In this document: positions 1 to 64,000 of the stretch, in pieces
Position numbering within the stretch: the first letter of the stretch is position 1
How the letters are laid out: the number at the start of each line of letters is the position of its first letter
Source: Novakomyces olei
Lineage: Eukaryota > Ascomycota > Novakomycetes > Novakomycetales > Novakomycetaceae
Assembly: GCA_016906335.1 (NCBI GenBank)
Contig: JADEYG010000003.1
Coordinates: 1,674,001 to 1,738,000, forward strand
DNA length: 64,000 bases
Reading direction: 5' to 3'
Translations under genes and position numbers: made by a program
Notes under the pieces: generated by a model
Seen by the model: only the letters and a program-made list of their open reading frames with translations
Databases searched by the model: none
Told to the model about the DNA's origin: nothing

Positions 1-114
1 TATGATCGACATGAGCTTAAGTTACGGGCATTTGATTAAATATTATTGCAATAACATTAACTGCTTTTTGCGTTGCTAAGCATTATAGTTTCCAGAGAAA
101 TTTTCATGCTTTTG

Positions 115-1275
115 TCATGTGTGTATAAAAGATGTATGGGTGCGTAGCCGGGCCATAACACACTGTTTATAATGCCAATTGAAAAGTTCTTTCCAAGGCC
201 AATAAACACGAAAGTCCGGGTTGAGCTTTAGCTTATTCCCGTGGTATTGGGGAAGGTACTGAAATGTGTGTATTTCGTAACAATCATCCTGCAAGGTGGT
301 TAGAGACTTATTCAAACCGACTTCACTAAGAAAGAGCTAGTAACTTACACGGCAGTAAATTCCAATCTGGTATTTATCGAATTGTTTGTGTAATCCTGCT
401 TCGAGAATCAGTCCATTTTGAATATTGTCAATATCAGCAAAAGCCGCGAGGTCTTCTGGAAGCAGAGATTTTAGTAGCTATTAGTATTTTATTAGCATAA
501 TTTAAGAGTATTGGTATGCGCAACTACCGTACTGCCCCGACTTTTTGGAATAATGTGGCACGCTTCACAAGTGTCTGTCATCATTGGAATCCCAGATATA
601 AGGCAACGACCGTCCCTGTATCCTACGTGGTTTCGGAATTTATTCTAGTTATTGTCAGTCAAACGTTGGATGAGTCTATTCACCTGCGTAGCCGAGCTTC
701 TTGACGATTTGCTATAGGTCGAAGAATAGTCGTCGATATTAGGTGGCCTTAATGGACAGGCAGGGTTTTTAGACTCCGGGCCTTCATGAGGCCAGATTTC
801 TTCGTCTTAATAAACTTTGTTAGCCTAGTGTGCTTCATACAAATTGTAAAATTGGGCAACCTTTGATAATAAAAGTGTATTTAGTAAAGACGATCGGATC
901 ATCCATTTTACATTTGTGTTCACCGAGCCTCAGTTCGCCATCATTTTTTATAGTTGACGTAACGACAAACAAGAGGTAGCGGCAATCTGCATGTGAAATT
1001 TTCGTCAAAAAGGCTGCAGGTATTGCGCAAATATCAATATTTTTCTGTGTTCTAACCGACACATATCCTCGTGGTCCTGAGACGTACCACGAAACTCCTG
1101 CAGTTAGGAAGGGCCTGACCTCAAACTTCGCTTCGGGAGTCTGTGCGCTTTTCGCGTCATTGTGTTCATCCAACGAAATGGTAGCTTCGTCTTTTGTCTT
1201 AGCCACTAATGAGCTCTTTTTGGAACGATTTGAATCCGAGTCTTCTTGTTCGCTTGCCCGTTTCCTGCTACGCAT
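115..1275 (-). CDS. HNH endonuclease-domain protein, five exons
   Basis: Predicted fungal HNH_2-type nuclease of about 317 aa. I infer exons 1275-861, 805-665, 622-528, 477-349 and 288-115; all junctions have GT/AG ends and the frame is kept throughout (954 nt). The ATG at 1275 is the first in frame. The N-terminal half is a beta-rich domain of unknown role. The HNH core follows as RDGRCLISG, then CEACHIIP (the first His), then IQNGLILEAGLHKQFD (the Asn and second His). The C-terminus ends WHYKQCVMARLR, which matches WHYQQCIMARFR of the second HNH gene at 15778-16590, so the two are paralogues. In this family the motif binds a metal and cleaves DNA or RNA. The biological role of the fungal proteins is not known to me. 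Exon limits are by eye. Confidence 0.75.
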
Positions 1276-2622
1276 TCCACCAAGAGGACAGAGCTTTAGC
1301 AAGAGCCGCCACTGGTCTTGATGAACGTGAAATAGCGATACAGCAGACTAAAGCATTGCACGGTATATGGAGCACACTGCTAAATACAAAATATATAAGA
1401 ATAAACAACTAGCCCGATTAACCCAATTATTATCAACAAGACTAACCCTATATTTCTTGCTATTAACGAACTTGCTCGTAATAATTTTGCCTTAAATTTC
1501 CCTTAGCGCCGCCCCGAGACTAAAATGACACAGAGATGGAAGTGAACTGAGGATGCAATGTGGCAGGCTAGTACGGGTATTATTGGGTGTTTGAGATTTT
1601 TGTGCAGTGTGATTGACGGCAATAAAATGTTTGGATATTTAGAGCTTAAAACTGTTCCTGCAAGAGATCGCCAATGAATGTTGTGGAGATATAACACTGA
1701 TCTATGCTTACTGGTGAAAAATAAACCAATTTGGAATGGCTTTACAGCCAGTTTTACATCGTGCTTTTTTGTCTATGGAAACTGTAGAACAGGACTTTAT
1801 TGAATCCGTAACTAACCCTACCCCTTAGCTATTATTATTAGCTATTATTATTAGCTATTATTATTAGCTATTATTATTAGCTATTATTATTAGCTATTAT
1901 TATTAGCTATTATTACCAGCGACATTTTGACGAAATGTCGGGTTGGATATAATTTTGGTATAGAAATGGCTTTAAAATTGAGAAAACCTTATCACTGATA
2001 TTCCGGAGAAATGTTAGAACGCTGATTGCCCACATTAAACGGCAAAAAGTTCACGTTAAGAACCAGCGACATTTCGCCGCAATATTGTAGGCTGAGGATT
2101 TTTGATAAACTAACCCTTTGATAAATACATGCATAGATACTAACCCTGACTAACCCTGATTCCTTCCAATGCCATTCGACGACTTATAATGATCTCTTGG
2201 CCAGGTAGGAAGGGAGTTTGGATTTATCAAAATTCTCGCTTAAGCAAATTATTGATAGATAGTCGTAGCATGAGACGAGAAGGCACTTATTGCTTAACTT
2301 AGGAACAAGAGCAAATAAGGTGGCGTCTAAAATTAGTCTTACCGACACACAATTTGACTAATCTATATCGATATCAATTCGGGTATAGCGGCTCGAGGAT
2401 GACTTGTTGACCGATATAGCGCATTTGCCCGGCGGGCGATATTTTGCTTCGAACTGCCCGTTTGAGAGTTGTGGATAGGTTCGATAAGCGGTGGATGATA
2501 GCCGCACGCTACGATATGGCAATATTTGAATTGACAGATTTCTCAGCATATAGCATCAATTGCTTTGCTGTGTTTACTCTTCCTACTCTGAATCTCATAA
2601 AGTGTGTATACTGTTTGGAAAT
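1276..2622. other. intergenic stretch with telomere-like motifs
   Basis: There is no convincing gene between the HNH gene and the aldehyde dehydrogenase; both are transcribed away from it. It holds scattered CCCTAA-type motifs (ACTAACCCT near 1439, 1810, 2107, 2138 and 2150) and the 13-bp minisatellite listed separately. Both upstream promoters should lie here; no specific box was identified. Confidence 0.5.
1827..1915. repeat. 13-bp minisatellite AGCTATTATTATT, about 7 units
   Basis: Head-to-tail copies of AGCTATTATTATT run with almost no variation, directly after an ACTAACCCTACCCC telomere-like motif. It is non-coding and lies between two divergently transcribed genes. Confidence 0.9.
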
Positions 2623-4217
2623 ATGGCGATAGAACAGCAATTCGACATCTTCGGGGATTTTTACAACATAATCAATGGGAAAACCTCAAGCACCGAGAAC
2701 TCTAGGCATGCCATTGATCCTGCTACCGAAAAAAATAATGCACCAGTCCCCGTGTCGACAGAGTCTGACGTGGAGCTTGCTATGAATGCGGCAAGCAAGG
2801 CCTTTCTTAGTTGGAAAACAACGACATATGGGCAGCGTCGAGCTTGTTTACTTGACTTCATAACTGCTATTCAAGCACGCTCCTCGGACTTTGCCGCTCT
2901 TTTAACTCAGGAACAAGGAAAACCAGTGAGTAGAATTCTGAATAATTTTAGTTTAACATATGCTGATGATTCTGCTTTAAGACCGTATTTGCTTCGGCCG
3001 AAGTTGCTTCCGCAATTAATTGGATGCGTGCATTCACAGAGTGCGATCTCGATGATAAGATTTTGCGCGACAATGAGGAAAAACGTGTTGTCCGTCGGTA
3101 TACGCCTCTTGGCGTTTGTGCTGGTATCGTTCCATGGAACTTTCCATTTTCTCTAGCTTGTGCAAAACTTGCACCTGCGATACTGGCGGGAAATGTAATG
3201 ATTATTAAGCCCTCGCCTTTCACGCCTTACACGGCACTAAAACTTTGCGAGTTGGCGCAACAATTCTTCCCCCCTGGGGTAGTACAAGCTTTAAGTGGAA
3301 ACGATGATCTTGGGCCAATGATTGCACGTCATCCAATTGCTGCAAAGATTTCGTTCACGGGATCAACAGCCACCGGAAAGCGAGTAATGAAATCAGCAGC
3401 CGATTCTATGAAGCGTCTTACTCTCGAGCTAGGAGGCAACGATCCCGCAATTATTTGCAAAAGCGTTGACGTTGAAGCCACTGCGCAAAAGGTAAAAAAA
3501 GAATACAGAATAAATCTGTTAAGATAAAGATTATGAAGAAAGAGAAAGACTTATCAGCTTATCAGTTGAATTTACTTATGTATACAGATTGCGCATTTAT
3601 GTTTTCTCAATTCCGGCCAGATTTGCCTCGCAATTAAACGAGTGTATGTGCACGAGTCAATTCACAACGAGTTCTTAAGGGCAATGGTTTCCTACGTAGA
3701 AAAATTAAGTGTCGGCAACGGATTTAAAAAAGATGTTGTTATTGGTCCAATTCAAAATCGGATGCAGTATGACAGAGTCAATGGAATTTTGGACGATGCA
3801 AAAGCAGAAAATTGGACTATTGCTACTGGTGGCAAGTGCAACAGAGAAAAAATGGGTGCTGGGTATTTCGTGAAGCCGACAATAATAGATAGGCCTCCTG
3901 ATAGCAGCCGAATTGTGATAGAAGAACAATTTGGTCCTATTATTCCTTTGCTGACTTGGAACGACGAAGAAAATGTTATTCAGCGGGCCAATAATACTCG
4001 TATGGGTCTTGGTGCTTCAGTCTGGTCGCAAGACCATAATGAACTGTCGAGGATAGGCAGCCAGCTTGAAGCTGGCACAGTCTGGCTAAATAGCCATTTT
4101 GAGTTAGACTCAGATATTTCTTATGGCGGTCACAAGGAGAGCGGGTTTGGTCTCGAATTGGGCTTGGAAGGTTTACTGGCCTTTTGTAATTTTCAGCATA
4201 TCTATTTGAAAAAGTGA
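2623..4217 (+). CDS. NAD(P)-dependent aldehyde dehydrogenase
   Basis: Aldehyde dehydrogenase superfamily protein of 480 aa, the usual length, oxidising an aldehyde to a carboxylate. Exons are 2623-2925, 2982-3491 and 3588-4217; both introns are phase 0 and the frame closes exactly. Family landmarks are EQGKP, GIVPWNFPF (oxyanion Asn), GSTATGKRVM (nucleotide binding), LELGGNDPAII (general-base Glu), FLNSGQIC (catalytic Cys, formed just after the second splice) and EQFGPIIPLLTW. The sequence resembles the AldA-type branch of fungal ALDHs more than betaine or retinal dehydrogenases; the substrate is not readable. It converges on an alcohol dehydrogenase (5979-7144), with a monooxygenase relic between them. 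That suggests a former aromatic or alcohol degradation group, but this is inference. Confidence 0.93.
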
Positions 4218-5978
4218 TTGAAAAACGAAAACGATGTATAACCTAGCCTTAGCAACTGTCACTGATATCACTGCTTGACGGCACATAAATTCAAACGAAT
4301 AATGATATAAATTCGCACCATAATTACTACCCTATGCTGCGTCATTGGCTCCATAATATAGCATTTAAATGTTGTATTTAAACCCAATGATTTACCAACA
4401 CTTAGGAGGCTTTATATGCAACTTTCGGGCCGATCTCCAACCATATAAAACCCTGAAATATAAGCGTTTAAATATTGTATTGGACTTCTAATTATTGCAT
4501 CGGATTATTGCCTTCAACCCAACAAGGGGAAAAAACTAGACACGATAAAGACACTATACTTCCAAGAACGTAAGTGCTCTTGACATGCCTCAATGAAGAG
4601 ATAGCTCTATTTTTCGGTTCTCATCGTTTCTCATAGTTTTTCTCGTACACGCGCTTCTTTACATATTTTTTTTTAAATCATGTTCTGCTATGCATTCCTT
4701 GTTTCGCCTTTATGCTTTTCAGAAAACAGAACGATTAAGCGGCATACCAGTCTCAATAATACCGTCAGCATGAATTTATCTATCCTTTGTGTTATCACCC
4801 TCAAACCCGAACTTCCGTTGATTGCGAATAAAACTGCGACCACCGTCTACTCCCGCAATATCCTTTAATTTAACAAACAAATCGAAATAGATGTTAGCTC
4901 AGACCCAAACTTATTTGGCATTGCAATTTTGTAATCTTGCCTGAAACGTTGTTTTTAAGTGTGGAAGTCAGTCCATACTCATTAAGTCCCGTCTCTTTGC
5001 CACACTCAACTTCAACGCATTCTACAGATTGTTGGTATACCACGCCGATAAAAATCAGCTTTTCTCAAAGTATTTGCTCGTTATATTTTTGACCGAAGAC
5101 AAGAGCATAATCATATACCGTCTCCTTTATATTTTATAAACGTCCATAATCGCTCTGGCAAGCTAATTAACATCTAGAGCTGATGGCGTATTTGAAATAG
5201 AGGAAATACTGTGAATGGGAAAACGAAAAAAATAAAAATAAAAGAGAATAGACAAATAAATGAATGGATTGCGGCGAACATTCTTTCACCGTCCTTTTGA
5301 GTTACGATTGTTTGACATGCAAATCCTAGCTACAGCATGGGTTAGGTAGCATCAATCTGGTCAAGGAGCTCTAGTGTTCGTGGGAAAAAGCGATGGTACG
5401 GCCATACATTTCTAGGGAGCTCTTATCGTGCTGTTCAAAACAAATACGGAAACCACGAATAGCGTCGACAAGCTAGGCATAGACCTACCAGACCCCCGCC
5501 CAGGATTGCCACATCGTACAGAACTGGATATTCAGTCTCTTTACTATTAAAAATTGTCATTGGGCAAAAATGACATTGAAGTATTGTTTACATAATGATA
5601 TCATTGACGAATTTGGGATCTCGCGGATTCATTAAATATTCCGCAAACACGTCTATCCCACGCCAAATGTGGAAAGTATACAGATAGGGCGCTAATAGAA
5701 AGCCCAAATCGTTATCGCCCGAAACGTTCTATTTACCATTAAAAGAGAACTATAATACCGCGGCGAACTGCTGTGACAGCATTACCGGAAAAATTTGTAT
5801 GGTGGGTGTGCAAATAATGAAAACGTTATTTTAAATTTATAAAGACATTATTAGCCTAACTTATCCATACTCGGGCAACAATCCCACGTATAAATGTAAT
5901 GTGTGGATGATGAAACTTGTAAGCCAAGTTTAAAGTGACATATGCTCTTGTTTTATGTAAATTCAATATTCATTTCAG
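4218..5978. other. long intergenic region with a gene relic
   Basis: AT-rich sequence between the convergent ALDH and ADH genes. Apart from the FAD monooxygenase relic near 5340-5545 nothing here looks coding; the short open frames have no family features. Confidence 0.5.
5340..5545 (-). pseudogene. relic of FAD-dependent (aromatic) monooxygenase N-terminus
   Basis: Read on the minus strand, the stretch gives YDVAILGGGLVGLCLACR, a classical beta-alpha-beta dinucleotide fold with GxGxxG. In another frame it continues with FRICFEQHDKSSLEMYGR and TIAFSHEH followed by a stop. This order (FAD fold, an acidic strand end, then a YGR-type motif) fits the start of phenol-hydroxylase-like FAD monooxygenases. 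The frame change and stop inside 200 bp, and no recognisable downstream part, make it a dead fragment. It lies between ALDH and ADH genes, which are common companions of such hydroxylases in catabolic clusters. Confidence 0.55.
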
Positions 5979-7144
5979 CTAGGCGTCAAGATCCAGTACA
6001 ATTCGCCCATTTAACTGCATAGCCTCCATCCTTTCAAAAACACTATTCAGATTCGACATTGCATCGACCATAAACTTTGTGCTAACAACGTTTTCAGCTG
6101 CCAATTTTAGAGCATTTGCTGCATCTTGGTTGTTTCCAACAAGACTTCCCATCACTCGAAGCTCCTTAGAAATAAGTGAAGCCGGATCAGCAGTCATAAT
6201 CGGAATTTGCTTGCCTTCAGGAACTCCGACGCAAACTAGAGTCCCGCCAAACCGTAGAACATTAACAGCAGAGGCATAAGCCTCGTTCGAAGCTGTGCAG
6301 ACAATGGCTGCTGAAGCGCCCAGATTCTGACTAGTTATTTGCTTTATTGCTTCGGACAAAGATTCTGTCGCTGGTGGGGCGTACTTTGAAGCGTCAAAAA
6401 AAGCCTCTGCTCCACACTCTTTGGCAAAGGCCTCTTTGTTTCCAAAATCGACAGCCTGAAATACTATTAGATTAAGAGTTAAAGGAAATAGCATACAATC
6501 ATTCTAAACCCCATGCCCTTAGCACCCATTTGCATAGCAAGATGCCCTACACCACCAGTAGCACCAAAAACTACTACAGAATCACCCTATTTTGATTAGA
6601 CGATGACATTGTACTAAACTTGGCTTACAGGCCTGCAATTGCTTTTTTTCAAGGCTGAGTATGCTGTAACGCCTCCACATAGCATCGGAGCGGCCAAATC
6701 ACTCGGTAAGTTATCCGGTATTGGTGTTACATAGGCCGCAGGAGCAACTACATACTGCTGAAACGTTCCGGGTGTAGTGTAACCAGAAATCTCGCTTTCT
6801 GGACAACAGCCGTCCCGGCCATTTTTACAAGCAACGCAATCGCCACATACACTAGCAAGCCACTTGATCCCAACTCTATCACCGACCTTTAGGCCCTGTA
6901 TTTCTGTTTCGAGACCAAACTGTGCAATTGTGCCTACACCTTCATGGCCACCAATCTGTCCGGGCTTAATTGCATCGCCTAGATAAGTCCACCTTCGCAT
7001 CATTATACTGAGATCACTGCGACAAACACCTGAGTGTGTAAGCCGCACTAGCACTTGCCCATGTTTTGGACTTGGAGTATCAACACTAACGACTTTTGTA
7101 CTGATCGCACCCGGTTTGTCATAAATCACAGCCTTATGCTGCAT
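5979..7144 (-). CDS. zinc-dependent alcohol dehydrogenase (ADH1 type)
   Basis: Medium-chain zinc alcohol dehydrogenase of about 360 aa, interconverting an alcohol and an aldehyde with NAD(H). Exons are 7144-6629, 6586-6497 and 6455-5979; introns of 42 and 41 bp with exact frame closure. The ATG at 7144 is the first in frame. Landmarks are SGVCRSDL (catalytic zinc Cys; yeast ADH1 has CHTDL, so the usual His is Arg here), GGHEGVG (zinc and fold motif), a CGDCVACKNGRDGCC structural-zinc loop, and GATGGVGHLAMQMGAKGMG (nucleotide-binding fold). It is convergent with the ALDH gene at 2623-4217; together they could take an alcohol to an acid. The substrate cannot be told from sequence. Confidence 0.93.
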
Positions 7145-8422
7145 TTGCAATAACGTTTATTTTTTGATTCTTGGCCTTTGCTTTATTGTTTGGCAGATAT
7201 CGTTAGAAACAGCTTGAGTTTTACCCTTATTGAAGTCGAGGGCTTTGGCCTTTATTTATTTTTGCCCTACTCATTATTATTTCTCTCACTTCGACTTTTT
7301 TTTGGCAAACGCTTATCGTAAAGGCTCTTTAATCAAATGTTCCTGTCCGCACGAAACATTGCAAAGATAGTTTTCGGCCGATGCGCAATAAGCCCTTACT
7401 AATAGCCCGCCACGCCCGATTATCTCTTACTTGATCTTAAACAACTTGCCCGCAACGCCCGAACTCTGCTTCGGGCAACGCTTATATCCCGCGTACCCCG
7501 CGGGTTGTTGCTTATTTAAAATAGATCATTCCAAGTAGATAATGTCGATATATATTGGTACATATTTACAAGTTGTGCTTAAGTAATTTGTGATTGGCAA
7601 ATAGAACAAGGGAGTACAAGGACAATTTTATTTTTTTTGTATCATCTATAGAAAAGCCAAGTACAAAATCCGAGTTCAAACTGAATAAAATGTTTGTTGT
7701 CTTAGATCAAATATTAGGCATAATCCCGGCACACAAGGCTGCAAGGCCAAGAAATCAGTATAATCAACACATATGGCAAACAGATTGTAGATTTCTGGGC
7801 ATTCAACCCTCAAGATACGCACGACTACATGTCAATGGTGTATCCCTGAATGATCCTACTAAAGGTATTTGAGGCAAAAGGCGACAAGCTCTATTCTTCA
7901 CGCAGACAGCCCACGCTCATCCATACTCACACTGGTCAGTGATTGTTTTTCAGCCGTATTTCATCCTTCGATCAAAGAAATTGCCTTCTCAAAACCAGCA
8001 TCATCATGGCTACAGCGACCGCTAGTCGAACTGCCAAGCGGATGGTACAATGAAGGCATGATGCCCCTACAATATCTGCCGCACCGCTAATAGCATATGA
8101 CGTTTCCACCCGTGTCGTAGAGCAGATGTGAAAGGATAAATTTATGTGGCTATTGGAAAATAGCAAAAAATGCAATAATTTTGCCCATTTTATAATCCCC
8201 ATTCTTATACATCCTGATACCAGCGAAATGGCTAACATTATTGGAATGATTGACAGATTTTTTGCGTGATTGAGCAAATTTGCGATGATGTTGAATTTTG
8301 GACAAATGAGCACATTGCAACGGCATGGGTTCTTGAACAGCAAAGATTGCGTCATAAATAATTATATAGTAATATATCAAATAGAAAAAAAGAAAAAAAA
8401 ATAAATTTTAATGTGACTATAA
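7145..8422. other. intergenic region, no assignable gene
   Basis: Open frames at 7594-7872 and 7869-8090 do not show a domain I recognise and change frame freely. A decayed gene is possible but not supported. The stretch holds the ADH promoter (above 7144) and the 3' side of the regulator gene ending at 8423. Confidence 0.4.
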
Positions 8423-10875
8423 TCATTCATTGAGAACAACATTCTCGCGCAGCACATCATTTATGAAACCCTCACCTTGAACAGTCTTCTCAAAACTAAA
8501 CCAGAACATAGCATCTAAGCGGAGAAGCCCAAGATGCATCTGGTCGAATATGGCAGACTGCTCTCGAAGAACTTCGGTCCAGCGTTGAAGCAGAAGCTTC
8601 ATTTGCTTAGAATCATCTCTGTTCTGAGACTGCAAAAGCTGTAGAACGATAAAATTTGATGTCGTTGCAAAACATATTCGTGACCCTTGTATAATTCGTT
8701 AGCGGATATTTACGTCCACAATAGATATCTTACATGAGAACCAAAAACTATCAAGATCATGGGCTGTCAGGCTCTTGGCAAAAAGTAGAACATTGCTCAA
8801 CCATACAGTCGCTGTGGGCCTAATTTCGGTGACATACATGGCACGCTGATAATCTGTTTCAATCATTCCTCGAGAGTTGACCGTGGACCCTGACTCAGAG
8901 TTACAAGGTCTCGAAATGGCACGATAGACCATTATTTCCAGAGTCAGAAAAGCCAATCTTAAGCATGCCCCAGACGAAGAATGTAAGGTACTTTTCAACG
9001 CATGGGGTTCACGAGAAGAATCTGCACGCAAATGTGACGGAATCGATCTGTGCCATTGCTCCAGTCTCTCCAGAATTCGCTGTGCCATCGTATAGGTCGA
9101 GGCGAAATCGCAAACGCAATTTTGTGCGGCTTTAAGCGTGTAAAAAGATTTATAAATATCATATGCAATGCAAGAAAGCATTGCCATGAATTTGAAGTCG
9201 TACCCGCAATGACAAAAGAGGCATGGATGTTGTTCTTCTGGCGCCTTGTGAATAGTTTCTTCGCTTGGACACGAAATATTGTCCATGACAAAATCATTGT
9301 CGCTAAGAGGACTTACGTTCCATTCGTCAGCGTATATAAGGTGGGGGGTGCCTGTTAGAAGACTGTGCCAAGTGGCCTCAGAGTACAATACCCACCAGAG
9401 ACGGCGTCGCAACCGTTTTTCCCATGCCGGTATTGGCCATGAAGAGCAATCTACTTGGAGACCTAGGGTATTAGAGGCACTGACTGCCAGGGATAATATT
9501 GAGCCGCGAAACGGGCCATCAGCAGCCGCAGCATACGGCAGACCCTTAGGCATTTGCAAACAGAGTAGAGCGGTTTGAATAAACGCAAGATCAGGGGTAC
9601 GAGTGCTTCGCATAATACCATCGTACGCAATGCGCCAAAGCCCCTCTACTTTTATTTTTTCGTGAATTTGCGAAAGACACAGAACAGGATCATGACGGTA
9701 GAAAGGAAGGCCAAGAGCAAAGATCGCCGCAAGCAAACTCGACTGTGTGGACTTTATTCTGGGCATGCTAGGTATTAAAGACTCTGTTTTAAGTCCCATA
9801 TAGCTTCGTGACAAAACAGGCAAGCTTGGAAATACGTATCGCAAAAATCTATGGCGCATTAGTGGTAAATAAATAAAAGGATGTAAGTGAAGAAACGACT
9901 GAATTTCAGTACTTACAAGCTTATAAGCCGGGCCTGCATCTGAGGAGAGAATAGATTATCAAGCTTGTCTCTGCAAGATGCCTCTTCGGAAACGGTCCCC
10001 TTTATAGCCGAAGTTTCCGACAGCTCTCCTGAAACGAGCAGAAAATTCACGGGTAACTGGCTATCACTTTCAATCGATTTATTTTTCGTGGTACCGCCAA
10101 ACCCAGGCCCAGGGACGATGTGACGGTACTGGAATTTTAAAAACGGTGTAGTACCGTCTGGACTAAACCGCACGCGTCGCAGCAAGTAAGGATCCATATC
10201 GGCAGAGGGGCCAAGATACTGAACAGAGAAGCCCGCGGTCTTGTCTAGCGAGGAGTCCGCGGATGTTGAAATATGGAAAGGTATATTTCCATCGCGCTGC
10301 GAAGACAGAGGATAATTGTCCTGATGTTTTTGAACGGATGCACCATTTTCAACCTCTCTGTGTAAAGAGTCACGTGGAAGTCCTGAGTCTGGACTTGGTA
10401 TGTTTTCACTCGCTAGCTGACAATCGCTCCCTTGCTGTTGCTGGAGAAGAGTGCCATCAAATGAAGTGAAAAAGTCGTCTGGAACAAATGGAGCACCTCG
10501 CCAAGAACCATGGTGTGACGGAAATAGCCAATTCTGGGAGGTGTCGAAATCATCCAAGTCTGGAGCCTGTAGCATGCCGCGAAGCACAGATGGCGATTTT
10601 TCTATATCCCAATTCAATTCTAACGACGGTGTCTCTGTTGAGTCTGTAGCACTTTTAGCGCCATACAGGGCCTGAATCTGGTGAGATTCATGCCGCTTTT
10701 TTGCCGTCGGCGGATCATTGAAGGTACAATGCACGCCCATTACGCGACATATAGAGCACGGCGGCGTGACATCCCAGCGACAGGATTGTTTTCGGCGGCG
10801 ACACAGGTCGCACGGCCTCCGTCGCTTGGATCTGTATGGACGAGACTGGCCAGGCGCTTGCGATTGTTGCTCCAT
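8423..10875 (-). CDS. Zn2Cys6 transcription factor with fungal-specific middle region
   Basis: Predicted nuclear regulator of 778 aa. Exons are 10875-9917, 9848-8734 and 8685-8423 (introns 68 and 48 bp); the spliced length is 2337 nt. The Gal4-type zinc cluster is at residues about 22-51: CDLCRRRKQSC, then CSICRVMGVHC, preceded by a basic SKRRRP stretch. Such clusters bind paired CGG-type sites. The first splice creates LFLRYVFPSLPVLSRS, the typical entry to the Fungal_trans middle homology region. Conserved helices follow (GLPFYRHDPVLC, RRRLWWVLYSEATWHSLLTG). The second splice joins DSFWFS to WSRICFATTSNFIV. It may control the nearby FAD monooxygenase or the ALDH/ADH pair, but nothing in the sequence proves a target. 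Confidence 0.88.
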
Positions 10876-11868
10876 GTCTACCCCACACCTTTAGCGCTCC
10901 GCTCTTTTGCACCCCCTGCTCTTGTCTCCCAATTTGATTTACACTTTGAAGAACCACACGTCCAAGATTTCTAGAACCAAACACCTACATCTGCTTTCGA
11001 CACTGTTCCATTCTTTATGCCATAGCTCGTTGCTGGGCGAAGGGGGATCGTACTTCTCAATTCAGGCCCTGTTCATTGTAAATGTCAGACAACGCTCTTA
11101 CAGATAGCCCTAACTAACCCTAAAATAGGGCTCAGTTTCATAAAATATATAATTTTATGAATATAAATTATATATTAGATGTTGACCCCGGATCCCACGT
11201 AAGTTTTAACAGGGTTTTAAGTTCGAAGCTGAATAATTTGAATCAAAGAATTGGACACAAGTTATTCATCTTATGCCTTACATGAACCCTAACGGCGTCG
11301 TTATTCGGGCTAGTTAAAAACGAGAGAAAGGCAAAGGGGTTTTAGATGTCGAGTAAGTCTCATTTTTGAATACGTTCAGCAGGAAAATAATCTAAAAAGT
11401 TTATTTATTCCGATATTAAATATACACGGAACACTAGTTAAAAGACGTTTTCAGCCCCAAGTATCCTTTTACTGGGATTGTTTTTATTATTCCTCCCGTT
11501 ACTCATGCAACCTAGGAGTACAAAGCAAAACGCCCAGCTTATAGCATCCAAGCGTGCGCAATTAAATCTTGAGAAAGGAGAAACCAAAAAGAAAAAAAAA
11601 AAAAAAGAAAAAGCAAGCTTGCTACGTTACTAGATAGTTTGTAGCTTGACCTTATTAGAGGTAAGAGAATGATGTAAGCTGCCACATAGTGCAATCAGTT
11701 TCAACGTACTAGAGAGAGGCATAGCGAATTAAAGACCACCGATTATATGTAAAGCTTACTATTGCAATATTAACATGGCAGCGTATTAATAATAAATATG
11801 GCTCTATTTATTGTATACGTAAAATATGACAAAAAAACAAGTGGTTGTCCCGTAATAATGTCTGCTAC
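10876..11868. other. promoter region of the regulator, telomere-like motif
   Basis: No gene seen. It contains a CCCTAACTAACCCTAAAATAGGG tract near 11105, a palindromic ATAAAATATATAATTTTATG-type AT block around 11140-11180, and a poly-purine run near 11590-11620. The regulator is transcribed leftward from 10875; the monooxygenase at 11869-13523 ends against this region. Confidence 0.4.
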
Positions 11869-13523
11869 TCATGCCTCTGCGGTCAAGGCGGCATAATAAT
11901 TGCCCGTGTTGGTTGTGAGCGACAGTAATTCGTCTGGATCGGAAATGTGCTCTTGCACTCGTGCAGCTATTACGCTTTTCGCAATTCGTTCGGCAGATTC
12001 TCTAGCTCCGCCCAAGTTGGCTGCTGTTGGACCGATCTCAAGGGCAGCGTAACCCCCACACAAATAGAATGGCACGCCAGGCGCCCACGCTAGATCTTCT
12101 GTCAAGATGGGATAGCCTTTACACAGTTGAATTGGGTCTGACTTGAGCATAGTCTGCAACAGCGGGACTTTTTTGCAGTCTACAATGCTGCCGGTGGCCG
12201 CTATAATTGCATCCGGCTCCATGAATTTGCTGCTATCAGATGAGCCGCATTCAAGTTTGACACGCCATTTACCAGATTCGCTATCAAATTCTGCTTTTTC
12301 TATTTTGGTGTGCAGCCGAATATCCACGCGGCCAAGCCTTTGGTACTCCCGCAAAATTCGTTCATAATAGGGCGTAATTGAACCACCGTTTCGGGACGCT
12401 CTAATGCTTTCCAGCCTTTCCTCATAGTCTTCACAATTATAAAACGTCATCTTATTGACGTTTTGATATTTGCCGGCCCAGTCGAGACTGAAATCAAAAT
12501 ATTTGATCTTCATAGATCCGCGCAGCAACAGAGTCACCTTTGCTACACCCATTTTCACAATGACGTCGGTAAGCTGAGCACTCGTCATTCCTCCTCCGAC
12601 AGCCAATACGTGGCAGTTCTGGGGCTTATGGCGTAAACAACGGTGCACTGTCTCCGGTACGAGACTGTTCTTCAACAAATCAGACGTATGGCTCCATGCC
12701 ACTCCTCGAAGGGTCGGAGGAAGAAAATCTGGAATTGCTGGAATCCCGTTATTTCCCTGCGCCAAAAGAACGTGCTTTGCTCCAAACACTCTGCCGTCTT
12801 GAATAAATACGCTCATTGTCTTGCACGAATTCAGATCGCCGAGCCCACGGACGTGTACTCTACCACATTTGATGTCGGTCACGTTTGCTTGTACAACAAT
12901 ATCGTTCAGCTTGTAACGATCAATGACCGTCTGACAAAAGTCTCGGAATAGTTTGGATGAAGGACAAAAGTAATCGCTTCGTAGCCGCTCATTTATTTCT
13001 ATTGGGCGTGCTAGTTTGCCGTGCCATTTGGCTTGAGAGCCTCTGTACTAGATTAGTTTATCGAAAAGAGACTATTTGTTATTTTTCAAAGCAATTACTT
13101 TTTCATTCTGTGTTTGCTCCTTTCTTGGCCCACTACTGGTATTTCATAAAGCTCTGATTCTCGATTTTGTTCCCTTGCAAAAGCTACCATTGCATCGTAA
13201 CTTTGCGGATCAGGATGGAAGAACATGGGTGACCGAAGCCGCTCTATATCGAGCTCATTGAAGTATCGATCCCAATGCCCCATCCAATCGCCCAGACGGT
13301 CCAAAACAAGAATACGATGCCGCGATATACATTGGCCAGCTAGGTAATTTTTTTTATAAAATTGCTTGCGATACTTGAGCAGCCAATGCAATCGCTGGTG
13401 TTCGAGTTCTGTAAATATCGATGATGGGCACGGCTCACACAGTCTTGAGGCTGCAGCTAGCCCATGGGGGCCTGCCCCCACAATTATAACATCGTAAAAG
13501 TCTTTCTCATCTATTTGTAACAT
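11869..13523 (-). CDS. FAD/NADPH N-hydroxylase-like monooxygenase (SidA/IucD-like family)
   Basis: Class B flavin monooxygenase-type enzyme of 532 aa. Exons are 13523-13099 and 13042-11869, with a 56-bp intron whose removal gives SKHRMKKGSQAKWHGKLARP and keeps frame (1599 nt). The FAD fold is VIIVGAGPHGLAAASRL near residue 15. LRSPMFFHPDP, then DYFCPSSKLFRDFC, then the NADPH fold VLAVGGGMTSAQL and ATGSI follow in family order. The family includes ornithine and lysine N-hydroxylases of siderophore synthesis, but this protein belongs to a looser fungal branch whose substrate I do not know. There is no siderophore NRPS beside it. The regulator at 8423-10875 lies downstream on the same strand. 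Confidence 0.85.
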
Positions 13524-14560
13524 TGCGTTTTCTCATACGCGAATGGCGGGTTGCAGCTAATCGCTTTATCGTTTCCCTGTAGTCGCTTTAAATGGCTTAT
13601 CGTCAAAACAACCACCAAGGTATTATTTATCTGCGGCTATGACAAGAGATATTAACAGTGGAGATAGAATAATTGAATGTACCAAGTTCGCTTTCAAAAC
13701 TAGCTTGAGATGGATGACAGCGTTCTGTTTGGGCTTCTCAAGACGTCAGAAAAAATCATTTTGAGATTCTTGTGAAGCGCATAGCACGCAATTTATCAAT
13801 ATGGTTTTGGATATAAAACTAAATTTCAGGCGCCCATCGGAGATTACGTTTTACAATAACGGCAATACTAAATTAATGTTCCTACTTGGCCTCATTTAAA
13901 GACTTGCAATTATACATCTAGGCAACTTTGTGATTCTTGAAGGTGTGATGAAGACATTAGGAGGCGATAAGGATATAATAATATCCGTTATTGGGCTTTT
14001 ATTGAAATTCGTAGACAGAGGAAGTAGTAAATTTATATGCGTTTGTAGTCAATTTGAGAGGGAAAATTACGGATTGTGATAAAGCTTAGTTAGCTTTGGA
14101 ATAATTTCACTACATTAAAAAAACCGTTTTATTTATTAAGCATTGCGTGTACGTAACCTAGCAATGTAATAGTTGCTATATATATTTATAGTCGTCGAAT
14201 CATTTACTGCAAAGGAGCATAAAGTTTAGCGGGACCTATTCTTAATAGCGCAAAAACTTATCTAATACTTTGTGCCAATATAATTCTTACGGCCAATAGC
14301 AAAAGCACTCAGGAATATGCTTTATTCCTTCTGGGTTGCGCCAACAATCCCCTCACTAATATATTGTTTACGGGCTGATTTAAAACACGTGAAGGATCTT
14401 ACGCCTGACTAAAACTCTTGTGGCTATAAACAAGCAAGTATATGGGATGATCTTGCCCATTACAGGAAGGGGCAAACTGAAAAGCCGCCGAAGAGGTACA
14501 AGTCTGCCTTTCAAGATTGCAACTTGTGCTGACTGAGTAGGAAAATACTGTTAGGGATCC
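13524..14560. other. intergenic region, nothing recognised
   Basis: AT-rich, no frame with family features on either strand. It contains the monooxygenase promoter and the decayed 3' side of the transporter relic. Confidence 0.4.
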
Positions 14561-14569
14561 CGTTAGCAT

Positions 14570-15350
14570 AAAAATTTAGTAGCACAGAATACTTGTACGT
14601 TTCCAAAACGGCGTGTAAATCACCATAACGAAGAACAGACCGAAAACAATACCCATTAAATTCAAAATGCAAGAAATAATTTTTCCGATATAATTGAACA
14701 TTATACGCAGTCCCTACACCATTAGATTTGATATTTTACAGTGTTCAGTTACAATACTTACAGAAATGGCAAATCTATATATAATAACGAAAACGTGAGA
14801 CACTAATGAGCTGCTTTCCTGTTGCGTTCGGAGCAATAGCTTCACGATACACACCATAAATAATGACGGTCAAAAAAGCGATAAGCTCCGCAGAAAATGC
14901 AGAAATACAGGACATGAACAGTATCAAGAGGTCTGCCGCCGCTACTTTTTTACCATAAGCGCAGTAAGCCCGCAAACCATAGGCATACCTTCGTTCACTC
15001 CTGCTGTTGGGATATGATTTGGGAACAACACAACGTGTATAAAGCCAATTGTTGCATACATAAGGCCGCCGGCGATTCCGTAGCGATAGGCATATGTACT
15101 GCTAGTGAGCAAAGGACCAGGCCAGTACGAACTGCTGACAACGCCATTTGCAACAAGCCCTTGCTCGACTGACCTCAATGCAGTTGAAAAATGTTTCCGA
15201 ACTCTGTTTTTCATCCACGTATTTTGAAAGCGCCCTCGTGATGCCACAAATTAGCATTGTGAACGGTGCAACCAGACCAAAGGCAAAGCCATAGCCATAT
15301 GCTGAAGTACGTGAAGGCAGGATTTCCGTTTGGCCCTAAATGCAAAATTG
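14570..15350 (-). pseudogene. decayed DUR3-type urea/polyamine transporter
   Basis: Pieces of a sodium:solute symporter family transporter, read on the minus strand. The first piece gives SAYGYGFAFGLVAPFTMLIC and then, in a second frame, FSTALRSVEQGLVANGVV and SSTYAYRYGIAGGLMYATIG, matching the DUR3 SRSVKPGLIASGIVSAW region. It then jumps to a far downstream helix, SCISAFSAELIAFLTVIIYG with PNATGKQL, matching DUR3 SAASAELIAVSS...YINPNATGKQ. A last piece has FNYIGKIISCILNLMGIVFG. At least one frameshift and a large internal deletion are present; normal DUR3 is about 650-700 aa. The protein would import urea or polyamines at the plasma membrane, but this copy cannot. Confidence 0.7.
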
Positions 15351-15600
15351 TAATGCTAAACGTTAAGCTTAGGCGAACTTTAGACCAAAGCTAACCAATG
15401 GAAAGTTTTAGTCGAAGGCCATGTACATAGATATATGTGGAAGATGGGAAAAATATCTTGCGGTCACGGAGTTTGTAATTTCGTAGTCTCTGTGAGCTCT
15501 CGTGCTAGGATTACTCCATGTCGTCAATACACTGTGTATATAAATGGTGGGGTTGGCCGGGGTCACAGCAGATAATTATTTTGGCGTTTAGTTGGGGCCG

Positions 15601-15677
15601 GGGTTAGGGTTAGCCAGGATTAGTAGGGCCACAGTAGATTACTAGTTTAGTGGGGTCAGGGTTAGTTAGGGTTATGC
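15601..15677. repeat. interstitial telomere-like tract (GGGTTAG type)
   Basis: GGGTTAGGGTTAG near 15601-15614 and CAGGGTTAGTTAGGGTTA near 15658-15675, with degenerate GGATTAGTAGGG between. It lies about 100 bp upstream of the intronless HNH gene. Confidence 0.8.
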
Positions 15678-15777
15678 AGTTGGATTTAATATAATATCGG
15701 ACGAGGAACACATATTCTAATGTCTGTTTAGCAGAGGCCCACACAGCATAGATCCAAGACGACGGGTGGGGCAGCTT

Positions 15778-16590
15778 ATGCAGAGCGAGCTGGATTACGA
15801 AACCAGCGTAGCGCATTGGGGTCCTCCGGTTGTTCGGGTTGTTACTACTGATGCGATCGAGATCCTTGCGATTCCGTTTTCCTTTATCAGAGGCGGAGGA
15901 AGCAACACTATCAAACAAGTCGCGTACTTGAAGCTTGTTTTGCAAAGCGCGCTGGAAAATGACGCGGAAGTTTATGAAATAAGCCGTAGCTCAACTATCT
16001 GTCGGCTTGATGAACAAATTATGGCCGGCACATATGTGCTTACTCGGCCACTAGCACAAGATATCCGGTTTCGGCGGGGACCGCAAGGCAAATCACGTTC
16101 GAAAACCCTTTCCACAACCGCGTCGGAGTCGAGTGTGAGCAGATCCTCTCGTAGCTCGACTCAGCAGACCTTTTTTCGACTTGAAACTATTGCTAGAGAT
16201 TCAGGTGAGTGCATAGTGTCGCATGTTAGGGGAGTCGCTAGACTCGAAGCCTGTCACGTCGTGCCGTATAGTCTTGGTCAATCCTTTTTGGATGGTGTGA
16301 CGCAATACGAGGAGTCTGGCTTGCGAATTTATCTGAATAGCGTTCGAAATGGTCTAACGCTGCGCAAAGAATTTCATGCTCCCTACGATCGTTACGAATT
16401 TGGTATATGGGTCGAAGACGGCAAGTATTACGTGCATGCCTTCACTGATGAGGTGGAGTACCACGGGCAAGAAGTTTCATGGATACCCAGTGTCCCGGAG
16501 AGTGAAAAGCCAGAGCCTCTTCTACTAATGTGGCATTATCAACAATGCATTATGGCGCGCTTTCGGGGATTTAAAGTCTCCATGATATGA
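15778..16590 (+). CDS. HNH endonuclease-domain protein, intronless
   Basis: Predicted HNH_2-type nuclease of 270 aa in one uninterrupted frame; the ATG at 15778 is the first ATG. The N-terminal domain has VRVVTTDAIEILAIP, matching VRTQKNIDICAIP of the HNH gene at 115-1275. A Ser/Thr-rich linker follows, then the nuclease core CIVSHVRGVARLEACHVVP, VRNGLTLRKEFHAPYDRYEF and the shared tail WHYQQCIMARFRG. It lacks all four introns of its paralogue. Telomere-like tracts lie on both sides (15601-15677 and about 17022-17041). It could be an accessory subtelomeric nuclease copy; whether it arose by retroposition or intron loss cannot be told. Confidence 0.82.
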   Translation: MQSELDYETSVAHWGPPVVRVVTTDAIEILAIPFSFIRGGGSNTIKQVAYLKLVLQSALENDAEVYEISRSSTICRLDEQIMAGTYVLTRPLAQDIRFRRGPQGKSRSKTLSTTASESSVSRSSRSSTQQTFFRLETIARDSGECIVSHVRGVARLEACHVVPYSLGQSFLDGVTQYEESGLRIYLNSVRNGLTLRKEFHAPYDRYEFGIWVEDGKYYVHAFTDEVEYHGQEVSWIPSVPESEKPEPLLLMWHYQQCIMARFRGFKVSMI

Positions 16591-17846
16591 AAAGAATGCT
16601 AAAACATATTCAAGACGGTCGTATTAAATAGGAAACAACATACATATAGTTATAATAGAATTAAATTAGAAAAATGGGAAATTTAAGAGTGCAGTGAAGG
16701 TGTACAGGCAACCAAACATAGAAAGAAGGCTTTTTACAACTAACTAAATCTAGGAGCCTGTTTGTTACGGCTACAGAGTAAGAGGTAAAGGAGAGGGAGA
16801 GGTAGGAGAGAGAAATAAGTGAGAATTTAAGTCAAGGATGGATGAATTGAAAATGCTTGTGTAAAAATGAAAAAAAAAAAGGTATGAAAAGAAAAGATAT
16901 AAGAGATTGAGGAAAAGTGGGGGATGATAAAAATTGGCGGAGGATAAGAAATGAAAGAGTACGAAGAAAAAGTTGGCAGACTTGAGGGAAAGCAGAGGGT
17001 AGTTGTGAGAAGGAGAGTTAATCAGGGTTAGTTAGGGTTGGAGGGAAATATGCCTTTTAAGTTATTAGTCTAGTTGAATATAAAATAGAACACCCTAACG
17101 GCCGAAGTGTTACATAACTAGGTTGCACATATATAGCCAACTCTCATGCGGAATATTATCAATGAAATTTGTATACATTTATCATTATACTGTAAGCTTT
17201 ATTTTGCGTGGGCTTTCCTCGTACAATAATGTGCGTTTTTAGTTCGCTTACGGATAAGCTATAATTGTCTAATCAAAGCTGAGCCTCCAGCCTAACTTAT
17301 TGTTGCAAAAACTTGAAACAGAATATGTTCCAATTCATCAGTATTCAATTCACGAAACTTGATAAGAAAATGGGGAATATTAATGAGATGTTGAGGAAAG
17401 CACTAGACAAAATATGCCTATCATTGTTACGAATGTACATGCTACAATTCTTGGGCATTTCATAGTATCCTTTGTAGTGTGACATAGTATACGTATATAT
17501 ATATATATATCTAGGCCTATCTCCTCGGAAAATCTATTAATAAACTTAGCTTGATCTCAGCTATCAACAGTGATTTATAACGTGTTTCATAGGTTGCCAA
17601 ATCTAGTAACAACTTGCGACGCTGGTCGATAAGCATAGATTTGCAATAGCCACTTCTTATTGGCTACACACCATATCTATTGATGGCCCGCACGTGCTGG
17701 AACGTCGAAATCTTGATTGAAGAATTATAATGAACGGAACCCAAAAGTCGCGGACGGTATTGGTCCTGTTTCGTGTATTTAGTCACCTCTACAAACTTGA
17801 AGTTTGGACTGTTTGATCAAAGTCAGATCTTTTCAGATCAAATTCC
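16591..17846. other. polypurine tract and telomere-like motif, no gene
   Basis: Positions about 16775-17010 are almost entirely purine on the plus strand (runs of GAGAGGGAGAGG, AAAAGAAAAG and similar), ending in AATCAGGGTTAGTTAGGGTTGG at 17019-17041. The rest is AT-rich and holds the promoter of the regulator at 17847. A TA dinucleotide run lies near 17495. Confidence 0.7.
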
Positions 17847-19381
17847 ATGGTTGGACGGCCATACAAGAACCGATGTATCACGTGCAGGAGACTGAAGGTC
17901 AAATGTGATGGAGCAAGACCGCTTTGCCAAAGATGCAATGTGTCAGGGCGAGATTGCCAAGGCTATTTAGTAAACTATCAGTTTGTCATGTGCAATGCCT
18001 CTGAAACAAACTCGCTACTCAATTCCGCTTATAAAAATGGCCTTTGTTACCTCATGATCGAAATATACTGTCCCAGCTCAGACAGAGATTTACTTCCGTG
18101 CGAACCAGGAATAGATCTCACACACAAGTGCTGTCGCTGGCTTTTGGAGGCTTGCAATATCAGAAATGATAGTTCCACGCTGGAGCATGCTCTCATGGCA
18201 TTGGCATTCTCCGTGATAACAGCAAAGCAAATTCACTTTAACGGGCACTACAACATAAGAATGAACGGGTACAGAGAGTATGCACAAGCAGTACGTTGCT
18301 TGAACCACGATATAGATTGGCTCTGTAAAAGGAGCAAAACAATGCCAATAGATATGGGTCAGATCTTACCTGCTTGTCTTGCCTGCATATGTTTCGAGGT
18401 GATATTTGTTTTTCAGAGCCTTGCTAATTGCCAGCTGCTGAGCGTGGGTTCCTTGAAAGCCTCCCTACTCCACATCAATGGTCTTTTGGCCTTGTTTGAT
18501 CGCTTTGTGGAGAATGTTTTGTCGTCCCAATTGATATTCGACGTATATTGTGAACTCCAAGTCATCGAGGTATTTTTTAAAAATCTTGGGCTCGTTACTA
18601 AACAAAATTAAAATAGTTGATCCGAGGAATTTCATTCCGTAACGCCTCTAGCATGACACAAAGGCCAAAAAATCTGCGCAATATACTGGACTGGAGAGTA
18701 AGGCCCTCGCAGACTCTTTCTCATCTGGTGCACAAGCTGTTCCCCATATTGGAGAAATACGACAATTCTGGTGATAGGCTTGTGCCTAACGAGCAAGTTC
18801 TACTTTTGAATGAAACGCTTGATTTATGTCAAGAAATGAAGATTGGCCGACTTGAAAACAGTACTTACGCTTACGAATCTTTATCCTTCCAAGTGCAAGA
18901 TGGTGACACGTCCTTAGCAAACCTCTTCTTTCAGTCTCATTTTAAGCAGACCCGTATTATGAAATACTTTTCCGTCCTCTGTGACACAATTTCCATTGTT
19001 ATTATTGATACTCTTGTGGGCCTACGTGATCGACTGGTCAGCTTAGGCATGCATGAGTACATTGAGGCTACAGAGGAGCTCTTAAATACATATGAGGCAT
19101 TAAAATGGGACTCACCAGACTGCGCTGACAGAATTTGCCAACTTGGGGAGTATTTTTTATCTGCCGATGTTGGACTCGTAAGTAGTCTTTTATATGTTTT
19201 TCCGTTCACTGTGACTTGTGATTTCTATAAAGGCAAATACAGATCCGTTGGAAATCGCAACGGAGTTTGCGCGCAATTTTCCCCGAATAACCACGATGTT
19301 TTGTCCCGAAAGACATTGTGCGAAAACATGATGCAAAAGCTGGAACAGACAGCTCTGTCTGCAGATATGTTGTATCGATAG
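17847..19381 (+). CDS. Zn2Cys6 transcription factor (cluster regulator candidate)
   Basis: Gal4-type zinc cluster at the extreme N-terminus: CITCRRLKVKCDGARPLC then C and C at residues about 10-37, a nuclear DNA-binding module. Exon 1 is 17847-18569; a 47-bp intron (18570-18616, branch TTACTAAAC) leads to exon 2 from 18617. Two 3' ends are possible. Without further splicing the protein is 495 aa, ending at 19381. With a GTAAGT...AAG intron at 19178-19232 it is 460 aa, ending at 19331, and the end reads DPLEIATEFARNFPR, which better fits the C-terminal FPLxxA-type helix of this regulator family (Fungal_trans_2). It lies tail-to-tail with the A-T-C enzyme gene, so it may control the cluster to its right. 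Confidence 0.85.
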
Positions 19382-19743
19382 AATTCCTAATTGCTTGTAA
19401 GCTTGTTAGAATTTGCAGATACCAGACACGAAGTACAAATCAGGTTATATGTCTTTTCCCGATGAAATAGTCCTATTATCTATTTCTAATCAAGTAGAAG
19501 ACTGATACTGCCAAAAGCGGGTTTAATGATTGGCTCGCGCTGAAACAAAGCATGTTCAAGCTTTGTACAAAAGAATGAGCGTCAATTTTGACTGCCAATC
19601 TGTGACGTTGAAATTTGAATCAATTGGGTCGTGGTGGAGCTATATCAGTAGACATCAATAGACATTACTGGTCGAGGGCTAATTATTAGTACATCTTGAA
19701 TAAATCGATAAAATATTCTTCCTGGTTCTAAAATGTATGAATA
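19382..19743. other. convergent 3' intergenic region
   Basis: Separates the ends of the regulator and the A-T-C enzyme gene. No coding signal; terminators for both should lie here. Confidence 0.4.
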
Positions 19744-22700
19744 CTAACTAAATCTACACTTATCAAGTGTCTCACTGAGATTTACAGGATTTGCAAGCCA
19801 AATAGCAGCGTTAAGAAATTCGTCCATGGCATCTGCTACTTCTTTTGCCCCAAGCTGCGCACCGTCATATCGGCAATCAAGCACAACACGACCTTCTAGC
19901 AGCCTGAGATCCCAAAGTATTCCAACATCGGCTCTAGTCACGAAACGATTGCCTTTAAGCTTTGAGTCTGTCTGAGCCAAGGTGCTGTGCTTCATCTCAG
20001 GTAGCCAATTAAAAACCTGCCTTCTAAGAAGAGAATCAAATATTTGTGAGTCAGAATTATTTCCTCCAGCAGTATCTCCCGACTTTAAATACTCTTCAAT
20101 CATGAATAGAGGAGCGTGTGCATTCTTTGTTAGTTGTACCTGATCGATTTGAGCTCTCTTCAACAGATCAAAGGCCTTTTCACCCTTATGGACTGCAATT
20201 CTGTTTATCACAATTTCAAAGGTAGGACCAGCAATCTCCATTGCATCAATAGGTGGGAGTCTGACTTGTGGTTGCAACGGCAGAAACCGCGCCGCTTCGT
20301 AACTTGCAAAAATTGCTTCTGAAGCCCTAGTTTTGAAAGCATTGAACAGTGCACAAGCTGCTTTCAATACAGTTGATGGAGCTATACCGTGACTCGACAT
20401 GAGTTGAAGAATACCTGGAAGCTGAACTGTTTTCTGTATTCCTTCAAGGCCTTGACTGCTTTGCCACGTTGAATTTCGTGAAATCTGGAGGTTCTCACTG
20501 CCGCTATTTGATCCCACTCCCGAACCTATAAACCATTCGGGTGCTCTCTGAGAAGGCCACATTGCATCTTTGTATTTGCCGATGCCTTTCAATCGTAGGG
20601 CATGAAACTTTACTTGTTCCATTGCAGCTTCACTGCTCCTCCAGGCGGTAAATACGTTCATGAAATCTCTGTAAGGCGTATGTGGGCGTAACTGCTTTGA
20701 TTCATTACGGAGAAGAGATTCAAGATCCTCAAGCCACATGTTTAGGGAAAGGCTGTCAAAGACGGAATGCTGGATCTCATAAACCATACCAAGTTGGCCA
20801 GTCTCCCGTACTCCAATTACTGAAACCCTCATCAGAGGTCCTGGAATGGCGACAATGTCATGCTCTGGATTGTCGTCCTGACAGTAGCCGAGATCTTGCT
20901 CAGTTTCCACCGCTGAACCACATCTAATTTGCTTCTCAAACCATCTTTCACTTGGACGCATGACAAGATGCACTTTGAAATTCTCAGAGATAGCTGCCAT
21001 TGTTCGCAACATGGGATTGTTTTCTAGCGATTTCCTCAGGGCATCAGCAAAAAAAACTTGATCTGTAACGGAACTGACCCAAACATGCCTTTGAGTTTCT
21101 GACTGCTGGCGTCTTTTTTGAGAAATGAACTGAACAAAATCTCTCATGGGTATGACGTCTTCAACGTCCGTCCAAGACAGATTAAGAGGCTCAAGCACCA
21201 AATTTGCGCTAAAAATTAATTCATCTTGGGACACCGTATCCTCAGCCTGCAACGCCGGCTGTACCTCTGACAGCAAGATCTCTCGGTCGTCAATCAATGC
21301 TGCCTGCTTGCAAATTGTGTCGTGATGAGCCAATTCGTCAAGACTAATTGCCTTGCTAAACACCTTTTGTACGATTCCACAGAACTGCATCATCATTAAG
21401 CTATCAACAAACTGACTGACTGGCATTTTTGGATCTAGAGCATTTGCATTGGTGTGGGCAACGTGTGCCCATATATGGCTCAGTCTTGCTACGGTAGACC
21501 CAATTTGGAACAGTTGCGCCTCCTTTGGCAGCGAATTTTCAGTATACGATTGAACCAGTTTCGAAATAGCAACTTTCTGGATCTTTCCGGAGGCAGTCAT
21601 AGGGTACTCGGTCTTTCCGAGATCCTTCGCAAGGTCAACGGCCAGAACAGGAACGTATGAAGGTCCGAGCCTTTTGAGCACAGCTTTCTGAATATCCTCA
21701 AGTGTGAACTTTGCGGGTTCTCGAACTTTAATAACAGCTACGGGTACCTCTCCGGCAACATCATCTCGTAGCCCAACAACTTGAGATTTCTACCGACACA
21801 GTTAGTGATCAGAAAGTATTCCTCTTTTGCCACCTACCACTATCCCATCTATTCCGTCTATAATTTTTTCCACTATTGCCGGTGATATGTTTTCACCGCC
21901 TCGAATGATTATATCCTTATATCGGTCGAGAATGTAAACCTGCCCACTCTCATCCATAACTGCCTGATCTCCCGTAACAATCCACGCTGTATCGTTTTCA
22001 TCTTTATAAAAGGGATTATCGCTCACCTTGCCAGAGTATGTGGAAATTATCATAGGACCGCCCTGATGCAATTCACCAATCTCTCCGCGCCGGATAGGAG
22101 TTCTCGACTTTGGCAGACATATTTTCACTTTAGCCCCAGGAACAACGGTGCCAACGGAAACCACATTTGGCAACATTGAAGGATTTTTCGAATTTTGCCA
22201 TCGAACGGATGGTATACCCTCAGTCATCCCAAATCCATTGCCATAATTTTCAACACCAAAAGCCGACTTGCAGAGCTCGAGAACGTCGGGAGTAACAGTA
22301 GAGCCGCCCAAACTTATCGAAACAAGAGACTCCAATCTTGTTGCTTTTTGTGAAAGAAACAATGCCATTATTTCGATCATAGCTGGAACAGCCGTCATGT
22401 GCGTACAAGCTTCCTGATTGATTGCTTTCAAGCTGGCATCAGGAGCAAATGTGTTGCTCGGAAACACAACGGCAGCCCCTGCCATCCAAAAGATCAGCGC
22501 AGACGCTAGCCCAAAGATATGAAACAAAGGAAGATGATTGACGCTTTTGTCAGTGGGATTAACTTTCTGAATCTCCAATACAGAAGAAGCAGCAGCCGAT
22601 AAATTGCTATTATCGTAAGGACAGCCCTTTGGTGTTCCTGTAGTGCCACTAGTGAAGAGCAATACAACAAGATCGGATAGACCAATTCGAAATTCCGCAA

Positions 22701-23286
22701 ATGCCGAGATTTTGTCTTTACCGCTAATCAAATCTGCAAACCGTAGCCATCCGGGCTCATCTCGATCCGTGTGCAATACGACTTTTGTAATAATTCGATG
22801 CAAAACTTGCTGACCGCACACTTGAAGCGCTTGTACCATCTTCCCATCCGCAACGACAATAGCTCTAGGGCTCGCTGTCTCAAGTACACATCGGCATTCT
22901 TCAGGCCTTGTTAGAAAAGCAGGATTGAGCGGAGTAAAACAAGCTTTCAATCTAATCGCAGCCCAAAACAGCAAGGCCACCTCTGCTTGATTGAAAAGAA
23001 AACAAACAATTGTGCTTTTGGGCCTAATTCCACGCTTCAATAGTTCTTTCGCAATAACACCGGAATCGTTCCAGAGTTGAGCATATGTGCGCCGAAAGCA
23101 ATCCCTCGCTTGAATCCCAGTATCGTTGTTAGAATAGCAGTCGGGCTGATGAATTGATATAAGCGCTTCTCTTTCTGGATGTTTGAGGACAGTGTTCGCC
23201 AAATGCTGATGAATTGTTTCAAGATTTGGCAACTCCTTCCCTACCGCCTCCGCGGGAAGCTTTGAAACTGGAAGAGCCAAGTCCAT
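19744..23286 (-). CDS. NRPS-like adenylation-carrier-condensation enzyme
   Basis: Multidomain enzyme of 1164 aa. Exons are 23286-21838 and 21789-19744, joined by a 48-bp intron with branch CACTAAC; splicing restores GIVKSQVVGLRDDVAGEV. Domain 1 (to about residue 550) activates a carboxylic acid as its AMP ester: LLFTSGTTGTPKGCP, YGNGFGMTEG, VTGDQAVMDESG, DRYKDIIIRGGENISP, and TASGKIQK with the catalytic Lys. Domain 2 is a carrier with the phosphopantetheine Ser in VDSLMMMQF. Domain 3 resembles a condensation or acyltransferase fold with HSVFDSL in place of HHxxxDG. There is no reductase or thioesterase, so release should come from acyl transfer. The substrate code cannot be read reliably. It is the core gene of the inferred cluster. 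Confidence 0.9.
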
Positions 23287-24057
23287 TGGTTGGCTGAAAC
23301 GTTTGGCATGTCGAACTCATTGCGTTTAAATAGGCTGCGGGTACCAAATGACGAAAGGTAAGCCTGGCCAGAATAGGTGATATGCTGTCGTGAACGATTT
23401 CTGGAAGATTAATTTCAAACAAAGCCAAATATGCTCAAATTATTCGTCTTGCGCTGCAAGTCTTGATCTCTTTCGAGGGTTAGGCAACCCTCCTTTTAGT
23501 AATATTTTGCGATAAGCGGACTGCAAGAAAAGGGCGCCGCACTTATATCTATGAAACAAATATAATGTTCGCACTTTATAACCAATATGAGGAATTTGTA
23601 AAACCTAAATAATTATAATTATTTATTCGATTTAAACTAGGCTTTCTGTACTTGGTTTTGATCTTCTTTTTACTATTCACTAATAGCGGAGTCTCATTGG
23701 CAGCATATATTCTTTTGGTTTCTCGATATCATTGATGATCTATAATTGAAACATAAAAGGCCGCAACTGACTCAAAATAAAATCCACTTGAGCAGAGTCA
23801 ACCTTATATATACCACGAATCAAGTCTATATCGCTTCCAGTTCTCTGAGTGTAGATTCAGAAAACGCGAACCATGGCATGGCACCATGGCATGAGGCAAT
23901 TATAAAGGCCAAATGGAACTGATTTTTTGTCCACACTTTATCAAACCTTACAAGACAGAATAAAGAATGGTGACTATAGATCTTAAGAGAGTAAACTAAA
24001 ACTCCTGAGATAAACGTTCAACCTCTTAAGGGTCAAACGGTTTCAAAAAGAAACATT
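23287..24057. other. promoter region of the A-T-C enzyme gene
   Basis: AT-rich. Around 23871-23893 an ACCATGGCATG unit occurs twice in a row (palindromic CCATGG core), a possible regulator site. No gene seen. Confidence 0.4.
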
Positions 24058-25431
24058 CTAATCTGCAAGCTTAAGAATCCAGTTTTGGATTCCCCCAAGC
24101 TCTTGCTCAGCCTTATCCCAGCAGTATCCGAACATTGTATGGTTTAAAATAGTGCTGTTGTCGCCACGGGGTCCATTATTGAAGAGCACAAAGGCGCTGT
24201 CGGTAATGGTAGACATGTCCATTAGAGGCTCAAAAACGATCACATCACTGGTCTTTGATGTGCCCTCAGCAGCCGCACCAAAATTTGTCTTGGCAAAGTC
24301 GAATGACCCCCAGTGCGTTATTGTCAAGTTGAAGTCAAAAGGAACGTCAAAACAGGGCGTGGGAAAAGAGTCCTGAATTTGGTTTAAAATCTTTGATAGC
24401 TCTGCTGGGCTTTCGGTAAGCTGAGCAAAATACTCCTTTATATTAATCACTAGTTTTGGGAAATCGAGACATTTAATCTTGTCAAAACTGTAGTTGATTG
24501 GAAGAGAAATCCACATATTGTGAGGATAATTCTCGTTTCCAGGAAATCGTGAGCGTAAGCCTACAATGCTGCACATACTCATTTTTTCAAAGCCACTTGG
24601 AGCGCGGCCAATAGATGAAAGCGTTGCAGAAATCGCAAACACAATGTCATAACGGGAAATTTTGAGATTAGTCGTTCTTTGAATGCTGGCTCGAATTTTC
24701 TCAATATGATCATTAGAAATATAGAAGCGTTTGGTCTGAGCCCTTCCGTTTCGGATCAACTGATAAGCCAATTTACCAATGACCTTGATCATCGCCCACT
24801 TGGACATTGGTAAATAATTAGGTAAAACATCACTACCTTTTTCCTTGAACGAAGGACAAATCATTACGTTCTGGATGGGCTGAATTGGGCATCCGTTGAG
24901 CTCGTTTTGCCAGGCAGTCAGCAGAAACCGCAAACCATGTGCGTCGCATAGCATATGAGAGGCAGTCAAGAGAATAGCTGTGTAGTCAGCAAATTTGGTG
25001 ATGTAAAGACCAATCATTGATCGACTGACATTGAGATAGCTTTTGGCTCCCTTTTCACGAAGCGGGAAAATGTTTGCGTAGTTGGGAAGATCAGATATTG
25101 TCAAGTCAGCATCTTCTGCCATAGCGTGGAAATTGTTGACTTCGAGTGCAGTGAAAATGCTCTCTGGGCTCTTATCAGAACACTCAAAGGTAAAAGGTTT
25201 ATTGTCCGCCTCATCAAATTTTGCAGGAATAACGTACTCCATCAAGCCACCAGCTTTGCTTTTAAGGCGGGCTCCAAAGATCGAATAGTGTTCTGTAATG
25301 ACCATGTAAAGGGCGTTTTTGAGCTTGAGCTCACTCAGCCGGCCCGTACAAATGAATGCTGCACGAATTACAAAGTCATTCGTAAAGCGAAAAGCATCAA
25401 GCGGACTTAGATCTTTGCTGCGGTCCATCAT
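24058..25431 (-). CDS. BAHD-like / condensation-type acyltransferase
   Basis: Single-exon protein of 457 aa. The active-site signature is HMLCDAHG (HxxxD, near residue 165), placed about one third along as in BAHD acyltransferases and trichothecene O-acetyltransferase-type enzymes. The second BAHD landmark, usually DFGWG, is replaced by SFDFAKTNFG near residue 378. Such enzymes move an acyl group from CoA to a hydroxyl or amine. It is transcribed in the same direction as the A-T-C enzyme and acyl-CoA synthetase genes on either side, so a coupled role is likely: acyl-CoA made by the synthetase could be its donor. The loss of the exact DFGWG motif leaves room for a different acyl-transfer role. 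Confidence 0.75.
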   Translation of the reverse strand: MMDRSKDLSPLDAFRFTNDFVIRAAFICTGRLSELKLKNALYMVITEHYSIFGARLKSKAGGLMEYVIPAKFDEADNKPFTFECSDKSPESIFTALEVNNFHAMAEDADLTISDLPNYANIFPLREKGAKSYLNVSRSMIGLYITKFADYTAILLTASHMLCDAHGLRFLLTAWQNELNGCPIQPIQNVMICPSFKEKGSDVLPNYLPMSKWAMIKVIGKLAYQLIRNGRAQTKRFYISNDHIEKIRASIQRTTNLKISRYDIVFAISATLSSIGRAPSGFEKMSMCSIVGLRSRFPGNENYPHNMWISLPINYSFDKIKCLDFPKLVINIKEYFAQLTESPAELSKILNQIQDSFPTPCFDVPFDFNLTITHWGSFDFAKTNFGAAAEGTSKTSDVIVFEPLMDMSTITDSAFVLFNNGPRGDNSTILNHTMFGYCWDKAEQELGGIQNWILKLAD

Positions 25432-26028
25432 AACGCTTTGACTTCATATCAGCGGTTTCACGAACTTAAAAATGATTTAACGGTTTAGCACGATAGTCCT
25501 ATTACGGCAAGATCTTGCGAAGGTTGTAAAACTCACTCAATTTAGAATTCAGGGACCGATAAATACCAATAGTCACAGATAACAGATATACCATATAGGG
25601 ATAATAGATAAATTATCTTATGCAACCAAATCAGTCTACCCCACGTAAACCGGTCAACATGAAAACTGGGAGAAAAGCATTCTGCGACCGTCCAGAGAAG
25701 CTAAGGAAATTCTGGATTAGCTTTCTACATAACTACAAGCGAAACAGGTAATGATATCAGCTTGCGGGCTTGCACTACAGCGATTGCGCTCATCATTTAA
25801 TGAATGATTCGAAACGTGATTCCCGTCTATAGTCACAAAGTGATGGATTGCGATGGTCTTACAAAATGCTTGAGAGACAAATGATCAAATAAATATCAAC
25901 TTTCACGCATAACTGCAAAGTCTCAAATCGCGAGCTACAGGCTTTAATTACAACCATTTCTGTTTCTTAGTGGCTGAAAACAGCTGTGTAGTCAACTAAG
26001 TATTTCTAGCAAAGCCTAGAATTAGCAT
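25432..26028. other. intergenic region between acyltransferase and acyl-CoA synthetase
   Basis: AT-rich, no open frame with family features; contains the acyltransferase promoter. Confidence 0.4.
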
Positions 26029-28118
26029 TCACGCTCTAGATGTGCTATAGACGTCGCGAATCTCTGCTTTAAAGTTCTCCCATATAATTTCACGACGCAA
26101 CTTCTGTGCATTTGAGAGCATGCCATTGCTGGTAGTAAACTCTTTTGGACTTAGTATAACACATCTCACAGTTTCAAACTCTTTAAGCGAATAGCATTTG
26201 CTGGTTTCAATAAGTCTTGAGCAAACCATTTTACAAACTTTATCATCCTGACATATACTTTCGTAAGTTGACCCGGGCAGAATATTCATATTGCTTTTGG
26301 CAATCAAATCGAAAAGCTTTGTCATATTGGGAAAAACTATTGCAGCAGGGAAGTTTTTGAATTCATCAACATAAAGACACAAGTTTTGGACAACTTCGTT
26401 TGTTCGATACATTGCTTCAAGTCGCTCCATTGCAATGTATTCGCCGCTCAAGTTTTTGACAATGTTTTTTTTTCTGTCAACAATACAAAGATTCCCATTG
26501 CCGCGGAGTTCCGCAATGTCTCCCGTTTTGAACCACTCATTATGCCACGCGCCTTGCGTTTGCTTTAAGTCCAGATAGCCAGACGATACGGATGCGCCTC
26601 TAATCCAAACTTCTCCTTGAGGATATTTGCTCTTAGTTGGTGACACGTAGTACCCAAGCTCCAGTGCGTCCACAAGCATCACTTCTGCAGATGCCACGGG
26701 CTTGCCGACAGACACAAAGTCGTAGCATTCTGGCTGAGATATAAGAACAGCAGCACATGACTCTGTAAGCCCATAACCGCTCAGTAGCGGCGCTACTACA
26801 GTAGTTAAAAAGGAGCGCGTTCCTTTTGATAGCGAAGATCCTCCAGCCACTAGCCATTTCAAATTTCCTCCAGTGTATGTTTTATGATAAGAGGCTAAGA
26901 GCGAAAGCTGGCTGTTACCGGAGAAACCCAATGCCAGCAAAGCGCTTTGTACGTAATATTTCGCCCAAAAGACATTTTTTTGCAAAAACGAATACCGACT
27001 TATATCGGCCTCAACGGCTTTGCTCAGTCTTTCCCAAACAATCGGCACACCAATCATGAAAGTCGGAGCCAACTCCACCAGGTCACATCTGCAATTATAT
27101 ACTCCAGAACTCATCAGTGTTCTAATTGAGCCAAACCCGAGTTTGGCTCCCCATTGGATGACCATAAGCTCGAAAACAAACTCAAAAATATGCGCACTAG
27201 GTAGATAGCATAAATATGAATCATTGCTGTCGCCTATCCCATGGAGAACTTGGTTCGTGCCAGCAGCTCCCGCAATGATATTTTGGTGTGTAAGCATAAC
27301 TCCTTTATTGCGTCCAGTGCTTCCACTGGTATACATAATACAACAAAGATCTTGGGCAGAAGGCGGGACTGGCGAATATCGTGCTGTTCTGCCCTCTTGT
27401 ATAAGCTGATCCATATTTATCACTTTGATGTGCTTGTATTCTTGAGAAAATTTATTGAGGTCCTCCTCTTTTGCCTCACCATTGTATACTACAATTTTGA
27501 GTTGCGAAAGTATTCCATTGGCTCCTAAAAGCACGCTCAAAAGATAGGCATCCACAAAAATACCTATAGAGCCAGCTTCTTCCATGGACTGCATCAAGCC
27601 CTCGGTACCGAGACTGTCATAAGACGTCACTATGACCATCGTCTGTGAAAGCGCTCCTTGCGCAATGAGAAACCAATTGGCGCTATAAGACCACCATTAG
27701 CATTGCTTATCCATAAATCAGCATACCTGGTCGCTCCAAAAAGTTGAAAGCGTGATTTTGCATGTAGACCGAAAGCACGTAGGCCACTGCCACATAACAT
27801 TATCCGTTCCTTCATTTCCGCATATGTGATGAAGGCATACGGCGTGAGTTCTGGCAAAATAAGCTCCTTCTCATATGATTCCATCGATGTCTGTACTGCA
27901 TGTCGAGTTTTTGTCTTCACTTTGTGAGTGGCAATTATTTTGCGCGTTCCAAGCGACGGCAGATTACTATAGCGCTCGGCAGAGTATTGCACGAGCTCCC
28001 AAGTAGTACGCACGCAAGGCCCATATTCTTTCGTAAATGTAGCTGGACTGTCTGCAAGTTGTTGGATATCGTTCAAACCAGTTTGCTTCCCCGTATGATC
28101 TAGCAATAAACCGCGCAT
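26029..28118 (-). CDS. long-chain acyl-CoA synthetase (Faa1/Faa4-like)
   Basis: ATP-dependent fatty acid:CoA ligase of about 681 aa, the usual length for fungal FAA proteins. Exons are 28118-27727 and 27682-26029; removing the 44-bp intron gives FGATSANWFLIAQGALSQTM, which matches the family, and the frame closes (2046 nt). ATG at 28118 is the first in frame. Landmarks are CIMYTSGSTGRNKGVMLTH (P-loop), LSGYGLTESCA, WFKTGDIAEL, and DRKKNIVKNLSGEYIAMERL (the fatty-acyl-CoA synthetase signature). It makes acyl-CoA, probably at endomembranes. Its place inside the cluster, next to an acyltransferase and an A-T-C enzyme, suggests it supplies the acyl donor rather than doing housekeeping. Confidence 0.93.
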
Positions 28119-28752
28119 GACTGACTGCCAATTCACTTTGAAAGTTTGGTACTGTTTCTAAAATATATTCGCTCGTCCCGTTCGTTTTCCTCTCATCTTA
28201 CCGATACGACAAACCCGACTTTGCTATTATTGGCTCTGCTTGTTCCGCTATCTCCTTCCATCGAGATCTATAGCAAACATGCACGGTGCAGATAAGCGTA
28301 AATTTTTGGCCGTGAAAGTTGCTCTTGCAGAACGCACTTTTGCTGGCTCTATGTGCTATGCTTAGCGTAATGTTTGGGCAAATCGGTCCGCAAGACCCTT
28401 TGCTATCCATGCAAAATAATTCCGAATTGCGCATTTCAAGAACCTATTAATTTTATACCTCAACACTTTTGCGATCATTGCAGGCATTCCCAACTAGGCA
28501 GGAAGAAGCTTTGAATCTGAAGCTTTTGATTTTATGCCTCAAACAGTTTGGCGATCATTGCGGGCATTCCCAACTAGGCAAGAAGAAGCTTTTCCCTGTC
28601 AGTGGACCGCAGGAAGCTCGATTCAAAACCGTCCGAGTCAAGGCATATCTTGCACGAGCATGTAATTTGGATTTAGTGTACGCGTAGGCGTTTTCAAGTA
28701 GATCTAGTTGGCCTCTGACTTTTGTATTATCGTCCCAGCTGAGCATTTGATC
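28119..28752. promoter_or_regulatory. divergent promoter with a tandem duplicated block
   Basis: Shared upstream region of the acyl-CoA synthetase (leftward) and the TmpA-like gene (rightward). It contains two copies of an about 62-bp block at 28451-28512 and 28530-28592. Each has the core GATCATTGCRGGCATTCCCA followed by ACTAGGCARGAAGAAGCTTT, with a few differences between copies. A conserved doubled block in a divergent promoter is a good candidate for a shared regulator site. Confidence 0.6.
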
Positions 28753-30198
28753 ATGGAAAACATGGCGTCGGCTTCAACCGCAGAGCCCAGCGCAAAGCCT
28801 ATAGTGGCAGTCTCGGAGCGCAGCCTAGACGCAGACGTCGAAAAAGGCACTGCTACTCAACACTCGATAAGTTCAAATGTTTTGTGCAAGTTTAGCGCAA
28901 CGGGATGGCTTCAAATATTGCGTTGGCGCGTCTTTACAGTTTACCGGCGCCTCAACCTTATTGTTATCGCTACGAATGTCGCCGTCATTGTTGGCTTAGC
29001 AGCTCGCCGCCACAGATTGCTCAATTTGAGTCTGCAAGACGTTGCAACTGCAATAGCAGTGAATCTTTTCCTGACTATCGTGATGCGCCAGGAAATTGTT
29101 GTAAACATCTTGTTCATAGTGTTTGGGAACATTCCACATTGGGTGCCCTTTAGGCTACGCAGACTTGCCGCCAACATATATCACATTGGTGGCATTCACA
29201 GCGGCTCTGGTATTGCTACTTTTGTCTGGTTCGTTGTTCTTAATATCATATTTGGTCGAGATTTGAAATCTCAAGCCTTCAAAGGATCGCGACACGCATT
29301 GATCTCGCTCATAAGCGTTTTGGATTTTCTTATTGTTTGCATTATCATATTTTCGCACCCTATTTTCCGCAGAAAATGGCACAATACATGGGAACAGATC
29401 CATCGACTGTGTGGATGGAGTGCACTTGGATGTTACTGGGTGGCGTTTGGAATACTTGCGAATGACAATCGGAAGCTGCAACATCCGCAATGGTCAGTTG
29501 GAATAATGCTTGCTCGCAATGCTGTGTTTTGGCTTTTGTTAGTTGCAACTCTTTCCATCATAGCCCCTTGGATCCGCTTGAGAAAGGTACCTGTGAGGGC
29601 AGAACAGCTTTCCAAACACGCTATTCGTCTTCATTTTTCTTATACAGACTTGCCAACGTCTTGTGGAATTAGAATAAGCGATGCGCCTTTGAAAGAATGG
29701 CATGCATTTGCTGGAATTGCAAAACCCGACAAGACAGGATTTTCGCTTGTCGTATCGAGAGCGGGAGATTGGACGGCTAAAATTATTGACAGGCCACCAA
29801 CAAAACTATGGGTCCGGGGCATTCCAGCTCGTGGGGTGCTGAATGCCAGCCCTATTTTCAAGAAGTTCGTTTTGGTTGCCACAGGCTCTGGAATCGGTCC
29901 GTGCTTAGCCATGTTTGCTTCCTATAATGTCACTTGCCGACTTCTCTGGTCTACTCCTTCACCTGTCAAGGCTTTCGGACAAAGCCTAGTGGATGATGTG
30001 TATCATGCAGACCCAGATGCCGTCATATTCGACACAAAATCTGGCCGCCCCGATTTGGTTGTGGAGACTTTCAAGCTATATAAAGAGTTTGAAGCGGAGG
30101 CAGTTTACGTCATTTCAAATCCTAGGGTGACTTTTAAGCTTGTTTTTGAAATGGAAAAGCGTGGCGTGCCTGTTTTTGCTCCTTTATTTGACTCATGA
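28753..30198 (+). CDS. TmpA-like integral membrane flavoprotein oxidoreductase
   Basis: Membrane oxidoreductase of 481 aa, intronless. ATG at 28753 is the first in frame. An N-terminal cytosolic tail of about 55 residues leads into several hydrophobic segments (for example LNLIVIATNVAVIVGL, ATFVWFVVLNIIFG, ALISLISVLDFLIVCIIIF, AVFWLLLVATLSII), with His residues between them. The C-terminal half resembles a ferredoxin-reductase fold with the nucleotide-binding VLVATGSGIGPCLAMF near residue 380. The family includes Aspergillus nidulans TmpA, a membrane flavoprotein that affects asexual development; it differs from true ferric reductases in its FAD-binding part. It is divergent from the acyl-CoA synthetase gene and shares its promoter. 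Redox partnering with the cluster product is inference. Confidence 0.82.
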   Translation: MENMASASTAEPSAKPIVAVSERSLDADVEKGTATQHSISSNVLCKFSATGWLQILRWRVFTVYRRLNLIVIATNVAVIVGLAARRHRLLNLSLQDVATAIAVNLFLTIVMRQEIVVNILFIVFGNIPHWVPFRLRRLAANIYHIGGIHSGSGIATFVWFVVLNIIFGRDLKSQAFKGSRHALISLISVLDFLIVCIIIFSHPIFRRKWHNTWEQIHRLCGWSALGCYWVAFGILANDNRKLQHPQWSVGIMLARNAVFWLLLVATLSIIAPWIRLRKVPVRAEQLSKHAIRLHFSYTDLPTSCGIRISDAPLKEWHAFAGIAKPDKTGFSLVVSRAGDWTAKIIDRPPTKLWVRGIPARGVLNASPIFKKFVLVATGSGIGPCLAMFASYNVTCRLLWSTPSPVKAFGQSLVDDVYHADPDAVIFDTKSGRPDLVVETFKLYKEFEAEAVYVISNPRVTFKLVFEMEKRGVPVFAPLFDS

Positions 30199-31979
30199 TT
30201 AAATCTCATGTTGGATGGATTTTGCTGTCATTACTAAAGCTTGCTAGCATGAAATTTTATGGCAACCACATATCTTTGTTGTAACTCAAAGGTATAATTT
30301 GTATGGTTTCGCTATCCAAAAATCGGATTCGATGCTTGTAAACAGGGTAGAACAGTAATAGCGATCAGGCAGTGGTAGCTTAACTGCAAGAAAAGATGCT
30401 GTGACGGATGTCGACGCATCTTAATTTCAAACCATATTTCAGTGTAATAGGAAACTCCCAGCTTGCTCGAAGGCTTTCGGTAACAGATTGCATGAATAGC
30501 ATCCAAGGAATAAACGACCAAATTTAGTGTTTAATGGCCCGTTTTCGTTGGTCTAAGGAAACACTTTTTATATCAGAATCCAATATTTAAATCTTGCCAT
30601 GGAACTGTACATATTAACGAGACGTTCATAAAATTGCGGATACTTTTCAACATAAATACCTCGAAATCTATATTGTATGATTTTGTAGCTTTTGACTGTC
30701 AAATTGAAGAGATTTCATGGTTCACTATGAACAAGGTAGAGTAACAAAGATGAAGCAAACCTTTGAAAAACAATCATTTGATGAGCCATTAAAACCCGAA
30801 ATTAAGGATCTTTTAAAAGGCTCTTAATTTATGCTTACAGCAAATAATATTGAGCACGATGCAATTTGAAAATATATTACGATCTTTAAAACCGATAAAA
30901 ATAAAAGCGCGGTGGAGATGTTTGGCAATGAAATGGGCCGACAAACCTCTACTGATTTATGATGAACTTGCTGAATGGTCACATCGCGTTCAGCACACCT
31001 GACGCCTGTGGGGGATTGCTTACGGGCTACGGCATTGACCTGGTATGGAAGTTCAAGCTTGATTGTAAAGTATGGCAGCTATTTGATGGTGCTGGGCAAA
31101 TTTATCGTTTCAACGTCCACGGAAAATACAAGCAAATGCAAGTCCCTTGCTTATGTTTCGCAGATTTGGGGCAATTTATGGTGTTTTACGGCACTGCTTT
31201 CACATTTCTCTTTGCATTCGATCACAATGGTAGGGTCTCTAATAATTTCAATTATGTTAGGGTTGCGTTTTGCGTCAATTATGATTCTTTAGCGTTACAG
31301 GTCTATGCTATTAACATGTTGTGTTCTTCCACAATGCTAATACTGTTTAAAGAACATGATTTATTGATGTCAATGGTCTATCTTTGCCGGAGCAACGACA
31401 CTATACGGGCGTTGCTGGATCTGCTGCTATTGTGCAAATTCTTTTGCGCCTCGGGCTCGGCGAAGTACTTTGTGATTTCCCGAAAAGGTAGGGCGTTGTA
31501 TACGCAACAACGGTCTGACATCTAGATTATCGACACGGCTATTCATTCGGCCATGGATATCCGTGAATTCGAACCTCGTGTAAAGGAATTTCTTGCGCAG
31601 GCGTATTTCACGCCATAAGCCGTATTTTTAGCATCTCCTCTGGTCTCAGCGCTGCGGAAGTTTTTTCTTCCGTTGTCGCTCCCTCTGCGTAATTTTCATG
31701 TCTGCTAGAACTCACAATAGATCCGATTGACCCTGTGTGAACATTTTCGCCGTTCATATTAGCAGTGTTAGCGTGTATTATGGTTCAATATGAACGAAGT
31801 AGAGAAACAAATCGATGAAGTAAAATCTTTGTAACGAGTACCTGATAAGTCGCTTTTTTAAAAAATAAAAAGCCCCTGAATCCCGTTAATTCCAAATGAA
31901 ATTGTGGAGGAGCAGATTTAGAAAATGACAATGTGCCGACAAAACTTCTGCTGGTCCATGATGAACTTGATGGCACCAT
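30199..31979. other. eroded region with a diverged direct repeat
   Basis: A 567-nt open frame at 30959-31525 and an overlapping one at 30975-31292 contain hydrophobic stretches but no domain I can name. A similar sequence occurs at about 30718-30965 and again at about 31780-31970 (shared GGTTCAnTATGAAC, GTAGAG, GCCGACAAA and GATGAACTT blocks), so the stretch may hold a duplicated, decayed segment. No gene is called. Confidence 0.35.
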
Positions 31980-32600
31980 GAACCATTAGAAGGAATGTCG
32001 GCTTTGTCGATTGTCAAAATCGAAAGTGATGACTGGCAACTAATGGAGACCATGCAGCACTGTACTTGTCCAAAACACGAACGTGTAATAGCCATTGGAG
32101 AAAGCCAGGGGGCCACAAGCGATAGAGTCCTGCCTGAAGTACTAAGTAGGCGGTGTCCCACCAAGACGCTGAACAGTCCATAGCACTCACCACCATGACA
32201 ACACAACCACCAGGTTTGAGAGCTTCCAAGCGAGCCATTATCGCTGCGAAGTTGAAACAAGGGTTGTGCCGGACACAGCAGATATGGGAAAGACAGTGGG
32301 TCAAGGAAAATCGTGTCCCAAAAGTCCGTCGAGCTCACCTCTCAAACTTCAATCTGCCACCAACATACTTCAGCGGAAAACTAGCCCCTGTCCCCAATAA
32401 AATTGAGCGGAATATGGTCCGAGCCTGAAGCATGCAGTCCCAGAGGAGAGGGCCCGTGCCCCAAGATATTGCAGGGAGTTCCACAAATAACCCCACAAAT
32501 CCCATACGGGACAGCAGCCTTCCCCTGGTTATGAACATTCCACCAAGCGGAATACTAGCCTCTACCCTCAGTCCAGGATGTTATCCCCGAGTGGAGCAGG
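31980..32600 (-). pseudogene. possible decayed methyltransferase (FtsJ-like) fragment
   Basis: On the minus strand a frame at about 32304-32014 gives FAAIMARLEALKPGGCVVMV followed by a WWDTAYLVLQ segment. ALxxLKPGGxxVxxx plus a downstream WDT is typical of FtsJ/RrmJ-like SAM methyltransferases seen in fungi. The upstream part is split over other frames and the SAM-binding GxGxG loop was not found, so it is a remnant at best. The assignment is tentative. Confidence 0.3.
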
Positions 32601-34158
32601 GCCCAGCAAAGAGGGGGGGGTGGTCCGGTCCTCGGGATCTTGGAAGATGAGGATTCAAGAGTGCGAAAGCACCTTGCTTTATACCCTCAGGAAAACGCCT
32701 CAATCTAGCAGCGAGTCCAAAAACATTTCAAAGGCCTCAACTCCAATTACCAAAGCAGGACCTGTGCTCGAAAACGTACCAAGGGCGATCCTGTTTTCGT
32801 TACGATTAGCCTGTTTAGGTTATATAAGGGACATGACGCTGCATGTTATTGGTCAGAATATATTGGCTGAGCACGTTTTCGTGCCTATTTTACCAAAATA
32901 AGTAACAGGCTTTACTTGTTAGTCATGTATCTGTGATTATTTAACATAATATAAATAATGTTATACAGTACGATTGATTATATTCAGGATCTGCTTCCTT
33001 TTGAGCTTGCAGTCGCGTTTTTGTGACTCTGGTCTGAAAACACAATTGTCTCCAAAAAACGATGCCAAGTATTAAAACTGAATCAAAGTCTGAGGCAATT
33101 ATTTGTATACATATTTCGTTTTTTTTTTTTATTTATTTTGAGGGAGAATGTTTACATATACAAGGTCAGGACGAATTCAGCTTGCTTTGCAACTGGGCCT
33201 GCGTAGGCACGGTTGGCGTTCTGTAGGGGCTCAAGTCCGGAGCTGTTTTATTCACTTGCGTTGCATGTTTAAATAACGGCATTATTACAGAGAAAATTAC
33301 CGTGATTAATTGATCATCAAACTTTTTTCAATTTTCATGAGAATAAACAATATTGAAACTACTACTAAACTTGTTTCTTTACGTAACAAATACAAAATTC
33401 CAATGTACCGAAATTATCGAAAAGAGCTTTGAGTAAAGCGTAACAGTCAATAGAACTTCAACTGAAAATTCTTGCCTAGTGGAAATCTGCCCAGTCCTAA
33501 AGCCACAGTGGGCGATAGCGGTAGTCCTTGTCCGGGCCTGAGACATAGAGGGGCCCCGAACGTGCCGTCTCCAAAGTCAATGCAGGGCCAAAAAATCACC
33601 GAAAAACCTGGAAAACAAAAAATTCTTCTATGAGAAGGGGGAAAAATGACAAAATCGGGGAAATAGGTGCGGGTTCATTCGGCGCATCTGCTAGCAATCC
33701 CAGCACATGCGATAGTAGCAGCGGAGGTGCTTGCTGAGAGAGATTTAGCTAAGTGTATCAAATATTTGTGCTAGTTCTAGAGAAAACACAAAAAGTACTA
33801 AAATTAATCGAAGCTGTATTTCTGATGTAAAATGTAAAAATGGGCCCCACGACAAGAAGGAAGTCTACAATTGCCACGAAAGATACATTTAACATTTAAT
33901 AGAGAACGCCAACTTGAAATTTCAACTAAGCAGATATTCGAAACCAAAAACTCCCCTTGAACTAAAATGCTGTAAACTAAATCAAGCAACGCTTATTGGA
34001 AAACGAAGAAAACAATTAACACTTAAAAAGATGCTCGTCACGTGACCACGTACAATCTCATAATTTACAAATTCAAATCGCGAATTAATATATACGCAAG
34101 CTGTCTGCTATATAATATCGTTGATTGACTGATAACGCGAGAACACACTATTTCAACA
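32601..34158. other. intergenic region before the STE20 kinase
   Basis: No gene recognised. It has a poly-T run near 33120 and a GC-richer patch at about 33480-33560. The last 100 bp contain the kinase promoter with TATATA near 34090. An ACTAAAATTAATC motif at about 33797 recurs at about 36004, on the other side of the kinase gene. Confidence 0.35.
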
Positions 34159-35744
34159 ATGAACAGCACGACTGACCCGGAGCTTTTAATAGAGAAAAAA
34201 GAGCTGCTCGGCTCTGGCAGCTTCGGCGCCGTCTACAGAGGGTGAGGCGGTAATTGCATACTAAACGTTTCCCTATACCTAACTTGTTTAGCATTGACCG
34301 TCGGACGAACGCAGCTGTAGCCATAAAAATAATTGATTTTGAGGCAGCAGAAGATGAAGTGGAAGAGATTGCATTGGAGGTGCAAATGCTTGCTCAGCTG
34401 TCGGCCTTGAACTTTACAAGGTAACATGGCTTTAAGCCTGAATCTAACATTAGATACTATGGCAGTTTTATAAACGGCACAGAACTATGGGTTTGTATAA
34501 TGTATTGGATAAAGACTAACTAAAGATTGTGATGGAATTTTGTCGCGGGGGATCCTGCCTCGATATCGTATGTGTCTTGTGAGCTTCATGGCTGACCGAT
34601 AGCTAAAGGCCTTTACTGCCATTGCGGAAGAGCACATTGCTACTATAATGCGAGACGTGCTATTGGGCCTACAGTATTTGCACAGTGAGGGGAAACTGCA
34701 CCGCGACATAAAAGGTGGGTCTTTTTGCAAACCGCGGTACTAATAACAGCGGCAAATATTTTATTAACAGAGCGAGGAACAGCTAAATTGGCTGATTTTG
34801 GTGTTTCTGGCCAATTGTCTGCGACTTTTGACAAGAAAAACACGTTTGTTGGTACTCCTTTCTGGATGGCTCCCGAGGTTATTCGCCAATCGGGCCACGA
34901 TGAAAAAGCCGATATCTGGTCGCTTGGGATCACAGCAATTGAGCTGGCGCTGGGTGCTCCTCCGCACGCAGACAAGCATCCTATGAAGGCACTGTTTTTA
35001 ATTCCCAAGCAGCCGCCTCCTCGGCTGCCTCAGAACTTCTCATCCAGCTTTCAGGATTTTGTCGCTCAGTGCCTGGCTCGCGACCCAAGGTACCGTCCAT
35101 CTGCTGCACAGCTTTTAAAGCACAAGTTTGTCTCACGAGTGAGAAAGTCTGCAAATTTGGCTGAACTAGTACAGTCGTTTTTGGCTTGGCGTAGTCGCTA
35201 TGGCCGTGTACGGTCACAAATAGCGAAAAAGGAGCCAAAAGCGGGTGAAAGGCAGGTTAAAGAGGACAGTTTTGATCCCCAGATAGCAGATGATTTATGG
35301 GATTTTGGTACAGTGCGTAATGGAAACACTGCACAAAGTCCCGTAAAGCCTACACCTGCCCTTGAACTTGATGATGAGTTGGATCCTACAGTGCTGCAAC
35401 ACCTGAAGATTTTCGAGAATACCACAATCAAGCCTGCACTCACCGAGCAGCCAAAAGCTACAGACGCTTTAAATAGGACAATGACGGTTACTGGCTTGAA
35501 TAAGGGAAAAGATACCAATGAAAGTAAACCTAAAGTTGCTGAACAGACAAGTGACGACTGGCTATCGCTGTCAGAATCAACTTTTCATTTAGATAAGCGC
35601 GACCGTCTGCTCGAGACACTAAAGCGCCTGCGGCAAAGTGAGGACGCAAAAGTTTTGCACGCTGCTCAATTGCTTGCTGATGCCATAGCTGCAAGTGAAA
35701 GAGAGTGCCCTGATATTTTAACGCGTTTGCTCCACGATGTATAG
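34159..35744 (+). CDS. STE20/germinal-centre-like serine/threonine kinase, six exons
   Basis: Protein kinase of 465 aa. Exons are 34159-34241, 34292-34420, 34454-34490, 34526-34567, 34603-34714 and 34750-35744; five small introns, exact frame closure (1398 nt). Residues about 10-260 form the kinase domain: [13 protein letters not shown] (glycine loop), VAIKIIDFE (Lys), [13 protein letters not shown] (catalytic loop), ADFGVSGQL, and [11 protein letters not shown], the STE20 signature. The domain is at the very N-terminus, as in GCK-III kinases (yeast Sps1, fission yeast Sid1/Nak1/Ppk11), which act in septation, polarity or sporulation signalling. The C-terminal tail of about 200 aa is charged and unlike anything I can name. 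Which of these orthologue groups it belongs to cannot be settled by eye. Confidence 0.92.
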
Positions 35745-36166
35745 AGAGGTTCAACATTCAGGTTAGATTGTGGTGTTTTTATAAAGTTTTATGTTCCATG
35801 CGCGTGTAATTATTTGTGATTATTTGTGATTATTTGTGATTATTTGTAGCTTGTTCAAGAGTGGATTTAGTAGAACGTGGAGGTTTTGACGAGATCAATA
35901 TGGCTGTTTGCACGCCGTGTGGAAACGAAGGTTAAAAGTGAGACGTAGCTTACTATTCAGATGGTCGCGGTACTTCTTTCTAAGTATGATACATGAAACA
36001 CTACTAAAATTAATCAAACCAGTATTTTCGATAACCCTATTAACGCTCCCAACAGCAAAATGCGATATATACATACGATAGACCCTTGAAATAAAATGCT
36101 CGCACTCTTATGATATGCAGGGCATCATAACTCTGCCCGCCGAGTAGTCTTTTATCCTTCCATCAT
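35745..36166. other. intergenic region with a 10-bp repeat
   Basis: About four units of ATTATTTGTG lie at about 35808-35847, just after the kinase stop. No gene. Confidence 0.6.
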
Positions 36167-37835
36167 TCACTGTCGCTTGCGTTTTCTTATTTGCTTGAGG
36201 CGAGGGCTCCGACGGAACAAACCTAGCTTTTTTCCCTTACCTTCTGGTCTTGGATAAGGGCTCCGACGGAAAATACGTATCTTTGGTGGCTTTGTTACCT
36301 TATGTTCTGGTCTTGGCCATGCCCGCTTGACGGATATGTACTCCTCGCCATCCAGCAATTTATCTGTCCGAGTTAATTCGGAATTAAAACAATCCAAACT
36401 AGTAGGGACTTTCATTTGAGCAAGACACGGAAAAGTCTTTTGCGAAAAACCTCGAATCTTCAAAATGCCTTCTTTGTGCGATTCACAACAATCATACTCC
36501 TCCCATTCGGGACGCGGGTGTCGGGAACTTGTATCCAGCCCCAAGTCATAGTGCAGAGTAAAGAGAGCTCGCGGGCCCGGCTCCTCGCCCTCTGCAATAT
36601 CGGAGATCCAAGGTCCGGCTTCGCATTTTCGCTCAGCAGGGCTTTTTCTAAATTTCACTTGCCATGCAATGTATGCCATCGACTTGCACGCCAGCCCTTC
36701 TTCCTCTTCTTCATCGCTGTCGCCATCTCCGACTGCCATCTTCATCCATCCAGATTTCCCAATAAAAACAGGAATAATACCATCGATTCCAGTCTGTAAA
36801 TCTCTCGTCTGTACTCCTGCGCCTCGTTTCCAGCACGACCATAGAAATGCCGACGACATTTCCACAATTTCGGATCCACAGAACGCAAAATGAGTCAAGT
36901 TGATGTGTCCGTCGTCTAGTGGGATCGAAGTCATGTCCTTTGAAAGTGGACCCATGATGTCCTGCCCTATTAAGCTATTAAGAAAGGTCCTGATCGTCAC
37001 CGTAGTCAAGCTTGTACTTGATAGACTTTCTGTAGAAAGACAAGAGTCCACCGCAATGAGCATTATTATTCGCGCTATAAACTCGCCAATTCCACCCTTG
37101 GCGCAATTCAGATTTGGAATCAACACCTTACGCAACGCCTCAATTGCCAAACACCATCCAGTGTGTGCTGAATATTCTCGAACCAGTATGTTGCGCGATG
37201 CAATTGCTAATGCCGGCTCCGAAGGCGCACACGTGTAGACAACTCCACGTTCATAGCCGGTAACATAGCGCATGTTTTTTTCGACACTTTCTTCTTCTAT
37301 CAATTTGAGCCTGGGGTCAGAGTAAAGAGTGGGAATCAGCTCAACTAGCGTCCGTACTGATAAAACGTTTAGCGCAGTACAAATGTTATTTAGATCTGTT
37401 TCTTTTTGGCCCACGCCTCGCAGCTTAATCTCAGCAAACTCAGCCAAATCTTCCGGCCTGCACAAAGCACACACTGGGCGTCCATAAAGTGAAAGCTCTG
37501 AAAACTTTAGTGCGTCCTCAACCACCACCAGATGAGATTTCGAATTGACCATTAGGTCTAATGGGAAACGTGTCCAGGGAGAATGCAACGGAATCTTTTT
37601 ATTCAAATAACTCAATTTTACATTCGTGTTTAGAGACAGTAGCCATGGACATATATGACCGACTGCTCCAGGCGCGCAGAATGCCATGTCGGAAAATGCC
37701 TTCCATACTTCCAGCACGTTTTCAAACCCGGCAGAGAAGCTGTTTTTACGATTCGCGTCTTCCATCGCGCCGCATTCATCGAATGCCACGTAGATGAGTC
37801 CCTTGAATTGCGCTTTATCGTTTCCATTTATATCT
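36167..37835 (-). CDS. Crinkler-like NTPase-associated protein, 5' end unresolved
   Basis: An open frame of about 540 codons continues upstream to a likely splice acceptor near 37836. It starts with LIYVAFDECG, a Walker-B-like strand. GRPVCAL, then LNVLSVRTLVELIP, then a PSEPALAIAS segment follow in order. I associate this order with the C-terminal half of fungal Crinkler-type P-loop proteins (usually GRPLW, LAxLSVRL, YPSEPVLAEAA). The P-loop half upstream was not found, so the gene is either 5'-truncated or has exons I cannot place. The C-terminus is very basic, with two RRSP-containing copies (FRRSPYPRPEGKGKK and FRRSPRLK), probably a nuclear signal. It is head-to-head with the FunK1 gene at 38196. 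Confidence 0.5.
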
Positions 37836-38195
37836 CTGCAGATCGACTTGCTCGTTTACGGGCTCTGTGAGCTTGCCCTCCCACTTTGAGCCTTTTTTGT
37901 GCCATGTTCGTGGTGTACTATCGGTCTGGTGTAATCACGAATGCAGCGAACTAGAAGAGCAAACTATAATCTAAAGAATTCCTTGTCTTTAATATGCCAC
38001 ACGTTATTCTGCTATACATTATTGTGTGATACACATTACTCTACTATACATTAGAACCATACATTAATGCCATACATTCAATAATCTATTCAGTCATACA
38101 ATAATAATCAGTCATATAATAAACTGCCATAAAAGCGCGTACGAGTGACGCGATAAACAAAAAAATGTCGCAGAGCGCAGTAGAATTGGACTGAG
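37836..38195. promoter_or_regulatory. bidirectional promoter with upstream ORF
   Basis: About 330 bp separate the Crinkler-like and FunK1 genes. It holds several CATACATT/ATACATTA repeats (about 38010-38120). A ten-codon upstream ORF lies at 38165-38194 (ATGTCG...GACTGA), whose stop is one base before the FunK1 ATG (TGAGATG). Such an arrangement could restrain translation or use reinitiation. Confidence 0.5.
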
Positions 38196-40613
38196 ATGCT
38201 GCTGGACGAGGAGCAATCTCGCATTGTGCAAGAGCATCCTCTTGGTGATACACTCGTCGGTTATAGGGGGATGGCTAATCTAGCTTTATCATACTTACAC
38301 CAAGTGCCTAATTTGCCAGCCAGAATTGTCGAGATGAGGACAATAGTCGGAGGCTTATATGGCAAGCTAAAAGAGCACCCGGCGATGTCGAAGCTCATGT
38401 TTGATGGCGAGAGCCTCAGAAAGGTGGCTGAAGCTCAATTCTCGAGGAATGATTATGGGCTCAAGCCCACAGAGCGTCTTTTAAAGGCAGTAGGAGGACA
38501 GCAAGATGACACGGAGATTTGGCTGGGTCTGTGGGAGGCTGTCAGGTCGGATGGAAGGAGTAGCACGCCTGAAGCACGCACTGCTCCCCTTGTGAAAGGC
38601 ACTCCGTACAAGTCAAATAGCACAAGCGGCACCGCAAATTGTAGTGAGTCTCGTTCTACCATAGATGAGCTCCTCCGCCGAGAGCTAGATGATATCTACA
38701 TTGACACGCATCTATTTGAGAGGCACTTTTCAGGCGCAGTGAGGGAGAATGGAACGAGTCTGGAGACACTGTCGCAGAGAGTCTTTGGCAGGCTATGGGC
38801 AGATTCAGCCCGTAGCGGCGTGTGGAAGGGCTGGCCGAAGGAGGCAAACCAAAATGATGTCTTGGAGTGGCTTGAAACGTTTGTGAAGGAGCTCGCAGAG
38901 ACTGCCCTCTTCGAAGGGGTGCCTGTGCAGCGCAAATTGGTGTCGCAGCCCAACAGAGGCATGAGTGGCTTGCCGAAAATCCGAAAATTAGACGTCGGAG
39001 TGGGACGGCTCACATCAAACGAGGGCAGCCTGCACATGAAAGATTTGGTCGTGCCTGGTGAACTAAAACGCAACGTTAAAGACGACAAAACAGTTCAAGT
39101 CTGCGTGGACATAGCAACATACGCTAGGGAGGCCATGGGCCACCAGAATCGTCGATTTGTGCTCACGTTTACATTGTGTGGAACAATGATGAGGATATTC
39201 GAGTTTGATAGGTCGGGGGCAGTTGCTTCAGCCGGGTTTAGTATACACAAGGAAAGTGAAAAGCTAGTGCGCATAATGCTTGGATTCATGGTGATGGACG
39301 ACGAGGCTTTAGGATTTGATCCTTCGATCAAGACAAGACAGAGTGACGGGGTGCAGTACATCAACATAGAGCGTGAAGGAAAAGATGAGACTATTATTCT
39401 TGATGAAGAGGTGGCAAATCATTCTTACGGGATAGCCTGCCGAGGAACAAAAATCTGGAGAGGACACGTGGAACACAACGCTGATCAAACCCTTGTAGTC
39501 AAAGACTCATGGCAGAATCCGAAAAGACCAGAAGAAGGGCAGTACTTGAAATATTTATCAACCAGAAATGTTACAAATGTTGCAAGATACTATCATCATG
39601 AGACGGTAATGATTAGAGGGGTGGCTGACACCACGAAACAAATTCGAGACTGGCAGAGTTCGGAATCAGAGACGGAACAGGGCGAAAGGACATTCATCCG
39701 ACCTCGGTTACGCTCAGGCTTGATACGTCTTGCTGGGAAAGCAACCAGTCTCGGAGGCAGTAGCAAAACTCGCTTCAGTGAGCGCTCCAACACCAGCGAG
39801 CCTGAGTCGAAAAGGCAAAGACTTGGTGTGTCGATGACTAACGAAAGGAGTACAGATGCAAGCACAACTGAAAACCGCGAGCATCGTCGCGTGGTCTTGC
39901 GCGACTTTGGAAAGAGAATATCGAAAGCAAGCAGTCCGAAGGCTTTGTTGGAAGCAATTCTGCAATGTATCAGGGGACACAAGTCATTGCTGGATAATGG
40001 GATTCTTCACCGGGATATTTCGACAGGAAATCTGATGATGAATGAAAAAGATGGAGAGGTGGAGGCATTTATCATCGATCTGGATATGGCGATACGTACA
40101 GATCGAACAGAAGCGTGTGGGGCGAAAGCAAAAACTGGCACGAAAGCTTTCATGTCGATCGCATTGCTGGACGGTCAAGATCATAGCTTTCTACACGATC
40201 TGGAGTCGTTTTTCTGGGTTCTTTATTGGACATGCGTGCACTATGAGCCCGGAGGCGATGGCTGGACGGTAACAGAGTTTGACAAATGGAATGCAGTGTC
40301 TATGCGAGAGCTCGTGAGTTTAAAAGCAGGGCTTATTTTTAATCCTAAAATGTTTGGGTCTGTCACGGAAGAGAGTTTTCAGAGAGGGTACAGGCCGCTT
40401 ATACCGTGTGTGGAGAAACTCCGTGAAGCCATATTTGGCTCTCATTTTGAGAACAAAGTGTTATACGTGCATTCTACATATCTTGAGGGAAAAGGAGAAG
40501 AGCTATACGACGAAATGGGAAAAATCATTAAGGAAAGCATTGCGGAGCTCGAGTTTTCTCCGAGTCAAGGTTCAGAAGGCGACAGAGTAGACAGAAAGAA
40601 GGGAAAAGCATGA
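38196..40613 (+). CDS. FunK1-type fungal protein kinase
   Basis: Fungal-specific kinase of 805 aa in one frame. The N-terminal half (about 1-390) is the FunK1-associated region with TLSQRVFGRLWADSARSGVW and a KDLVVPGELK-like segment. The C-terminal half is the kinase domain: a Lys in TLVVKDSWQNP, HRDISTGNLMM with HRD at residues 605-607, IIDLDMAI (DLD in place of DFG), and GTKAFMSIALL followed by HDLESFFWVLYWTC, the FunK1 hallmark. FunK1 genes are expanded in multicellular fungi; their targets are largely unknown. A ten-codon ORF directly precedes the start. The neighbouring Crinkler-like gene is divergent, and both families are typical of variable genome regions. Confidence 0.93.
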   Translation: MLLDEEQSRIVQEHPLGDTLVGYRGMANLALSYLHQVPNLPARIVEMRTIVGGLYGKLKEHPAMSKLMFDGESLRKVAEAQFSRNDYGLKPTERLLKAVGGQQDDTEIWLGLWEAVRSDGRSSTPEARTAPLVKGTPYKSNSTSGTANCSESRSTIDELLRRELDDIYIDTHLFERHFSGAVRENGTSLETLSQRVFGRLWADSARSGVWKGWPKEANQNDVLEWLETFVKELAETALFEGVPVQRKLVSQPNRGMSGLPKIRKLDVGVGRLTSNEGSLHMKDLVVPGELKRNVKDDKTVQVCVDIATYAREAMGHQNRRFVLTFTLCGTMMRIFEFDRSGAVASAGFSIHKESEKLVRIMLGFMVMDDEALGFDPSIKTRQSDGVQYINIEREGKDETIILDEEVANHSYGIACRGTKIWRGHVEHNADQTLVVKDSWQNPKRPEEGQYLKYLSTRNVTNVARYYHHETVMIRGVADTTKQIRDWQSSESETEQGERTFIRPRLRSGLIRLAGKATSLGGSSKTRFSERSNTSEPESKRQRLGVSMTNERSTDASTTENREHRRVVLRDFGKRISKASSPKALLEAILQCIRGHKSLLDNGILHRDISTGNLMMNEKDGEVEAFIIDLDMAIRTDRTEACGAKAKTGTKAFMSIALLDGQDHSFLHDLESFFWVLYWTCVHYEPGGDGWTVTEFDKWNAVSMRELVSLKAGLIFNPKMFGSVTEESFQRGYRPLIPCVEKLREAIFGSHFENKVLYVHSTYLEGKGEELYDEMGKIIKESIAELEFSPSQGSEGDRVDRKKGKA

Positions 40614-41202
40614 ACTATAGCTTAAGCAGGCGCATTTAAATAGCATTTTAACAGATAGAATCATTTGTACAACCCGTCTACAAAACAAGCTTAACAACGT
40701 TTTAGGTTTCTTGTGTCCGTCATCAAGCATCCGATGACGCCTTCCTGCTCCCAATACCGATCGGTTGCGCTGGCAGTGTTGCTTGCGAATACAGGTCGAC
40801 TTGAGCTGTTGTGTCTAGCCACCATTTAATGTATAGTATAATAATTTATAGTATGATAATTGTTGAACTATGTTGATTATTTTCCACCTGCTTTATTTTA
40901 GAGGTAGATTTTGCTTCCCAGTGCTTCTGAAAATAAACCATGTTGTTTACCATTGCAAAATCTAAAATCTGTTTAGATTGTGTTCCACTTGTGGGACATT
41001 GCGGAACTATTATTCCTCGTTTCCTTATCAATATTATTCCGCATTATCGGAGACGGACGGCTTGAGACGGCTATTGGCCAACCCCCTATGGATCTGGCAT
41101 AAATAAATATGAACAATGGTTATTCTATGCTATATTAACATGACGAGACAGTCTCGGGAACGAATTGCTTTTCGAAAAAGGCAAGAGCTTTTTGAACAAA
41201 TT
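40614..41202. other. intergenic region, no gene
   Basis: The 3' side of the FunK1 gene, grading into AT-rich repeat DNA. No coding or RNA signal recognised. Confidence 0.4.
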
Positions 41203-41831
41203 AGGGTTAGTTACTAATGGTGAAATTTAGGTAGGGTTGGGCAAAAACTTAGGGAAAATTTTTCGAGGTAGGAAATTTGAGATGCGATTCTTATGCGGAA
41301 GCTTTGTATGGAGGTTGCTACGCGTCCAGTTATTTGTTGTGTAAACAAACAATGAGCGTTGCTATAAACAATGGTTTCCTTGGCAACGTATTGCTTATAG
41401 CTTGACGAAGACGCATCGTAAGCACCATTGACGGCAAGGGTAGGGTTGTTGGATTTATAAAATATAATTATTATACAATATGGGCTGCACATATTATAGT
41501 TATCTGATAATATAATATAAATATTATAGAGAGAGCACCATAGTAATAGAGTATAATAAGAAATACGTCAGAAAAATAAGAAAAATTAAGAGTGTGTAGT
41601 CCATGTGTAGAGGTGACAAAACATCGAAAGAACAAGCGTTTTTACAAAAAGTGTATGGTTGGATAGAGGGGAGCAGTAGGAGTGTAAATATATATTTGTT
41701 TACAAGATTGGATTAGTAGGTATAAAGATATAGGGCTTTAAAGATTCATAAAAAGCTCATGATGCCCCAGGATGTATTTTATGGGTCGTGTCTATTGTAA
41801 TAATTTATTGTAAAGTAATGTATGTATAATA
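41203..41831. repeat. subtelomeric repeat, copy A
   Basis: Starts with TTAGGGTTAGTTACTAATGG and is nearly identical to 50400-51031 (copy B), differing at only a few bases. Contains GGCAAGGGTAGGGTTGTTGG and ends at GTATGTATAATAAT, where copy B runs on into minisatellite but copy A meets a retroelement fragment. Open frames in it on the minus strand are shadows of the repeat. Confidence 0.9.
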
Positions 41832-43408
41832 ATCTCCATTAACGGAAATAATTTACAACAATGTCTGGAGCTAGTGGAAGAGCGATTAAGAACATAGCTC
41901 CCGAGTTGAGAAGTCCAAGGTCGACGAGAAGAGTCTCTTCGAAAGGAGAAGGTGAAGTTGAAGGTCTAGCAGAAACACCGAGTCTTCAGAAACTAGAGGG
42001 AGACGATGATGACGATGAAAACCCATTATCCCAAGATGTTCGGGAACTGAAACAAACATTAAAGGAGCAGAGTGAAGCTATCATTGCTCTTACTCAGCTT
42101 ATGAACGAATTAACGCAAGGGCGCAATATTCAAAGCGAAGGCACGAAACACGTACCGGCCAGAGGAGAAGGTACAGTGAGTGAGGAGATGCTCAGTGCGA
42201 CCGATAGGGCCAGTGTGCGAGAGTTAGCAGCCAGTTTAGCTGAACAGCAGCTCAAATTTACCGGGCAGTACGGAGAATCTGTGTCAAAGTTTTTGAGACT
42301 AGTAAGAATGACAGCGAGAACAATGGGTGTCAGAGAGGATCTAATCCCCCGCGCGGCCTGGAGCAGGTTGAAGGGAATGGCAGAAACATGGCTACTGTCT
42401 ACCTACGAGAGACATCCAATTATTTTATCAAATATGCCAGAATTCGAGGCGGCATTGAAAGAAGACTTCATAGAGCCTGACACTCGCTATGAAAGCGAAA
42501 AGGAGCTGCATCGGCTCATTGCAAGCCGATTACCAATGCGTGAATATACAGCACGTTTTATGGATCTGATTCGCGAGTGTGATTTGGACGATGGTCCACA
42601 ATTGGCAGAAACTTATCGTGCAGGATTGCAACCATTCGTTGCACGAACTCTGAACAAAGGCTTCACAAACTTGCAAGAAATTGTGGCGGCAGCAAGTCCC
42701 TATGAGCACTTTATGGGAAACAATTACCAGTCAAATACGAAAAGGCAGACACCTAGCTATCGACGGAATGAGTACACAAGCTACAGAACAGAGCGCCCCA
42801 GAGAAGTTAGGGGATATCAAGCGAATGATAAAGGAAATAATTATTCACAGACAGACCGTTCTAAAACAATGAATCCGGCGATAACGTGCTATCAATGCGG
42901 TGAAAAAGGACACATTGCAACGGCATGTCCCGAAAGGAAAATAAAATTGTTCCAAGCTAGTCAGGACAAGCCTTCTGGACTGGGCAAAGAAGATGATCTG
43001 ACCAAGGAAGAAGAAGCGAAAATCATGAATATGGACATGGAAAACATTACGAAAATAGAGCAGCTCGAAACTATTGATATCACGTTGGATACAAACGGAC
43101 ATCCCACGTATGCGGCCGTCATAGATACAGGGGCTACGGTCAATGCTATATCAAAAAAGGTGGCATATACAACGGGGTTGGATATTATAGAAGATCCAAC
43201 TATATGGATTTCTAATATAGCGGGTTACAAAACCAAAGGCAAGTACCTAAACTTAAGGTTTAACGTTAATGATGCGAACTTTACCGCACGTTTCTACGTC
43301 ATTGACATGGGACCGGAAATTATATTGGGTATCGGATGGGTGAAAAGGTATCCAAAGTGCCTAGAGAAGATTGCAAATGGGCAGATAAATATGGTCGTTT
43401 CCGAACTT
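41832..43408 (+). mobile_element. Ty3-like element fragment (gag-protease part)
   Basis: Fossil of a Ty3-type LTR element, plus strand. From 41861 it shows a gag region with an acidic coiled N-terminal part, a zinc knuckle CYQCGEKGHIATAC, and an aspartic protease region with VIDTGATVNAI. No polymerase or integrase follows; the fragment is cut off where an LTR-like block begins. It is broken (truncated). No own 5' LTR was recognised, and it joins subtelomeric repeat copy A directly. Confidence 0.8.
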
Positions 43409-44003
43409 TGTTGTCTTTATTTAATATTGAATATTTATTTAAATATTTACTTATTATTTATTATTTATTGACTATTATTGTTCTGACTGCTTTTACTTGT
43501 TAGTTTGTTTAATCGTTTAAGTAGTTAGTGTTTCTAGAATATTCTACGTAGCGAGGATATAAATAGAGGTCCTGCTTCTACTTTTCTCGCTACGTGTAAT
43601 CGAACTTTGGGGAGACCCAATCTTTTAAACCCAGTTCTACTTAATTTCATCATAGTTGTTATAACTGGAAGTAACTCACTGTTATAACTCTTTAGATTAA
43701 TTGAATCTACTCTTAAACTATGGAAAACCTTGTCCTTTTATAGACTTCAAGGCTCAGCTCTTATCTCAGAGATAGGATCAAGACTTTCCTATCAATTAGT
43801 AATCAGATAGGATCAGAAGTAACCGATCAATTAGTAATCACCTTATCATTGATAGGTTACAGATACCCGATCAGTGGCGTGATTTAATGATTAGTAATTA
43901 AATATTCCTCCAAATCGGTTAAATTCCGTATTTGGAGTGAATTAATTTAATTTAATTATGTCATTTTAAATTTAAATTTTACTATCTACACTATGGCCTA
44001 ACA
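43409..44003 (-). repeat. LTR-like block of the older Ty3-like element
   Basis: Begins TGTTGTC and ends GGCCTAACA. Read on the minus strand it starts with TGTTAGGCC right after a purine tract GTGGGGGAGGA, as an LTR follows its polypurine tract, and has CTATAAAAGG as a TATA-like box. The left limit is less certain than the right; part of the left side could be another LTR on the plus strand, since it has its own TATAAATAG. Confidence 0.55.
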
Positions 44004-44446
44004 TCCTCCCCCACTAATTCGAATGTGTCGAATTGTAGTTGTTCAGCAGGTTGGTTGAGTTAGCCAAGTGAGATTTAGGTTCCCATGTATCGTCTTCAGG
44101 TCCATAGCCTTCCCAGCGGATTCGGTATAATAGCTTATACCCCTGTTTCGGTGTATTGGATTTTTTAGACCCTTTGAACCATCCATGGTCAACGATTTGT
44201 TGGATCAAATATAGTTCTGTGTTGTCTTTGTAGCGTCGCAGAGCTTTAGGCTTAGGTTGTTCTCTGGTGTTGTGACTGTTCATTGGATGATGTTTCTTTA
44301 ATTGAGAAATGTGAACAACGGGATGATATTTTATTGATGTTGGTAGTTCCAATTCATATGAAACAGGACTGATTTTTTGAATAATTTTGAATGGACCAAT
44401 GTATTTTGATTGTAATTTTCGTGTGAGAACATCGTGGAATAGCTCC

Positions 44447-44743
44447 TGTCAGTGCGTGTCACAGGCGAACCTCGACGCCTGAGTACAACTGCTTAATTGC
44501 ACGCCGCTTATCGTAACGGCTAGCGGGAAAAAGGAGAATACAATAGAATAATTGCACAACAGTTATATTCACTAGTTGGCTAAGCGTAAGTAAAGTAGAT
44601 ACCAGAAGGCCCTACTTATACTTCCGCTTAGCGTTCTAAATTACTAAGCAAAACTATCTAGAATATTCTATACTAAAAACTAATGCCTGCACACTAATTG
44701 CACGAGTGCAACTTCTGTGCCAGGCACATGTCAGCTCCTGACA
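44447..44743 (-). repeat. LTR of nested element (3' LTR)
   Basis: 297 bp, TGTCAG...CTGACA ends, identical by eye to 49372-49668; GCTCC flanks it on the left. Confidence 0.95.
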
Positions 44744-44821
44744 TTACCCCCCCTTCAAAGGTTAAAACGTCCTGCAATAGATGTAGTACTATGTGCAGTG
44801 TAAGGCATGTATATGTGTTTT

Positions 44822-44947
<126 letters not shown>

Positions 44948-47900
44948 TTTGCCTTTATGTATATATATATATTGTATATATATATAATACTCAAGTAATA
45001 AAGTAAGCACAATAGTATATATATATAATACTGACACATAGTATGTATATATATATATATATATGAATAATGCTCAAGTAGTAAAGTAAGCACACATAGT
45101 ATATATATATAATACTAGGGCAATAGAATAAGGACACGTATAGGTAAGAATTAAATAAGATCTAAAGAACAAATAAAGAAATACGTGAGTTCATGAGCGT
45201 AGTTTTCTGTTGTAGTCGTCTAAGGTTTCTTGCGCGTTTGTCAAGTTGGCTGCGCTTTCCCATGTTCTGTCCTCTTCATTGTAGCCTTTCCAGTGGACGA
45301 GGTAGCGTTTGCCAGCTCCTCGTCCGCGATGTCCGCATATATATTCGACCTCGTACTCTTTGAGATCGTGTATATATCCGGTACTGTAGTCTCCGTATGA
45401 TCTCTGTTAAATCGGTCGCCTTTGCTCAATTCTAATTGTGATTCGTTGAAGACATTATGTATTTGGATATTCGTAGGTAAGTCGACGCGATAAGCTGACA
45501 CGCCAATTCTTTCAACAATCTTAAATGGCCCAATTCTTTTGTGATCGAGCTTGGGACTCGGTCGGTCGCTATTGATGTATTTAGGTTGTATCCAAACAAA
45601 ATCTCCAACGCTATATTCTCGTCCGATTCGTCTCTTTCGATTGTAGTAAATTGCCATACGTTTGTTGGCTGTGTCCAGCGCTTCTCGGATTCCTTTAAAG
45701 ACCTCGTTCCAATTCTTCAAACAGTTGTCGGCAGCGGGGGTTTGTGTTTCCCTGTTGCCCACTGTAAACGTTGTGGGATGGAAGCCGTAATTTGCATAAA
45801 ATGGGGACAATTTTGTACTGGCGTTCACCGCATTATTTAAGGCAAATTCTGCAAATGGCAACAGGTCGACCCAATTGTCCTGGTTGTAGTTGGCGTAGCA
45901 TCGTAAGTACTGTTCCAAGGACTGATTCGTTCGTTCCGTTTGTCCGTTGGTCTGCGGGTGGTGACTAGTTGACTGGCATAGCTTGATTCCGAGTCCTGTA
46001 GTCAGACCCTTCCAAAAATGACTTACAAACCTCGGGTCTCTGTCGGAAATAATTTCTTTGGGCAGTCCGTGGTACCTAAACACGTGCTGTATAAACAACT
46101 GTGCGGTTCCCTGTGCTGTGATCCTAGTATCACATGGGATCAAATGGCACATTTTTGTCAAACGGTCCACAACCACTAAAATAGAATCCTGGTTCTTCGA
46201 TTTCGGTAGCTGCACTATGAAATCAATAGACACTGATTCCCACGGTTTTTCTGGTATTTGCAGGGAATGCAATTCTCCTGACGGTGATCTTCTCGGTACT
46301 TTATTTCTCTTGCAGGTGGGGCACCCCTGTATATAATCCTCCACGTCCTTTCGTAGGCCTGGCCATTCATAGTGGCGTTTGATTAACTCCAATGTTCGCG
46401 ACGATCCGAAGTGTCCCGCCAGCGGGTGATCGTGGTGGTCGCTCAATATCCTTTTTCTCTCTTCTTCAGTGGGTACAGTGCTTGTTGCTGCTTCCAACTG
46501 ATTCACGAATATCTCGGGTTTTAGTAATATCTGCTCCTGGTGTTTTCGGTATGGTTCTGTAGATAAGTCGTTCAAATCTGGTCTCCGGCTAAGTGCGTCG
46601 GCTGCACCGTTAAATTGCCCCTTGCGGTATGTAATATTAATGTCATAGTCGGCAAGCAGTTCCGACCATCGGGCTTGCCGCCTAGTGAGCTGTTTCGTGG
46701 TAGTAAAGGGGATTAAATTCTTGTGGTCCGTATAGATCAATGTTGGCTGTTTTTGCCCTTGTACGTAGTGTCTCCATGTTCTAAGGGCCCAGATAATGGC
46801 TAGCAGCTCTTTATCATGAATATCATAGTTTATTTCGGCCATGCTCAGCTTTCGGCTGATAAATGATATTGGCTTGAGTCCTTCAGGAGTAATTTGCGTG
46901 AGCACTGCTCCCAGCGCAAAATCGGAAGCATCTGTCTCGATGATGCATTGCTTCTCGGGGTCGTAGTGGTCCAATAGAACGTTCTTTTCAAATTGCAATT
47001 TTAGTGTACGAAACGCATCTTCTTGCACAGTCGTCCATTCAAATGGTTTGTTCTTTGATAAAAGAGCCGTGAGTGGTCGTGCTAGCTTCGAGAATCCTTG
47101 TATGAAGCGTCTGTAATAGTTACAAAGTCCCAAGAAACTCTGTACGTCGTGGATTGATTTCAACTTCGGCCATTTGCGGATTGTTTCTGTTTTATCTTGG
47201 CTCATACTAACTCCCTTAGTCGATATTGCATAGCCCAAAAATTCAACCTGTTCTTTGTGAAACTCACACTTTTCTCCCTTGACACAAAGTCCTCGCCTTT
47301 GAAGTCGTCCCAGCACTTCTTTGACGTCTTCGGTATGTTCCTCCAATGACTTTGAGTAAATAAGAACATCGTCCAGGTAAACTAGGACCTTTCGGTCTAG
47401 GATATCGCGGAACACATCGTTCATCAAATCCTGGAAGGTGGCCGGCGCATTAGTCAATCCAAAGGGCATTACTAAATACTCAAAGTGTCCGAAACGCGTC
47501 CGAAACGCTGTTTTCCACTCGTCGCCACGCTTTATCCTCACCAAGTTATACGCTCCTCTCAAATCGAGTTTTGTAAAATACTGAGATCCTGCGATCTTGT
47601 CGATTAGGTCATCGATTCTTGGTAACGGATACTTGTTTTTGATTGTAATCGCATTCAATTGGCGATAATCCACGCAAAGTCTCAGACTTCCGTCCTTCTT
47701 TTTAACGAATAGTATCGGGGCCCCAGCAGGTGATTTAGACCTGCGTATGAATCCTCTCGCAAGATTCTTTTCAATGTATTCTCTCAGTTCTTCTTGTTCT
47801 TCGTGGCTAATGCTGTAAATTGGCCCAAAGGGTATCTGGGCTCCTTCGACCAGCCTTATCTCGTGGTCGTATAATCCATGTTCAGGAAGCGAATCTGCCT

Positions 47901-49371
47901 TTTCTTTAGCAAATATTTCCTTGTAGTCCTTGTATTCTTCCGGGATATCGTCTTGCTTTTCTCTTGTTTCCGTAAGATTTATTTCCAACATCTCCTCTGT
48001 ACTTTCGTCCTCTTTGAACGACATTGCTCCTTTTCTCCAATCAATCGAAGGGTTGTTGTCGTGCAACCACTGTATACCAAGAATGATATCATGACGCCCG
48101 ATATCGGCCATGTAGAATTTTGTAGGCATAAGACGGTCGTCTATTATCAAAGAAAGGTCTCCCGTTGTAAGTATGACAGGTCCTCCTGGCAATGGCCGTC
48201 CGTCCACCACCTGTACAAAGATTGGCTCTTTGATTTGCTTCATGTCGATGTTTAGTTTATTGACAACCCGCGGGTTAATAAAGTTCAGGTGTGCACCAGA
48301 GTCCACCAATGCTCTGAAACTTATTCCGCACAGTTCGGCTGTCACCTCAATTTGTTTGTTGTCCTTTCTGATGGGTTTCTCGTCATTTGTGCCCAATGCA
48401 GCCATCTCCTGGATTAGGCGTTTGCTTTTTCCGAGTCGTCCCTTGTTTCAAATTTCTTCGTTGTTCCAGTCCGCGTCTCTTCGCGGCAATGCTTTGCTAT
48501 ATGCCCCTTTTTGTGGCATCTATAGCACTCGACAGGCTTTTCGTGCTTGAACTTTCTCTCGCCGTCTCTTGACAATGTCGGTGTTCTCATAACGTCGATT
48601 TCCATTGGCATCTCTCTTGTTCCCGGCGATGGTTCTCTTCTGTAGATTCTGGCTCGGTCGCGGTTTCTCTCAAACAGCCTGTTGTCGATTCTAATGCTCA
48701 CATCGACAAGGGCTTTCAAATCTCTAGGCGATTCTGCTCGTGCCAGTTCATCCTTGACACTGTCCTTAAGGCCCTCATAATACTGCGCTGCTAGAGCCTC
48801 GTCGTTCCACGCAAGAAAGGCGCTCAGTCTTTCAAATTCAGCTGCATAATGCGATGCTGAGCTTTTTTGTTTCAACTGCCTAAGCTGTCTCTGTGCCGTT
48901 CGCTTCATGTCTCTATCTCCGAACATGCGTTGTAGCTCGTTGCAAAACAGCGAAAAATCGTCGAGTAGTTCTCCATCCTCTCGCAAAATATGCGGCTCCC
49001 ACCAACGAAAAGCGGCCCCACGCAAGTACGATGCTGCAAACAGAACCTTTTGTCTCTCGGTCGTGTATCTTTCTCTCTGCACATCGGTTATCATTTTCGT
49101 CTGCATGATAAATTCATTCAGTTTCCCTCGCTCTCCGGAAAATAATGGCGGAGGCGCCATCTTCGGCTCGCGGCCGGCAGACACACGTGTGCTGTTCTCA
49201 TCACTAGTCACTCTTGCTAGTCTCTCCGTCAGCGCTGTGTTCTTTTGTTCCAAGAACTTCAGCCTGTCGGTCACTTGTGAGCAAAACTTTTGTAACTCCT
49301 CCATACTCGCGGGGTCCATCGTTCCCACCGTAAATGTTCTTCCTAGTCCCACTAAAACGGACGCTTAGCAC

Positions 49372-49668
49372 TGTCAGTGCGTGTCACAGGCGAACCTCGA
49401 CGCCTGAGTACAACTGCTTAATTGCACGCCGCTTATCGTAACGGCTAGCGGGAAAAAGGAGAATACAATAGAATAATTGCACAACAGTTATATTCACTAG
49501 TTGGCTAAGCGTAAGTAAAGTAGATACCAGAAGGCCCTACTTATACTTCCGCTTAGCGTTCTAAATTACTAAGCAAAACTATCTAGAATATTCTATACTA
49601 AAAACTAATGCCTGCACACTAATTGCACGAGTGCAACTTCTGTGCCAGGCACATGTCAGCTCCTGACA
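49372..49668 (-). repeat. LTR of nested element (5' LTR)
   Basis: 297 bp, followed on the right by GCTCC, the target duplication. Same sequence as 44447-44743. Confidence 0.95.
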
Positions 49669-50383
49669 GCTCCGGTATTTCTCGTATGTTGGCTGTGCTT
49701 AAATAAGCCAGGTCATTAACATTATATTCAACATTTATTCGCTTTTTATCCGCATAGATTTTTGATAAATCATGTGCTGTTCTGATAGCATCTTGACAAA
49801 GAATTTTGTTGGCCTCCAGAGTGTTTATAAAAGAGGAAGTATCTTTGTTCGGTGTTTCGGGCATTGATAAGTCAGTAAGACTACGTGGAATGTAGCCAAG
49901 ATCCGCCTCAAAGGGTGTCATTGATATGGCGGAGTGTTGGCTTGAAGAGTAAAAGAATTCGGCAAACGATAATAATGTGTGCCAGCTGAAGTTCTTTTTA
50001 TTGGCATAAATGAAAAGACGAAGATAGTCTTCCAATACACGATTTGTGCGTTCGGTTTGACCGTTGGACTGTGGGTGATAGCTTGATGATGGCTTCAGTT
50101 TGATTTGAAGAGTTTTTGTAAGTGTCTGCCAAAATTCAGACATAAATCTTACATCTCTGTCACTTATTATTGCAGTTGGTAAGCCGTGTAGACAGAAATT
50201 CTTTCCAGAAATAGCTGTGCAGTTCCTTGTGCTGTTATAGTTGTGTGCGTGGGCCAGAAATGAGCTCTTTTGGTTAGACGATCAACTATGCAAATTATAG
50301 CATCAAACTTTCGAGTCCCCGAAGCTGGTAGTCCAGTGATAAAGTCCATGCCTATTGTTTGCCATCGATTACTCGGTATATCG

Positions 50384-50410
50384 AGTTAGGGTTAGTTAGG
50401 GTTAGGGTTA
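50384..50410. repeat. interstitial telomere-like tract at a junction
   Basis: GTTAGGGTTAGTTAGGGTTA continuing to GGGTTACTAATGG. It lies exactly where the broken retroelement stops and subtelomeric repeat copy B starts. Confidence 0.85.
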
Positions 50411-51031
50411 CTAATGGTGAAATTTAGGTAGGGTTGGGCAAAAACTTGGGGAAAATTTTTCGAGGTAGAAAATTTGAAATGCGATTCTTATACGGAAGCT
50501 TTGTATGGAGGTTGCTACGCGTCCAGTTATTTGTTGTGTAAACAAATAATGAGCGTTGCTATAAACAATGGTTTCCTTGGCAACGTATTGCTTATAGCTT
50601 GACGAAGACGCATCGTAAGCACCATTGACGGCAAGGGTAGGGTTGTTGGATTTATAAAATATAATTATTATACAATATGGGCTGCACATATTATAGTTAT
50701 CTGATAATATAATATAAATATTATAGAGAGAGCACCATAGTAATAGAGTATAATAAGAAATACGTCAGAAAAATAAGAAAAATTAAGAGTGTGTTGTCCA
50801 TGTGTAGAGGTGACAAAAAATCGAAAGAACAAGCGTTTTTACAAAAAGTATATGGTTGGAAAGAGGGGAGCAGTAGGAGTGTAAATATATATTTGTTTAC
50901 AAGATTGGATTAGTAGGTATAAAGATATAGGGCTTTAAAGATTCATAAAAAGCTCATGATGCCCCAGGATGTATTTTATGGGTCGTGTCTATTGTAATAA
51001 TTTATTGTAAAGTAATGTATGTATAATAATG
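50400..51031. repeat. subtelomeric repeat, copy B
   Basis: Direct copy of 41203-41831 with a few base differences. Unlike copy A it continues to the right into GTATG/ATAATAAT minisatellite, which is probably the natural arrangement. A partial third copy begins near 51209 (GGCAAGGGTAGGGTTGTTGG) and runs to about 51365. Confidence 0.9.
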
Positions 51032-52110
51032 TATGGCAGAGTAATATATGGTATAATAATCTATTGTAAAGTAATGTATGTATAATAATGTATGGTATAA
51101 TAATGCATTGTAATATAATGTATTGTATAGTAATGTATGTATAATAATGTATGGTATTATATTGTATTGTAAAGTAATGTATGTATAATAACACCTGCAT
51201 ATGTGATTGACGGCAAGGGTAGGGTTGTTGGATTTATAAATATAACATTGCTACACAAGATGGCCTGCATATATTATAGTAATGAGATAATATAATGATA
51301 GTATTAAAGAAAGAGCAACTAGATATTAGGAATGAGAATAACATTATAAAAATTGAGAAAAATTAAGTATATTAAAATAATGTATTATAATTTATTGTAA
51401 AGTAATGTATGTTATAAGGTAGAATAATGTACTGTAAAGTAATGTATGTATAATAATGTATGGTGGAATAATGTATGGAGGAATGTATTTATAATAATGT
51501 ATGTATAATAATGTATGGTGGAATAATGTATGGAGGAATATTGTATGGAGTAGTGTATAATAATATATGGCAGTATAATGTATGGACGAACAATGTATGG
51601 AGAAATAATGTAAGGAATGATAATGTGTGTTATAATAATGTGTGGTAGTATAATAATGTATAAGGCAGTTATTATAAGGCAGTTATTATATGGCAGTAGT
51701 TATTATAAGGCAGTTATTATAAGCAGTTATTATATGGCGGTTATTTGGCAGTTAATGTATGGGATCATAATGTATGTGGAATTAATAAGGCAGTTATTAT
51801 AAGGCAGTAGTTATTATAAGGCAGTTATTATAAGTAGTTATTATATGGCGGTTATTTGGCAGTTAATGTATGGGATAATAATGTATGTGGAATTAATAAG
51901 GCAGTTATTATAGGGCAGTTATTATAAGGCAGTTATTACATGGCGGTTATTTAGTAGTTAATTTATGGGATAATAATGTATGTGGAAGTAATATATGGAG
52001 GAATGGAAAGTATGGGATGATCATTATATCGCAGCTAATATATTGCGGTTTATTACACGGCAGTTGGTTATATAGCAGTTGCTACAAGAATAGCTATAAT
52101 TGCGTGATGT
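51032..52110. repeat. AT-rich subtelomeric minisatellite (ATAATGTATG family)
   Basis: Degenerate tandem units such as GTATGTATAATAATGTATGG, then AAGGCAGTTATTAT units from about 51655. A unit of about 110 bp (AAGGCAGTTATTAT...GTATGTGGAATTA) occurs about three times between 51660 and 51985. No gene. Confidence 0.85.
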
Positions 52111-52330
52111 TTATTTGCTATGCTGAAGGTGCAAGTTCGTTCGCTCAATAATAGGATTAGTATTTGATTCAGCTCTAGTGTAGAAAATAAAGTTTATCAC
52201 AATTAACTTGTACGAAATTGTTTGCGTTTGATAAAATACAAAGTACATCAATTTTGGTTGTTGTAGATTATACAATGGATATGGGAAACGAGAGAGCCAA
52301 AAACTTAAATAGGTAGTAAAGTAAAATGTA

Positions 52331-52356
52331 TGGGCAGGGCAGGGCAGGGCAGGGCA
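52331..52356. repeat. GGGCA pentamer run
   Basis: About five head-to-tail GGGCA units. With four or more GGG runs spaced by two bases on one strand it could form a G-quadruplex. Confidence 0.85.
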
Positions 52357-52706
52357 GATATCCGGTGGACAAATGCAGTTTTAAATATAGATATCTAGTG
52401 TTTCGATATCTGCGAATATATGGCAGTTGGTTATACGGTAGTTATTATATGGTGTTGGACATGTTAGTAATTTGTATGGTTCATTATCATGTGGCGATTA
52501 TGTATGTATAATAATGTATGGGGGAATAGTGTATTGCAGTTATTATATTGCAGTTATTATATGGCGGTTAATTATGTTGCGGTTAATATATGGCAGTTTA
52601 TTGTATGATAGTAATTATATTGAATTTAATATTTGAATTAATATAAAATTATTATAAATTTGAATACTATTAATACTTAATGAAATTAAACTGATAATTG
52701 TATAAA

Positions 52707-52862
52707 TCATTATATTATATTATATTATATTATATTATATTATATTATATTATATTATATTATATTATATTATATTATATTATATTATATTATATTATAT
52801 TATATTATATTATATTATATTATATTATATTATATTATATTATATTATATTATATTATATTA
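52707..52862. repeat. (TATAT)n pentanucleotide satellite
   Basis: About 30 nearly perfect ATTAT/TATAT units. It lies downstream of the stop of the interrupted gene ending at 53087, among more ATGGCGGTTA/TGCAGTTATTAT minisatellite. Confidence 0.95.
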
Positions 52863-53822
52863 TAAAATATTATATAAAAAAAATTTGTATGGTACAGTAT
52901 CATATAGCGGTAAATGTATGGTATAATGTATGGGAATAGGCCAGCTAATATATGGCGGTTTATTATATTGACGTAGGCTTTGTTTATGCGGAGCTATTCT
53001 GACAATAAAAGTCGCATTTAGTAGAATTCAATTCAATTAAAACTATCCGAAGCAAAGTACATTTAGTTGTATTAAGCTAAGTCGTGTTAGTTAGAGAAGT
53101 TTAAACTTAGATCTTCGTTAAATGCGCGTAGGCGTGTTAGCCAAATCGTAAGCTTGTAGTCGCTGAAGGATGGAATTGGGGCATCATTCAGGCGGCTATA
53201 ACATGTTTTATCACTAAATAAAGAAAGATCAGACACAAAGGCATTGATACTGCTCATATCTGAGTGGCTTGCAACAGGCCCATACCAGTTAATTTTCTCA
53301 ACTGCCGCTACGTTTTGTTCTCCATTTTTCTTTTTCCGGGATGCAGCCAATGTATTATTGTCATATTGCGGAATTATCCATAGATATCTCGCCGCAGTTA
53401 TTGGCAAACGATCCATAAACATTTCAGCCCACACTGAACCAGCCTGAATTTTAAGAATATTATAAAGCTGTCTTGAAAGCACAACAAATCGCTCCTTGTC
53501 CCACGTAGCGCTTCCTCTCGTACGCCAATCAAATAACCCCTTCAGTTTACCGGTCCAAAGCATATTTTCGGGCGTGAGCTCTTTTCGAGAAACTCGTGAC
53601 TCTATCACACGAGGTAAAAATCCAAGCGCTTGCTGTATGGTTTTACAATCCATCCCAATTCGACCCTCGGCCATGTACTGACTATTCTCCGTATATGGCA
53701 AACAGTAATTGTCTTTCTTGGCTCTATCGTGAATTAAACGCCATATGTCGGCCATGTATTGTCCAATCACCATTTCGTGACAGATCTTCAACACTTTGGC
53801 ACGTTTTGTAGTTAGTGCACAG

Positions 53823-54214
53823 TGTTACGGTGCGCTATATGAGGCGCTAGCTAGCGCTGAAGATAGCGCTTTTACATCCTTTAATTTGTTTTGTTTCACT
53901 TTATTTTGTGTTACGACTTCTATTTTTAATTAGTTCTATTTATAACTCTTAGCTTCTATTTTTAGATAGCAACTTAGTTAGTTTAATTAGTTTAGTTTGA
54001 TTAGTTTCTCGGGCAAAGCCCCACGGAGCGTCATAAGAATGGGACACTCCCCTCTTATGTTCGCTACGTGTAATCAAATCTTGGTGTGCAATATTTTGGT
54101 TTTCTATTACTAGGTTCCCTACTTTCCACGTATCCTCAACAGAGCCAGCGTGAGATCTGGCATATTCACCTTATTGCACCTTTACGACTTTTTGGAAGTA
54201 AAGCCCCCATAACA
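53823..54214 (+). repeat. 5' LTR of the JmjC-bearing element
   Basis: 392 bp, TGTTACGG...CCATAACA ends, preceded by CACAG. Contains GCTACGTGTAATC, also present in the older LTR-like block near 43590, so the two families are related. Confidence 0.95.
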
Positions 54215-57200
54215 GTATTACACGTCCACGATTCTGATTCGAGGATACAACGATGTCGGCAGCGGATTTTGAGCAGTTGAATAGGTTTCTTGAGCAAACC
54301 ACAGCGCGTTTGGAACGGCTGGAGAAAGAGAACCGCACTCTCGCTGACCAACTCGGTATCGCTAAGGGAACCGTGCAGGAACGAGGGTCGAAGGAGCCTA
54401 AAATGGCACCACCACCATTCTTTTCCGGCGAACGCTCGAAAACTGGTGAATTTTTGACCTGCGTGAGGATGATTATTGGCAGTCAACCAGATCGCTATCG
54501 CTCGGCGCGACAGCAAGTGATGTTTGCGGCGTCTTACCTTCGCGGAGCGGCTTTCAGATGGTTTGAGCCTCATGTGAGAAACGAAAATGAAGTTATTCTC
54601 GACGATTTTGATTGTTTTTGTGACACGCTCGAGAGGATGTTCGGAGACCGGGACGTCAAACGAACAGCAGAGCGAAGTATCCGTCTCTTGAGACAGAGAG
54701 GATCTGTATCTCAGTATGCGACTGAGTTTGAAAGATTGAAATCTTGGCTAACCTGGAACAATGATGCATTAGTTGCTCAGTTCTACGATGGGTTGAAAGA
54801 GAATATCAAAGATGAGTTGTCAAGGAGAGAAATGCCTGAACTTTTGGGCACCTTGATTGATGAATATGTGAAGATCGATGGCCGTTTGTTCGAGAGAAAC
54901 AAGGCTAGACAGCGATTTAGTTACAGTGAAAGGGAGTATGCAAGACCTCTGCATTGTGGAAGTACACCGATGGAGATTGACAATCTGATGACAAGACGGA
55001 TTGATGACGAAGAGACAAGCGTTAATTATGACGCTACCAAACGCCGATACTCGCGCCCGCAACAAACTGATACAAGAAACTATGGCGCTAAGTATGGCGC
55101 TATGGAGCGCAGTTCAAAGCCAAACCAGAGCAAGGACGTTACCTGCTATCGGTGCTACGAGAAGGGACATGTGTCCAAGAATTGCCAAGCGCCTTTTCCA
55201 AAGCAGTCGTTTACGAATGGAAATGTGCCAAGCAAGAAAGTACATGATTTAAAAGATCGGACCTAGAGACCGAGGTGGTGTCGCTAGGTGGTATTGAGCG
55301 AAAGCCACCAGATAAGAAACTGTCAAGCGGAAAGCTTGAAGTGTTATGCAAATTTGAAGAAAAGGAATTGCACGCTTTGCTAGATAGCGGTGCAGACGCA
55401 AATTTTATACATCCAAGAGTGATATGGCGTCTAAAGATTGAGACAAAGAGACTAGAGAGTCCTATTTTTGTGAAAGTAGCCGATGGCCGAGCAATGGCAT
55501 CTGGTCTAGTACGAAGAACGACCAAGGATATACCTATTGAAGTGCAAGGTATTAGGTCGACTGAGATTTTTTATGTGGCGCAAATTGGACACCATGATGC
55601 GATCTTAGGTATCCCATGGTTGACCAAGAACAATCCCAATATTGATTGGATTACAGGACGCCTGACGTTACGACAGCCTACGCTGGAATCTATTGAACTT
55701 AACAGTATAAACGAGATTATTCAAGACAGCGAGGATGACTGTCAGATTGGAAACGAGAAAATTGAATTGCCTCCAGAATATGAGGAGTTCAGAGATGTTT
55801 ATGAAGAACCAAAGAACGACGTGCTACCACCGCATCGATCGTACGACCACGAGATTGAACTACTGAAGGACGCAAAAATACCTTTTGGTCCCGTTTACAG
55901 TGTTAATCAGAAAGAACAAGAATACCTACGCGAGTACTTAAATGAGAACCTCGCGAAGGGATTTATTAAACGCTCTAAGTCACCGGCAGGAGCACCAGTG
56001 CTATTTGTGCCGAAGAAGAATGGAGAATTGAGATTATGTGTCGACTATCGGGGACTGAATAATATTACTATCAAAAACAAGTATCCAATTCCCCGGATTG
56101 ACGATTTGATCGACAAGCTAGCCGGAGCCAAGATCATGACAAAGATCGACTTGAGAGGTGCCTACAACTTGATAAGAATCAAAAAAGGTGATGAATGGAA
56201 AACAGCCTTTAGGACAAGATATGGCCACTTCGAATATCGCGTCATGCCCTTTGGACTGACGAACGCACCCGCGACATTTCAAGCTCTCATGAACGATGTG
56301 TTTAGAGACTTGCTTGATTACAAAGTTTTAGTATATCTTGATGATATTCTAATATTTTCAAAGGACAAAGAAACGCACGTGAAAGATGTTCAGGAAGTAC
56401 TACGACGCCTAAGAGCCAACCAGTTGTATGCAAAAGGCGAAAAATGCGAGTTTCATCGCACCAAAGTTGAATTTCTCGGCTTTATATTATCTACAGATGG
56501 AATATCAATGTGTGAAGAGAAACGAGATCCCATTCTGACTTGGGAAAGACCAAAATCAGTCCACGATGTTCAAGTGTTTCTTGGATTTTGCAATTATTAC
56601 CGAAGGTTTATCAAAGACTTTGCAAAGCTAGCGCTGCCGCTAACGCAGGCGCTACGAAAGAATAAAACATTCGAATGGACTGAAAGGCAACAAGGAAGTT
56701 TCGATGACTTAAAGAGTTGTTTTAAGAAAGACGTTATGTTGCGACATTATGACCCGTCAATGGAATGTATCCTAGAGACAGACGCTTCAGACTTTGCGCT
56801 GGGCGCTGCTTTGACGCAAGGACCAGAAGACCACCGTCGACCTGTGGCATTTATCAGTAGGAAGCTCACACCGGCCGAAGTGAACTACGATATCCACGAT
56901 AAGGAATTACTCGCAATTGTTTGGGCATTCAAAACCTGGAGACATTACCTCCAAGGTCACCCAAACCCAATAGTTGTCTACACGGATCATCGAAACCTAC
57001 AAACATTCAGAACTACAAAGCAATTGTCTCGAAGACAAGCAAGATGGTCTGAGATTCTGGCCGAATACGATTTTATTATAAGTTACCGAAAAGGAGCTGC
57101 TAATGGAGCCGCTGATGCCCTTAGTCGATGCTCCTCTCTAAACGATTTAAAGACTAATACATACGAACAAGAGCAAAACAGGATATTGCTCCCCGATGAG

Positions 57201-58883
57201 AAATTTACAGATACAAATTTGGAATTGAATGCGGCTGAGACGTTGGCCAACCAATTGCCAGAAGGAGTTTTAAAGGACTTTGTACCAGAAGAAAACAGAA
57301 AGGAAGTCCTGGCCAACGCACACGATCACCCGCTAGCTGGGCATTTTGGTGTAGCTAAGACTTTGGCTCTTGTGCAAAGACACTATACTTGGCCTGGAGT
57401 TGTCAGAGACGTTACTGACTACGTGAAAGCTTGTACTACTTGCAAAAGAAACAAAGTGAGTCGCCAAAAGAAAACAGGATTGTTGAACCCTTTGCCTACT
57501 GCCTCACGACCATGGATTTCTGTGTCGCTCGATTTTATTGTCAAATTACCAGAGTCCCAAGGGTACGACAGTATTCTTGTTGTGGTGGATCGATTCTCAA
57601 AAATGGTTCATCTTATCGCCTGCAAGGAAACAATTGACGCAAAAAGTTTGGCTAATTTGTTTCTTCGTGAAATTGTTCGACTACACGGTCTACCAGACGA
57701 AATTATATCAGACCGCGATCCAAGATTCGTCAGTAAATTTTGGACCTGCCTTACAGCGCAACTTGGCATAAAATTACACAAGTCTACGAGTCATCATCCA
57801 CAGTCAGATGGACAAACAGAAAGGATGAATCAGACTTTGGAACAGTATTTGAGATGCTACTTGAATTATTTACAAAACAACTGGATTCATTTGTTACCAT
57901 TTGCCGAAATCGCAATGAACAACTCTACGAGTGCAACTACGAAAGCCTCGGCTTATTTTACAAACTATGGATTTCAACCACGTTTTACGCTGACTCCTAC
58001 AATATCGGAGAATCCCTCAGCGAACAGTGTCGTTCAGGACTGGAACGAACATTTTAAAAGAATTATGGAAATGATTACGAAAAACTCTGAAAACATGAAA
58101 CGTTTTTACGACCGCAGAGTACGTCAGGGACCACAGTATCAATCTGGAGATTTAGTATGGATACGCAAGAAACACATCAGAAGCGATCGCCCCAGTGATA
58201 AATTTGATCACACTCATATAGGACCATTCAAAGTTCTCGAATCCGTTGGACGATCGGCTTACCGCATCGAATTACCGCACCACATAAAGATTCACAATGT
58301 GCTTAACGAGACTTTACTTGAGCCCTTTGTACCGGACCGATTCAACCGTGATCCAACTGATCAGATCGTACCAGATGTCCTACAAGAAGTTAATGAATAC
58401 GAAGTGGACTATATTGTTGATCACAAAGGAAGAGGCAAGAATATCCGTTACCTGGTTCACTGGAAAAACTACCCAGTGGAAGACCGAACATGGGAGCCAT
58501 ACACAAACCTCTCACAAGCACAAGGTGCTGTGTCCGACTATCATTCGCGACTTACCGATAGCGTTAACACTCGCGCTACAGAGCGCCATATATAACGCCC
58601 ACTATTCTATTATTTTATTATTATTCTTATCCGCACTATTATTACTATTATTCTTATTATCTCTTATTATGAGGATTATCATTTATTATGGAATTACTTA
58701 AATTCTTCTTACTATATGTTAGCGAAAATATACACAGCTTATATTTCGTTATAACAGATTTAATATATTATTAACTATGGTGCTTGCAACATTACTTATT
58801 GTCCTTATCCTCTGGGCGGGATCTTCGTTAAAAATATTTTCACGGCGCTACACACACGGTTACAGAACCCAATATCTAACGCG

Positions 58884-59885
58884 ATGACGGAGCTCACGCG
58901 TCCGAGAGAGGAGAGTGGCGAAGAGCCCAGTGGTCGGAAGCGCAGACAGCGCAACGGAGGTTCCTTTAGATGCGAAGTGTGCGATCAGCCCTTCTACTTC
59001 GCAAAGGATTTGAGAAAACACGAACGGTTGTTCCATTCGATCAACCTTACGGAAATCATCAATGGGTGGAAGAAGAATGCAGATCTGGCTGTCAACTACG
59101 ATATCGGTTTATTGGCTTTAAAACGCGCTTTCGAATCTCCGCATCAACTAATCGAAGTGGAGAAACAGGACCCGAAATTAACTATAGATCAGATCAATGA
59201 AGTGCTTCTGAAGGAGAGACAGTGTATTCTAATGAAAACTTATGCACGAACGGCCGATCCAGATCTGACAGTGACAAACTTTGTGACTAGCCTTATCGAC
59301 AGTACAAAGGAGAAGATTGCTATCTACAACATCAGTGGCGGAAACGAGCTTGTTCGGCCAGACAAGAGGCATGTTGGAATCTCGGATTTTTGGCTACACG
59401 CGATAACGCCCGCGTCTACCATCACCGACGTGCATGTGGACAACGTATTGCTCGGGCATACAATTTATTGTTTATCCGGGAAAAAGCTATTGCTTCTGTG
59501 GCCTGGTTCTGACTACAATCTGACACAGTTTGCCCCATACCATCGGGTAGGTGGAGATTTATACCTACCAAAGGCTATCAAGGAATTGCGCGATTTGAAA
59601 TTGGCTATATTGGAGACGGGGGATTTTGTCATACTTCCGGCGGGGTCACTTCATGCGGTGATCACCATTGAGACCTCGGTGATTACCGGTTATATGTTTG
59701 TGGACAAGTGCGCCGATTGGCAAAGACTAGCGTTTTGGGACGCGAAAGCTGCTCGCGATGATGATGCGGTGGCCGCAGTTTTTACGGAGCACCAGGAGGC
59801 CTTGGAGCTGCTATCCTCGTGCAACCTGCTCACCCCAAATATCGAAGAAAAGGTCAAGGCAGGAATTGAATATCTCGAGTCTTGA
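58884..59885 (+). CDS. element-borne C2H2 zinc finger plus JmjC/cupin-type oxygenase
   Basis: Protein of 333 aa in the position after pol, inside the young LTR element. Residues 18-23 are basic (RKRRQR), a possible nuclear signal. Residues 30-51 form a C2H2 finger (C30, C33, H46, H51; CEVCDQPF). From about residue 140 the sequence resembles a JmjC/cupin fold: HVD (H184, D186) as iron ligands, LSGKKLLLLWPG as the following strands with a Lys, then ETGDFVILPAGSLHAV with distal H257 and SVITGYMF. JmjC enzymes use iron and 2-oxoglutarate to hydroxylate or demethylate proteins, often histones. The gene ends ten bases before the 3' LTR, so it belongs to the element. Activity and target are inference; it could also be a non-histone hydroxylase. 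Confidence 0.8.
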   Translation: MTELTRPREESGEEPSGRKRRQRNGGSFRCEVCDQPFYFAKDLRKHERLFHSINLTEIINGWKKNADLAVNYDIGLLALKRAFESPHQLIEVEKQDPKLTIDQINEVLLKERQCILMKTYARTADPDLTVTNFVTSLIDSTKEKIAIYNISGGNELVRPDKRHVGISDFWLHAITPASTITDVHVDNVLLGHTIYCLSGKKLLLLWPGSDYNLTQFAPYHRVGGDLYLPKAIKELRDLKLAILETGDFVILPAGSLHAVITIETSVITGYMFVDKCADWQRLAFWDAKAARDDDAVAAVFTEHQEALELLSSCNLLTPNIEEKVKAGIEYLES

Positions 59886-59895
59886 GGCGGGGTAG

Positions 59896-60287
59896 TGTTA
59901 CGGTGCGCTATATGAGGCGCTAGCTAGCGCTGAAGATAGCGCTTTTACATCCTTTAATTTGTTTTGTTTCACTTTATTTTGTGTTACGACTTCTATTTTT
60001 AATTAGTTCTATTTATAACTCTTAGCTTCTATTTTTAGATAGCAACTTAGTTAGTTTAATTAGTTTAGTTTGATTAGTTTCTCGGGCAAAGCCCCACGGA
60101 GCGTCATAAGAATGGGACACTCCCCTCTTATGTTCGCTACGTGTAATCAAATCTTGGTGTGCAATATTTTGGTTTTCTATTACTAGGTTCCCTACTTTCC
60201 ACGTATCCTCAACAGAGCCAGCGTGAGATCTGGCATATTCACCTTATTGCACCTTTACGACTTTTTGGAAGTAAAGCCCCCATAACA
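59896..60287 (+). repeat. 3' LTR of the JmjC-bearing element
   Basis: 392 bp, identical by eye to 53823-54214, followed by CACAG. Confidence 0.95.
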
Positions 60288-62423
60288 CACAGTCTCTCAA
60301 ATCATTTTCCGTTTCAACTATTGGCCCCTTAATCAAATCGACCAAATACTTATCCCGATTTGCTCTGTAATCCAGAACTCGTATAATGTCTGTATTTCCC
60401 TTCAACTTCTTCTGTAAAGCCGACGTTACAAACGGCAAGCGAGGCAACAACACTGGCTTGAACATGAGCAAACCTGCTTCTATCAAGTCGCTGTCCAGAA
60501 ATGCTAAACTTGCCTCCGATAATGACTCTTTCAAGTTGAGTCCATTGTAAGTAAGGCGGTTATTCCTTCGACGAAATTCTTTTAAATAAATATCAGAATA
60601 TTTAGTAGCATCTTCACTGGCCAGGAAAATGGACAGTATTCTCACATACGCTGTTAAAAGTGGTCCCCTAAGCAATTGAGTGACTTTTTCATCATTGCTC
60701 ATACTAGCGATGGCTTCTATGGGCATCATCAATCGGCTGATTTCAGCCTCCAAGAAATCCGCCAAAACTTCGGTTTTTACTCTGTAATAGCTGGAGGGAC
60801 ATGGAACTTCAGATTCTGATTCCAATGTCTCCAATACAGAGTAGTCGTCTAAGCTGAAGTCTAGTATTTTATCATATGTTATTCTAAACTCTCTTCTCAC
60901 ACCAAAACTTGACTTTTTTGAAGCCGTGAGGCTTTCACAAATCCTCTGCTTTGTGGCAACGTACGCTGAGACGACAGAATTTCGAGACAGTGGCTTTCCA
61001 AAGCGACTATTTTCAGCATGGAACTCGCTGAACATGTCATTTGACATGTATAGAGACTCGAAATGAGGCAGTCCGAACGACCTATGGCCTTTCTTAGGAG
61101 TAGTAATAACATCTTTAAAGCTGTTATAAGCTTTCAATTGGGCGAGTCCAGTAGACTGCCGTAAAACACATCGGATATTTGTAACTGCGTCCACCGAGCC
61201 AGCTTCGCCCAAAAAATAAAAAGGATAATATTGGAAGCCATAGCGTGATGCAGCTGGCCGTGGGCTCAAGGTAGATGAAAGGAAACCAATCAAAGGATCT
61301 TTTTTATACAAAAGAGTAGTCGGCTCATCGGAATCCGGGACATCTTCAACTCCAATATCAATGAATATGTCTGAGGCCTTAATTTTATTGTCGTTCCCGT
61401 CACGACTCCAATTGATCATCTCACTCAACTTTTCATCAAATCGCATAATAGTATCATAAAGACTCTTCGTCTTGTACGACAACTTTGTGTCGTGAGCTTC
61501 ACAAATTATAAATGGATCCTTAAATTTGGAGAGGTCGGGGTCTGTTGAGTCTAACAATTGTAGAATTTCGTTCCACAAACGGTCGAAATAGATGTTTTTG
61601 AGATAAGCACCGTTTGGAAAGGCCGACAGTGATCCAGGCGACTCTTCCCTCGCTACTTTCGACTTGTAAAGGGCTTCCTCAAAGCTTCTGGGCATATGCT
61701 GCAGAACATCCCAAGGAAGAACCCTTTTACAAGCCGGAAGCAATATTTTATTAATCCAAACTGCCATTTCATCGTTGGTTGGGTACACCTCCGTCGATTG
61801 TTTAGCCCGCACAGACCCAAAGCAAACCTTGACCCACGTTCCTCGAACATTATTCGCGACAGCCAAACGGATAAAGTAGAAATGCTTGTAAGCACTTGGG
61901 TTCCGACCCAGCGGCCTGACATGGAGCTGCTGGTTTTTGACCGACAGAAAGGGGATGTAAAAATGTAAAACTCCATCTTGTTTGAAACTTCCGAGATTGG
62001 AACTTCCAATGATAAGACTGTCGATGTCATAAACACGACGAATATTAACATCTTCTAAAGAGCCTTTTTCTAAAGTTATCGAGTGTCTTTTGTCCCCATG
62101 ACAACCGGTAAGCAGCCTTTCCCAATCCACCGCGTCTTCTCCAAACTCAGAGATACAGGGCTGAAATATTGGCCATTGGGTTTTATCCATAATATTTTTA
62201 AGCCAGACAGCATGAAGCTCTATAGGACACTGCCCAATTTGGGTGTTAATGTCACTCGTCACATTGTACTGAATACCCTAGATATATTCAAACCGGAATT
62301 ATGGCGAAATTCCATTTTTATGTAATGTGATTCTTATTATGTATAATTCTAGTCAGGGTTTTCGCTTTTCCTTTACGCCATAATTCCATTTCGAAAAATA
62401 ATTAATGTATGAGGGGGGGGTCA

Positions 62424-62575
62424 TGCCAATTTCCTTAGCATTCCCGCGAATTATGGCGTAATTCTAATAAGAATGGTAGGAGAAACGTGGAGGCAGGGTT
62501 TTTTAGGGAGAATTTTCCGACTAAATTCCAAATTATAATATGGGAAATTGCGCGGGAATGCTAAGGAAATTGGCA
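62424..62575. repeat. perfect 25-bp inverted repeat
   Basis: TGCCAATTTCCTTAGCATTC plus CCGCG at 62424-62448, and its exact reverse complement at 62551-62575, with 102 bp between. G runs lie on both outer sides. It could be a small hairpin element (MITE-like) or a foldback structure. Confidence 0.85.
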
Positions 62576-62640
62576 TAAACGGGGGTAAGAACGACGTAAG
62601 AGCAAAAATAGTTTCCGCCTTAATTCCAAAACATTGGCAA

Positions 62641-63060
62641 ACCATATTGCGGCGAGGGTAGGGTTGCTGAATTTATAAAATATAATTATTATACAAGATG
62701 GTCTACACATATTATAGCTATCTGATAATATAATAAAAATATTATAGAGAGAGCCCCATAGTAATAAAGTATAATAAGAAAAACGTCAGAAAAATAAGAA
62801 AAATTAAGAGTGTGTAGTCCATGTGTAGAGGTGACAAAACGTCGAATGAACAAGTGTTTTTACAAAAAGTGTATGGTTGGATAGAGGGGTGCAGTAGGAG
62901 TGTAAATATATACTTGTTTACAAGATTGGATTAGTAATTATGGAGATATATGGGTTTAAAGATTTATAAAAAGCTCATGACGGCGCAGGATGCATTTTAT
63001 GTGGCATTATAATAATGTATAGTAGAATAATTTATTGTAAAGCAATGTATGTATAATAAT
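62641..63060. repeat. subtelomeric repeat, diverged copy C
   Basis: Matches copies A and B from GGCGAGGGTAGGGTTG onward (AAATTAAGAGTGTGTAGTCC, TTTACAAGATTGGATTAGTA), with more differences, and leads into ATAATGTATG minisatellite as copy B does. Confidence 0.85.
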
Positions 63061-63835
63061 GTATAGTATAATAATGTATGGTAATTTAATGTATAGGAAT
63101 AATGTATGTATAATAATGTATGGTATAATAATGTATGGTATAATAATATATGGTAGAATAATGTATTGTAAAGTTATTGTAAAGTAATGTATGTATAATA
63201 ATGTATGGTAGAATAATGTATTGTAAAGTTATTGTAAAGTAATGTATGTATAATAATGTATGGAGGAATATATAGGAATAATGTATGTATAATAATGTAT
63301 GGTATAATAATGTATGGTATAATAATATATGGTAGAATAATGTATTGTAAAGTTATTGTAAAGTAATGTATGTATAATAATGTATGGAGGAATAATGTAT
63401 GGAGGAATAATGTATGTATAATAATGTGTGGTATAATAATATATGGTAAAATAATGTATTGTAAAGTGAATAATGTATGTATAATAATGTATGGTATAAT
63501 AATGTATTGTAAAGTAAAGTATGTATAATAATGTATGGTAAATAATATATGGTAGAATAATGTATTGTAAAGTTATTGTAAAGTAATGTATGTATAATAA
63601 TATATGGTAGAATCATATGGTATAATAATATATGGCATTATAATGTATGGTATAATAATATATGGTGGAATAATGTATGGAGGAATAATGTATGTATAAT
63701 AATGTATGGTATAATAATATATGGGGGATTAATGTATGGGAATAATGTATGGGGAATTAATGTATGGGGGATTAATGTATGGAGAATAATGTGTATGGGG
63801 GAATAATGTATGGGGGAATAATGTACGGTGATATT
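63000..63835. repeat. AT-rich subtelomeric minisatellite, second block
   Basis: Units such as GTATGTATAATAATGTATGG and GAATAATGTATTGTAAAGTT in tandem with many variants, same family as 51032-52110. No gene; open frames on the minus strand are repeat artefacts. Confidence 0.85.
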
Positions 63836-64000
63836 TATTTAGGGTTAGGGTTATTTATGATCGAATGGAGTAGAGAATTATATTGAGATTGTTGGATATG
63901 AAAGGGAGGGAGAGAGTTGGAGTTGAGATAGGAAGTAAAGGGAAATAGAAAATGGGAATAGAGTAATGTAGAAGTTGCCAAAAAAATGTTTGATAAAGGA
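63836..64000. repeat. telomere-like tract followed by purine-rich sequence
   Basis: TTAGGGTTAGGGTTA at about 63839-63853, then a purine-rich stretch (GGGAGGGAGAGAG and similar) to the window end, the same pairing as at 16775-17041. Confidence 0.7.

Follow-up and report, generated by a model that had tools for sequence, protein, structure and literature searches.

Element-encoded measures against silencing are known in relation to DNA methylation (VANC), and epigenetic enzymes are known in retroelements (DNMTs, AlkB), whereas a gene of the histone-demethylase type within an LTR element was not found in the literature searched, a body of work outside whose scope most subscription journals fall. 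Here, we describe such a candidate, termed ORF3, in Ty3/chromovirus elements of the fungus Novakomyces olei. The nearest precedent in kind is a set of orchid (Phalaenopsis) Ty3/Gypsy elements of approx. 25 kb, which, according to the part of the report available, carry an AlkB-type 2-ODD ORF with RNA m6A as the substrate (PMC9289625). The combination of a Ty3 element with an extra Fe/2OG oxygenase ORF that may remove a methyl mark is common to both cases; however, the orchid elements are large plant elements with an AlkB gene directed at RNA, whereas those considered here are fungal chromoviruses of approx. 6.5 kb with a JmjC-like gene.

The nearest known systems in idea are retrotransposons with DNMT genes and VANC. 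The former occur in dinoflagellates and charophytes and carry a cytosine methyltransferase, as described in the accessible portion of the source (PMC5890265). An epigenetic enzyme taken into a retrotransposon is thus shared with N. olei, but the enzyme is a methyltransferase there, whereas here it is an eraser-type domain in a host whose genome yields no DNA methyltransferase match. In Arabidopsis, VANDAL elements encode VANC, which, as far as the available excerpts go, counters silencing of related copies (PMC5735166, PMC10398659); these elements are MULE DNA transposons, and the effect is a loss of DNA methylation (PMC13317346, likewise in excerpt). For ORF3, in contrast, the anti-silencing effect is putative. 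VANC proteins have, to our knowledge, no oxygenase fold.

At the level of the protein itself, ORF3 resembles the KDM2/KDM7 demethylases (e.g., KDM2A and PHF8), with which it shares a T-H-D-K-H JmjC core of near-identical spacing. The fungal relatives of KDM2/KDM7 are of the Jhd1/Epe1 type. Unlike these demethylases, ORF3 is borne by a retrotransposon, has an N-terminal C2H2 finger and, over the seven families examined, yields no match to the CXXC, F-box or Jumonji helical domains. At the level of the element, fungal chromoviruses of the Tf1 and Maggy types have in common with the element studied here gag, a pol with SH3_Tf2-1 and a chromodomain, and a 5-bp target-site duplication (TSD), but the latter adds an oxygenase-like gene between pol and the 3' LTR. 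The accessible part of a fungal survey mentions a dUTPase and one additional ORF whose function is not known, and no JmjC gene (PMC2864245). The terms JmjC, Jumonji and demethylase do not occur in the available text of PMC5890265, PMC13317346 (plant gene capture) and PMC6338049 (accessory domains), and 'histone' and 'demethylase' are absent from that of a review of plant extra ORFs (PMC7264820). The initial annotation knew of no described Ty3 element with a zinc finger-JmjC gene beside the chromodomain; for this particular combination the literature searched does not contradict it, but a Ty3 element with an AlkB gene, as seen in the sections available, is already in print (PMC9289625).

A complete chromovirus insertion with an extra gene

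The window, i.e., the whole stretch of 64,000 nucleotides that was analysed, contains at 53823-60287 a complete Ty3/chromovirus insertion of approx. 6.5 kb (Table 1), as judged by an LTR pair, a TSD of 5 bp (4-6 bp being expected), gag, the PR-RT-RH-IN order and a chromodomain. When the flanks are joined with one TSD copy kept, a single stop-to-stop frame of 906 aa appears on the minus strand, and for this reason the interval can be regarded as the whole insertion, with ORF3 inside it; since the joined flanks stay open over 906 aa, the element was inserted into an open frame. The initial annotation had proposed a full extra frame between pol and the 3' LTR that lies within the element rather than in flanking DNA, with its stop ten bases before the LTR and a chromodomain at the end of pol. 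All of this is borne out: the 333-aa frame is present, exactly ten bases separate its stop codon from the 3' LTR, the LTRs are identical with CACAG on both sides, and the chromodomain is recognised by PF00385. Inspection of the spacer between pol and ORF3 by eye for a shared promoter or splice signal revealed none.

Table 1. Features of the Novakomyces olei element and its target-site duplication (positions in the window)
Feature	Position	Strand	Basis
Target-site duplication CACAG, 5' copy	53818..53822	+	sequence
5' LTR, 392 bp, TGTTAC...ATAACA (TG...CA ends)	53823..54214	+	identical to 3' LTR
gag	54253..55266	+	Retrotrans_gag E 7.8e-14; zinc knuckle below the cut-off
pol: protease, RT, RNase H, integrase, SH3_Tf2-1, chromodomain	55275..58595	+	Pfam domains
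Chromodomain at pol end, residues 1042-1092	58398..58550	+	PF00385 E 2.2e-13
A+T-rich spacer, pol to ORF3	58596..58883	+	read by eye
ORF3, 333 aa: basic patch, one C2H2 finger, predicted KDM2/7-like JmjC domain	58884..59885	+	
C2H2 zinc finger of ORF3	58965..59036	+	C30 C33 H46 H51, invariant in 7/7 ORF3 families
Predicted JmjC core of ORF3, residues 175-270	59406..59693	+	T181, H184, D186, K201, H257 invariant, 7/7 families
Purine-rich tract overlapping ORF3 stop codon	59884..59892	+	by eye
3' LTR, 392 bp	59896..60287	+	identical to 5' LTR
Target-site duplication CACAG, 3' copy	60288..60292	+	sequence

The open frame that the element splits lies near the contig end in two pieces (53087-53822 and 60288-62262, minus strand), neither of which matches a Pfam family at E <= 0.01. 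A related Ty3 element, X, is located at 44446-49668 (minus strand); its 298-bp LTRs are 100% identical, and it has neither a chromodomain nor an ORF3 match. X is apparently nested in another Ty3-like element (41201-51030 overall), which is delimited by a repeat pair at 41201-41833 and 50396-51030 (98%) and includes a gag-protease ORF at 41861-43471. Degenerate A+T-rich tandem repeats are common to 62998-63833, at the contig end, and 50990-51660, beside the nested retroelements. A contig end (L021, positions 1-120) carries a telomere-like array whose repeat unit has 10 bases, CTAACCCTAA (TTAGGGTTAG on the opposite strand).

ORF3 families and their history with pol

The N. olei genome (14.34 Mb) contains 46 places that match ORF3, 21 of which stay open, with no internal stop, over at least 278 of the 333 residues; this is more openness than chance would give. 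For family analysis, 20 stretches of up to 10 kb around ORF3 matches were taken, and the long ORF3s, together with that of the window, sort into at least seven families, A to G. Pairwise identity among these families is 25-42% for ORF3 and 57-69% for pol (in the pairwise table of gag, pol and ORF3, families D and F lost their gag rows and X its ORF3 row because coverage was below 40%, and every pol row was kept). LTR pairs enclose gag, pol and ORF3 in 13 copies, including that of the window, which belong to families A, B, C, E and G, and in all five families ORF3 occupies the same slot between pol and the 3' LTR. A perfect 5-bp TSD flanks nine of the 13 (for one copy, L027, ATATG was read by eye); L014 and L028 are bounded by LTRs without a TSD, and families D and F showed no LTR pair within the stretches of up to 10 kb. 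Two family-A copies on contig C2 (L009 and L010), in opposite orientation and approx. 4.6 kb apart, have swapped flanking pentamers (CACTG and GTCTT), a pattern that an inversion involving both copies would leave behind.

These observations, i.e., the LTRs, the TSD, the joined empty-site frame and the seven families, reject the view that ORF3 is a passenger or a flanking host gene. A further candidate, L016 (C1:342829-344622), was considered as an intron-bearing host relative or source gene and rejected: it is a decayed family-A copy followed by an A-type LTR (88%), and its ORF3 (L016 5800-8200) carries two insertions and no longer has the original residue as its first iron ligand. In five ORF3 pairs, dN is 0.62-0.92 and dS is 2.24 or undefined; with dS saturated, pairwise dN/dS ratios say little about selection.

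Trees built with IQ-TREE from pol (eight tips) and from ORF3 (seven tips) have an identical topology for the seven shared families, ((A,B),(C,F)) against ((D,G),E), out of 945 possible unrooted seven-tip trees. In the ORF3 tree, the support is 99/97 for DG, 98/97 for CF and 88/90 for AB, and it is weak for the deep split (78/79). Each family is represented by one row, and for E and G the ORF3 and pol rows come from different copies. The simplest reading of this agreement is that ORF3 was acquired once, before families A-G diverged, and was then passed on with pol. The gene is not restricted to one copy, a circumstance that the initial annotation had named as counting against its proposal. We regard ORF3 as an accessory gene that a Ty3/chromovirus lineage of N. 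olei has carried for a long time.

Among the pol matches listed, which give lower bounds (42 of 173 candidates were scored), a same-strand ORF3 match lies at most 1.5 kb downstream of 19 of the 26 pols with at least 58% identity to the window pol, and within 1.5 kb downstream of none of the 16 pols at 49-56%, the nearest being 2,445 bases away. The seven pols of the closer group without a nearby ORF3 are X, an A copy on C9 whose two halves are counted separately, two partial pols (C7:1739631 and C3:5632), C2:1682386 and C7:6602. X, an intact element whose pol is 55-59% identical to the A-G pols, is a natural control for the families that bear ORF3. At C2:1682386-1685595 (58%; 2.06 kb from the contig end) and C7:6602-9196 (62%), the pol match extends through the chromodomain and there is no downstream ORF3 match; these could be further families without ORF3 or carriers of a more diverged one. 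A chromodomain is present in all seven ORF3 families, and over the eight families of the pol tree both features are present in seven and absent together in one (X), a weak co-occurrence because there is only one absent case and because C2:1682386 and C7:6602 point the opposite way. The chromodomain does not need ORF3: none of the 16 distant pol matches has an ORF3 match within 1.5 kb, and neither do these two loci, where the pol match includes the chromodomain.

Relationship of ORF3 to KDM2/KDM7 proteins

Taken alone, the window ORF3 matches zf-C2H2 (E 0.0013) and Cupin_8 (E 0.04), both of them under the Pfam cut-offs, and since single-sequence matches remain sub-threshold the motifs are not provable from this copy. 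The profile of the seven families makes the domain identity clear. A C2H2 finger followed by a JmjC-type domain had been anticipated in the initial annotation, together with a profile search (zf-C2H2, JmjC and Cupin_8), and the seven-family profile and the invariant ligands substantiate this proposal and narrow it to the KDM2/KDM7 branch. Over the seven families, 30 of the 333 positions are invariant, among them all ten metal or co-factor positions that were checked: the four zinc ligands, N149, T181, H184, D186, K201 and H257. By analogy with JmjC enzymes, we take the HxD...H residues to be the iron ligands and K and T to bind 2OG. The T-H-D-K-H spacing is exact in all seven families (D at H+2, K at H+17 and H at H+73); a count by eye along the aligned KDM2A chain places K at +17 and the last H at +72.

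Compared with the PDB, the whole-ORF3 profile finds zinc fingers first, with KDM2/7 proteins among the matches. The profile without the finger finds 15 sequences at E <= 10, of which the top 12 are all chains of KDM2A, a KDM7 homologue, KDM7A and PHF8 (E 7e-6 to 0.006), matches that are not independent because the 12 sequences represent four proteins; the 13th is a plain cupin (E 0.0075). The KDM2/7 match spans approx. 100 residues, and the alignment upstream of it is not significant (score -2.6). A comparison within the host leads in the same direction. Five of the six host places with a JmjC domain (PF02373) were compared with ORF3, the sixth (L042), a short piece, being left out. With hhalign, L040 is matched at 96.4% (E 1.2e-9; approx. 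26% identity over 100 residues), and L039, L041, L037 and L038 at 26.7%, 27%, 0.1% and 0.2%, respectively. L040 is itself of the KDM2/7 type, with a JmjC and a Jumonji helical domain and a match to KDM2A at E 1.9e-66. It is thus well supported, at the level of sequence comparison, that ORF3 contains an Fe(II)/2-oxoglutarate oxygenase domain of the JmjC type that belongs to the KDM2/KDM7 branch, and by the PDB profile and the five host proteins it appears closest to KDM2/7 among JmjC proteins.

PF02373 is absent for the seven ORF3 members at E <= 1 (the HMMER filters drop most matches above 0.1), and a search of the genome with this model picks up none of the ORF3 places while the six host places pass; the single ORF3s of the seven members yield weak cupin matches and no JmjC model, and none reaches the Pfam cut-off for a JmjC or cupin family. 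AlkB (2OG-FeII_Oxy_2) is absent among the 11 Pfam families listed for them at E <= 1, and no env family occurs among their Pfam matches. The KDM2/7 accessory domains PHD, CXXC, F-box and JHD are not found in the ORF3s at E <= 0.01, with a weak PHD_P300 match (0.029) in one. In a protein collection, no ORF3 relatives were obtained with one sequence, the seven-family alignment or, at E <= 1, the JmjC part, a weak negative as the fungal JmjC content of the collection is without a control, and of 24 pattern matches in viral contigs none was confirmed.

Possible role in histone-methylation silencing

The host genome contains one Pre-SET, one chromo-shadow and one Piwi match, and no DNA_methylase match in a search that was positive in 10 of 14 control genomes; these searches were made in six frames, in which split exons can be missed. 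Such a domain content would be in keeping with silencing that relies on H3K9me/HP1 and small RNAs but not on 5mC. The Ty3 pols are clustered: for 30 of 39 places the next pol is at most 30 kb away, as against a mean of 7.3 and a maximum of 20 in 2000 random draws, and 13 of the 39 are no more than 70 kb from a contig end, where 3.0 would be expected. The test comprised 39 of the 42 main pol matches, on six contigs of known length and with families lacking ORF3 included (three on C5 and C12 were left out); a further 25 pol matches are other pieces of pols already counted. On most of the six contigs there is one main internal group in addition to the ends, with two small groups on C2 and a loose one on C4. 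Judged by clustering alone, this distribution looks like pericentromere plus subtelomere.

Within this context, ORF3 is most likely a KDM2/7-type oxygenase that demethylates histone H3 and thereby counters the histone-methyl silencing of the element, a reading to which we assign a probability of approx. 0.55. What we infer for ORF3, i.e., its substrate, role and catalysis, its targeting to the element's own copies and the benefit to the element, may be outlined as follows. The integrase chromodomain would bring new copies into methylated heterochromatin, and ORF3, encoded by the same element, would enter the nucleus; the protein is small and, from its basic patch and single C2H2 finger, probably nuclear. 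The finger would keep it close to DNA or chromatin, where it could strip methyl groups from H3 at or near the element's own copies (K9 as the first and K36 as the second choice), and silencing might be eased enough for these copies to remain transcribable. More tentatively, and at somewhat less than even odds, the chromovirus lineage might pair a reader (chromodomain) with an eraser (ORF3) in order to inhabit, and be transcribed from, H3K9-methylated chromatin in a fungus apparently without DNA methylation.

Other roles have to be weighed against demethylation of H3. ORF3 might be a JmjC-type hydroxylase of a non-histone target (Gag, integrase, RNA or a host protein) that aids replication rather than access to chromatin. 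JmjC proteins include hydroxylases with non-histone substrates, and the weak cupin matches of the single ORF3s, without a JmjC model, would agree with such an activity. So would the 2-oxoglutarate oxygenase of the orchid Ty3 elements, for which the available part of the report gives RNA demethylase activity in vitro (PMC9289625). However, the PDB profile and the host comparison favour KDM2/7 over the four other host JmjC proteins, and we regard a non-histone target as unlikely.

It is also conceivable that ORF3 works mainly by binding, in the manner of fission-yeast Epe1, its JmjC fold and finger recruiting or displacing chromatin factors with little or no demethylation. Effects of Epe1 that are independent of catalysis have been reported. 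According to the parts of the sources available, Epe1 limits H3K9me heterochromatin and acts via the HP1 homologue Swi6 (PMC6576747, PMC7613290). Nonetheless, all seven families retain every Fe and 2OG residue that was checked, residues of which a pure scaffold would have no need, and the accessible text of PMC6576747 describes JmjC-mediated demethylation of H3K9me by Epe1, which favours the demethylase reading; a role of the binding type thus seems quite improbable. We consider it very unlikely that ORF3 acts at integration instead of relieving silencing at resident copies, either by opening target chromatin or by altering targeting together with the chromodomain: the chromodomain accompanies ORF3 in every family and X lacks both, and Ty3 insertions cluster and nest, but ORF3 is a separate frame that is not fused to integrase, and chromodomain pols without a nearby ORF3 match also exist. 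Finally, retroelements do capture host sequence, but a captured host gene fragment or passenger with no function for the element can be treated as refuted, given seven divergent families (25-42% identity) that retain all ten checked positions, the dN and dS values above, the agreement of the pol and ORF3 trees and 21 long open copies.

If demethylation of H3 by ORF3 is correct, these elements would offer, with the advantage of a small fungal genome, a natural and self-contained setting in which the reading and erasing of a histone mark can be tested, and a direct test of how one element can target heterochromatin yet escape silencing there. The Ty3 families that bear ORF3 may thus be equipped with a means of countering silencing at their own copies.
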